From Anaerolineae bacterium (lineage in GTDB: Bacteria; Chloroflexota; Anaerolineae; Promineifilales; Promineifilaceae): a DNA stretch of 42,081 nt. A model generated the notes under the pieces. The model was not told the origin of the DNA and did no database searches. It saw only the letters and a program-made list of their open reading frames with translations. A program made the position numbers and the translations under genes. The stretch is taken from positions 1 to 42,081 of the forward strand of contig JANQGC010000241.1 of the NCBI GenBank assembly GCA_028277515.1, in the 5' to 3' direction. Below are positions 1-42,081 of this stretch, in pieces. Within the stretch, counting starts at the first letter, position 1, and each line of letters starts with the position of its first letter.

Positions 1-1582
1 AGGCATCTACATCGCCAGGCGCGAAGGAATAATGCTCTTGCCTGGCGAAATCGAGCAAACCTCGAACGACCTTGGTGGCCCGGATTCCAGCTTTTGAGAT
101 TAAATCAACAGCCTCAAAATTTTCATCATCATCGGGCAATACCATTTGCAGCATTTGGGCATTGGCGTTGACAACGGTCAATGGGTTATTTATTTCATGG
201 GCAACCCCAGCGGCCAACTGTCCAATGGCGGCCAGCTTGCCTGCCTGCATTAAGGAGTTTTCGAGCCGGCGCTCATCAGTCCGATCTTGCCAAACGACGA
301 CCACACGGGCTGAACTTGCTTGACTACCTGGGATTGGATAGGCGTCAATTTCCCATTCGCGAGGTAAATGATCTGCGCCGACCCAGCGAACGGTCCAATT
401 CTGCGCTTGCTGGACTTGGAGGGTGTTAGATACGAGGCAATGCTCACATGGCTCTTCTCTATCATAAAATGCGCGATAGCAAACCTGACCTACCAGGGCA
501 TCCTGGGTGGCATGCAAATCATCAGTCCTGCTTTTGTTAATAGCAACAAGTCGCCAATCATCGTTAATAGTGTAGATAGGGTGGGGAATGCCGTCGATTA
601 GCGCCTGAAGTGTATTGCGGCTTTCCAGCAGTTCTCGTTGTCGCAGCCGAATACGGTTAAATAACCAGGCATTCTCAATTGCTCCGCTGATTGAACTGCC
701 GAGCGAGGCGAATAAATCAAGATCGACATCATTAAAAGGGCTGTCGTGTTTATTATATGCGGTGAGGACGCCAACTGGCCTGCCCCGGACCAGTAACGGA
801 CTTAATATCACACTTTCAACGTCAAAATCCTGCGGAGCGTCGGACTCTCGATCAAAACGGGGGTCCACTTTGGAATGATTCAGAAAGGCTGGTTTTTGAT
901 CTTGAAAGACCTTGCCGATGATTCCTTCGCCAGGTGAAATGACGGGAAACTCGGTGAGTTCAAATTTTTTCTTATTGCGATGGCTGATATGTTGGCAGCG
1001 CAAGTGTCCACTTTCGAGTATAAGCACGGCCGATAATTCGACTTGTAATATTTCAAACACACCATTGACAGCGGCAGCCAGGACCTCACTAACTTCTAGA
1101 GAGGCGGCCACAGTGACTCCCACGTTGTTCAGCGCAGCTAATTGCTGGCTCTGGCGCTGCAGCTGTTTTTCTAACTGTTGTGTTCGTAGAATTGTTTTAA
1201 CGCGAGCCAGCAGCTCACGCATATAGTAGGGCTTGGTGATGTAATCATCTGCCCCTGCAGATAGCGCTTCTACCTTTTCCTGGCTTCCGGTGGCGGCCGT
1301 AAGCAGCACAACACGGGTATATTGCAAATCGGGATGGTTGCGAATCCAATCCAGGACATCCAATCCGGATATGCCAGGCATGCGCATGTCTAAGAGAACC
1401 AGATCGACTTCGGCATTGCTGCCAACGGTTGATTGCAGAAATCTAATCGCTTCTCGGCCGTTGCTCACCACATCGACGTGGTAGCCCTCTTTTTTAAATA
1501 AGAAGCCAGACAAAGATTCCGCTATTTCTGGCTCGTCATCAACGACCAAAATACGAGTTGTCGAGACGGGGTTAGTACTCAT
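1..1582 (-). CDS. hybrid sensor histidine kinase, REC-GAF-PAS-HisKA (3' end outside window)
   Basis: The frame stays open from the ATG at 1582 to the window edge (527 residues seen), so the C-terminal ATPase domain is missing only because the window ends. Order of domains: receiver (residues 10-125) with the acidic pair after ILVV, phospho-acceptor D65 in LVLLDMRMPG and the Lys of ITKPYY; a short coiled stretch; a GAF domain (about 150-300); a PAS domain (about 320-430) with the cysteine pair EPCEHC; then a HisKA domain with H462 in GVAHEINNP. A receiver at the N-terminus suggests a phosphorelay kinase switched by another histidine kinase, with GAF/PAS adding a cytoplasmic ligand or redox input. 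No transmembrane segment is visible. No good Shine-Dalgarno precedes the ATG. It lies downstream of the response regulator at 1685-2392 but behind a terminator, so it is probably transcribed separately. The ligand is unknown. Confidence 0.9.
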   Translation of the reverse strand, partial: MSTNPVSTTRILVVDDEPEIAESLSGFLFKKEGYHVDVVSNGREAIRFLQSTVGSNAEVDLVLLDMRMPGISGLDVLDWIRNHPDLQYTRVVLLTAATGSQEKVEALSAGADDYITKPYYMRELLARVKTILRTQQLEKQLQRQSQQLAALNNVGVTVAASLEVSEVLAAAVNGVFEILQVELSAVLILESGHLRCQHISHRNKKKFELTEFPVISPGEGIIGKVFQDQKPAFLNHSKVDPRFDRESDAPQDFDVESVILSPLLVRGRPVGVLTAYNKHDSPFNDVDLDLFASLGSSISGAIENAWLFNRIRLRQRELLESRNTLQALIDGIPHPIYTINDDWRLVAINKSRTDDLHATQDALVGQVCYRAFYDREEPCEHCLVSNTLQVQQAQNWTVRWVGADHLPREWEIDAYPIPGSQASSARVVVVWQDRTDERRLENSLMQAGKLAAIGQLAAGVAHEINNPLTVVNANAQMLQMVLPDDDENFEAVDLISKAGIRATKVVRGLLDFARQEHYSFAPGDVDA

Positions 1583-1610
1583 TAATAATTACAAAAGTTC
1601 CGTGCTGTTT

Positions 1611-1679
1611 TTAAAAAAAACCGCAAGGTTCCTCAATAAACCATCCATAATAACTATCATGAGGAGACGCTTGCGGTTT
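1611..1679 (-). terminator. intrinsic terminator of the response regulator gene
   Basis: On the minus strand a 10-bp perfect stem, AAACCGCAAG paired with CTTGCGGTTT, closes a 42-nt loop that itself has a CCTCA/TGAGG stem. It is followed directly by a run of eight T. It sits just after the stop of the gene at 1685-2392 and about 30 nt before the kinase start at 1582, so it should separate the two transcription units. Confidence 0.8.
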
Positions 1680-1684
1680 ATATT

Positions 1685-2392
1685 TTATGTTTCTGCCGAA
1701 GAAAATGTATATCCGTGTCCTTGAACAGTGACAATATAAACCGGTTTTCCAGGCTCTGGTTCAATTTTCTCGCGCAGGTTTTTGATGTGGGCACGAACCA
1801 ATTCCGGGCTTCCGGTGTCCCGTGGATAATCCCATACATCTTGCAACAGTTGTTGGCTGTTGAAAACCTGGTCGGCGTGACTCATCAGGTGGTAAAGCAA
1901 ATCAAATTGCACATTGGTGAGCAATGAGTTTCCATAGGGAGTCGTGACCCGAAATGCGCGACAATCCAAGGTTACATTGCCAACGATTACCTCTGTTACT
2001 TCCTCAGGTTCAGTCGAACCGGGCATAACACGGCGCAAAATAGCCTTCACGCGTAACTCTAATTCCTGCATATTGAAAGGCTTGACCAGGTAATCATCCG
2101 CACCGGCGCGAAATCCTTCAATTTTATCTTCATCCTTGGCTTTTGCAGTCAGGAATAATACCGGCAAATCTTTTAACAAGGGGTCACCCCGAATTTGCCG
2201 GCACACTTGATAGCCGTCCACACCGGGCATCATAATATCCAAAATAAATAAATCGGGACGGTGTCGCCGTGCAAGTTGAAGTCCCTCAATTCCACTGCTC
2301 GCGGTCATCACTTGATGATCATACATTTTCAGCGCCCGTTGTAACGTTCGCGACACAAGCTCATCATCATCAATCACTAAAATATTTGCCAT
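1685..2392 (-). CDS. OmpR/PhoB-family response regulator
   Basis: This 235-residue two-domain regulator has a receiver domain (1-120) with the acidic cluster D8-D10, phospho-acceptor D52 in LFILDIMMPG and the conserved Lys in DDYLVKPF. A winged-helix DNA-binding domain follows (about 135-232) and ends in the usual TVQGHGYTF wing. Length is normal for the family. An AGGAG sits 9 nt before the ATG. The downstream hybrid kinase is an obvious candidate partner, although a terminator lies between them. It is not adjacent to an ordinary membrane kinase. Target genes cannot be told from the sequence. Confidence 0.93.
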   Translation of the reverse strand: MANILVIDDDELVSRTLQRALKMYDHQVMTASSGIEGLQLARRHRPDLFILDIMMPGVDGYQVCRQIRGDPLLKDLPVLFLTAKAKDEDKIEGFRAGADDYLVKPFNMQELELRVKAILRRVMPGSTEPEEVTEVIVGNVTLDCRAFRVTTPYGNSLLTNVQFDLLYHLMSHADQVFNSQQLLQDVWDYPRDTGSPELVRAHIKNLREKIEPEPGKPVYIVTVQGHGYTFSSAET

Positions 2393-2430
2393 GCGTACTA
2401 CTCCTAGAAGAAATTCTCACGTGCTTTGCA

Positions 2431-2441
2431 AGTATACCAGA
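2431..2441 (-). promoter_or_regulatory. candidate extended -10 promoter of the response regulator
   Basis: On the minus strand TATACT (2436-2431) is preceded by TGG, giving an extended -10. No convincing -35 is seen 17 nt upstream. The start of transcription would fall about 30 nt before the AGGAG site of the regulator gene. Assigned by eye only. Confidence 0.45.
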
Positions 2442-2537
2442 TTTTTATAACCTGACGCGATATACTCCTATTAGAACTTAACATAAACAATAAATCAAAT
2501 GATGTGATGATTCTCATGCGGTGAAAACATAAAAGAT

Positions 2538-3443
2538 TTAAGAAGTTTCAACTTTAATCCCCTCTGTATCTATCTCAAGAATCCATGAACGACTAGACAA
2601 CCCAACGGATTGAAAGGAAGCTGAAGCGGCTTGAATAATTTCTTCATGTCCTTTCTGTGCGAATGCCAATATACTCGGACCTGCGCCACTGATCGCAACG
2701 CCGGCTGCACCGGCTGCCAATGCAGTTTCAAAGGCTTCGCGCATTCCAGGTATCAGGGGATTGCGGTAGGGCTGGTGGAGCTTATCCTGCATGGCAGCCT
2801 GCAACTGATTGTAATTTGCAGATTGCAGTGCGCGAATTAATAAACCAACACGGCTGGCGTTATAAATCGCGTCATTTAGGGGAACCATCTCCGGTAACGC
2901 CGCGCGGGCATCGGCCGTGAGCAACTCAAATGATGGGAGAATGACGGCGACTTTTTGTTTCGGTATTTGAATTCGATCCACCAGCAGCCCATTTGAGGTT
3001 TGAACACCAAGAACAAGACCGCCATAAATAGCGGGAGCGACATTATCCGGATGGCCTTCCAGGTCAGTGGCCATCTGCAAAATATCACGAACAGAAAGAG
3101 GATTGTCTAAAAGCGCATTGGCACCAAACATGCCGGCCAGCACGGCCGAGGAACTGCTCCCCAAACCACTTCCAATGGGTATTTGGTTTTGTTGGTGGAT
3201 GCAAATTCCGGGAGGGCGCTTGCCCAGTTGACGGAATATTATTTCCGCAGATTGATAGACAAGATTGGTTGAATCCAAAGGAATCTTTTGGGCATCCTCG
3301 CCACTGGCTTCAATTTGCAACCCTGGCTCAGAGAGAGGGGCAAAGGTTACCACTTGACGCAGATTGAGCGCCAAACCAAGACAATCAAAACCCGGTCCTA
3401 AATTTGCCGATGTGGCGGGGATGGAAACTATAACTTTTCGCAT
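2538..3443 (-). CDS. thrB: homoserine kinase
   Basis: A GHMP-superfamily kinase of 301 residues, the usual ThrB length. It phosphorylates L-homoserine with ATP to O-phosphohomoserine, the substrate of threonine synthase. The substrate-binding N-terminus VSIPATSANLGPGFDCLG and the ATP-binding PIGSGLGSSSSAV loop (residues 89-101) are both intact, and the third GHMP motif GVAISGAGPSILAF is near residue 250. No thrA or thrC is adjacent; the gene is followed by an unrelated regulator and is divergent from the rRNA methyltransferase at 3503, with 59 bp between the starts. Assignment to homoserine rather than mevalonate or shikimate rests on the N-terminal motif, which is typical of ThrB. Confidence 0.95.
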   Translation of the reverse strand: MRKVIVSIPATSANLGPGFDCLGLALNLRQVVTFAPLSEPGLQIEASGEDAQKIPLDSTNLVYQSAEIIFRQLGKRPPGICIHQQNQIPIGSGLGSSSSAVLAGMFGANALLDNPLSVRDILQMATDLEGHPDNVAPAIYGGLVLGVQTSNGLLVDRIQIPKQKVAVILPSFELLTADARAALPEMVPLNDAIYNASRVGLLIRALQSANYNQLQAAMQDKLHQPYRNPLIPGMREAFETALAAGAAGVAISGAGPSILAFAQKGHEEIIQAASASFQSVGLSSRSWILEIDTEGIKVETS

Positions 3444-3502
3444 AGGGTCCTAATTTTACGATAGAATGAATTGCTGTACGATTAAATGGGACTTTTATTA
3501 CG

Positions 3503-4741
3503 ATGACATTGTTGAAGCCGGCAGTTCCAACCCCTGGAAAAAGAATCGCCATCCGTGTCACACCCGCTGCAGAGCGTAAAATGAGGGACGGGCATCCCTG
3601 GTTGTTTAATGATTCCATTGTGAAACAAAGCCATGATGGGAAAGAGGGTGCTCTGGCTGTTATTTTTGATCGCAAAGGACGTTTCCTGGCTATTGGACTT
3701 TTTGATCCCTTTTCCCGCATCCGGGTTAGGATCTTACAGCACAATCACCCAGCAACCATCAACCAGCATTGGTTCGACAGCCAGTTAGCAAAGGCAGTAA
3801 GGTTGCGGGCATCATTAGAGCAATCGCAAACCAATGGTTACCGCCTGGTGCATGGAGAAAATGATGGTTTACCCGGTTTGGTTATCGATCGTTATGCCGG
3901 AACGATTGTGATCAAACTTTATACATTGGCCTGGCTGCCTTACTTAAGCATGGTCGCTGAAGCATTATTCCACCAGTCTGAGTGGGAGCGGATTGTGTTG
4001 CGGTTTGGCCGGCTTATCCAGCAAAGAGCTAAAGAAACCTATGATTTGGCCGACGGGTCGATAATAGCTGGACCGCCGATCACTGGTGAGATTGTGTTTC
4101 AAGAAAACGGCCTATTTTTCGAGGCTGATGTGATCAATGGGCAGAAAACGGGTTTTTTCCTGGATCAAAGGGAGAATAGGGGTCGGGTAGAAGAATTTTC
4201 AGCCGGCCGGAAGGTCTTAAACGTTTTTGCCTACACGGGCGGTTTTTCCTTATATGCTGCTCGTGGAGGTGCGCAAGAAGTTACAAGTTTGGATTTAAGT
4301 AACCCGGTTCTACTCACAGCGATACGGAATTTTCAGCGTAACGAGGATATTGAAGCGGTTCATGCTTGCAATCACATCATCATGCGCGGAGATGCCTTCT
4401 TGCTGTTGAATGAACTGGCCGAAAGTAAACGACTTTATGATATGGTGATTCTTGATCCCCCTTCGTTTGCCAGGCGCAAGAGCCAGGTTCCGAGAGCTTT
4501 AGATGCTTATTATCGCCTGGCCAGGTTGGGGATGGGAGTGTTACGGCCGAATGGTATATTGGTCTCAGCGTCATGTTCAAGCCGGGTGCCGGCAGAAGAC
4601 TTTTTCGATGCTGTCCACCGGGCGGCCGATTTTCATGATCGGCAGCTAAACGAAATAGAAAGAACGTTCCATCCGGTCGATCATCCCATTCGATTTAAGG
4701 AGGGCGCCTATTTGAAGTGTTTATTTGCTCATGTGGGATAA
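3503..4741 (+). CDS. rlmI: RlmI-like 23S rRNA m5C methyltransferase
   Basis: A 412-residue class I SAM-dependent RNA methyltransferase of the RlmI/YccW type. An N-terminal PUA domain (about 15-90, with RKMRDGHPWLFNDSI) is followed by a linker domain and a Rossmann methyltransferase domain (about 200-412). Motif I is VLNVFAYTGGFSLYAA, motif IV is D318-P-P-S-F, and the presumed catalytic Cys is C358 in SASCSSRVP. RlmI of E. coli makes m5C at position 1962 of 23S rRNA; the same target is inferred here. It is divergent from thrB and convergent with the DUF1385 gene, ending only 7 nt before that gene's stop, with no visible terminator between. Confidence 0.9.
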   Translation: MTLLKPAVPTPGKRIAIRVTPAAERKMRDGHPWLFNDSIVKQSHDGKEGALAVIFDRKGRFLAIGLFDPFSRIRVRILQHNHPATINQHWFDSQLAKAVRLRASLEQSQTNGYRLVHGENDGLPGLVIDRYAGTIVIKLYTLAWLPYLSMVAEALFHQSEWERIVLRFGRLIQQRAKETYDLADGSIIAGPPITGEIVFQENGLFFEADVINGQKTGFFLDQRENRGRVEEFSAGRKVLNVFAYTGGFSLYAARGGAQEVTSLDLSNPVLLTAIRNFQRNEDIEAVHACNHIIMRGDAFLLLNELAESKRLYDMVILDPPSFARRKSQVPRALDAYYRLARLGMGVLRPNGILVSASCSSRVPAEDFFDAVHRAADFHDRQLNEIERTFHPVDHPIRFKEGAYLKCLFAHVG

Positions 4742-4748
4742 GGAAAGA

Positions 4749-5783
4749 TTAATCGGAAGTGATCGCCGGTTCCCCGGCCACAACTTCTCCCGGCGTATCC
4801 TTGATCACAGTTGTTGAATCAACAACTGGCGCTCCCTGTTCATAAGCCAGCACTTGTTCAAACGCCTTGATCGCAACTTCCAACATACCCGTATCCGGTT
4901 CTCTTGTTGTCAGTCGCTGCAAGGCTAGATTAGGTTTGGTGATGAAGCGGATAAAGGCATTGTCCTGGTGAGCGGCCGAAAAACGTAAGAATTCATAAGC
5001 AATGCCGGCTACGACCGGCAACAGGGCTAAGCGGGAAACGACCCGCACAAGCACCCCCATTGGCGGCAAGAAGCTATAAATAATAATTGAAATAACAACA
5101 ACAGTGAGCAGAAAAGCAGTGCCACATCGCGGATGTTCGAGGGGGAAGCGGGCTACCGATTCCGGTGTCAGATGTGCACCGGCTTCATAGGCATTGATGG
5201 TTTTGTGCTCAGCCCCGTGGTAACCATATAATCTTTTAACATCAGCCATAAAGCCGATAACCCAGATATAACCGACAACAAACGAAAGGCGGATCAGTCC
5301 TTCGATGATATTGCCCCAAAATCGGGAGTCGACGATACCCAGCCAACCTTGAATTAAGCTAGCCAGAAATGTGGGTACGACGAAAAAGATAGTAATCATT
5401 AAGCCCAATGAAAGAGCAATCATTGTCCACTGCACCGGACCTTCAAACACCTTGCCGGCTTCCTCCTCTTTTTGGTCCTGGTCTTCATCCTCTTCTTCAA
5501 TGGCTACTTCAGCAGAAAACATCAATGATTTAATACCCAATCCAAGGGCATCCCAAAGCAACGTCAGGCCGCGGATGAAGGGAACCTTTATCATACGTCC
5601 CCCATAGATGCGAGCGTCTAGAGGCTCGGTGTGAACCACAATATCACCGGCGGGATTGCGCACGGCGACAGATAGTGCGCGAGAACCGCGCATCATGACA
5701 CCTTCGATGACCGCCTGGCCGCCATAATTTGTGTTAACATCCAAAGTTTGCTCGTTATCAATTAATTTCTGTTCTTCTGACAT
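4749..5783 (-). CDS. DUF1385 (YqhQ-type) membrane protein
   Basis: The 344 residues match the DUF1385/YqhQ family. The hallmark GGQAVIEGVMMRG is at residues 21-33, and the conserved core YGYHGAEHKTINAYEAG precedes a RCGTAF segment in the second half. Several hydrophobic segments (about 125-155, 165-185, 225-250 and 255-275) indicate an integral membrane protein. An unusual acidic run rich in E, D, Q and K lies at about residues 95-110, before the first strong membrane segment. Family members are widespread in Gram-positive and related bacteria and their molecular function is not established. It is monocistronic here, convergent with rlmI. Confidence 0.88.
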   Translation of the reverse strand: MSEEQKLIDNEQTLDVNTNYGGQAVIEGVMMRGSRALSVAVRNPAGDIVVHTEPLDARIYGGRMIKVPFIRGLTLLWDALGLGIKSLMFSAEVAIEEEDEDQDQKEEEAGKVFEGPVQWTMIALSLGLMITIFFVVPTFLASLIQGWLGIVDSRFWGNIIEGLIRLSFVVGYIWVIGFMADVKRLYGYHGAEHKTINAYEAGAHLTPESVARFPLEHPRCGTAFLLTVVVISIIIYSFLPPMGVLVRVVSRLALLPVVAGIAYEFLRFSAAHQDNAFIRFITKPNLALQRLTTREPDTGMLEVAIKAFEQVLAYEQGAPVVDSTTVIKDTPGEVVAGEPAITSD

Positions 5784-5916
5784 GTTTGGGATTGTACTGA
5801 TGCCCTATGCGGGCGTCAAGGTGCGTTCATTTGCTGGCTGGGCACTATTGAATTGGACCAATCGAAGTTATCTGATGTAAAATAGAACGCACTCATTGAC
5901 AGGTTGCTGCCAATGA

Positions 5917-5999
<83 letters not shown>

Positions 6000-6008
6000 T
6001 TGAATTTT

Positions 6009-6033
6009 GGCCCGCTTGCGGGTCATTTTTTTT
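6009..6033 (+). terminator. intrinsic terminator after tRNA-Leu
   Basis: A short G+C-rich hairpin (GCCCGC paired with GCGGGT around TT) is followed by CA and eight T. It lies 10 nt after the tRNA and ends about 20 nt before the tilS start, so tilS probably depends on readthrough or on a promoter inside this region. Confidence 0.75.
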
Positions 6034-6054
6034 GGATGAATCGAGCAGCCGGCT

Positions 6055-7491
6055 ATGGTCAATTCTTTAAGAAAAGAAGTCGAAAACCAACTCAAATTAT
6101 GCGGTGTCTCATCTGATGCCAAAATTGTAGCTGGTGTTTCCGGCGGGCCAGACTCGTTGGCGATGATGCACATTCTCCATAAAATTTTGCCGCAAGGAAA
6201 GCTGGTTGTTGGTCACCTGAATCATAAGCTGCGCGAAGAGGCAGATGCTGAAGCCCGATTTGTTTGCCGAACGGCCGAATCCTGGAATATACCCTTCAAT
6301 CTTGGTGAAGTGGATGTTCAGACCCTGGCAAAGAGGGAAGGAAAATCAATAGAAGAGGCAGCCCGCAAAGCCCGCTACGATTTTCTATTGGATTTGGCTA
6401 AGAAAGAAGAGGCCCAGTTTATCCTGGTTGCCCACCATGCCGACGATCAGGTTGAAACCGTTTTTCTGAATTTGCTACGTGGCAGCGGTTTAACCGGGTT
6501 GAGGGGTATGGAACAGGTACGAAGTTTTCCGGATGAACCTGGCATTCGCCTGGTCCGACCCTTACTTTTTACCTGGCGGGAGGCGATTCATGCTTATTGT
6601 GATGAACATGACCTACAGCCCGTCTTGGACCACAGCAATGAAGATGTCAATTACCGGCGGAACCAGATCCGCCATGAAGTTTTCCCCCTGTTATTACAAA
6701 TAAACCCAGGTTTTAAACATCATATGCAGCAGTTGGCTGGCCTGGTTCATGCAGATGAAGCGTATCTATCTCAGCAAATGAAGAAGACCTTTGAAGAAAT
6801 CATCCTGGTGAAAGATGAAAATATTTTACGACTAGATCGTCCCAGATGGCGCGCTTTACCGTTGAGTTTGCAGCGACGAACTTTGCGGTATGCTGTGTTC
6901 CATTTTCATAAATCCGTGAAAGATGTCTCCTTTCGGGTAATCGATCAGGCATGCCATGTCGCCCAAACAGGTTTTACCGGTGCGAAATCCATTCTTCCTG
7001 GGAATTTGACCTTAGTTGTCGGATATCACGATCTAATGATCACAACAGGTATTGGCAGGGATTATGGAATCTGTCCCCAACTACATTCGATGGATATTCA
7101 AAAAATGGACATTCCGGGCATGTTAAAATTGGATGGTGGTTGGCAAATAGCGGCTGAATCCATTGAAGCTGATTTAGGACACATACATAATAATAGTGAC
7201 CCCTGGCAGGCATTTATCTCGATAGGTGTGGATGATGATCTATATTTACGCACGCGAAAACCTGGAGAGCGGTTTAAACCATTGGGCATGGACGGTCGTA
7301 CTGTTTCATTCCAGGATTTTATGGTGAATATTAAACTTCCGGCCGAATATAGAAGCCATTGGCCAATTGTGGCCACGATGGCCCACCCGGTGTGGCTAGT
7401 AGGCCATCGAATTGACGAAAGGGCGAAAGTATCTAAGAAAGATCAACAAATAATTCATCTGCAATGTGTCCGTATTGAAGATAGCGGATGA
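6055..7491 (+). CDS. tilS: tRNA(Ile)-lysidine synthetase
   Basis: TilS adds lysine to C34 of tRNA-Ile2(CAU), changing its decoding from AUG to AUA. The 478-residue protein has the N-type ATP-pyrophosphatase PP-loop SGGPDS at residues 29-34, the family motif in HHADDQVETVFLNLLRG, the RRNQIRHEVFPLL segment typical of TilS, and a C-terminal TilS domain around RKPGERFKPLGMDGR. The start is the first ATG of a frame that fits the family; a clear ribosome site is lacking. A CAU tRNA with Ile2-like acceptor pairs is 2 kb downstream at 9417. tilS is followed by the tungstate transport genes with a 35-nt gap. Confidence 0.95.
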   Translation: MVNSLRKEVENQLKLCGVSSDAKIVAGVSGGPDSLAMMHILHKILPQGKLVVGHLNHKLREEADAEARFVCRTAESWNIPFNLGEVDVQTLAKREGKSIEEAARKARYDFLLDLAKKEEAQFILVAHHADDQVETVFLNLLRGSGLTGLRGMEQVRSFPDEPGIRLVRPLLFTWREAIHAYCDEHDLQPVLDHSNEDVNYRRNQIRHEVFPLLLQINPGFKHHMQQLAGLVHADEAYLSQQMKKTFEEIILVKDENILRLDRPRWRALPLSLQRRTLRYAVFHFHKSVKDVSFRVIDQACHVAQTGFTGAKSILPGNLTLVVGYHDLMITTGIGRDYGICPQLHSMDIQKMDIPGMLKLDGGWQIAAESIEADLGHIHNNSDPWQAFISIGVDDDLYLRTRKPGERFKPLGMDGRTVSFQDFMVNIKLPAEYRSHWPIVATMAHPVWLVGHRIDERAKVSKKDQQIIHLQCVRIEDSG

Positions 7492-7526
7492 CCCATACTT
7501 TGATTTCCTATTTATGAGGTGACATC

Positions 7527-8195
7527 ATTTTCAGTGAAGTCTTTAATTTGATTTTTGGCGGTAATTCTGCCCTTTGGGAAATCGTTTGGCTGACACTTGT
7601 CGTAAGCGGCCTGGCTTTGTTCATTGCCGGGATTGTAGGCATTCCTGCGGGCGCCTGGTTAGGTATGCGTCAATTTCGCGGCGAGCGATGGCTGAAAACA
7701 TTTGTTTATACCGGCATGGGTTTTCCACCGGTGGTCATTGGTTTATTTGTTTTTTTGCTCCTATCTCGACAAGGACCTTTAGGTGGTTTGGGCTGGTTAT
7801 TTACAACACCTGCTATGGTGACGGCGCAAACGATCCTGGCTTTGCCCCTGGTCATAGGGGTGACGATGACGGCCGTTCATGCCGTTCGCCCCGAACTGCG
7901 GCTGCAACTTCGTTCCTTGGGAGCCACCGAGAGCCAGGTGCTGCGAACCATGCTCAGTGAAGCGCGATTTGGGGTCATCGTTGGCCTTGTAGCCGGATTT
8001 GGGGCAGCCATCAGCGAAGTGGGGGCGGTGATGCTTGTCGGCGGGAATATCGAAGGCAAAACACGGGTCATGACCACAGCCATCGTACTGGAAACGCGAC
8101 AGGGGAATTTTGAGTTGGCGCTTGCCCTTGGGGTAATTTTATTAACCTTAGCCTTCCTGGCTAACCTACTTGCTGTTCGCCTGCAAAGCGAGTAG
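7527..8195 (+). CDS. tupB: tungstate-type ABC transporter permease
   Basis: An integral membrane permease of the TupB/ModB class that would move tungstate or a related oxyanion inward with the ATPase at 8220. Five to six hydrophobic segments are visible, and the EAA-like loop LRSLGATESQVLRTMLSEARFG couples it to the ATPase. The start is unusual. The in-frame stop at 7515-7517 leaves only ATC (7524), ATT (7527) and TTG (7548) as possible initiators. A good GAGGTGA at 7516-7522 lies 4 nt before ATT, and family members carry the extra N-terminal residues, so I prefer 7527 (222 residues). The conservative alternative is TTG at 7548 (215 residues), which lacks a ribosome site. It is followed by tupC after 24 nt. 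No solute-binding protein gene is adjacent. Confidence 0.8.
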   Translation: MFSEVFNLIFGGNSALWEIVWLTLVVSGLALFIAGIVGIPAGAWLGMRQFRGERWLKTFVYTGMGFPPVVIGLFVFLLLSRQGPLGGLGWLFTTPAMVTAQTILALPLVIGVTMTAVHAVRPELRLQLRSLGATESQVLRTMLSEARFGVIVGLVAGFGAAISEVGAVMLVGGNIEGKTRVMTTAIVLETRQGNFELALALGVILLTLAFLANLLAVRLQSE

Positions 8196-8219
8196 GGGGC
8201 CAATCATCACAAAACAGCT

Positions 8220-8960
8220 ATGAAAATTAAACCAGGTGACACCCTTTACCATCTGTGGGATATACAACAGGTTTATAAAGGGCGAACGGTGTTGGATATT
8301 GCCGATTTACAAATTAAATCGGGGGAAATTCTCGGCCTAGTTGGGCCGAGTGGGGCGGGGAAGAGTACATTATTACGATTGCTTGGTTTCCTGGAAAGAC
8401 CCGCAGCCGGTCAGATCCGCTACCAACATCAAACCTGCGATGAAAATTGGCCGGCACTATCCGACCGCCGACGAGTGACGATGGTGTTTCAGCATCCTCA
8501 ACTACTCAAACGCTCGGTGTTTGATAATGTGGCTTTTGGTCTCAAAATTCGCGATCGATTGAACGGCACGGCCGAGGTATTGGACATATTAAACAGACTG
8601 GGATTACAGGAGCTGGCCCAGGCGAAAGCCCAAACATTGTCTGGCGGTGAGGCGCAGCGGGTAGCCCTGGCTCGTGCTTTGGTGTTGCAGCCGGAGGTTC
8701 TCTTGCTTGATGAACCAACGGCTAACCTTGATCCCTATAATATCAAGCTCATAGAGTCTTTTGTCCAGCAGGTAAACCAGGAGAAAAAGACGACGATTAT
8801 TATCGTGACCCACAATGTTTTTCAAGCCAGGCGTTTAGCTGACCGGATTGGCTTGTTGCTGTCGGGAAAACTGGTGGAGGTAACCGGGGCAGAATCCTTT
8901 TTTGATGAGCCGAAACATCCACAAACGGCCGCTTTTGTCCGTGGCGACATCATTTATTGA
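8220..8960 (+). CDS. tupC: ABC transporter ATP-binding protein, tungstate type
   Basis: The 246-residue ATPase partner of the permease just upstream. Walker A is GPSGAGKST, the Q-loop lies in MVFQHPQLL, the ABC signature is LSGGEAQRVALARAL, Walker B is VLLLDEPTANLDP and the switch His is in IIVTHN. A short C-terminal extension follows, without the TOBE regulatory domain of ModC or CysA. The pairing with a TupB-like permease is the only reason for naming tungstate; molybdate or vanadate cannot be excluded. It ends 9 nt before the dispersed hairpin element at 8970. Confidence 0.82.
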   Translation: MKIKPGDTLYHLWDIQQVYKGRTVLDIADLQIKSGEILGLVGPSGAGKSTLLRLLGFLERPAAGQIRYQHQTCDENWPALSDRRRVTMVFQHPQLLKRSVFDNVAFGLKIRDRLNGTAEVLDILNRLGLQELAQAKAQTLSGGEAQRVALARALVLQPEVLLLDEPTANLDPYNIKLIESFVQQVNQEKKTTIIIVTHNVFQARRLADRIGLLLSGKLVEVTGAESFFDEPKHPQTAAFVRGDIIY

Positions 8961-8969
8961 AAGCAAAAA

Positions 8970-9054
8970 AGGTTTGTCAATTTTTATTTTCTTGTACTCC
9001 CGGATTTTCACAGCAAAAAATTGACAAACCTGATGCAAAACGACTTGATCTTTG
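8970..9054. repeat. dispersed hairpin element, copy A
   Basis: A perfect 16-bp inverted repeat, AGGTTTGTCAATTTTT at 8970-8985 with its complement at 9016-9031, flanks a 30-nt loop. Loop and right flank (ATTTTCTTGT..CACAG and CAAAAC.ACTT) match copy B at 17357 closely although the arm bases differ. It lies between tupC and the tRNA-Pro promoter and has no U-tract of terminator type. Related copies lie at 15846 and 35846. Confidence 0.8.
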
Positions 9055-9099
9055 TTCTAACACTTTGCCTGGCTGCTTTCTGAAAGTTCGCCAATCTTT

Positions 9100-9127
9100 T
9101 TGGATATATTTGAGTTTTTAGTATACT
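9100..9127 (+). promoter_or_regulatory. candidate promoter of the tRNA-Pro/Gly/CAU cluster
   Basis: TTGGAT (9100-9105) and TATACT (9122-9127) are separated by 16 bp, a reasonable sigma70-type pair. The predicted start is about 40 nt upstream of tRNA-Pro, and no other good pair is seen in the gap. Confidence 0.5.
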
Positions 9128-9173
9128 TATGGTTTGTAGCTCGGCCTGTGGCCGGTCTTGTCATTCAGCAGCA

Positions 9174-9250
9174 CGGGGCGTAGCTCAGCCTGGTAGAGCG
9201 CTCGGTTTGGGTCCGAGAGGTCGTCAGTTCAAATCTGGCCGCCCCGACCA
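9174..9250 (+). tRNA. tRNA-Pro (anticodon UGG)
   Basis: The acceptor CGGGGCG pairs with CGCCCCG, discriminator A, and CCA is encoded at 9248-9250. The anticodon stem CTCGG/CCGAG holds loop TTTGGGT, anticodon UGG. The T arm GTCAG-TTCAAAT-CTGGC has one wobble pair. First gene of a three-tRNA cluster on the plus strand. Confidence 0.95.
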
Positions 9251-9325
9251 GGATTTTTTATAAGCTGGAATATGGCAATGGTTCGGATTTGGACTATTAG
9301 ATGAACATGACCGAACAATTTTTTT

Positions 9326-9396
9326 GCGGCAGTGGTGTAGGGGTAACACAACAGCCTTCCAAGCTGTTATCAGGGGTTCGAATCCCCTCTGCCGCT
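9326..9396 (+). tRNA. tRNA-Gly (anticodon UCC)
   Basis: A 71-nt tRNA with acceptor GCGGCAG/CTGCCGC, discriminator U, anticodon stem ACAGC/GCTGT with loop CTTCCAA (anticodon UCC) and T arm GGGG-TTCGAAT-CCCC. CCA is not encoded. Second gene in the cluster. Confidence 0.95.
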
Positions 9397-9416
9397 CTGA
9401 AAGCTGGGGATTTTCA

Positions 9417-9488
9417 GGGCCTGTAGCTCAAAGGCAGAGCAGTCGGCTCATAACCGATCGGTTCTAGGTTCGAGTCCTAGCAGGCCCA
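9417..9488 (+). tRNA. CAU-anticodon tRNA, probably tRNA-Ile2 (TilS substrate)
   Basis: Acceptor GGGCCTG/CAGGCCC with A73. The anticodon arm TCGG/CCGA holds CTCATAA, anticodon CAU. The G1-C72 pair and lack of three G-C pairs at the anticodon base rule out initiator tRNA. The C4-G69 and C5-G68 pairs are those reported as TilS determinants in E. coli tRNA-Ile2, and the overall sequence resembles the B. subtilis Ile2 tRNA more than its elongator Met tRNA. Elongator Met is the alternative. CCA is incomplete in the DNA (ACC then T). Confidence 0.85.
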
Positions 9489-9508
9489 CCTAATATGAAT
9501 CATATTAC

Positions 9509-9546
9509 ACGGTCGTTCACATATTTGAACGGCCGTTTTGTTTTTT
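9509..9546 (+). terminator. intrinsic terminator of the tRNA cluster
   Basis: An 11-bp stem, ACGGTCGTTCA with TGAACGGCCGT (one wobble), around a 6-nt loop is followed by TTTTGTTTTTT. It begins 21 nt after the last tRNA and ends the tRNA transcription unit before the cupin gene at 9611. Confidence 0.85.
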
Positions 9547-9610
9547 GTACAGGAATTATCACCTTTCGACCAATTAAGTGAGCAATCAATTGAGAAGAAA
9601 AGGATAAAAC

Positions 9611-10141
9611 ATGGTAAAAAAAGTTAAGCCAATTCTAGATGAGCAAACCATCACAGCGGACGGTGAATTAATATCCCCCAGAATCGAAGGTTTAATTATC
9701 CGCCCACTGCGTCCTATTGAAGATAAAAGGGGGGAGGTAGTAGAAGTTTTCAGACCATCATGGGAAGTTCACCCGGACCCCCTGGTTTATGTTTACCAGG
9801 TGGGTATTCGACCAGGAGCTATAAAAGGTTGGACCAAACACGAAAAACAGGACGATCGCATCTATGTATGCCGTGGGTACCTGCGCTGGGCATTTTTTGA
9901 CGATCGGGAAGATTCAATTACCTATAAAATGTTTAATAAATTTGCGTTTAGCGAGCGAAATCGTGCTCTTATCATTATACCTCGCGGCGTGTACCATGCT
10001 GTGCAAAATATTGGTGATACAGAAGCGATTTTCGTTAACATGCCAACCGAGCCTTATGACCACAGGACCCCAGATAAATACCGCTTACCAATCAAAAATG
10101 ATCTCATCCCTTTTGATTTTGATGATGGTCCAGGGTGGTAA
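9611..10141 (+). CDS. RmlC-like cupin (dTDP-4-dehydrorhamnose 3,5-epimerase family)
   Basis: The 176-residue protein has the double-stranded beta-helix pattern of the RmlC family. The N-terminal entry is EGLIIRPLRPIEDKRGEVVEVF, the core is RPGAIKGWTKHEKQDDRIYVCRG with the His expected at the active site, and the later segment is IPRGVYHAVQNIGDTEAIFVNMP, including the conserved Tyr-His. Length is typical (175-190). Classical RmlC enzymes epimerise a dTDP-4-keto sugar in rhamnose synthesis, but the usual RGLHYQ motif is replaced by KGWTKHE, so substrate and even catalysis are uncertain. AAAGGA lies 7 nt before the ATG. It is followed after 11 nt by a glycosyltransferase, suggesting cell-surface polysaccharide or glycoprotein work. 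Confidence 0.82.
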   Translation: MVKKVKPILDEQTITADGELISPRIEGLIIRPLRPIEDKRGEVVEVFRPSWEVHPDPLVYVYQVGIRPGAIKGWTKHEKQDDRIYVCRGYLRWAFFDDREDSITYKMFNKFAFSERNRALIIIPRGVYHAVQNIGDTEAIFVNMPTEPYDHRTPDKYRLPIKNDLIPFDFDDGPGW

Positions 10142-10152
10142 TGGAGTAAGGC

Positions 10153-11079
10153 ATGGATGCACCTCTTGTGACCGTCATCACAGCTACATATAACGGTCAA
10201 AGAACACTTCCCTTTACCTTGCGGAGCGTCATTAACCAGGACTTCGAAAATTTTGAGATGTGGGTGGTGGGTGATGGATGCACAGATGATAGCGAATCCA
10301 TCGTAAAATCCATTAGGGATCCACGCCTTAATTGGGTCAATTTGCCCACTAATAGTGGTAGCCAGAGCGTACCGAATAATGAAGGATTACGACGAGCGCG
10401 AAGTCAATATATTGCCTTCATCGGACAAGATGATTTGTGGTTTCCCTGGCATTTATCTTCTTTAATCAAAATAATTGAATCTAAAGTCGCCGACTTTGCT
10501 CATGCTTTTACTATCAGTATTGGCAAGAATGGTAAATTTTGGTCGAAGGGTCCACCCCGGAAGGGCTCCAGTTATAAGTATCATGGATTTCCACCTTCAT
10601 CCTGGCTGCATAAACGTGAAATTGTTGATGTTATTGGTTATTGGCGTCCTCCGGAATCTCTTGGCTGCGGGATTGATTATGATTTTACGAAGCGAGCTTA
10701 CTTGGCCGGGTTGAAAATTGTTTTCAGCCCTGAACTTGGCGTCCTAAAATTTCCTTCACCCGGCTGGGGATTTTATAAAGCGGAAAGCATGATTCCTCAG
10801 GCTATCTATTTTCAAAAAATGCTCGACGATCCAAATTTATTAGCCTATCGAGCTTTGCTACGATTAAATTATTTCATCCATAGGAATGAAATTACAAATT
10901 ATCGCAAACCGTTGAAGCTGGCTTCCACTGATCTTTTTGGCTCTTTTACCTGGTTTACAAGATCTATTGCCAGTCGTTTGGCCGAGGCTTATGGATACGA
11001 TCGATGGCCTGTATCTACTATTTCACGTTTTCGCTATCAACACGCGCGAAGGAGACGGAACAAATTTCGCGGTTTATGA
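10153..11079 (+). CDS. glycosyltransferase family 2
   Basis: The 308 residues start with the GT-A fold signature PLVTVITATYNGQRTLPFTLRSVINQ. The nucleotide-sugar segment WVVGDGCTDDSE and a DxD-like GQDDLWFP motif near residue 97 follow. The C-terminal half is basic (HARRRRNKFRG at the end) and may touch membrane lipid. No transmembrane helix is evident. It probably transfers a sugar from a nucleotide donor onto a surface glycan; donor and acceptor are unknown. It shares an operon with the RmlC-like cupin and overlaps the convergent DUF2723 gene by 6 nt at their 3' ends. Confidence 0.88.
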   Translation: MDAPLVTVITATYNGQRTLPFTLRSVINQDFENFEMWVVGDGCTDDSESIVKSIRDPRLNWVNLPTNSGSQSVPNNEGLRRARSQYIAFIGQDDLWFPWHLSSLIKIIESKVADFAHAFTISIGKNGKFWSKGPPRKGSSYKYHGFPPSSWLHKREIVDVIGYWRPPESLGCGIDYDFTKRAYLAGLKIVFSPELGVLKFPSPGWGFYKAESMIPQAIYFQKMLDDPNLLAYRALLRLNYFIHRNEITNYRKPLKLASTDLFGSFTWFTRSIASRLAEAYGYDRWPVSTISRFRYQHARRRRNKFRGL

Positions 11080-14000
11080 TCCGTCGACTCTGGTTAAGCC
11101 AAGCGGGATCCAGCCATATTCTGCGACCAATCGTTCGTCTAAAATGGGCAGCCGCCGGTTTGTAAAGGCATCATACAGATTGACGGCTCCACCTATCTGT
11201 TGGTCGGGACTTGCCTGGGGGTTAACGGTTAGAAAATGAGGAGAGCGCACATAAGAACCGGTTATCCATTTTAATGTGGGAATCGCGCCCATAGCCGGCA
11301 CGGCATCATTTAGATCCCACCAGGCCCAATGAAAACCATCATCTTCAAATCCGATAAGTCGCGTGGATACAACATAATCGCGCATGACCGGCCGGCCGCT
11401 CAGGAACTGTTGGTACAGGGTCATGTTCTGGCCGGGAGACAATGTTTCATCGCTGGACAATGGATTCCCTTGCCATACAATTCCTTGTCCCAAGGGAACA
11501 TAATGAGTCTGTTCAGGTTTTAATACCGAGGTCCAGCGATTACTGGGAATGCCCCAGGGTCCAATGTAGGGTGGTAAGGAATCGACGGGTTCATCGATCA
11601 CCTCTGAAAAATAGCCGTCGGCCGTTTGCCAATGCAAATATAGTCTTGGGGCATTTGGCAAGGTTTTGTCCCAATCATATCCAACGAGGCGCAAGTTCGG
11701 ATCAAAAGTCGTTTGCCGGTTCAAGGGCTTGGCCGTAATCTGTGGCCTATCCATCGCCGAGATATTTATCTGGGTTAGTAAGGTTCGATCTTGCCCCTCA
11801 TCATTGATCATTAATTCTCCATCTGAAGCCCCAAATAAAATAGTGTAATCTCCTGGAGATGCACCTAAACGGGGTGTCAAGCGGAATTGGGTGAGCGTGA
11901 CCCCTTCTTCCTGCGTATTGGGAGGCAGATCTTGCTGGGCGAAGATTTGATTGTTTGAATCAACAAGATGGGTAAATAATGTGATTGCGGGATCCAATTC
12001 GGCCGCGGGCTGCCAGGCAATGGTCACGATCAACTCATCTGCTATCTGAATATTCTCTTCGTCGAATTGATAACCGATCAATTGAATTTTATCCCCGATG
12101 AGATGGTTGATAGGGCTGAAACCGGACGGCATGGTCAAACGGGGTTCGGTCCGAAATAGAAAGGCTTCCCCTACGGGTTCTGGATGGGGAAGATCTGCAA
12201 ATGCCTCTGGACTGTAATGGGTGCTGATGACCAGATGTGAATCGCCAAGTTCCTCCCCGATTCGCCTGGCCCAGGTTTGGGCGTATGGTTCCCCTTCAGG
12301 AAAAACAAACCGAATTTCTACATCCTGGCGTAACCCTTCGACTTCTTGCAAATACCAAAGTGGGGTGACCCAATGCCAATCAGCTAAAATGACGCCATTA
12401 TCAGGAGTATTTTCCAGCAAGGGCTGGGCATAACCCCTGGCAGTTGTATCCCGGTGTAAAGTTTGATAGCTGGGATAATGATCGACCATCTGCCATAAAG
12501 CGGCAACTATGAAGATAGATATAAAAATTGGGCCTGCCACCGGCCGCAGGTTTTCTATTTTGAGTATTCGCCAAATTTTGTTGGATTTGCCTGCGACAAA
12601 ACCTAACATCAGCACGAGGGCGATATAAGCGGGCAGCATATATTCCACGGTTTGCGGCGCGCGGTAGGTGGCCGTGACGAGCGTATGGATCAAGAATGAT
12701 CCGCCGACTAGAAAGCCCAGCTTCCAATTCCATAAAAATAAGAGCAATAATCCGAGCATCATGCCGCCAATCAGGAGCGGGTTAAATTGGAACGCCAGCA
12801 CATTGACCATGATTTTTAGCCGTTCCAAAAACAAGGCCGGTTCCAGGTAGGTGAATAGATCGCCTCGAAAACCAATGGCCAATACATGTTCTAGAAATCC
12901 CGGCAAGGTCGCTAAATCAGGCGAAGCCCCCCTGGCTCCCGACGAGGCGCGAAAGACCAGGTAGAGAACGGGTAGAAGCCCAAGGAGGAAGGCCAAAATC
13001 GGCCGCCACCAGCGCCAGGGTGACCGCAATAAATTCGGGTCTACCATCAGGATGAACAAAAAGAAGATCAAGCCCATGAATATTAAAGAGGCATGGTGGG
13101 TTAGCCCAAGACCTAAGAATAAAGCGAAAAGAATCAACAAGCGGTCCGGTTTCTTTGTGCTGTCCATGATACTTGCTCGATTGCGTGTATCATAAAACGC
13201 CAGCAGCAGCAAGAACAGCAGCGCCGTAAACATGGCGCTTAAACTGCGAATGTTGGCCGTCGTTGCCTGCGCCCAAAATGTGGTTGCCGATCCTAAGGCA
13301 ATGACAGATAACAAAGAAGCCAGGTGTTTTTTAGTTAATAAATACACGCCGGCGTATACCAGGGCCAGGGTAAGGGCACCGGTGAAGGCGGACAGTAAAT
13401 TGACCCGGTAAGCGACCGTGGGGCCGATTGGCAATTGGGTCATCAGGTGGGCGAGCATGGTGTAGAGTGCAAAGCCTGGCGGATGAGCAATGCCCAGGTT
13501 GGCGGCCACAACCTGAAATTCTCCACTATCAGCAGGGAGAATGTCAGGGGCAAGCGTTAGAAAATAGATGAAAAAAAATAGAGCTGCCAGAACCGCCGAC
13601 ACGATTCCCGGCTTTATAGATTGGAGAAGTCTTCTGTCGTTTATTAACATCTGTGTTGATACTAGCAGGGCAAAAAGGGCGGTGAAAAAGGCAATTCGCC
13701 AATCAGCCTCTAGATGGAAAACGTAGATGAGGAGCAGGAGGGCCGGCCATGTTTTAGTAATGGGAATATCTCTACTTTGAAACAAGCTGTTACCAATTGT
13801 CATTCCGAGGTCTTCCAGCCTGTCCTGAGCTTGCCGAAGGGAGGAATCTTTCGCCGGTCGAGAATTAGATCCCTCGGCTCCCTCGGGATGACATCTATAG
13901 TTTCTTTTCTTAAAGAGCAGAGCCTGCGATCTGAGGTTTCTTAGGAAGAATGCACCTAAGAAGGTGCATGAAAAGGTCAGGATGAACGCGGCCGTTAAGG

Positions 14001-14103
14001 GGGTGCTGCTGCCGCTAATCTGAGACCAAAGTTCACTGAATAGACGACCGAAAAATAGCCCAAGGGCGACGCCGGGAGCGAGTGTAAGTAGTTTTGATTT
14101 CAA
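11074..14103 (-). CDS. DUF2723 multi-pass membrane glycosyltransferase-like protein
   Basis: A 1009-residue protein with about a dozen hydrophobic helices in the first ~560 residues, then a large soluble C-terminal half of beta-rich appearance. The conserved first loop, PADSGEFQVVAANLGIAHPPGF (HPPGF at 207-211), is the hallmark of DUF2723/TMEM260-type GT-C enzymes related to protein O-mannosyltransferases, where the acidic residue is expected to be catalytic. It presumably acts on the outer face of the membrane with a lipid-linked sugar. The start is TTG, 12 nt after the TAG of the small ORF at 14116-14304 and in the same frame, with no clear ribosome site. Residues about 71-102 are a translated dispersed repeat (see 13799-13893), a likely late insertion in a cytoplasmic or linker segment. 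Confidence 0.85.
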   Translation of the reverse strand: MKSKLLTLAPGVALGLFFGRLFSELWSQISGSSTPLTAAFILTFSCTFLGAFFLRNLRSQALLFKKRNYRCHPEGAEGSNSRPAKDSSLRQAQDRLEDLGMTIGNSLFQSRDIPITKTWPALLLLIYVFHLEADWRIAFFTALFALLVSTQMLINDRRLLQSIKPGIVSAVLAALFFFIYFLTLAPDILPADSGEFQVVAANLGIAHPPGFALYTMLAHLMTQLPIGPTVAYRVNLLSAFTGALTLALVYAGVYLLTKKHLASLLSVIALGSATTFWAQATTANIRSLSAMFTALLFLLLLAFYDTRNRASIMDSTKKPDRLLILFALFLGLGLTHHASLIFMGLIFFLFILMVDPNLLRSPWRWWRPILAFLLGLLPVLYLVFRASSGARGASPDLATLPGFLEHVLAIGFRGDLFTYLEPALFLERLKIMVNVLAFQFNPLLIGGMMLGLLLLFLWNWKLGFLVGGSFLIHTLVTATYRAPQTVEYMLPAYIALVLMLGFVAGKSNKIWRILKIENLRPVAGPIFISIFIVAALWQMVDHYPSYQTLHRDTTARGYAQPLLENTPDNGVILADWHWVTPLWYLQEVEGLRQDVEIRFVFPEGEPYAQTWARRIGEELGDSHLVISTHYSPEAFADLPHPEPVGEAFLFRTEPRLTMPSGFSPINHLIGDKIQLIGYQFDEENIQIADELIVTIAWQPAAELDPAITLFTHLVDSNNQIFAQQDLPPNTQEEGVTLTQFRLTPRLGASPGDYTILFGASDGELMINDEGQDRTLLTQINISAMDRPQITAKPLNRQTTFDPNLRLVGYDWDKTLPNAPRLYLHWQTADGYFSEVIDEPVDSLPPYIGPWGIPSNRWTSVLKPEQTHYVPLGQGIVWQGNPLSSDETLSPGQNMTLYQQFLSGRPVMRDYVVSTRLIGFEDDGFHWAWWDLNDAVPAMGAIPTLKWITGSYVRSPHFLTVNPQASPDQQIGGAVNLYDAFTNRRLPILDERLVAEYGWIPLGLTRVDGS
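13799..13893. repeat. dispersed inverted-repeat element inserted in a gene
   Basis: About 95 bp bounded by GTCATTCCGAGG and CCTCGGGATGAC, which are inverted repeats with one mismatch. Inside is CCTGTCCTGAGCTTGCCGAAGG, close to a short repeat I recognise from many bacterial genomes. It lies in frame in the DUF2723 gene and is translated on the minus strand as a hydrophilic stretch containing SLRQAQDRLEDLG, unlike the hydrophobic sequence around it. Confidence 0.75.
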
Positions 14104-14115
14104 AATACAAAGAGG

Positions 14116-14304
14116 CTAAGGGCTGGCGTGTGGCGTGTCCCCAACGGCCTGCTGTGGTGGAGATTCTTCAACCTCATAATCTTCAGCAATGAAGCGGTCT
14201 TCAACGCGGCTTAAGCGGGACGAAAGCATTGAGGCCGTGATGACCAGCACCGACGCCAAAATTGATAAGGTTACCAGGACGGCAATAATTGCCAGCATTA
14301 TCAT
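14116..14304 (-). CDS. small single-span membrane protein
   Basis: 62 residues: one strong N-terminal transmembrane helix (residues 2-28, rich in I, L, V and A) followed by a charged, acidic tail (RLSRVEDRFIAEDYEVEE) and a Pro/Ala end. AAGGA lies about 6 nt before the ATG, which supports real translation. It belongs to no family I recognise. The stop TAG is followed by only four sense codons before the TTG start of the DUF2723 gene in the same frame, so the two may be translationally coupled, or may once have been one protein. Confidence 0.6.
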   Translation of the reverse strand: MIMLAIIAVLVTLSILASVLVITASMLSSRLSRVEDRFIAEDYEVEESPPQQAVGDTPHASP

Positions 14305-14355
14305 GACGATTCCTTTCTTCCAAACCCCCTGGACATATACTACACCAGAATTTGG

Positions 14356-14400
14356 AAGGTGAGTAACCGCTTTATCTACGGTTTAAAGACGCCTCACCTT
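14356..14400 (-). other. stem-loop at the 3' end of the his operon
   Basis: AAGGTGAG (14356-14363) pairs with CTCACCTT (14393-14400), with an inner AACCG/CGGTT stem. The right arm overlaps the hisE stop codon. There is no T-run after it on the minus strand, so it may be an RNA 3'-end stabiliser or weak terminator rather than a standard intrinsic terminator. Confidence 0.45.
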
Positions 14401-14675
14401 CGCCGTTGAGCCAGCTCAGCCAGAATATCATTCCAGGTCAGAGCACGTGCGGCAAGCAGGACGAGGAGATGGTATATGAGATCGGCCGATTCTTCTATAA
14501 TTCGTTGGTTTCCCTGCCCCTTGGCCGCTAATATTATTTCAATCGCCTCCTCGCCAATCTTCTTGACGATTTCATCCTCTCCATCGTCGAATAGCTGATT
14601 GGTATAGGATCCAGGACGAGGATCTGTTTTACGGTTTTGAATAACTGCGAAAAGCTCTTGAATTTGATCACTCAT
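14394..14675 (-). CDS. hisE: phosphoribosyl-ATP pyrophosphohydrolase
   Basis: HisE hydrolyses phosphoribosyl-ATP to phosphoribosyl-AMP and pyrophosphate, the second step of histidine synthesis. The 93-residue all-helical MazG-like protein shows KKIGEEAIEIILAA and EESADLIYHLLVLL, the two Glu/Asp motifs that bind Mg. In many bacteria it is fused to HisI; here it is a separate last gene, 36 nt after hisI. Length is normal for stand-alone HisE. Confidence 0.95.
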   Translation of the reverse strand: MSDQIQELFAVIQNRKTDPRPGSYTNQLFDDGEDEIVKKIGEEAIEIILAAKGQGNQRIIEESADLIYHLLVLLAARALTWNDILAELAQRRR

Positions 14676-14711
14676 AATTTATTTACTCAAAATACAAAAT
14701 GAAAGGCGAAG

Positions 14712-15038
14712 TCAGGATGATGTCAGATCGTCAAGTGAGTTGTGAAAGCAGCTTGTTGCCCCTGTATGGCAAGCAGGTCCGGCGGGATTGACCAGGAGCA
14801 GGAGCGTATCACTATCACAATCAAAATATAGTTCTCTCACGCGCATAATGTTTCCTGACGTCCCCCCTTTGTGCCAGGGTTCCTGACGGCTGCGGCTCCA
14901 GAAATGGGCTTCGGCCGTTTTTAGGGTGCGCTGCAAGGCTTCCTGGTTCATCCAGGCCATCATCAAAACTTGTTTCGTATGGCTGTCCTGAACAATCGCC
15001 GGAATAAGCCCATTTTCATTAAATCTCAGATTCTCCAT
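14712..15038 (-). CDS. hisI: phosphoribosyl-AMP cyclohydrolase
   Basis: HisI opens the adenine ring of phosphoribosyl-AMP. The Mg site DCDSDT and the Zn cysteines in CHTGATSC are present, together with the [13 protein letters not shown] signature. I place the start at the ATG at 15038 (108 residues, beginning MENLRF), because GAGGG lies 7 nt upstream and the 10 extra codons of the longer frame (to 15068) would overlap hisF. With this start hisI begins 10 nt after the hisF stop. Confidence 0.94.
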
Positions 15039-15048
15039 AAAGAAACCC

Positions 15049-15816
15049 TCATACTGGACGAATGGCAAATCCTTGCGATTGCAGATAAGACTTCACTTCA
15101 GCGATGCTCAATTGGCGATAATGGAACAAGGATGCAGCGAGGACAGCCTCAGCCCCACCGATCGATAGAGCTTCGGCGAAATGTTCCAGTTTTCCGGCTC
15201 CACCGGAAGCAATGACGGGAATGGACACCGCCTCGCTGATGGCTCTTGTGAGAGGTAGATCATATCCGGCTTGCGTGCCGTCACCATCCATACTGGTTAA
15301 CAGGATTTCACCGGCTCCCCGCTGTTCAACCTCCCTGGCCCAATCAACCGCATCCAAGGGGGTTGCTTCTCGACCCCCGCGGACGAACACCTGCCACTCT
15401 CCTTCATTTTCGGTTTTTTGCCGGGCGTCAATAGCCACAACAACGGCCTGGCTGCCGAATTCGCGAGCGCCATCAGTAATAAGCTGTGGGTTACGTACTG
15501 CGGCGGAATTGATGCTGATTTTATCAGCCCCCGATCGTAAGATGGCGCGCATATCATCGACCGTTCGAATGCCCCCGCCAACGGTAAATGGGATGAAGAC
15601 TTGATCGGCAACGGCGCGGGCCATTTTCATCACGGTTTGCCTGGCTTCGTGCGTAGCCGTAATGTCTAGAAAGACCAGTTCATCAGCACCCGCCGCGTCG
15701 TAAACCTGCGCTTGCTGCACCGGGTCCCCGGCGTCTTGCAGGTCCACAAAATTTACACCTTTGACAACTCGGCCATTTTTTACGTCAAGACAGGGAATAA
15801 TTCTATTGGCAAGCAT
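15049..15816 (-). CDS. hisF: imidazole glycerol phosphate synthase, cyclase subunit
   Basis: HisF is the (beta-alpha)8 barrel that condenses PRFAR with ammonia delivered by HisH, giving IGP and AICAR. It has the first catalytic Asp in [12 protein letters not shown], the second in VVVAIDAR, and phosphate-binding loops TVGGGIR and ASGGAG. The ATG at 15816 (255 residues, MLANRIIP) is preferred over a TTG three codons upstream; GAAGG lies 9 nt before it. Upstream, repeat copy C separates it from hisA. Confidence 0.96.
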
Positions 15817-15845
15817 GATTATCAACCTTCACCGATCTTCGGTAT

Positions 15846-15943
15846 ACTGTTACGAAAATTATTCACACAGAAATCTGACAACTTTTCACTTGATCTATGG
15901 GCGAAAATAATTTAACAAAAGTTGTCAAATTTTAGGTAACACA
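15846..15943. repeat. dispersed hairpin element, copy C (inside the his operon)
   Basis: Arms ATCTGACAACTTTT (15873-15886) and AAAAGTTGTCAAAT (15917-15930) pair with one mismatch. Outer ends read TGTTAC, then AAAATT, in inverted orientation. Very similar to copy D at 35846. The right arm runs into hisA: the TGA stop of hisA (15927-15925) is part of the repeat, as are its last residues LPKI. Confidence 0.8.
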
Positions 15944-16665
15944 ATGTTCAGGGCATCATTTAAATCTACTTTCCCATCATATAGGGCACGGCCGATTATT
16001 AATCCACTTAGCCCCTCCGTGTGGTAACTTATCGTTTTGCGTACATCCTCAAGAGTGGCTACGCCCCCTGAGGCGATGACATTTAAGCCAGTTTGCCGGG
16101 CTAACGTGGCGGCATTCTGCGCATTGACACCAACGAGAACGCCATCACGGCTGATGTCGGTGTAAATGATGGTGCGCACACCCAGTGCGGATATTTGCAG
16201 ACCGAGATCGAGAGGAGTCAACGGCGTCTCAGTTTGCCAGCCCCGTGTTTTGACAACGCCGTCGCGAGCATCAATGCTGACTAAAATGCGCTCCGGCCCA
16301 AATCGACGCACTGCGTCTTCGATAATATCCGGTTCCTCGACGGCCGTTGTGCCTAAAATGACGCGCGAAACCCCGCGATTCAAGGCCTGGGCAACATGGC
16401 GCAAGGTGCGTATGCCGCCCCCAAACTGAGTTTGTACGCCAAGCGCCGTTAGCTTAGGAAGAACAGTCCAATTTTTATCACCAGCTTCATCAAAGGCGCC
16501 ATCAAGGTTGACAATGTGCAGCCATTGGGCACCGGCATCAATCCATTGCTTTCCAATAGCGACGGGATCATTCCCAAATACGGTCTTCTTTTCCAATTCG
16601 CCATATTGCAACCGAACCACCTGCCCCTGGTGTAAATCAATGGCTGGGAAAATATCAAAATTCAT
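15925..16665 (-). CDS. hisA: ProFAR isomerase
   Basis: HisA converts ProFAR to PRFAR by an Amadori rearrangement in a (beta-alpha)8 barrel. Catalytic Asp residues are visible in PAIDLHQGQVVR near the N-terminus and in IIYTDISRDG in the second half; the phosphate loops are FGGGIR and ASGGVA. The ATG at 16665 (246 residues, MNFDIFP) has GGAGG 4 nt upstream, so I prefer it over the ATG at 16680. The 3' end lies in repeat copy C, which supplies the stop codon. It starts 30 nt after hisH. Confidence 0.95.
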   Translation of the reverse strand: MNFDIFPAIDLHQGQVVRLQYGELEKKTVFGNDPVAIGKQWIDAGAQWLHIVNLDGAFDEAGDKNWTVLPKLTALGVQTQFGGGIRTLRHVAQALNRGVSRVILGTTAVEEPDIIEDAVRRFGPERILVSIDARDGVVKTRGWQTETPLTPLDLGLQISALGVRTIIYTDISRDGVLVGVNAQNAATLARQTGLNVIASGGVATLEDVRKTISYHTEGLSGLIIGRALYDGKVDLNDALNIVLPKI

Positions 16666-16695
16666 TGGACCTCCAGGCATACAGTTTTTTACTCG

Positions 16696-17316
16696 TCATA
16701 ATTGGATAAAATTTTGTAAAATTTTCAGGCCAGTTTTTTGACTTTTTTCGGGATGGAACTGGATACCCGTTATATTTTCCCGTGCCACGCCGGACGGGAA
16801 GGGGAATCCAAATTGAGTTTGAATTAAAATATCCTTTTTGTCATCTAGTAGGCAATAATATGAATGGACAAAGTAAGCATAGGCTCCTTCGTTTACCCCA
16901 GCCATAAGGGGATGCTTTTTGCAGGGTTCAATTTGATTCCACCCCATATGCGGAACCTTTAGATCATTATTTTCAAAATTGAAGCGGGTGACTTGGCCAG
17001 GGATGAGACCTAAGCCCTGATGGTTACCCATCTCATCACTTTGGTCAAATAGAAACTGCATCCCTAAACAAATACCCAGCAGGGGCGTACCTTTATCTGC
17101 AGCCTGGATGGTGGCTTCATCAAGCGGGTTCTGTCGAAGCGCGTCCATACCGGCACCAAATGCTCCAACCCCGGGAAGAACCAGTTTTTTCGCCGATAGA
17201 ATTTTTTCGGGGTCATTGGTGAGGGAAACCTCAGCCCCCAGGTGCTCAAACGCCTTTTGAACCGAGCGAATGTTCCCGGCCCCGTAATCGATCATGATGA
17301 TTTTTTTACTGTGCAT
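16696..17316 (-). CDS. hisH: imidazole glycerol phosphate synthase, glutaminase subunit
   Basis: HisH releases ammonia from glutamine for HisF. The class I amidotransferase nucleophile is in GICLGMQ, the His-Glu pair in GIQFHPEKSQ, and the N-terminus IIMIDYGAGNIRSV is typical. The open frame reaches 17397, but those extra 27 codons are translated from repeat copy B and its flank, so I place the start at the ATG at 17316 (207 codons with stop), with CAGGGAT about 7 nt upstream. Confidence 0.95.
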   Translation of the reverse strand: MHSKKIIMIDYGAGNIRSVQKAFEHLGAEVSLTNDPEKILSAKKLVLPGVGAFGAGMDALRQNPLDEATIQAADKGTPLLGICLGMQFLFDQSDEMGNHQGLGLIPGQVTRFNFENNDLKVPHMGWNQIEPCKKHPLMAGVNEGAYAYFVHSYYCLLDDKKDILIQTQFGFPFPSGVARENITGIQFHPEKSQKTGLKILQNFIQL

Positions 17317-17356
17317 GTTTATCCCTGTGTAGATACTACTTAAGTATATATTCGAA

Positions 17357-17440
17357 AGATTTGTCAATTTTAATTTTCTTGTGCCCCTGGAAATCACACA
17401 GAAAAAATTGACAAATCTAATACAAAACTACTTAACTATT
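17357..17440. repeat. dispersed hairpin element, copy B (inside the his operon)
   Basis: A perfect 15-bp inverted repeat, AGATTTGTCAATTTT at 17357-17371 with its complement at 17404-17418, and a 32-nt loop. The loop and right flank match copy A at 8970. It lies between the hisB stop and the hisH start. The minus-strand arm contains a consensus -35 hexamer TTGACA facing hisH, but no good -10 at proper spacing is seen. Confidence 0.8.
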
Positions 17441-17444
17441 GGTT

Positions 17445-18035
17445 TCAGGTTAAAGTTCCCTTCGTTGAAGGCACTTCTACTCGTTTTGGATCTCGAGCAA
17501 CGGCCGTTCTTAATGCGCGCCCCAAGGCTTTAAACAAGGCTTCTGCTTTATGATGATCATTTCGCCCTTCAACTTTTGCATGTAAAGTGAGTCTGGCGTT
17601 TGCGGCAACAGATTCAAAAAAATGCTGGACCAAATCAGTCGGTAGTTGGCCAATCGCCGTTGTGTTCCATTCGGCGGAAAACACGGTGTATGGCCGGCCG
17701 CTGAAATCCAGGGCCACAAATCCAAGGGATTCGTCCATGGGTACATAAGCATGAGCCATTCGATTGATGCCCTTGCGCTCGCCGGCTGCCTTATCTAATG
17801 CCTGCCCAAGGACAATACCCACATCTTCAACTGTATGGTGAACGTCGATGTGCAAGTCACCCTGAGCGATAACATCCAGGTCGATCATCCCGTGTACGGC
17901 AACGGCCGTTAACATATGATCCAAAAATCCTATCCCGGTACTGATATTATGATGTCCTTGACCATCAAGGTTTAGCGTTACTTCTATATCCGTTTCACCC
18001 GTCTTTCTGGTCACAGTTGCTTTTCTTGGTTTCAT
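17445..18035 (-). CDS. hisB: imidazoleglycerol-phosphate dehydratase
   Basis: HisB dehydrates IGP to imidazole acetol phosphate. The 196-residue monofunctional form shows the Mn-binding His clusters [19 protein letters not shown] and [13 protein letters not shown]. There is no N-terminal HAD phosphatase domain as in E. coli HisB, so histidinol-phosphate dephosphorylation must come from elsewhere. It starts one nucleotide after the hisC stop, which implies coupling. Confidence 0.96.
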
Positions 18036-18036
18036 C

Positions 18037-19146
18037 TTAGGCCACCTTTTGCAGGCTATTTATTAAATGGTCCGTATCTTTTGGTCTGCCGGCACTGATA
18101 CGAATACAGTTGGCTAATCCGGGTTTGTTAAAGTATCGAACCAACACGCCTTCCCTGGCCAAATCTTTTTTCAGGTTTTCCGCTGAGCGACCCTGCACAC
18201 GAAACAAAACAAAATTCGCCTGGCTCGGATATGGTTTCAAAAATGGGAACTTCGCTAATTCAGCGACCATGCGCTCCCGTTCTTGGACGATCAATGCCAC
18301 CTTTTCCTGCATCCAACCAGGTTTGTTTAACGAGGCGATTGCCGCTAAGGAGGCAGCTACGTTCACGTTGTAAGGCTGCTTAATCTTCCACAATTGGGGC
18401 AGCAACCATGCGGGAAATATACCATATCCTACGCGTAAACCGGCTAATCCAGCCAATTTGCTGAATGTTCGCAGCACGATTAGATTATTGTGTTCAAGTG
18501 CCCAATGAGTGTAGCTCTTGTATCCGCCGTCTTCGGCGAATTCAATGTAAGCCTCGTCAAGTACGATCAAGATTGGCATTTCCAGCAGCCGGGACAGATC
18601 TTGTGCGCTAATCAGGCTCCCGTCCGGGTTGTTGGGCGAGCAGACAAATAAGAGTTTTATCTGTGGATTGGCGTCAATTGTTGATATGATCCGCTCAATA
18701 TCCAGCGAAAAATCCTCATGGCGCAAAATATTGATAATTTGACCCCCATTGACGGCCGTGGAAAACGGGTACATGCCAAATGAGGGCGGACAATTTAGCA
18801 CCTGGTCTTCTGGTGATAATAAGGCACGTAAGATCAAATCAATAAGTTCGTCAGCTCCCATTCCCGTGAGAATTCTTTCCTTTGGCAAAGCAAGGTAGCT
18901 GGAAATTGCATCTCGTAAAGCGTTGGCTTCCGGATCGGGATAAATATGATACCAATGCCCATTGGCGATTGCCTCAAGTGCTGCCGGTGAGGGGCCATAT
19001 GGATTTTCGTTTGCATCCAACTTGGTAATTTCGTCCGGTGAGCGCCCCAGCATTTCTGAAAGCACCTCAAAGGGCACAATCGGAATGTAAGGCTCCATCT
19101 CTTTAATATCCTGGCGGATTAGCCGCTCTAATTGGTGGGAAGCCAT
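18037..19146 (-). CDS. hisC: histidinol-phosphate aminotransferase
   Basis: A PLP-dependent class II aminotransferase of 369 residues that makes histidinol phosphate from imidazole acetol phosphate and glutamate. Seen are the substrate loop [12 protein letters not shown], the cofactor segment [20 protein letters not shown], and the Schiff-base Lys in [17 protein letters not shown]. It is followed by hisB with a one-base gap and preceded by hisD 24 nt upstream. Members of this family can also act on aromatic amino acids, but operon position fixes the role. Confidence 0.95.
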
Positions 19147-19170
19147 TGGTTTTCCTCATCGTCACGCATA

Positions 19171-20505
19171 CTAGTAGTTTTTAGCCGCTCTTTTTGAAGC
19201 CGAGTTTGCGTGGGCGGTTAATTGTTCCGCCTCGGCAATTCTTTTAGCATGTGGGCTAAGTTCAATTGAAGTTCGGTGATCAAGCTGGACAATGCTGCTG
19301 ATTTTCAGGAAATCGAGCACATTAAGAGGGGATGCGAAACGAGCAGAACCGCCCGTAGGCATCACATGGCTAGGACCGGATACATAATCTCCCAGCACTT
19401 CAAAAGAGTATTCGCCGGCGAATAATCCCCCGGCATTGTTTATTTTGTTTAGCCAATAACCGACATCCTCAACTGCCAGACACGTGTGCTCGGCGGCATA
19501 TTCATTGGCCAGGAGACAGGCCTGATCCAAATCTTCAGTCAGTATGATTCCACCACTGTGTGCCAGGGAAATGGCAATGGTTTCAGCCCTGGTTAAGGTT
19601 TCCATCTGCCGGCCTATTTCAATCTGAACGGCTTCGGCTAACTCTTGAGAAGGGGTGAGCAAGATAGCCGACGCTAATACATCATGCTCAGCCTGGGCCA
19701 GCATATCGGCGGCTACCCACTCCGGATCGGCCGAATCATCGGCAACGACCATCGTTTCCGTGGGACCGTACAGACCGTCAATACCCACATGGCCGTAGAC
19801 TTGCCGTTTGGCCAGGGTTGTGAATAGGTTGCCCGGACCCACGATTTTATCCACCCTGGGGATGGTTTCCGTCCCAAATGCGAAAGCGGCTACGGCCAAT
19901 GCGCCACCGGCGAGATAGATTGACTCTGTCCCGGCTATGGCAGCGGCAGCCAGGATGACATCCGGCACTTTACCACCTTCTTTTCCGGGTGGCGTGGCAA
20001 TAGCAATGTTGGGAACTCCGGCTGCCTGGGCGGGGATAGCAGACATCAACAGAGAGGAGGGCAAGGGGGCTGTTCCTCCAGGCACGTAGATGCCTGCGCT
20101 GCTGACAGGTGTGAATCTTTGTCCCAGGGTCCCTCCCATTTCGGTGGTTGTCCAATTGGGAACGGGTTGGTAGTTGTGGAATTGGCGGATTCGAGATGCT
20201 GCGAGTTCCAACGACTTGAAAAGGCCTTTATCAATTCTGGAGGTGGCCGCACTTAATTCCGATTGGCTTACAACTAAATTTTCGATGTCAATGCCATCTA
20301 TTTTGTTCGTCCAGTGGCGAATCGCCTGATCGCCCTTTGCACGAACTTCGTCAATGAGGTGAGCGACGGCCTCTTCAGGAGTCAGATTCCGCCCAAAAAC
20401 AGCCTTTATCCCTTTTTCGACGGCTTCCGGGATGGCCGTGTCTAGAAATCCTCTACGCCTTTGAATGGAATTTTCAGCCTCGGGAACAGTCATTATTTTT
20501 ATCAT
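19171..20505 (-). CDS. hisD: histidinol dehydrogenase
   Basis: HisD oxidises histidinol to histidine in two NAD-dependent steps and binds Zn. The 444-residue form from the ATG at 20505 is normal for the family, with CTGGAG 5-9 nt upstream. The longer frame to 20607 would overlap hisG and adds unrelated residues. Family signatures are the HisD block around DKIVGPGNLFTTLAKR, EYAAEHTCLAVED with the active Glu-His, and SGPSHVMPTGGSARF. Confidence 0.95.
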   Translation of the reverse strand: MIKIMTVPEAENSIQRRRGFLDTAIPEAVEKGIKAVFGRNLTPEEAVAHLIDEVRAKGDQAIRHWTNKIDGIDIENLVVSQSELSAATSRIDKGLFKSLELAASRIRQFHNYQPVPNWTTTEMGGTLGQRFTPVSSAGIYVPGGTAPLPSSLLMSAIPAQAAGVPNIAIATPPGKEGGKVPDVILAAAAIAGTESIYLAGGALAVAAFAFGTETIPRVDKIVGPGNLFTTLAKRQVYGHVGIDGLYGPTETMVVADDSADPEWVAADMLAQAEHDVLASAILLTPSQELAEAVQIEIGRQMETLTRAETIAISLAHSGGIILTEDLDQACLLANEYAAEHTCLAVEDVGYWLNKINNAGGLFAGEYSFEVLGDYVSGPSHVMPTGGSARFASPLNVLDFLKISSIVQLDHRTSIELSPHAKRIAEAEQLTAHANSASKRAAKNY

Positions 20506-20524
20506 TTTTCTCCAGGTGAATAAC

Positions 20525-21547
20525 TTATGATTGGGAACCGAGGGCTGCAAGCATAGCTTTGTAACGCTCAGGTTCTTCTTCAAAAATATAAGTGCAGGGG
20601 GTGACAATTACCCCGCTTCCGCCAATGCTGCGTAATTCATTGACAGCTTGAAAAATATCCGGTTTACGCACGATAATATTGATGGCAAACCAGCTTGTGC
20701 CATTCTTTAGCTCATCAGGTACGATAACAGGTGAAATTGTTGGTCCTTGTAAACCGCCAATTGTCGTTTGATTAAACATACGGTTGGCAATGCTTTGTTG
20801 GGTATCTCCACGGATGTTGGCCGTCACGACAAATGAGCCTTGAGCGCGCAAATAAGCCTCAAAATATTCCAACAATTCTTGAGCAACGTTTAGAACTTCT
20901 TGATTTTCCGATAATGCGCGACGATTGGCGATCAGACAGGCTTCTGATTTTATTATTTGGCCGTTTTCGACGATCCGTAGATGGTTATCGTGCAGCGTGA
21001 GACCGGAAGAAACGAGGTCGGCGATGATATCGGCAAATCCGATTTCAGGCGCAATTTCTAAGGTCCCTTCCGCACTGATTAAACGATAAGGCTGAATTTG
21101 ATAGTTGTCTAAAAACTGTTTGGTTAGTTTGGGGAACTTGGTTGCTACTCGAAGGGAGCGGCCGTCGACCTTTAATCTTTTGGCCCAATCCTTCAAATCT
21201 TCGATGGATTTTTCTTTTTGATCTTCGGGTATTGCCAAATTCAGTGTACAGGGACCAAACCCCAGGGCATCATGGAGAACCAGTATTGATTGGCTGCCAA
21301 ACGCTTTTTCGGCCACAATGTCATATCCCGTAATTCCAAAATCAACGCTGCCCTGGCGCACACCAACAACGATGTCTCCTGGGCGTTGAAATAATACAGT
21401 CACACCCGGCAGATTGGGAACAGTTGCTACATATTGACGGTTATTGGGCCGGTAAACCTTTAACCCACAATTGGCCAGAAAATCAATGGCATCATTTCTA
21501 AGTACACCTTTGCTCGGTAAGCCCAGACGAATATCTGTCCGTTTCAT
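20525..21547 (-). CDS. hisG: ATP phosphoribosyltransferase
   Basis: HisG joins ATP and PRPP, the first and usually feedback-controlled step. The start at the ATG at 21547 (MKRTDIRLGLPSKG) gives 340 residues, somewhat longer than the usual 280-300 of the long form. Periplasmic-binding-like core motifs are present (VGVRQGSVDFGITGYDIV; ISAEGTLEIAPEIGFADIIADLVSSG), and a C-terminal part with ELRSIGGSGVIVTPC suggests the ACT-like regulatory domain of long HisG. No hisZ is seen, in keeping with the long form. It is the first structural gene, 33 nt after the attenuator terminator. Confidence 0.95.
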   Translation of the reverse strand: MKRTDIRLGLPSKGVLRNDAIDFLANCGLKVYRPNNRQYVATVPNLPGVTVLFQRPGDIVVGVRQGSVDFGITGYDIVAEKAFGSQSILVLHDALGFGPCTLNLAIPEDQKEKSIEDLKDWAKRLKVDGRSLRVATKFPKLTKQFLDNYQIQPYRLISAEGTLEIAPEIGFADIIADLVSSGLTLHDNHLRIVENGQIIKSEACLIANRRALSENQEVLNVAQELLEYFEAYLRAQGSFVVTANIRGDTQQSIANRMFNQTTIGGLQGPTISPVIVPDELKNGTSWFAINIIVRKPDIFQAVNELRSIGGSGVIVTPCTYIFEEEPERYKAMLAALGSQS

Positions 21548-21579
21548 TTGCAGTGGTCCTTGGTTATGTATTGGTTCAT

Positions 21580-21614
21580 AAAAAAACACCCTCCTCGTTG
21601 CCGAGAAGGGTGTT
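21580..21614 (-). terminator. his operon attenuator (intrinsic terminator in the leader)
   Basis: In the minus-strand RNA, AACACCCU-U-CUCG pairs with CGAG-G-AGGGUGUU around a GCAA (GNRA) tetraloop; the stem is 13 bp with one U-G wobble. Seven U follow. It sits 26 nt after the stop of the His-rich leader ORF and 33 nt before the hisG start, exactly where a ribosome-controlled attenuator should be. An alternative pairing of CCGAG (21648-21644) with the CUCGG of the terminator 5' arm could act as antiterminator. Confidence 0.88.
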
Positions 21615-21639
21615 GTCGATACAATGGATTAATTCAACC

Positions 21640-21729
21640 TCAACTCGGGGCAGGCGATCGTTTCTTGTGATGAGCGTGATAGTGAGCGTTGACCTGATTC
21701 GGCCGAATTGGAAGCAATTTAAATATCAT
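21640..21729 (-). CDS. hisL: his operon leader peptide
   Basis: A 29-codon ORF from the ATG at 21729 to TGA at 21640. Codons 16-21 read His-Tyr-His-Ala-His-His, followed by Lys-Lys-Arg, so four of six consecutive codons are His. It lies between a candidate promoter and the terminator upstream of hisG. The expected logic is that scarce charged tRNA-His stalls the ribosome at these codons and favours an antiterminator pairing. No strong Shine-Dalgarno is seen; the predicted transcript start lies only a few nucleotides before the ATG, so translation may be leaderless. Confidence 0.85.
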   Translation of the reverse strand: MIFKLLPIRPNQVNAHYHAHHKKRSPAPS

Positions 21730-21739
21730 GACGTGCGGA

Positions 21740-21768
21740 AGTTTAGCACAATGAACTTTTAAGAGCAA
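21740..21768 (-). promoter_or_regulatory. candidate his operon promoter
   Basis: On the minus strand TTGCTC (21768-21763) and TAAACT (21745-21740) are 17 bp apart, and TG lies one base before the -10, making it an extended -10. The -10 ends 10 nt before the leader ATG. A weak AGAGCA/TGCTCT hairpin (21762-21782) overlaps the -35 and follows the stop of the riboflavin gene upstream. Confidence 0.6.
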
Positions 21769-21790
21769 TAGAAAAATGCTCTGATCGAGA

Positions 21791-23116
21791 CTATTGATAA
21801 ATGATATTTCCCGTCATCACAATGTCCTTGCCAAACAATTGAAATTTAGCATCTTCAATTTTTGGCAGCGTTATTTTTTGCGGGGTTTCATGATTGATGA
21901 GCGGATTTAAACCACCGATGAGTTTTGGGGCGATGGTGATTACCAGTTGATCGGCCAATTTATCGTGAAGGAAGCCGGCAATGACTGCGGCCCCACCCTC
22001 GACCATCAGACTTTCTATTCCGGACGTGGCTAAAAAGTCGATCAACTGCGGTAAACTTATATCTCCTTTGTCGGATGCGGGTATTCTTATCACCCGGGCG
22101 CCTAATGACTCTAAAAATGCCTGTTTTGATTGGGATGCTGTGGGAGTTGTGATTAACCAGGGTTTGCGATTTTTCAGCAGCTTTGCTTGTGGTGGAAACC
22201 GCAGTTGGCTGTCGAGGACAATCGGCTGAGGATCAGGACCATCGACGAGGCGAACAGTGAGCCGGGGATCATCAGCTAAAACGGTTCCGATGCCAACTAG
22301 AATGGCATCATGATCTGCGCGCATTTGGTGAGTCATCTTTAGAGATTCCGGGCCGCTGATTATCAAGGTTTCCCCGGACCTTGTGGTAATTGATCCGTCC
22401 AGGCTCTGGGCATATGTGATGGTGATGCTCGGCCGTTTTTGATGGGTGGAAGGTGTCGGTTCAAGCTTTTCTATTGGATTTGGATGTCCATTATTAGCTA
22501 CTGATTGTGAGAGTTGCTTCAGGTCCAGCATATGATGCATGCGTGAGACTTTCGTTTGTAAATACGCCGCGTTTTCCTGGTTTATTTCTGTTTGCAGCGG
22601 AATTCTAGAATTGACTGTTACCCCGGAATCGTGAAGGCTTTCAATTTTTTGCGGATTATTGGTCAATAAACGAATAGATTGAACGCCTAAATCTTTTAAA
22701 ATCAAACTGGCAATGGTGTAATCCCGGCTGTCTGCCTGGTGGCCAAGCATAAGATTGGCTTCGACTGTATCAAAGCCGTCATCTTGCAGGTTGTATGCTC
22801 TTAACTTATCTAAAAGGCCAATACCTCTTCCTTCCTGGCGCAAATAAATGATGATACCACTTTCAGCCTCAGCAATGAGATGTAGAGCTGTTTGAAGTTG
22901 GGGGCCGCAGTCGCAGCGCAATGAGCCTAGCACATCTCCTGTGAAGCACTCTGAATGAACGCGAACCAATACATCGTTTTTCCCCTGGATTTTCCCTTTT
23001 ACTAAGGCGAGATGCTCTTTTTTATCAACATTATTTCGATAATGGCAAAGCTGAAATTCTCCCAACTCCGTTGGGATGCGAGCAGATGTCATTTTTTCGA
23101 CGTTTAATTGGTTCAT
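21791..23116 (-). CDS. GTP cyclohydrolase II fused to RibD-type reductase
   Basis: A 441-residue two-domain riboflavin enzyme. Residues 10-205 are GTP cyclohydrolase II (RibA), with Zn ligands C57, C68 and C70 in CFTGDVLGSLRCDC and the RQEGRGIGL catalytic segment. Residues about 229-441 are a RibD C-terminal reductase domain (SITITYAQSLDGSI, DAILVGIGTVLADDPRLTVR, LMVEGGAAVIAGFL). RibA makes the pyrimidine that, after deamination, the reductase domain reduces; the deaminase domain of RibD and the DHBP synthase RibB are both absent here and must be encoded elsewhere. The start overlaps the rlmB stop as ATGA, so the two are coupled. Confidence 0.92.
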   Translation of the reverse strand: MNQLNVEKMTSARIPTELGEFQLCHYRNNVDKKEHLALVKGKIQGKNDVLVRVHSECFTGDVLGSLRCDCGPQLQTALHLIAEAESGIIIYLRQEGRGIGLLDKLRAYNLQDDGFDTVEANLMLGHQADSRDYTIASLILKDLGVQSIRLLTNNPQKIESLHDSGVTVNSRIPLQTEINQENAAYLQTKVSRMHHMLDLKQLSQSVANNGHPNPIEKLEPTPSTHQKRPSITITYAQSLDGSITTRSGETLIISGPESLKMTHQMRADHDAILVGIGTVLADDPRLTVRLVDGPDPQPIVLDSQLRFPPQAKLLKNRKPWLITTPTASQSKQAFLESLGARVIRIPASDKGDISLPQLIDFLATSGIESLMVEGGAAVIAGFLHDKLADQLVITIAPKLIGGLNPLINHETPQKITLPKIEDAKFQLFGKDIVMTGNIIYQ

Positions 23117-23880
23117 AGCGATTTCCTCTCCGAAGTTCCTTGAAAATCTCGCGCTTGCCAGGAAAAGTAAAGCAAGATCGATCCGGCAACGGCCGCGTTC
23201 AAAGATTCTACCCTGCCGCGCATGGGTAATCGAATTAAGAAATCACAAGTTTTACGCACAAGACGGCGTAGCCCTTGGCCTTCATGACCGACGACAATTG
23301 CCAAAGGCATATTCAAGTTGATTTCACCTAACGGTTGCGCTTCTTCGATAATATCCATACCGGCGACCCAGATACCATTTTCTTTTAACTGCTTGATCGT
23401 GTTTACCAAATTCGTGACTTGGGCAATGAGCAGGTGTTCTGTGGCTCCTGCGGAGAATTGTGTTACAGCCGGCGTGATGTCGGGTGCATGTCGATCTTGC
23501 AAGATGACGCCATGAACCCCACAGATTTCGGCCGTGCGCAATAAGCTACCGATGTTTTGTGGACCATGAAGTAAATCAAGCAGTAAAAGGAATGGTTTTT
23601 CACCCCGGCGCTCAGCAAGAGACAACACATCTTCCAATTTAGAATATTGGTGTGACCCTACCTCTAATAGAACTCCCTGGTGGCGACTATCTTTGGCCTT
23701 ATTACCTAACTGATGTTTGCTGACTTTTTTGATCGGGATCTGCCTTTTTTCGGCCGCCTGCAAAATTGGGCTAATTGTTCTTTGGTCAATATCTTTTTGA
23801 ACCCATAAATGGTAAATTTCACGCTGATTTCCGCGTAATGCTTCATAAACGACGTTGCGCCGGATGAGGATCTCTGTCAT
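23113..23880 (-). CDS. rlmB: 23S rRNA 2'-O-methyltransferase, RlmB/TrmH (SpoU) family
   Basis: A SPOUT methyltransferase of 255 residues. An N-terminal substrate-binding domain (1-75) precedes the knotted C-terminal domain with the three SpoU motifs: LLDLLHGPQNIGSLLRTAEICG, LAIVVGHEGQGL and IRLPMRGRVESLNAAVAGSILLY. In E. coli RlmB methylates G2251 of 23S rRNA. Domain layout and length fit RlmB rather than TrmH or TrmL, but target assignment is inferred. It overlaps the ribA-ribD fusion by 4 nt and is divergent from rsmG. Confidence 0.9.
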   Translation of the reverse strand: MTEILIRRNVVYEALRGNQREIYHLWVQKDIDQRTISPILQAAEKRQIPIKKVSKHQLGNKAKDSRHQGVLLEVGSHQYSKLEDVLSLAERRGEKPFLLLLDLLHGPQNIGSLLRTAEICGVHGVILQDRHAPDITPAVTQFSAGATEHLLIAQVTNLVNTIKQLKENGIWVAGMDIIEEAQPLGEINLNMPLAIVVGHEGQGLRRLVRKTCDFLIRLPMRGRVESLNAAVAGSILLYFSWQARDFQGTSERKSL

Positions 23881-24043
23881 TTCATGCCTTTTTGTAACAT
23901 TTTATCATAAGGTAATGAGTGCTATCATTCAACCAATTCTCAGGCAGGATAAAGGCCGGTCTGATAAATGTACGTATATCAATTGAAAATAGTTTGGCGA
24001 AGACATTTTAGCATTGGGAAGCATATAAAAAACAAGAGAGTTT

Positions 24044-24757
24044 ATGTCGAAAATAGAACCCCTGGTTTCCGGCGCGAAAAAATTGGGCATCACACTGACA
24101 GATGAGCAGATCAGACAATTTTTGAGGTTTCAAGATTTGCTGATCGAATGGAACAAGCACTTTAACTTGACGGCTGTTATAGGACCGCAACAAATACAAA
24201 AAAGGCATTTCTTAGATTCTCTTACTTGCGTATTGGCAACAGGTGATTTAAATGGAAAATCACTCATTGATGTCGGTACGGGAGCAGGGTTCCCCGGATT
24301 GCCATTGAAGATTTGTTATCCAGACCTGGATATTGTCCTCTTGGAGAGTATCCGCAAAAAAGCAGCCTTTTTGGAAATGGTTGTTAAGGAGCTTAAGTTA
24401 AGTGAGATTCGGATTGCGTCTGAGAGGGCGGAAACCTTTGGCCATATTGTCGGCCAGCGGGAGGCATTTGATTGGGCTGTTGCTCGTGCTGTAGCCCCTC
24501 TGCGTGTTCTGGTTGAGTATTTATTTCCATTTGTGCGTCTGGAAGGAAGCATTTTAGCGCAAAAAGGAATGGCTGCAGCCCAAGAATTGAATGAGGCTCA
24601 GAACGCTATTGCCACCCTGGGTGGAGAGAAGGCTGAGATTATCCCAGTCGATCTGGCTGGATGGGCTTCGGCAAGATTGGTAAAGATAATAAAGGTGATG
24701 GCAAGCCCGCAAAAATATCCACGCCGCCCCGGTGTGCCGGCGAAAAGGCCGTTATAA
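24044..24757 (+). CDS. rsmG: 16S rRNA (guanine527-N7)-methyltransferase
   Basis: RsmG (GidB) methylates N7 of G527 in 16S rRNA. The 237-residue protein shows the family entry FQDLLIEWNKHFNLTAV, motif RHFLDSLTC, the SAM-binding DVGTGAGFPGLPLKI loop (about 75-90), VLLESIRKKAAFLE, and FDWAVARAVAPLRVL. The end, PRRPGVPAKRPL, matches the typical PRKPGTPAKxPL tail. It is usually next to gidA or parAB, but here it is convergent with recF, 16 nt apart. Confidence 0.95.
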   Translation: MSKIEPLVSGAKKLGITLTDEQIRQFLRFQDLLIEWNKHFNLTAVIGPQQIQKRHFLDSLTCVLATGDLNGKSLIDVGTGAGFPGLPLKICYPDLDIVLLESIRKKAAFLEMVVKELKLSEIRIASERAETFGHIVGQREAFDWAVARAVAPLRVLVEYLFPFVRLEGSILAQKGMAAAQELNEAQNAIATLGGEKAEIIPVDLAGWASARLVKIIKVMASPQKYPRRPGVPAKRPL

Positions 24758-24772
24758 AATTAAGACCAGTCT

Positions 24773-25987
24773 TTAATCTTTCGTGACCTTGCCCTGGGCA
24801 ATCGTCATGCTTGATGCCTGTTGTAAAAATGTCTTGCTGAACATTTTCGGGTCGGTAGCGGTCAAAATGGCCTGTTCTGATTTTTCGACAGCTTGCAATA
24901 ATAATTCCCGCCTATTTTTATCAAGCTCGGCTAAAACCTCATCAAGGAGCAGGATGGGGGTTTCACCTGTCAGTTTTTTCATCCAATCAATTTCGGCCAT
25001 TTTGGTAGCCAATATCGCGCTGCGCAGTTGACCTCTGGAGCCATAATCGCTAAGGATACGGCCGTCAATCCAGAAACTCCAATCATCACGATGGGGTCCG
25101 GTATTGGTAGCGCCACGGATCTTATCCAATTCGAGAGAAGCATCCAGGGTTTCGCCAAACCGCCGGGCTACGGCTTCCTGGTCGTTTAAATGTGCTTCTA
25201 ACCAGTTTGCCAGGGAAATTGCTGTGTCTTTGTCGGAGCCATTCTGACCTGCTTTCATTCGGGGCAAATAACCGATGTGTAGGGACTCCCGGCCATCCGT
25301 CAATTTTTCATAATGAATTCGCTGGGTTTCACGGCCGATTTCGGCAAAGAATGTAGCCCGTCTGATAAAAATCCGGCTTCCCAGGTCAATCAATTTTTCG
25401 CTAAAAATTTGAAGAACACCAGGCTCGCCATTCCCTTCGGCAAACTGGCGTAAGGTGGCGTTGCGCTGTTCCAGAGTTTTGTTGTATTGAGACAATGTGC
25501 GGCAGTAAATGGGATCAATTTGACACAGGATTATGTTTAGATGCCGGCGACGTTTGTTGGGCGATCCGGTAATCAAATTGACATCTTCCGGTAAAAACAT
25601 AACGATTTGAAGTTGGCCGATCATGTCCATCAGCCGCACTTTGCGATTATTGATCAGAGCTTCACGGCGAAAACTGGCGCCATTATTCCCTTTAGATTCC
25701 TTGATTAATCGCATTTCAATCTGCTTTTGACCCTGGCTTGTGTTCACATTGGCCACCAGTCGGCCGACGATGATCGGATCGTTTTTTTCCATCTCGCTCC
25801 AACTGATTAGCTGACTGTCCTGGCTCGAATGAGGGGATCGGGTGGTCGCCAGGTAATATAATGCTTCCAATAAATTGGTTTTGCCCTGGGCGTTGTCCCC
25901 ATGAAGTAATATGGGACCTGGGGGTAAACTAAGTTCCAGGCGTCCATAGTTGCGATAATTACTGAGAGATAAATGGGTTACAAGCAT
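24773..25987 (-). CDS. recF: DNA replication and repair protein RecF
   Basis: An SMC-like ATPase that helps load RecA at single-strand gaps with RecO and RecR. Of 404 residues, the N-terminus has LSLSNYRNYGRLEL, Walker A is HGDNAQGKTNLLEALYYL, the RecF signature region includes PNKRRRHLNIILCQ, and Walker B is ILLLDEVLAELDKNRR. RecF often sits with dnaA, dnaN and gyrB; none of those is here, so this is a relocated copy. Its start faces the divergent regulator gene across a 254-bp region holding a paired palindrome. Confidence 0.95.
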   Translation of the reverse strand: MLVTHLSLSNYRNYGRLELSLPPGPILLHGDNAQGKTNLLEALYYLATTRSPHSSQDSQLISWSEMEKNDPIIVGRLVANVNTSQGQKQIEMRLIKESKGNNGASFRREALINNRKVRLMDMIGQLQIVMFLPEDVNLITGSPNKRRRHLNIILCQIDPIYCRTLSQYNKTLEQRNATLRQFAEGNGEPGVLQIFSEKLIDLGSRIFIRRATFFAEIGRETQRIHYEKLTDGRESLHIGYLPRMKAGQNGSDKDTAISLANWLEAHLNDQEAVARRFGETLDASLELDKIRGATNTGPHRDDWSFWIDGRILSDYGSRGQLRSAILATKMAEIDWMKKLTGETPILLLDEVLAELDKNRRELLLQAVEKSEQAILTATDPKMFSKTFLQQASSMTIAQGKVTKD

Positions 25988-26088
25988 GTATGAGGTAGAC
26001 TATAGTTGGAAAGAGCATCCCATAGTGGGAGCTTCATTGTAACATAATGACTTTGATTGCCAAGATGGAACTGTAATCTTATCTGATA

Positions 26089-26151
26089 AAGTGACAGTCA
26101 CTTTTCAGAAGCACACTTGAGAAAAAGTATCCTTTTAAGTGACTGTCACTT
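26089..26151. repeat. paired AAGTGAC(A/T)GTCACTT palindromes, copy E
   Basis: Box 1 AAGTGACAGTCACTT (26089-26103) and box 2 AAGTGACTGTCACTT (26137-26151) are each palindromic around a central base, and are exact inverted copies of each other, 48 bp centre to centre. They lie between divergent recF and the response regulator, about 90 bp before the latter. The pattern recurs at 38203-38258. Operator site or short mobile element are both possible. Confidence 0.7.
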
Positions 26152-26226
26152 GCTTACGAATTTGGAAAACAATCCACTTGCTAATCGGCAATTTCTTTAA
26201 GATATGCCCTATCGACAGGATAGCTT

Positions 26227-26232
26227 TATAAT
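26227..26232 (+). promoter_or_regulatory. candidate -10 box of the response regulator at 26242
   Basis: A perfect TATAAT ends 9 nt before the ATG at 26242, without a good -35 hexamer and with no Shine-Dalgarno between. Transcription would begin at or within about 3 nt of the start codon, implying a leaderless mRNA. Confidence 0.45.
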
Positions 26233-26241
26233 TTACTTCTT

Positions 26242-26928
26242 ATGAACGCCAAAATTTTAGTTGTCGATGATGATATCCCGCTGGCAAAAACGTTGCAGCG
26301 AATTTTAGACGATGGCGGATATTTTTCTTCGATTGCCTATACGGCCGAAGATGGATTATACCAGGCTCTGAATGAGATGCCTGATCTAATGCTCCTGGAC
26401 GTGATGATTCCCAATATGGGTGGGTGGGAAGTTTGCCGCAGAGTACGGCTGGAATCTCAATTACCGATTATATTCCTGACAGCGATTGGAGATTCAGAGA
26501 GTATCGTGAAGGGTTTGGAGCTTGGAGGAGATGACTATATTGTCAAACCATTTAACCCAAAAGTTGTTCTGGCCCGGATAAAAGCCCATTTAAGAAGGAC
26601 TTCCACTTCAGGTCAAGAAAGGAGATTGGAATTCGACCAGGGATTCCTGGTAATTGATCTCCAGGCCCATTTAGTGATGCTTGATGAACAAGTTGTTGAC
26701 TTGACACCTCGTGAATATCAGCTGTTATCTGCCCTGGCTCGAAATGCGGGCCGCGTGTTAACAACAAATGATTTGGTGAAATATGCCTGGGGGATGGACA
26801 GCACACTGTCCCGTGATAACATCAAGCCTTATATCCATTATCTTAGGAAGAAGATCGAACGCGATCCGGCGTCCCCTCAATGGGTGCAAACGGTTAGAGG
26901 AATTGGCTATCGTTTTAATGATAGTTAG
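26242..26928 (+). CDS. OmpR/PhoB-family response regulator
   Basis: 228 residues: receiver domain with D9-D11, phospho-acceptor D53 in LMLLDVMIP and Lys in DDYIVKPF; winged-helix effector domain from about 130, ending TVRGIGYRFND. Length is typical. It is an orphan here: no kinase is adjacent, and the next gene (sulfatase-like, 30 nt downstream) may share its transcript. The upstream palindromes (copy E) could be an operator, possibly for autoregulation, which is only inference. Confidence 0.93.
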   Translation: MNAKILVVDDDIPLAKTLQRILDDGGYFSSIAYTAEDGLYQALNEMPDLMLLDVMIPNMGGWEVCRRVRLESQLPIIFLTAIGDSESIVKGLELGGDDYIVKPFNPKVVLARIKAHLRRTSTSGQERRLEFDQGFLVIDLQAHLVMLDEQVVDLTPREYQLLSALARNAGRVLTTNDLVKYAWGMDSTLSRDNIKPYIHYLRKKIERDPASPQWVQTVRGIGYRFNDS

Positions 26929-26958
26929 GGTCAAAATTTTGGCAGGTAAAATATAGTA

Positions 26959-28536
26959 ATGAATCAACCTGATATCTTGTTTATTGTCTTGGATACCCAA
27001 AGGGCTGACCGTTTGGGTTGTTATGGGTATGAAAAAAATATAACGCCGAATTTAGACCGCTTTGCATCCGATGGGACCGTATTTGAATATGCGGTATCAC
27101 CCGCCCAATGGACGGTACCCAGTCACGCCTCAATGTTTTCGGGAGAATATCCCAGCCGGCACCAGGTGACTCAATCTTACCTGAGCATGCGTCAAAACAG
27201 CCCGCATATTGCTGAATTATTATCTGCTGCCGGCTATGAGACGGTCGGCTTTTGTAATAATCCACTGGTGGGTATTTTGAATAATGGCTTCAAAAGGGGC
27301 TTTAAGCATTTCTATAATTATGGTGGAGCCATCCCCAGCCTCCCCCATGCATCCTCCCGGCTGCCATGGCCCTTGAGTCGAGCTGAGGAATGGTATACTC
27401 AATTTTTACGGCGAATATCTTACCCCATTCAAAATTATTTTGGCCGATCCGATCTCGCTTTCCAAATTTCCTTACAGAGTTGGGCGACACCCCTTTGGTC
27501 GAAACTGGCGAATTTCAAGGGTCAAAACAGCCGGTCGGTGCAGGATGTTGCCCATTATTTACGCACTAGAGAAAATCAAAACCCGCAAAAACCGCTGTTT
27601 TTATTCCTAAATTTAATGGAAACACACTTGCCGTTTTGGCCTCCAGGCCGATTTGTGGACCAGGTGGCTCCTTATTTTAGAGCCAGCAAGGAAGCCAGAA
27701 CGATTATGCGTACCTGGAACCGAGAGGCTTACCGTTGGGCTGCTCCTTTGGCCGAGCCACTAAGTGAACTGGAAAGCAGAGTCTTGAACGATATGTATGA
27801 TGCCGAAGTGGCTTACCAGGATGATTATTTAGGTGAGCTTTTCGGTATACTTGAGCAGCGAAAAAATAATAACAATACATTGATCGTTATTGTTGCCGAT
27901 CATGGGGATGGTTTAGGTGAACATGGATATATGGGCCATGCTTTCGTAGCTTATCAAGAATTGGTACATGTGCCTTTAATTGTTAAGTGGCCTTCTCGCT
28001 TTGAGTTTCCTGAAAGAATTAACATACCGGTCAGTACAAGACGTGTCTTTCATACCATGCTAAATTTGGCCGGGGGACATGATCATGAGCAACATCAAGA
28101 TTTATGTGCTGAAGGATACCGGCTGTCATTGGAACAAACAGCGATTGGTCGCGATCCGGAGCAGGGTACTGCGCTAAGTGAAATTTTTCCTCCACTCAAT
28201 TTCATAAAAGCGATTGAAAAACGGCAGCCGGAATTGCTGAAGAGATTCAATTGTTTATCGGACCGCAGAGCTATTATCAGGGCGGATCAATCGGAAGTAC
28301 ATAAACTCATTCGTTTGGACGATCAGCCTTATCAATTATTTGGCCTCACGAAGGATCCTCTTGAATTAAATAACCGACTAAACGACCGGCCGTTGTTGGC
28401 TAAGGAACTTGATGATCGGCTGACCCAAACTTTATCGTTGATAAATGAAGATACCGTATCTTCCGAAACTGATGGAAGTGTAGCGATTGACAGCCAATTA
28501 TTGCAAAGACTTCGTGGTTTGGGATACGTAGACTAG
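26959..28536 (+). CDS. sulfatase-family (alkaline phosphatase superfamily) hydrolase with Thr nucleophile
   Basis: The 525 residues begin PDILFIVLDTQRADRLGCYGY, the metal-binding start of the sulfatase fold (D12). The active-site motif is T52-V-P-S-H, where true sulfatases have Cys-x-Pro-Ser-Arg that is converted to formylglycine. The second metal site is ADHGDGLGEHG near residues 313-323. With Thr at the nucleophile position this is more likely a phosphodiesterase or phospho-group transferase of surface polymers than a sulfate ester hydrolase. There is no signal peptide or membrane helix, which suggests a cytoplasmic enzyme. It follows a response regulator and precedes lgt. Confidence 0.85.
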   Translation: MNQPDILFIVLDTQRADRLGCYGYEKNITPNLDRFASDGTVFEYAVSPAQWTVPSHASMFSGEYPSRHQVTQSYLSMRQNSPHIAELLSAAGYETVGFCNNPLVGILNNGFKRGFKHFYNYGGAIPSLPHASSRLPWPLSRAEEWYTQFLRRISYPIQNYFGRSDLAFQISLQSWATPLWSKLANFKGQNSRSVQDVAHYLRTRENQNPQKPLFLFLNLMETHLPFWPPGRFVDQVAPYFRASKEARTIMRTWNREAYRWAAPLAEPLSELESRVLNDMYDAEVAYQDDYLGELFGILEQRKNNNNTLIVIVADHGDGLGEHGYMGHAFVAYQELVHVPLIVKWPSRFEFPERINIPVSTRRVFHTMLNLAGGHDHEQHQDLCAEGYRLSLEQTAIGRDPEQGTALSEIFPPLNFIKAIEKRQPELLKRFNCLSDRRAIIRADQSEVHKLIRLDDQPYQLFGLTKDPLELNNRLNDRPLLAKELDDRLTQTLSLINEDTVSSETDGSVAIDSQLLQRLRGLGYVD

Positions 28537-28574
28537 AATCATAAGAGCAAGATTTTTTTTCGAGGTTTTTCTAA

Positions 28575-29459
28575 ATGCTAGATTCAATTCAACTTGATCC
28601 AGTGGCTTTCACCATACCTATTGGTGGTGGTTTCCCCATTTATTGGTATGGGATTATTGTCACCTTAGGGATTGCAATTGGCGCCCTTTGGGCGGGGAGG
28701 GAGATTCAAAAAAGAGGCCAAAGTGCTGATGAGCTTTACAATGGCCTGATTTTACTCATCATTGCCGGTTATTTCTTTGCCCGTCTGACTTATGTATTGC
28801 TTGATGTGATTGGTGGTGCTCAATATGATTCGTTTTTTGATGTGATCAATATTCGAGCCGGGGGCGTCAATATTCTGGGTGGATTTATTGGAGCGTTTGC
28901 TGTTGGTTGGATCTGGATCAAGTGGCGAAAGCTACCTTTTTGGGATTATGCCGATGTGGCCGGCCCGGCTCTGCTTATTGCCCAGGCGATCGGCCGTTGG
29001 GGCAATTTCGTTAATCAGGAATTATACGGTCCCCCGACAGATCTGCCCTGGGGAATCTTAATCGATCCGCAATTCCGACTCCCGGAGTTTAGTGATTTGA
29101 CTGTTTTTTCGCCAGAAACACGATTCCATCCAACCTTTCTTTATGAATCCCTCTGGTTATTTGGCGGATTCATCTTATTGTGGTTTTTGAATAATCGCTA
29201 TCGCGATCAATGGAAATCCGGCACGCTTTTTGGTTTATTTCTGATTTGGTGGGGATTAGGAAGGACCTGGGTCGAGTTCTTTCGACCTGACCAGGTTACC
29301 ATTGGCGGCAGTATCATCACCTATTCAATGGTGATGGCATTCTTGATTGCTGTTGCCGGGCTGTTTGTTTTGCTTGGCCGTTATGACAAATTACCCTGGG
29401 GCGGGGGCAAAAGGAGACGCCGGCGCAGGGTTTATAAACCACGACCACGCCGTGATTAA
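28575..29459 (+). CDS. lgt: prolipoprotein diacylglyceryl transferase
   Basis: Lgt transfers diacylglycerol from phosphatidylglycerol to the lipobox Cys of prolipoproteins in the cytoplasmic membrane. The 294-residue protein has about seven membrane helices and the Lgt signature GRWGNFVNQELYG (around 140-152), plus HPTFLYESLW and the C-terminal GLGRTWVEFFRPD. A strongly basic tail rich in Arg (last ~20 residues) lies after the final helix. GAGG is 9 nt before the ATG. It implies that the organism makes lipoproteins. Confidence 0.95.
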   Translation: MLDSIQLDPVAFTIPIGGGFPIYWYGIIVTLGIAIGALWAGREIQKRGQSADELYNGLILLIIAGYFFARLTYVLLDVIGGAQYDSFFDVINIRAGGVNILGGFIGAFAVGWIWIKWRKLPFWDYADVAGPALLIAQAIGRWGNFVNQELYGPPTDLPWGILIDPQFRLPEFSDLTVFSPETRFHPTFLYESLWLFGGFILLWFLNNRYRDQWKSGTLFGLFLIWWGLGRTWVEFFRPDQVTIGGSIITYSMVMAFLIAVAGLFVLLGRYDKLPWGGGKRRRRRRVYKPRPRRD

Positions 29460-29649
29460 TTCTCATAACCCGTTCATTAATATAGTGTCGTGATGACACA
29501 AACCTCTTCGTTTTTGTGATAAAATACAGGGGAAAATATCTTTCTTCTTGACTACATTTTATCTTAGATGCCGTTTGAGTTTTCACGGCAACAGATGCTG
29601 TTAATCGTTCTTTATTGAAGACAGAAAAATGCATATAGGAGTAGGGAGT

Positions 29650-29835
29650 ATGGCGAAACGTAAAGTGGAGTTGACCGAGGAGCAAAAGCGTAGGAATGCT
29701 GAGATTCTTGCTCGTTTGGAGTTGGAGCGTCAGAGACTCACAGAAGAGACGCGGGCACTTCAACTTAGAGAGCGAAGTCGTCCCGGTCGAAAGCGTCGGA
29801 AAAAGCATAAGGCTGTAGAAGAAGCCACGCAATAA
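29650..29835 (+). CDS. small basic coiled-coil protein of unknown function
   Basis: 61 residues from the ATG at 29650, with GGAG and GGGAG within 15 nt upstream. An upstream in-frame ATG at 29629 has no such site. The sequence is almost entirely charged: a heptad-like helix KVELTEEQKRRNAEILARLELERQRL, then a basic segment RSRPGRKRRKKHK. It could be a nucleic-acid-associated or ribosome-associated peptide. I do not recognise the family. It has its own upstream gap (190 nt) and is followed by a strong hairpin. Confidence 0.6.
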   Translation: MAKRKVELTEEQKRRNAEILARLELERQRLTEETRALQLRERSRPGRKRRKKHKAVEEATQ

Positions 29836-29872
29836 CGAGGCGCTTACTTCACAAACGAATCCAATTGTCGCC

Positions 29873-29930
29873 AAAAGCGTCGTTTTCGTAATTGAAAATT
29901 CACTGAAATTTTCTTACGAGCGGCGCTTTT
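29873..29930. terminator. large hairpin after the small basic protein gene
   Basis: AAAAGCG..CG and CGGCGCTTTT form the base, CGTAA/TTACG the middle and GAAAATT/AAATTTTC the top of a long interrupted stem with a CACTG loop. Both outer ends are A/T runs, so it may terminate from either side. It lies 38 nt after the small gene and 22 nt before purB. Confidence 0.6.
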
Positions 29931-29951
29931 AGCGTTTATAGGCAACAAATC

Positions 29952-31352
29952 ATGAATTTCAATCATTCAACTTATATTTCTCCTCTCACATGGCGTTATG
30001 GCAGTGAGGAAATGCGCGAAATATGGTCAGAAATTAATAAGCGAAAAACGATGCGCCAGGTTTGGGTCGCCCTGGCGAAAGCGCAGCATCAAGCCGGGTT
30101 GGTGAGCAGTTTACAATTAGCTGATCTTGAGCAGCATGTAGAAAATATTGATATTGAACGTGCCCTGGCATTGGAAAAAGTTACCCGGCATGATGTGATG
30201 GCCGAAATCAAGACCTATGCCGAACAATGCCCAATTGGCGGGGGTATCATTCATTGGGGGGCGACCAGCGCCGATATTACCGACAATGTTGATGTTCTGC
30301 GGATTCGCCAGGCATTGGGGCTTTTAGCAGAAGAGTTGAAGAACCTCCTCAAGATTTTTCAGTCGAAGATTGTGGAAATGGCCGATCTGACAATCATGGC
30401 TTATACACACATTCAACCGGCCGAACCGACGACGCTCGGATATCGATTCGCATTTTATGCCCAGGATTTACTAGAAGATTTCCGGCGCATCATGGGATTA
30501 AAATTATCCCTCAAAGGAAAAGGGTTGAAAGGAGCCGTTGGGACACAGGCCGGTTTTCAAGAGCTTTTAGATGGAAGTGATATGACCCCATTAGAAATGG
30601 AAAAGATAGCCATGAATGAGTTGACTCTCCCATATTATTCCATCGCCTCACAGACCTATACGCGGCAGCAGGATCTGCATGTTCAGGAGGTGTTGGCAGG
30701 ATTAGGGGCAACGCTGCATAAATTTGCTTTGGATTTCCGCATCCTTCAGTCACCGGCAATTGGCGAATGGGCAGAACCATTCGGTAAAAGTCAGGTGGGG
30801 TCTTCGGCCATGCCTTTCAAACGAAATCCGGTCAACGCTGAGAATATCTGTTCATTGGCCCGTTATTTATCGGCTTTGCCTTCTATAGCCTGGGATAACG
30901 CCAGCCAGGCAATATTGGAACGCAGCCTGGATGATTCGGCGAACAGGCGCTTGATGCAGTCTGAAGGATTTTTAATAGCCGATGAACTGCTGCGCCGAAC
31001 AACGCGTATTCTTAGTGGAATTCACGTCGATAAGGGGGCAATTCAGAATAACCTCAGACGTTATGGTCCCTTTGCGGCCAGCGAACGGGTCTTAATGGAA
31101 TTGGTGAAGCGGGGCGTTAGCAGACAGGATGGACATGAATGGCTGCGCCAATTAAGCCTTGAAGCATGGACCGCCATGCAAAATGGGGCGGATAACCCGC
31201 TGCCTCGATTGGTTGAGAACGATCGAAGGATTAACATGTTATTGGGGGTTCATAAGATCAGAGATTTGATGAATGCTTCCGCTCATACGGGGACGGCTGC
31301 AATTAGAGCCAGGGGATTAGCCGAGGAAGTAGATCAGGTTATTAACGGATAA
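29952..31352 (+). CDS. purB: adenylosuccinate lyase
   Basis: PurB splits adenylosuccinate to AMP, and SAICAR to AICAR, releasing fumarate. 466 residues, all-helical fumarase/aspartase fold. Conserved regions are TRHDVMAEI, HWGATSADITDN, YTHIQPAEPTTLGYR and the flexible-loop signature GSSAMPFKRNPVNAENICS with its catalytic Ser. AICAR is also released by HisF, which links this gene to the his operon, although they are not adjacent. It ends 3 nt before the convergent PKD/CAP gene. Confidence 0.96.
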   Translation: MNFNHSTYISPLTWRYGSEEMREIWSEINKRKTMRQVWVALAKAQHQAGLVSSLQLADLEQHVENIDIERALALEKVTRHDVMAEIKTYAEQCPIGGGIIHWGATSADITDNVDVLRIRQALGLLAEELKNLLKIFQSKIVEMADLTIMAYTHIQPAEPTTLGYRFAFYAQDLLEDFRRIMGLKLSLKGKGLKGAVGTQAGFQELLDGSDMTPLEMEKIAMNELTLPYYSIASQTYTRQQDLHVQEVLAGLGATLHKFALDFRILQSPAIGEWAEPFGKSQVGSSAMPFKRNPVNAENICSLARYLSALPSIAWDNASQAILERSLDDSANRRLMQSEGFLIADELLRRTTRILSGIHVDKGAIQNNLRRYGPFAASERVLMELVKRGVSRQDGHEWLRQLSLEAWTAMQNGADNPLPRLVENDRRINMLLGVHKIRDLMNASAHTGTAAIRARGLAEEVDQVING

Positions 31353-31355
31353 GAT

Positions 31356-33614
31356 TTATTGCTCTGTAGGCAAGGGAGTAGCTGTCACCAGAGGCGGCAA
31401 TGGTGGATCAGTCGGCCGCGGGGTCGGTGATGGGGGAACGGCCGTTGGCGTAGGAGTGACTGTAGGGGAAGCCGTGGCTTCAATTGTGGGAACAATTGTT
31501 GGAATGGGCGTGGGAGTTGGCAGCGTCGGATCGATATTGATCGTCATCTTTTGACGTGGACCTTCGGCAATGACAATACCGCGGCTGTTTTCTAGCTTTA
31601 TTTGCCATTCAACTGCTCCCAGGATGGTGGGATGGTCTAATAGATGAATCGGCAGGGCAAAACGGGTTCCCAAAATCGGCTGATCGACGGTGCCGGCACG
31701 TTGTGGATTACCCGGTCCATAGAAATAAACTGAGAACTGTTCTGATGGATTAAGCGGCTGGGGCCAGTTCCAGGTAAAGGTGACAGTATCAGAGTTGAGC
31801 AACTCAATTTCATTTGCCGGAGACTGAATGCGAAGGCTTGGCACCTCATCCGGTGCGAAGCTGTTACCTAATTCTATTGTCCAGTACCAGACACTTGGCG
31901 CGCTGTAATCAACGGAATAACCAACGCCTACCTCGGTGGCATAGGGGTTTAAGATGATGGGTCTATGACTGGGGCTGTTCACCCAAAACTGAACAGCCTG
32001 TCTGGGGTCTGGGAATCCCCAGGCGGTTGCCTCACCAGCATATCCTTCATCGTAACCGTGCCATAATTGTCGTTCGGCCGGGGATGAGCCATCGGAGCCT
32101 GTATGCTGTGTGTGTCGTGTTGCGGCCATATCCTCCGTATGTTTCTGAGCCGCTGCGCTTAAGGTAGGTGATTCAGGTAATGGAGGAAGGTCGAACATAC
32201 GCCGGGCTTCGTTGACATATAGAAGAAGTTGCCCAACGGGAGGTTTACTCTGCGCGGATTCCAGGGGTTCCATTTCAAAAATATCTTCCACTTCCAGAAT
32301 TTCCAAAGCAGGGTCGGTTTGTACATCTCCGCTAACTGCTGAACTCCCACTTTCCAATCCGGACAGGTGGCTGACCAATGGCAGGTAAACATTCAATGTT
32401 CCCGGTTCAACATGAATCCATTTACCTACCTGGGTGGTGCCGAATTCGTTACTAGCTTTCAGGGTCACGTAATAATCGCCACTTTGCCGATAAGCATGTC
32501 TAAATTTTTGGCCATCATATTGCCGGCCGTCTCCCATTTCCCAGGCAAACTGCGTATTTTCTGATTCAGCAACAGCCTCTCCGGCGATTTGTTGTCCGGC
32601 CGGTGTGAATTCTTCCACTAGGATTTGGGCGGATGGCGGCGTGCCAACAGTGACTATTGAGGTCGTCTCAGATTGCCCAAATTCATTTTCGATCAACAAG
32701 CGTACCTGGTAGTTTCCCGGATTTTTATAGATGTGCTGCGGATTGGCTTCGTTGGAAACCACACCGTCACCAAAATCCCAGGTATAGCGTAAGGGCATCT
32801 GCCCTCCACTTTCATTGACGAAGCTCACCGGTTCACCCAACCCGGGCGTTTCATCCTCCGCGTGGAAATGAGCAGCGGCATGGGGGACGACGGTTATTTG
32901 AGCGGTGTGGGTTGCGCTGCCAATGGGATTGTTGACAGTTACTGTTACGTCGTAAACGCCTGCTTTAGGATAAACGATTGACGGATCGTTGATGGGAATG
33001 CGACGGCCATCTCCTAGCTGCCAGGTTTCGGAGAAGGGGCCGGGTCCTGATGTCTCCACCTGTAATTGAATAGGTTGTCCGACGGAAACCGTTTGAGAAC
33101 TTGCTATAGAATAAATCTTTGGTGGAATTCCTGTCCAAATGGTTGTCGATGCACTTTCTTCGGATGCCCCATTTTTTAATACTGCTGTAATCACCTGCTC
33201 AGGCTGTTTCAGATCGGCCGAGGCAACCTTTAGCGGAATTGACATTTCTTTCATCCCATTTTGAGCAGGAACCAGGGGCAGCCATTGCACAGTGTTGGAA
33301 GATAGATTAATCGTAGCGCCGGCAGGCAGCCGGTTGGTTTCAGTTTCAAGGTTAGAAGGGAGTTGAATGTCTACAGTAGGGGAAGCAAGCGCATCCCCCT
33401 GATTAGTTAATAATATTTGCAGATTCAATGTATCGCGAGGGACGCCGACAGGAGGGGAGACTAATAAATCCAATTGAAGCGTGCCTTCAATGCGCGCAGT
33501 TCCAGAGTAATTGGCAGCAGAAACCAACACAGCCTGTTCACGCTGCAAGATAAAGAGAGCTAAGATGGCCAACAAGACCATCAGAGCCAGAAGCGGGCGC
33601 GGCCGAGGCTTCAT
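31356..33614 (-). CDS. secreted PKD-repeat and CAP-domain protein
   Basis: Start at the ATG at 33614 gives 752 residues. A signal peptide (basic start, then LLALMVLLAILALFIL) leads to an N-terminal beta domain, three PKD repeats marked by WQLGDG, WDFGDG and WEMGDG, an acidic linker, a CAP/SCP-like domain (about residues 450-590, with LYVNEARRMFDLPPLP, AAQKHTEDMA, HTGSDG and FWVNSPSHRPIILNP), an Ig-like domain, and a Pro/Thr-rich tail of about 60 residues. CAP domains with His and Glu near the cavity are found in extracellular proteins of unclear enzymatic role. No LPXTG or membrane anchor follows the tail, which may be glycosylated or tie to the envelope. Confidence 0.88.
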   Translation of the reverse strand: MKPRPRPLLALMVLLAILALFILQREQAVLVSAANYSGTARIEGTLQLDLLVSPPVGVPRDTLNLQILLTNQGDALASPTVDIQLPSNLETETNRLPAGATINLSSNTVQWLPLVPAQNGMKEMSIPLKVASADLKQPEQVITAVLKNGASEESASTTIWTGIPPKIYSIASSQTVSVGQPIQLQVETSGPGPFSETWQLGDGRRIPINDPSIVYPKAGVYDVTVTVNNPIGSATHTAQITVVPHAAAHFHAEDETPGLGEPVSFVNESGGQMPLRYTWDFGDGVVSNEANPQHIYKNPGNYQVRLLIENEFGQSETTSIVTVGTPPSAQILVEEFTPAGQQIAGEAVAESENTQFAWEMGDGRQYDGQKFRHAYRQSGDYYVTLKASNEFGTTQVGKWIHVEPGTLNVYLPLVSHLSGLESGSSAVSGDVQTDPALEILEVEDIFEMEPLESAQSKPPVGQLLLYVNEARRMFDLPPLPESPTLSAAAQKHTEDMAATRHTQHTGSDGSSPAERQLWHGYDEGYAGEATAWGFPDPRQAVQFWVNSPSHRPIILNPYATEVGVGYSVDYSAPSVWYWTIELGNSFAPDEVPSLRIQSPANEIELLNSDTVTFTWNWPQPLNPSEQFSVYFYGPGNPQRAGTVDQPILGTRFALPIHLLDHPTILGAVEWQIKLENSRGIVIAEGPRQKMTINIDPTLPTPTPIPTIVPTIEATASPTVTPTPTAVPPSPTPRPTDPPLPPLVTATPLPTEQ

Positions 33615-33673
33615 ATGCAAAGCAGTTTAACAGATTTTAGGAGACATAACAACATGCCGAGGATGTAAACATA

Positions 33674-34300
33674 TTACATATCCCAGGTTGCGTCGCCAAA
33701 AAAATCTCCGTGATCCTTATTCAAAAATGACTCTATCGCTTTTCTCTTATCTCCCAGCCGGAACGATGGGCCATGACCGGGGTAGCAGATAGACTCATCC
33801 GGCCAAGCCAGCACGACATGGCGAAGGGTATTGAGGGTCGTTTGAAATCCTTCAATTGACCGGGTTTTCCCCGGGCCGCCCTCAAAAATAGTGTCGCCAA
33901 CAATGATGCGGTTATCACTCTGAATAGCAAAACTCACCTGATCGCCGATATGTCCGGGGGTATAATAAACTTGCAGTGTATGTTCCCCAATGCGAATAAC
34001 TTCACCATGATCCAGCCAGCGATCGGCATTGATGACGACGCCATTCGCATGCGATCCCGGGTGGGCCAGGACAGGGACTTTAAGCTGTTTTTTCATTTCG
34101 GCGAGCGCGCCGATGTGATCGATGTCACTATGGGTTAAAAGGATAGCGATAGGTTGTGAGTCTTCTAACATTTCCAACAATGTTTTAGGATCTGCTCCGG
34201 GATCGATCAAAACACTCTTCCTTGTCGTGGGACAGATAAGGGAATAGGTGTTCATACCCCAGACGCCCACTTTATGTGTTCTTAATTGCATAGGCTCCAT
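33674..34300 (-). CDS. metallo-beta-lactamase-fold hydrolase (glyoxalase II-like)
   Basis: 208 residues with the MBL fold. The metal motif reads H57-S-D59-I-D61-H62, so the second His of HxHxDH is Asp, a known variant among bacterial MBL hydrolases. Other ligands are in YYTPGHIGDQVSF, VGDTIFEGGPG and CYPGHGPS. Such enzymes hydrolyse thioesters or are of unassigned substrate; S-lactoylglutathione-like activity is only a guess. It is the second of two minus-strand genes after the LysE exporter... the reading direction puts it downstream of lysE with a 92-nt gap. Confidence 0.88.
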   Translation of the reverse strand: MEPMQLRTHKVGVWGMNTYSLICPTTRKSVLIDPGADPKTLLEMLEDSQPIAILLTHSDIDHIGALAEMKKQLKVPVLAHPGSHANGVVINADRWLDHGEVIRIGEHTLQVYYTPGHIGDQVSFAIQSDNRIIVGDTIFEGGPGKTRSIEGFQTTLNTLRHVVLAWPDESICYPGHGPSFRLGDKRKAIESFLNKDHGDFFGDATWDM

Positions 34301-34392
34301 TTTTGTTAGCTGCTCCTCTATTTATAATCCTATATGATGCTCATCATCAGGCTTTTAGTGAAATCCCATCATAGGGAACTGTTTCTATTAAG

Positions 34393-35004
34393 TCAAAGAT
34401 TTCTAAACCCTTGCCAAATTTGATATATAGCGAAGAAGAGTAAGGCCAATGCGGACAATCCGCTCAAGACCTGATTAACCTTTTTGTCCAGGCGTTTTGT
34501 TTGGGCGAAAAGAGCGACAAAAGCCATAAACCCGCCGATCAAGGTGAGATAAAATCCGATGACGAAGCTTAACCCATAAATAGGGGCCTGCCGCCAACCG
34601 GCAATAAATATCGGCCCGGCAATCGTCGCCCAAAATAGGTAGGGATTGGGGCTTAAGAAGTTCATCCCAGCCGCCTTCATTAGACTATGGTCTGAAGATT
34701 GTAGCGTTTCCGGTTTGGTGCTCGCGGCCGTTTGATAAGCTTTGTAGGCTCCATATGCCAGATATAGCAGGAATATGCCACCGATGATTTGCAAAATGCT
34801 CAAAGACCAATCAGGTGTGCGGGTTAATACCAGGATGACCAATAGAACAATGGGACCATCGCTGATCAGTGGTGCCAATGTGACTGGAAGGGTTTTTTGC
34901 CATCCGTTCTTTAAAGTTTGGGATAGTAAAAAAGCCTGAAGTGGTCCGGGTTGGGCGGCGGCCGTTCCCCCCAGCAGCAATCCTTGTGTTAGAAAGGTCA
35001 GCAA
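34393..35004 (-). CDS. LysE-family amino-acid/threonine exporter
   Basis: 203 residues with about six membrane helices. Typical LysE/RhtB features are the N-terminal GLLLGGTAAAQPGPLQAFLLSQTLKNGW (the family G-x-x-x-P-G-P motif), helix III with LLYLAYGAYKAY and MNFLSPNPYLFW. It would export an amino acid or a similar small molecule. The substrate cannot be read from sequence. It is downstream of map by 45 nt and probably co-transcribed. Confidence 0.88.
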   Translation of the reverse strand: MLTFLTQGLLLGGTAAAQPGPLQAFLLSQTLKNGWQKTLPVTLAPLISDGPIVLLVILVLTRTPDWSLSILQIIGGIFLLYLAYGAYKAYQTAASTKPETLQSSDHSLMKAAGMNFLSPNPYLFWATIAGPIFIAGWRQAPIYGLSFVIGFYLTLIGGFMAFVALFAQTKRLDKKVNQVLSGLSALALLFFAIYQIWQGFRNL

Positions 35005-35049
35005 GAGCGCCCCTTCAACAAACTATTAATAAGGGGAAATCGCGGCGTC

Positions 35050-35814
35050 TCAGATCCTGGTGAGGATTTCCGGTCCATTTTTGGTGATAGCGATGGTATG
35101 TTCGTATTGGACGCTTAGCTGGCCATCGGCCGTGACCACTGTCCAACCATCATTGAGTAAAAACCACTCATGTGTTCCGGCGTTAATCATTGGTTCTATG
35201 GTGAAAGTCATGCCTGGCCGCAATCTTGGGCCTCGGTTTTCCTGGCGAACATGAGATACGGAAGGTGGTTCGTGCAGCGAGCGGCCGATCCCATGTCCAC
35301 CCCATTCATGGACGACCGAGACGCCCTGGGAATCGGCATAATCATTGATAGCTGCCCCAATATCATGCAAGTATCCACCGGGTTGTGCCGCCGCGATTCC
35401 CACGCGGAGCGCCTCTTTGCCAATATCCATCATACGCTGAGCATTTCCTGAGACCTTACCGACCGGAAATGTTACACAGGCATCTCCACAAAACCCTCTT
35501 TTTTTGAGACCGATATCGATGCCGATGATGTCACCCTCTTTTAGGATACGGTCATTTGGTAAACCATGACAAATTTCATGGTTGACTGAAGCGCAAATCA
35601 CACCGGGAAAAGGTGGATGTTCATCTGAGGACCCCCGGTAATCTTTATACAGAGGCTTTGCCTGGTGCTGGGCGATATATTCTTCGACAATGTTATCTAA
35701 CAAAGAAAGAGAGACCCCTGGTTTAATATTTTTTTCCAACAAAGCAAAACATTCGGCAACCAGCCGGCCGGCCTCACGCATACGCGAAATCGCTTTCGCA
35801 TTTTTTAGACGCAT
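35050..35814 (-). CDS. map: methionine aminopeptidase, type I
   Basis: MAP removes the N-terminal Met from nascent proteins. 254 residues, pita-bread fold, no N-terminal extension (type Ia). All five metal ligands are in recognisable motifs: IGIDIGLKKRGFCGDACVTF (two Asp), EWGGHGIGRSLHEPP (His), TIEPMIN (Glu) and VQYEHTIA (Glu). It usually lies in the ribosomal-protein operon near secY and adk; here it stands alone with a LysE gene behind it. A TATAAT in repeat copy D (35864-35859) faces it. Confidence 0.95.
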   Translation of the reverse strand: MRLKNAKAISRMREAGRLVAECFALLEKNIKPGVSLSLLDNIVEEYIAQHQAKPLYKDYRGSSDEHPPFPGVICASVNHEICHGLPNDRILKEGDIIGIDIGLKKRGFCGDACVTFPVGKVSGNAQRMMDIGKEALRVGIAAAQPGGYLHDIGAAINDYADSQGVSVVHEWGGHGIGRSLHEPPSVSHVRQENRGPRLRPGMTFTIEPMINAGTHEWFLLNDGWTVVTADGQLSVQYEHTIAITKNGPEILTRI

Positions 35815-35845
35815 AATATCTCATTTAAATTCATAATTTCAATAC

Positions 35846-35944
35846 ACTGTTATTAAAAATTATATGCAAAGAAATTTGACAACTTTTCACTTGAATATTG
35901 ACGAAAACCATTTAACGAAAAGTTGTCAAATTTTAGGTACACAA
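35846..35944. repeat. dispersed hairpin element, copy D
   Basis: A perfect 17-bp inverted repeat: AAATTTGACAACTTTTC at 35872-35888 and its complement at 35917-35933. Flanks match copy C (CTGTTA on the left, TTTTAGGTA.ACACAA on the right). On the minus strand it contains TATAAT 45 nt before map, so the element may supply the map promoter. Confidence 0.82.
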
Positions 35945-36004
35945 CGTACAATGGGGCGAATTATAACACAATTGGAGGTTCTAGGATTGCGTTTTTTTGA
36001 TTTC

Positions 36005-38152
36005 CTAACTGCCTATTTTTAACCAGTATCGCGCTTGCTCTTCAACAAAAGGGGTTAATGGCATGACAATTAAGATACCGCCATCGGAGCCAAGATCAAC
36101 CTGCCCTTGATAGCGATTGAACTCATCAAGAGGCAATGTTTCAACTTGAGGGGTATCGCCAAGTTTGATGAGCTGTAGTGACCACTGCTGGGGAAGTTGC
36201 CACCCGGTCCGGACAAAACCATCAGCAATCCAATTGGTACCTTCTTGTTCCACGTCTGTTGCATAGCCAAGCTCAGGAATCATGATGTCATCCAGGGCGA
36301 CACCTTTACCTACCGCCTCAAAATCGGTCAGAACCTGGAAACGAATCATAATTTCCTGTCCGGCATATGCGTTTAACGACAGCTCTTCAGGAAGCCATCC
36401 GCCAACAGTGTTATCTAGTTGACTGCTGTTTCCTGTATAAGCCGGACCATAATCTCCCTGTTTGCTGTTTGATGGTGAGAGAATTTGCCACGTCTGACCT
36501 TGATCTTGCGAAATAGTGATATAAGCGAAATCAAAATCTTCTTCCAGGTCAAACCAGATGTTAAACTTTAAGGTTGCTTGCTGAAGATCACTTAAATCAA
36601 AGGCTGCTGTAAGCTGTGCGTTAGTATCGTTTTCAGGCAGCGCAAACCACATTTGTTCCCCACTTGTCGGAGGAGAATCGATTAATTGGGTTGTTGTATC
36701 ACCAACAAAGGAGAGGGATAGAGTATTTGCCGGGGCCAATTCAAAGTAATGAACAGACAACTGATCCAACTCAAAAACTTTTTCATATGGGAGATTACTT
36801 ATTCTTTCTTGAATAGATGGGGACGGCAGTTCCAGGCGAATATAGTTGTATTCCTGACCCGCAGCGGGATCGTCTAAATAATTAGCTGCCGCCCAATCAG
36901 AAAGAAATTGATTCAGAGAACGATCCGGATCATGACCTTGTAACACTTTGCGAACAGCTGATAATCCGTTGGCCGGTTCGCGCACCAGTTCGTATATTCC
37001 TGGGTTGTCTAGCTGTTCCCAGAGATAGACAGTGAAAAGGTAGGCATTGGCATAATGGGCATCAATGACCTCTTCTTCATAGGCCCAGCGGTCAAGGCGA
37101 GTGTCTGGTTTTTCTAAATACGCATCAGGAACGGCTGTATCCAATCCAACATAGAGTTCAGCCAATTGGGATAGACCTTCATTAAGCCAAACGGATTCAT
37201 TTTTATCCAAATTCCATTGGGAGAGATGTTGTAATTCATGGATTAATGTTCCGTAATACAAATCTGAACCGATTAACAACTGATCCATGTTTAGGTAAAT
37301 TATTTCTTGCTGATTTGACTCCTGAAACAGTGGCAAAGTGTTAGGATATTCATCCAGGTCGCTAAAATAACCTATTTCATAATTGTCGCTTGCTCCGGCG
37401 ACATGTAAGATTGAAAACCTTGGGTCATTATCCATGCCAGGTTCCCAGGGTCGGCCAAATAAGTGTGCAAATTGGCCAAAAAACTCGTTCGTTTCCAGGT
37501 AGTCACCGGCTGAACGGACATCGATTTCATCAAGCTGTAATGAATCATCCATCCACAAATAGGCGTTTTCGGTAGAATGAACCAGGGTGGCTTCAATTCG
37601 GCCCTGGTCGGTATAGAAAATTTGGCGGTCACCGTTATTAAAACTGGGCCGCTCATAAGTTCTCGGCCCTGGGTCCACCTCCTGATTAAGTTCTTTAAAG
37701 ACATTGTAATAATCATGCTCTGGAATATTTGATTCAAATAATCGTTCCAAATCGGCAAAAGCGCGATCAGGAATGGCCTCCTGTTCGATATTTGCCGGTG
37801 GATCAATGATGATTTTGGAAGCTGGAGGAGGGGCAGGTGGCGGTCGATCAGTCGCTATGGAATCAATTGTTATTGTAGGTGTAATTTCCATAGCCGGGTT
37901 TGAGGAGACGGAAGGGACAGTCGCCATTGCGGATGGCTGAGGTTGAGGAAGCGCAGTTGGTTGAGGAACTTGTCCAATTGCAAAATCCGGAGACTCCAGA
38001 AAAAGCTCTCCACCATTTCGGATATAAATGTATAATCCACCAATAGCAACGGACCCCGCAAAGAGGATAAACAGCATAAAAAGCAAGCATCCGCCAATGG
38101 TTAATAAGATGTTTCTTTGCTTTTTTTTGCTATATGTCCGCCTGTTGCCCAT
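36005..38152 (-). CDS. membrane-anchored zinc metalloprotease (M30-like gluzincin)
   Basis: 715 residues. A basic N-terminus (MGNRRTYSKKKQ) and one membrane helix at 13-40 suggest a type II anchor with the enzyme outside. A Pro-rich linker (45-120) follows. The catalytic core has H305-E-L-Q-H309 and, after 15 residues, E325 in WLNEGLSQLAE, as in hyicolysin-type (M30) peptidases. A C-terminal beta domain (about 500-640: FDFAYITISQDQGQTW, VALDDIMIPE) resembles the immune-inhibitor-A MAM-like module. Substrates are unknown. It is monocistronic, divergent from fabH across a 308-bp region. Confidence 0.85.
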   Translation of the reverse strand: MGNRRTYSKKKQRNILLTIGGCLLFMLFILFAGSVAIGGLYIYIRNGGELFLESPDFAIGQVPQPTALPQPQPSAMATVPSVSSNPAMEITPTITIDSIATDRPPPAPPPASKIIIDPPANIEQEAIPDRAFADLERLFESNIPEHDYYNVFKELNQEVDPGPRTYERPSFNNGDRQIFYTDQGRIEATLVHSTENAYLWMDDSLQLDEIDVRSAGDYLETNEFFGQFAHLFGRPWEPGMDNDPRFSILHVAGASDNYEIGYFSDLDEYPNTLPLFQESNQQEIIYLNMDQLLIGSDLYYGTLIHELQHLSQWNLDKNESVWLNEGLSQLAELYVGLDTAVPDAYLEKPDTRLDRWAYEEEVIDAHYANAYLFTVYLWEQLDNPGIYELVREPANGLSAVRKVLQGHDPDRSLNQFLSDWAAANYLDDPAAGQEYNYIRLELPSPSIQERISNLPYEKVFELDQLSVHYFELAPANTLSLSFVGDTTTQLIDSPPTSGEQMWFALPENDTNAQLTAAFDLSDLQQATLKFNIWFDLEEDFDFAYITISQDQGQTWQILSPSNSKQGDYGPAYTGNSSQLDNTVGGWLPEELSLNAYAGQEIMIRFQVLTDFEAVGKGVALDDIMIPELGYATDVEQEGTNWIADGFVRTGWQLPQQWSLQLIKLGDTPQVETLPLDEFNRYQGQVDLGSDGGILIVMPLTPFVEEQARYWLKIGS

Positions 38153-38460
38153 AATCTTAGAACATTAAACTTAATGGTTTGTTTTTCTAATTTGTATTCA
38201 TAATGTGACAGTTACTTATTTCTCAGAGAGATCGAAGCGATTCAAGTGACTGTCACTTGTTACATTAAATTAACATACCGTAACTCAATAGCCCTCTACG
38301 GGTTCTTCTCAATGTGAGAAGCCTTGTTATTTTAGGTTCTTATTTTCTTACGAATTAAACCACAATTCGTTGCCAAGGTGGTAACTTTTTGCAGCCCCCG
38401 ACTACATAAGCAGGTGATGTTCGCCTGGTTGGGAAGGAAGACACAAAAACAGAGGAATGT
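38153..38460. promoter_or_regulatory. 308-bp divergent intergenic region with palindromes (copy F)
   Basis: Box 1 ATGTGACAGTTACTT (38203-38217) and box 2 AAGTGACTGTCACTT (38244-38258) repeat the pattern seen at 26089, 41 bp centre to centre. A second hairpin, CTTCTCA-ATG-TGAGAAG, lies near 38307-38325. CAGGTGA..TTCGCCTG near 38411-38428 forms a third. GAGG lies 5 nt before the fabH ATG. I see no gene here and no known riboswitch. Confidence 0.6.
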
Positions 38461-39627
38461 ATGAAACACGCTCATATTGTAGGCTGGGGGAGCTTCCTAC
38501 CTGACACAGTCCTTTCGAATGATGACCTTGCCCAGATGGTCGATACCTCTGATGAATGGATTTACACGCGAACCGGCATTCGGCAGCGCCGCATCGCCGG
38601 TGAAAAAGAGACCACTGCGACGATGGCATTTGAAGCCGCAGCCCGCGCATTGGCAGTGGCAGATTTACCTCCATCCCAACTTGAATTAATAATTGTAGCC
38701 ACTTCGACACCAGAATATATTTTCCCATCAACTGCCAGCCGTGTGCAAGATTACTTAGGTGCAGCAAGAGCGGGGGCCTTTGACTTAGGAGCTGCCTGTT
38801 CTGGCTTTGTTTATGCTTTAAATATGGCCGCCCAATCAATCGCAACCGGTTCGGTTCGTAACGCGGTGGTAATTGGTGCGGAAACGATGTCACGTGTGTT
38901 GGATTGGAGTGACCGCAGCACGTGCATCCTGTTTGGTGATGGCGCCGGTGCTGTTGTGTTAAAGGGTTCCAGCGTTCCTGGTGGTGTCCTGGCATCAACA
39001 ATGCGCTCAGATGGGTCCGGGGGTAACTTACTTCGGCTGCCTGCTGTTTACCATAATCCGGTACCGACGTTAGGACCTGAATATTTGGGCAATGGGCATA
39101 AACAAAATACGATTGCTATGAACGGCCGCCAAATATTTCGTTTTGCCTCCCATGTTGTGCACTCATCAATATATGACGTTGTCAAAAAGGCTGGCCTCAC
39201 GATAGATGATATAGATTTGATTATTCCTCATCAGGCCAATACCAGAATTATTGATCATGTCGCCCGGAAGATGAGAATTCCCCCAGAGAAATTCTTTTCC
39301 AATGTCGACCAAACCGGCAATACATCGGCAGCATCGATCCCATTGGCCCTGTGTGATGCCGTAGAACAAGGCCGGTTGAGACCGGATAATAATGTTGTTT
39401 TTGTTGGGTTTGGTGGAGGCTTAACCTGGGCATCGGTTGCGTTGAAATGGGATGTCACACCGCCGGAGATTCCATTGCTGGACCGGGAATGGAAACGGAC
39501 GCGTTATATTATAGCACGCGGCCGATCACGCTTGCGCAAGATTGGGCGAAATATCGGGGCTAAGTTTGGCGGCTCGCCTACACCAGATGCACGCCTGAAA
39601 GATGCTGCAAAGAGAATAGGAGATTAG
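38461..39627 (+). CDS. fabH: 3-oxoacyl-ACP synthase III
   Basis: FabH condenses acetyl-CoA (or a branched acyl-CoA) with malonyl-ACP to start fatty acid synthesis. The thiolase-fold triad is C113 (GAACSGFVYAL), H257 (IIPHQANTRIID) and N287 (TGNTSAASIP). The family normally ends near 320-335 residues; this protein has 388, with a basic tail after WASVALKW that contains RSRLRKIGRN. The tail looks unstructured and is unexplained. No other fab genes are adjacent. It overlaps the convergent gene at 39624 by 4 nt. Confidence 0.93.
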   Translation: MKHAHIVGWGSFLPDTVLSNDDLAQMVDTSDEWIYTRTGIRQRRIAGEKETTATMAFEAAARALAVADLPPSQLELIIVATSTPEYIFPSTASRVQDYLGAARAGAFDLGAACSGFVYALNMAAQSIATGSVRNAVVIGAETMSRVLDWSDRSTCILFGDGAGAVVLKGSSVPGGVLASTMRSDGSGGNLLRLPAVYHNPVPTLGPEYLGNGHKQNTIAMNGRQIFRFASHVVHSSIYDVVKKAGLTIDDIDLIIPHQANTRIIDHVARKMRIPPEKFFSNVDQTGNTSAASIPLALCDAVEQGRLRPDNNVVFVGFGGGLTWASVALKWDVTPPEIPLLDREWKRTRYIIARGRSRLRKIGRNIGAKFGGSPTPDARLKDAAKRIGD

Positions 39628-40292
39628 CCTCCGGCCGCAGATTGTTTAACCGTCGCAGCGATCTGCTTTAATAGGCCTTCTTCTTCTAATACTCCTTGAA
39701 CATGGTTACGGCCGTTGATGACCAGGTGCGGTAGTTCCTTGACAGAATAGCGGACATTGGCGATGGGGAAGGCGTCCGTCATGATTAGATAAGACCGTAT
39801 TTTAGGGCTGGCTACAGCAAGACCGAAGGCTGATTTAGCCATCAATGCTCCCGCCTCATCCTCAGCAGATGTTAAAATTTCTAGTTGAACTTCTTGTTTG
39901 AGTTTTTGCAGGGGGATTCGCGTTGCCGCTTCCAAGGTTGTGCCCTGAAAAGAAGTTGCTTGAATGGCAGTGATCAGGGAGGTCATTTGATACCCCGCGG
40001 GCAATCCAATTAATCGAATCCCCTTGTCAGTTGGCGTGTTCCCAGCCAAATCAAAAATACCTATGACGGGATAATAATCATAGTTTACTCTGCGGGGAAA
40101 GAATGCTGCTTCAATTTGGTTAAAGTGTTTTGCCAGGGTTGTTGCCAGTGTTTGGGCCTCTTTCTCGGTCCGGCTCTCAGCCGGGTCGCCCCAGATATTG
40201 ATTTGTACCTTGTGAGGTAAATTTTCAAGGTATCCAGGAAGCAGATCCCAGGTCTCGGCGTCAAAGGGATAATTTTCTAACTTTTCATCCAT
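39624..40292 (-). CDS. cysteine-less tandem thioredoxin-fold protein
   Basis: 222 residues with two thioredoxin-like halves, in the layout of protein disulfide oxidoreductase (PDO) or the AhpF N-terminal domain. The first runs from HKVQINIWGD to about 110, the second from VQLEILTSAEDEAGA to the end, with a cis-Pro-like VKELPHLVINGR loop. There is no Cys in the whole protein; both CxxC sites are gone (the second reads SAEDEAGAL). It therefore cannot do disulfide exchange. A binding or scaffold role is possible. It is 14 nt downstream of mutS, so probably co-transcribed. Confidence 0.75.
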   Translation of the reverse strand: MDEKLENYPFDAETWDLLPGYLENLPHKVQINIWGDPAESRTEKEAQTLATTLAKHFNQIEAAFFPRRVNYDYYPVIGIFDLAGNTPTDKGIRLIGLPAGYQMTSLITAIQATSFQGTTLEAATRIPLQKLKQEVQLEILTSAEDEAGALMAKSAFGLAVASPKIRSYLIMTDAFPIANVRYSVKELPHLVINGRNHVQGVLEEEGLLKQIAATVKQSAAGG

Positions 40293-40306
40293 ACATCGCG
40301 ACCTTT

Positions 40307-42081
40307 CTATGATGGGGGATTTCCATCTTCACCGTCAACGTAGCGTCTCCGCCACTCATACAGTTTGTTTATCGCTTCCAAGGGGGTCATGGCTGTGACA
40401 TCAAGTTTTTTAAGCTCCTCAAGGATGGGGCTTGATTCGGGGAAAAGGGCCATTTGCTGCCCGCTGTTCAAATGACTCGGTTCAACAGTGGCAGTCGGAG
40501 CATGTTTTTCCAGGTCTTGTAGGATCTCATTGGCACGGCTGATAATGTCCCGCGGGAGACCTGCCAACTGGGCAACATGGATACCATAGCTGCGGTCAGC
40601 ACCTCCGGGCACGATTTTATGCAGGAATGTCACGTCGTCACCTTGTTCGGCCACTTCGACATTGTAATTGGAAACGAGCGGCAGCATATCAGCCAGGCCG
40701 GTTAATTCATGGTAATGGGTGGCAAAAAGTGTGCGGGGTTTCAGCCGCGGATGGTTATGCAGGAATTCAATGATGGCCCAGGCCAGGGATAAACCATCGT
40801 AAGTGCTGGTTCCACGGCCGATTTCATCCAAAATTAACAATGAACGGTGGGTAGCGTGATTCAGGATTTCGGCCGTTTCGACCATCTCGACCATAAAAGT
40901 GGACCGGCCGGCATGTAATTCATCATGGGCACCGATGCGAGTGAAGATGCGATCAACCAGGCCGATCGTCGCCGACTCAGCGGGAACAAAGCTGCCGATT
41001 TGAGCCATCAATGTGATCAATGCTACCTGTCTTAAATAAGTTGATTTACCGGACATATTCGGTCCGGTAATGATTTGAATGCGATCATCATCACTGAATT
41101 GGGCATCGTTGGGGACGAATCGTTCGCCAAGCGATTGCTGCTTGGTAATGGTTTGTTCTACGACGGGATGGCGGCTTTGGTTGAGTTCTAAGGTGCTGGA
41201 TTCATTTATCTGTGGCCGAATATAGGCATTTCGTGAGGCGACCTCGGCCATGTTGGCCGCCACATCTATTCTGGCTAAGGAGGATGCAGTTTTTAACAAT
41301 CTTTCCGCATATCCGGCGACTCGCTCAGTGATCTCGGTAAAAATTCGGCGCTCAATTTGCAGGATGCGTTCTTCAGCGTTCAAAATGAGGGTTTCATACT
41401 CTTTCAATTCGGGCGTGATATAGCGTTCGGCATTGGTCAAGGTTTGTTTGCGAATGTAATCATCGGGCACCAGGTTAGTGTTGGCTTTGGTGACTTCAAG
41501 GTAGTAGCCAAACACTTTATTGAAACTAACTTTAAGGGAATTTATGCCTGTTCGTTCTCTTTCTCGCAGCTCAAGATTTTCGACCCATTCCCTGGCATGG
41601 TTTGATGAATTTATGACGCCATCAAGTTCGGCCGAAAAACCAGGACGTATAACACCCATTTTGTTCAGATTAGGAGGGGCATCGTCCACCAATGACTGGG
41701 AGATTAGTGCTAATGTTTCAGGACAGGAGTCTAAGCCTTCTACTAAAGATCTCATTGGCGGAATATCAGAAAGTAAGGTTTGCAATTTGGGAATGATGGC
41801 CAGACATTTTCCGACCTGGTCCAAGTCGCGTGGGTTGGCTGACCCGCTCACTGCGCGATTTGTCAGCCGTTCAAGGTCCGGTAACCCCTTAAGTTGTGCC
41901 CGTACATCAGCTCTTAACAAAGCATCATTGAAAAAAACATCCACCTGATCGAGCCGATTATCCAGGCGCTCCTTATTTAGTAAGGGTCGGGTTAGGCGCT
42001 GACGCAGCAGCCGCGCGCCCATGGGAGTGATGGTTTTGTTCAGCACAGCTAAGAGGGAGCCAATCCGGCCGCCGTCCATTG
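40307..42081 (-). CDS. mutS: DNA mismatch repair protein MutS (5' end outside window)
   Basis: MutS recognises base mismatches and recruits MutL. The 591 codons seen lack the N-terminal mismatch-binding and connector domains, which lie beyond the right edge; the Met at 42079 is internal. Core lever and clamp domains start at GRIGSLLAVLNKTITPMGARLLR. The ATPase has Walker A ITGPNMSGKSTYLRQ, the signature IFTRIGAHDELHAGRSTFMVEM and Walker B LLILDEIGRGTSTYDG. The C-terminal helix-turn-helix dimer region follows. Apparently a normal MutS1. It leads an operon with the cysteine-less thioredoxin-fold gene. Confidence 0.97.
   Translation of the reverse strand, partial: MDGGRIGSLLAVLNKTITPMGARLLRQRLTRPLLNKERLDNRLDQVDVFFNDALLRADVRAQLKGLPDLERLTNRAVSGSANPRDLDQVGKCLAIIPKLQTLLSDIPPMRSLVEGLDSCPETLALISQSLVDDAPPNLNKMGVIRPGFSAELDGVINSSNHAREWVENLELRERERTGINSLKVSFNKVFGYYLEVTKANTNLVPDDYIRKQTLTNAERYITPELKEYETLILNAEERILQIERRIFTEITERVAGYAERLLKTASSLARIDVAANMAEVASRNAYIRPQINESSTLELNQSRHPVVEQTITKQQSLGERFVPNDAQFSDDDRIQIITGPNMSGKSTYLRQVALITLMAQIGSFVPAESATIGLVDRIFTRIGAHDELHAGRSTFMVEMVETAEILNHATHRSLLILDEIGRGTSTYDGLSLAWAIIEFLHNHPRLKPRTLFATHYHELTGLADMLPLVSNYNVEVAEQGDDVTFLHKIVPGGADRSYGIHVAQLAGLPRDIISRANEILQDLEKHAPTATVEPSHLNSGQQMALFPESSPILEELKKLDVTAMTPLEAINKLYEWRRRYVDGEDGNPPS

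Follow-up and report, generated by a model that had tools for sequence, protein, structure and literature searches.

How might a member of the Chloroflexota adjust transcription of its histidine genes to the supply of histidine? The question is raised by the DNA upstream of hisG in a stretch of 42,081 nucleotides from an Anaerolineae bacterium, the whole of which is referred to here as the window. On its minus strand, hisG is followed in the same direction by hisD, hisC, hisB, hisH, hisA, hisF, and hisI, and the gene layout suggests that hisG to hisI are cotranscribed. The hisD ORF as listed overlaps hisG, and the true hisD start probably lies further downstream. Directly upstream of the leader, an ORF at 21791 to 23116 on the same strand joins GTP cyclohydrolase II (RibA) to a RibD C-terminal reductase domain. 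Between the end of this rib gene (21791) and the start of hisG (21547), the minus strand carries, in order, a weak -35, an extended -10, ten bases, a leader ATG, a 29-codon ORF, TGA, and a 13-bp terminator (Table 1). The hisG ATG itself is preceded by a Shine-Dalgarno sequence, AAGGA, read at 21561 to 21557.

Table 1. Features of the his leader and operon in the window
Feature	Position	Strand	Basis
Weak -35, TTGCTC, 3/6 matches, 17 nt before the -10	21763..21768	-	Read from sequence
Extended -10, TGC-TAAACT	21740..21748	-	Read from sequence; counterparts in relatives
Predicted start of transcription at G (preceded by C), 3 nt before ATG	21732	-	Predicted from YR conservation in relatives
His leader peptide ORF, 29 codons + TGA	21640..21729	-	Reads MIFKLLPIRPNQVNAHYHAHHKKRSPAPS, then stop
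Regulatory codons His-Tyr-His-Ala-His-His (codons 16-21)	21667..21684	-	Translation of leader ORF
Region 1, codons 5-9, predicted to pair with region 2 when the ribosome is absent	21703..21715	-	Minimum-energy fold of ribosome-free leader
Region 2, CCGAGTTGAGG around the stop codon, candidate antiterminator 5' half	21638..21648	-	Pairing tests and folds
Region 3, terminator 5' arm + GCAA loop, candidate antiterminator partner	21598..21614	-	Pairing and swap tests
Intrinsic terminator, 13-bp stem, GCAA loop, seven U	21580..21614	-	Hairpin scan and fold
hisG, first structural gene	20525..21547	-	HisG by NCBIfam TIGR00070 (175.7 bits), also TIGR03455
hisD, hisC, hisB, hisH, hisA, hisF, hisI, same direction behind hisG	14712..20607	-	ORF list and family matches

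A His-Rich ORF and an Intrinsic Terminator Precede hisG

Codons for histidine, the product of the operon, cluster in a short ORF between the candidate promoter and the first gene, and an intrinsic terminator separates this ORF from hisG, as it does in the positive relatives described below. The preliminary description of the locus had reported both elements, the ORF with His-Tyr-His-Ala-His-His at codons 16 to 21 and the 13-bp hairpin with GCAA tetraloop and seven U, and its coordinates proved exact. The stem (21614 to 21585) comprises 13 pairs, including one G-U, with the loop at 21601 to 21598 and the T run at 21586 to 21580. Seven terminator-like sites were detected between positions 14,000 and 24,000, and only that of the hisG leader exceeds eight pairs. 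When the 171-nt leader was considered alone, its fold was mildly better than that of shuffled sequences (z = -1.63; 14 of 200 shuffles were equally stable), so that the window by itself is just suggestive; it was the comparative data on relatives that showed its architecture to be more than chance.

The Leader Recurs before hisG in Related Chloroflexota

A HisG scan confirmed by tblastn recovered 11 loci from MAGs titled Chloroflexi, Anaerolineae, or Ardenticatenaceae, the nearest being 74% identical. In all 11, hisG was preceded by a leader ORF and a terminator, arranged alike. Ten passed a threshold of at least three His in seven codons, and the remaining locus, L007, had the same ORF with five His, wider spaced. 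The class containing L001, in which 396 genomes were searched and HisG was found in 287, includes the genomes of one Anaerolineae- and one Ardenticatenaceae-labelled MAG. From it, upstream DNA was taken at 110 places (30 plus 80 loci), selected among the matches listed by HisG similarity, not at random, with weak HisG matches left out. Adding the 11 named loci and the window and removing six duplicate upstreams gave 116 regions.

A region was scored positive if an ATG or GTG ORF with at least three His in seven codons was followed by a terminator of at least eight pairs. This signature was present in 55 of the 116 nonredundant hisG upstreams, including the window (54 by rule and L007 by hand). 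The 61 upstreams lacking it comprised 28 with another frame ending within 120 nt of hisG, three contig ends, and 30 with neither; seven of these 30 (L033, L034, L039, L044, L049, L062, and L063) show a leader by eye and are kept outside the 55. A phylum-wide search added 60 hisG regions, 52 of which had another frame ending just before hisG and were hence uninformative, and a single region, L143, was plausible. The latter has a possible His leader ending NHHHHEQG, a 15-bp hairpin, and a different 5' layout.

Histidine in the 55 leaders is encoded by 176 CAT and 96 CAC codons, and the use of both indicates that the amino acid was kept rather than the bases. We also selected ORFs by promoter position alone, blind to His content: 58 upstreams with a terminator yielded 56 ORFs, and only the 45 with a strong -10 were scored. 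Of these, 42 were His-rich; the next residue, Arg, reached 6/45, and none was higher. On this result, we rejected the idea that the leader ORF is a chance frame. The same His-ORF plus terminator rule, applied to both strands of 388,081 bases of trpE, ilvB, and leuA loci, returned five matches, three of which were one ORF with different starts and none of which has a good -10. In ten his loci of 5.5 to 9 kb, every match was the leader itself.

The Leader mRNA Is Probably Near-Leaderless

Missed in the preliminary description was the typical spacing of 10 nt from the end of the -10 to the leader ATG, with no Shine-Dalgarno sequence. Across the 55 leaders, the motif TGNTANNNT was found 44 times at 6 to 11 nt before the leader start, 28 of those at exactly 10 nt, a peak partly shaped by our choice of start codons, which had favoured starts with a -10 within 5 to 12 nt. 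Elsewhere within 80 nt of the leader start it was found five times; two of the 55 leaders, L040 and L098, have no -10. Start-codon choice made no use of the -35, the purine at -3, or the pyrimidine at -4. Among the 31 leaders with TANNNT at 10 nt, close relatives included, a purine stands 3 nt before the ATG in 31/31 and a pyrimidine just before that purine in 30/31. A -35 with five of six matches is present in 22 of these 31, with about 0.4 expected from shuffles; the window's own -35 (three of six) falls below that of most relatives.

A Shine-Dalgarno core before the leader ORF was absent in 54 of the 55 leaders and seen in one. Taken together, the promoter spacing, the YR initiator 3 nt before the ATG, and the lack of a Shine-Dalgarno core in 54/55 suggest that the leader mRNA is probably near-leaderless, its 5' end lying about 3 nt before the AUG. 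Leaderless genes have been reported in four of 12 Chloroflexi genomes, accounting on average for 4.7% of genes (PMC3160421).

RNA after the His Codons Co-varies with the Terminator Arm and Loop

The TGA of the window's leader ORF falls inside region 2, the counterpart of a TGGGTTGAGG-like motif in close relatives. CCGAG at 21648 to 21644 had been proposed as an antiterminator element. It is present and can pair with the CTCGG that ends the terminator 5' arm. For the window alone, pairing of region 2 with region 3 was not significant (z = -1.42, P = 0.097). Antiterminator tests, in which RNA lying between the last His codon and the stop region was paired with the terminator 5' arm and loop, were carried out on 37 sequence clusters with less than 70% identity between clusters. 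In all 37, pairing was stronger than the average over dinucleotide shuffles of the same cluster (mean z = -1.86), with P ≤ 0.05 in 18/37.

Our first pairing test, limited to the terminator 5' arm, gave a weak result (P ≤ 0.05 in 7/55). On inspection of the sequences, the partner was seen to reach into the loop; the region was accordingly widened post hoc, and swap tests that included control segments served to check the wider version. Real pairs of regions 2 and 3 averaged -18.71 kcal/mol vs. -14.64 kcal/mol for swapped pairs, and 0 of 20,000 permutations were as good. The swap z was -3.8 with the 5' arm alone and -8.4 with arm plus loop; the pairing with the 5' arm claimed earlier was thus right about the arm but left out the loop. 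Five control segments (ORF start, upstream DNA, DNA after the terminator, the stop-to-terminator stretch, and the His codons, for which 31/37 were long enough) gave no signal, with z between -0.6 and +1.3. Among them, the segment between the stop codon and the terminator paired with region 3 no better than chance (z = +0.4). Confining swaps to four terminator-motif groups, which were drawn by the author from the letters of the terminator arm, still gave z = -7.3 with 0/20,000 as good, and the groups taken singly gave 0, 1, 5, and 80 of 20,000.

Compensatory changes were evident at the level of individual loci. GGTCGGG is matched by CCCGACC in L073 and within L041, vs. GACCGGG with CCCGGTC in L046; likewise, TCGAAGG is matched by CCTTCGA (L042), GGTCAGG by CCTGACC (L028), and GATTCGGG by CCCGAATC (L027). 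The preliminary description had looked to relatives for retained His codons and compensatory change, and both were found: the 11 named loci keep the leader, and the pairing co-varies over the 37 clusters. Over those clusters, the sequences support an antiterminator that excludes the terminator.

Pairing between regions 1 and 2 was moderately supported across clusters (swap z = -3.3; 16 of 20,000 permutations as good). Region 1 of the window sits upstream of the His codons rather than over them, which makes it uncertain that a stalled ribosome would mask it. Region 2 begins 8 to 25 nt after the last His codon in 31/37 clusters, a distance read afterwards and without a null. The edge of a stalled ribosome has been placed about 12 nt downstream (PMC4833913), and region 2 would therefore begin near where a ribosome stalled on the last His codon would end. 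In 15/37 clusters, region 2 begins 25 to 48 nt upstream of the stop codon's end, out of reach of a ribosome that has arrived at the stop, and there a 1:2 hairpin would have to act.

The window leader was also folded in its different states, another proposal of the preliminary description. Before the terminator 3' arm emerges, the required fold was obtained, at -11.6 kcal/mol with a ribosome at codon 16, 18, or 20 and -10.0 kcal/mol at codon 21. With no ribosome, region 1 paired with region 2, and a ribosome placed at the stop left the terminator as the only structure (-22.8 kcal/mol). Once the 3' arm exists, however, every state tried had the terminator in its minimum-energy fold, and the model thus depends on cotranscriptional timing.

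A Model for Histidine-Responsive Attenuation

We put the probability at about 0.9 that the his operon of the window is under histidine-responsive, ribosome-mediated transcription attenuation. The regulatory role proposed earlier is supported by conservation, His specificity, and co-variation in relatives, all of them properties of sequence. The ORF, its His codons, the terminator, the promoter spacing, and, over the relatives, the region 2-3 co-variation are direct observations, and from them we infer the start site, translation of the leader, and the response to histidine as follows.

Transcription would start about 3 nt before the leader ATG, with the ribosome presumably initiating on this near-leaderless end. 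When charged histidyl-tRNA is scarce, the ribosome would stall on the His codons (21684 to 21667), and the stall would leave region 2 (21648 to 21638), just ahead of the ribosome, free to act as antiterminator. Free region 2 would pair with the emerging terminator 5' arm and loop (21614 to 21598) and block the terminator, allowing polymerase to read into hisG and the his genes behind it. When histidine is plentiful, the ribosome would reach the TGA inside region 2 and cover that region, the terminator (21614 to 21580) would form, and the operon would be off. If the leader is not translated, region 1 is predicted to pair with region 2, making termination the default.

Alternative Explanations

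Three other readings of the leader were weighed. In the one that survives best, the leader controls translation or reinitiation of hisG rather than transcription termination. The conserved hairpin carries a U tract, itself a selection criterion here, which argues against this reading. In the 55 positives, moreover, 19 to 198 nt separate the end of the hairpin from the first position of the HisG match, leaving room for the hisG Shine-Dalgarno outside the hairpin, and a Shine-Dalgarno core is found near the hisG start in 40/55. We regard translational control as improbable.

It is more improbable still that the hairpin is the terminator of the upstream rib gene and the His-rich ORF a chance frame. 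The mild stability of the window leader relative to its shuffles (z = -1.63) would fit such a reading, and the hairpin may serve additionally as a rib terminator. Yet rib and the hairpin are separated by a promoter-like site, relatives show a His-rich ORF in 42/45 as well as co-varying pairs, and sequences further upstream look different in relatives, as judged by reading without a formal test. On the promoter-like site, the His-rich ORFs, and the co-variation, a plain rib terminator was rejected.

Direct sensing of histidyl-tRNA or histidine by the RNA, through a T-box or other riboswitch to which the ORF would be incidental, is the least probable of the three: Chloroflexota do use T-boxes, as before trpE in L184, L188, and L191, and two hisG upstreams from the phylum search (L137 and L176) gave T-box-like matches that fell short of the gathering score of 93 (75.6 and 78 bits, E ~1e-16), but no Rfam family reached its gathering score over the window leader, and ten his loci searched against Rfam gave neither T-box nor His leader. 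Upstream of its terminator, the window leader measures about 120 nt, whereas T-box matches span about 310 to 330 nt. The T-box covariance model (RF00230) had no match before the window's hisG at the gathering score or up to E 10; its recovery of T-boxes at trpE of relatives shows that the model works in these genomes. The Rfam His_leader family (RF00514) had no match in the window at the gathering score or at E 10, nor in the ten his loci at the gathering score. Up to E 10, the window leader gave only weak matches to the PyrG, PyrR, and L10 leaders, and a T-box or other known RNA family was rejected for it.

Leader Peptides and T-Boxes before Other Amino-Acid Operons

The upstreams of ilvB, leuA, and trpE were examined in 30 genomes carrying the his leader. 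Twelve of 26 ilvB upstreams, partly from close relatives, had a Leu/Ile/Val-rich ORF followed by a terminator (L216, L223, L225, L226, L227, L228, L229, L230, L231, L233, L234, and L236), and a good -10 lay at 6 to 11 nt in six of the 12. Their region 2-3 pairs were better than swapped pairs (9 of 20,000 permutations as good). Many contain a CTGTTGGG-like motif that pairs with the terminator arm and loop. From these sequence features, the ilvB leader ORFs and terminators are probable branched-chain amino acid (BCAA) attenuators.

Neither a terminator nor a leader was found in 24 leuA upstreams, which says little since the gene is mostly found behind ilvB, a few kb away on the same contig. None of 25 trpE upstreams had a Trp-rich ORF followed by a terminator. 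T-boxes above the Rfam gathering score were present before trpE in three of six loci, those named above, in genomes that also have the his leader peptide. With probable leader peptides at his and ilvB, T-boxes at trpE, and T-box-like matches at two hisG upstreams, the phylum appears to use both devices.

It is an even bet, in our judgment, that near-leaderless attenuation is general for amino-acid operons, at least his and ilv, in this class of Chloroflexota (probably Anaerolineae) and arose independently of the proteobacterial systems. This broader proposal would have the ribosome load on the emerging 5' AUG, the antiterminator capture the terminator loop before the 3' arm, and the his operon switch between T-box and leader peptide inside a single phylum.

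Comparison with Known Leader-Peptide Systems

The window had earlier been likened to the his architecture of enterobacteria, and the terminator and antiterminator logic does fit. As in enterobacterial hisL, a short ORF with clustered His codons, an antiterminator, and an intrinsic terminator precede the his operon. Leader initiation does not fit, given a 5' UTR of about 3 nt from the inferred start and no Shine-Dalgarno. Unlike hisL, the window leader is probably near-leaderless, its candidate antiterminator uses the terminator loop, and it has no Rfam His_leader match even at E 10. Its His codons are interspersed (4/6), whereas seven stand consecutively in the enterobacterial peptide (PMC3896937).

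The preliminary description also divided leader peptides in Proteobacteria from His T-boxes in Gram-positive bacteria, a split that published His leader peptides in Firmicutes make too simple (PMC9413887, PMC2965389). Candidate His leader peptides with terminator and antiterminator are described in the Bacillus cereus group, Peptostreptococcaceae/Lutispora, and Erysipelotrichales (PMC9413887), and bacilli have His leader-peptide attenuators before hisZ and a hisS paralog (PMC2965389). The Firmicutes leaders share with the window a candidate His leader peptide, terminator, and antiterminator before his operons; they belong to another phylum and are compared here by their described architecture (PMC9413887). 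As of 2010, leader-peptide systems were known to the authors of one of these reports only from Proteobacteria and Actinobacteria (PMC2965389). The Rfam amino-acid attenuator families have been regarded as probably of gammaproteobacterial origin (PMC3766115).

Two actinobacterial systems resemble the near-leaderless form. Mycobacterial poly-Cys ORFs are leaderless, with contiguous cognate codons whose amino acid sets ribosome speed through its availability (PMC9031893); they differ in concerning cysteine in Actinobacteria, and no conserved terminator hairpin was found in the cys leaders according to PMC1262725. Corynebacterium ilvBNC has a BCAA-rich leader with attenuation, and a title cited in PMC10272879 refers to leader peptide formation without a ribosome binding site; being actinobacterial and BCAA-specific, it resembles the relatives' ilvB leaders, not the his leader.

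Our search of the open-licence PMC literature found no report of such an attenuator in Chloroflexota, a phylum on which a 2010 survey by Lopatovskaya and others may touch. The kind of regulation is already known from Proteobacteria and some Firmicutes; its near-leaderless form in Chloroflexota looks new.

Implications

If the reading is correct, ribosome-mediated his attenuation would extend to a phylum for which that literature search yielded no such report. Annotation of very small genes, which tend to be overlooked, could draw on the order of elements found here: extended -10, about 10 nt, ATG, His run, terminator. The locus also raises the question of whether initiation at a 5'-terminal AUG brings in a ribosome quickly enough to permit coupling. 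The phylum may regulate one pathway by T-boxes and leader peptides alike, which would make it useful for studying the replacement of one by the other. Should near-leaderless attenuation prove general for these amino-acid operons, ribosome loading on the emerging 5' AUG would set transcription-translation coupling from the first bases.
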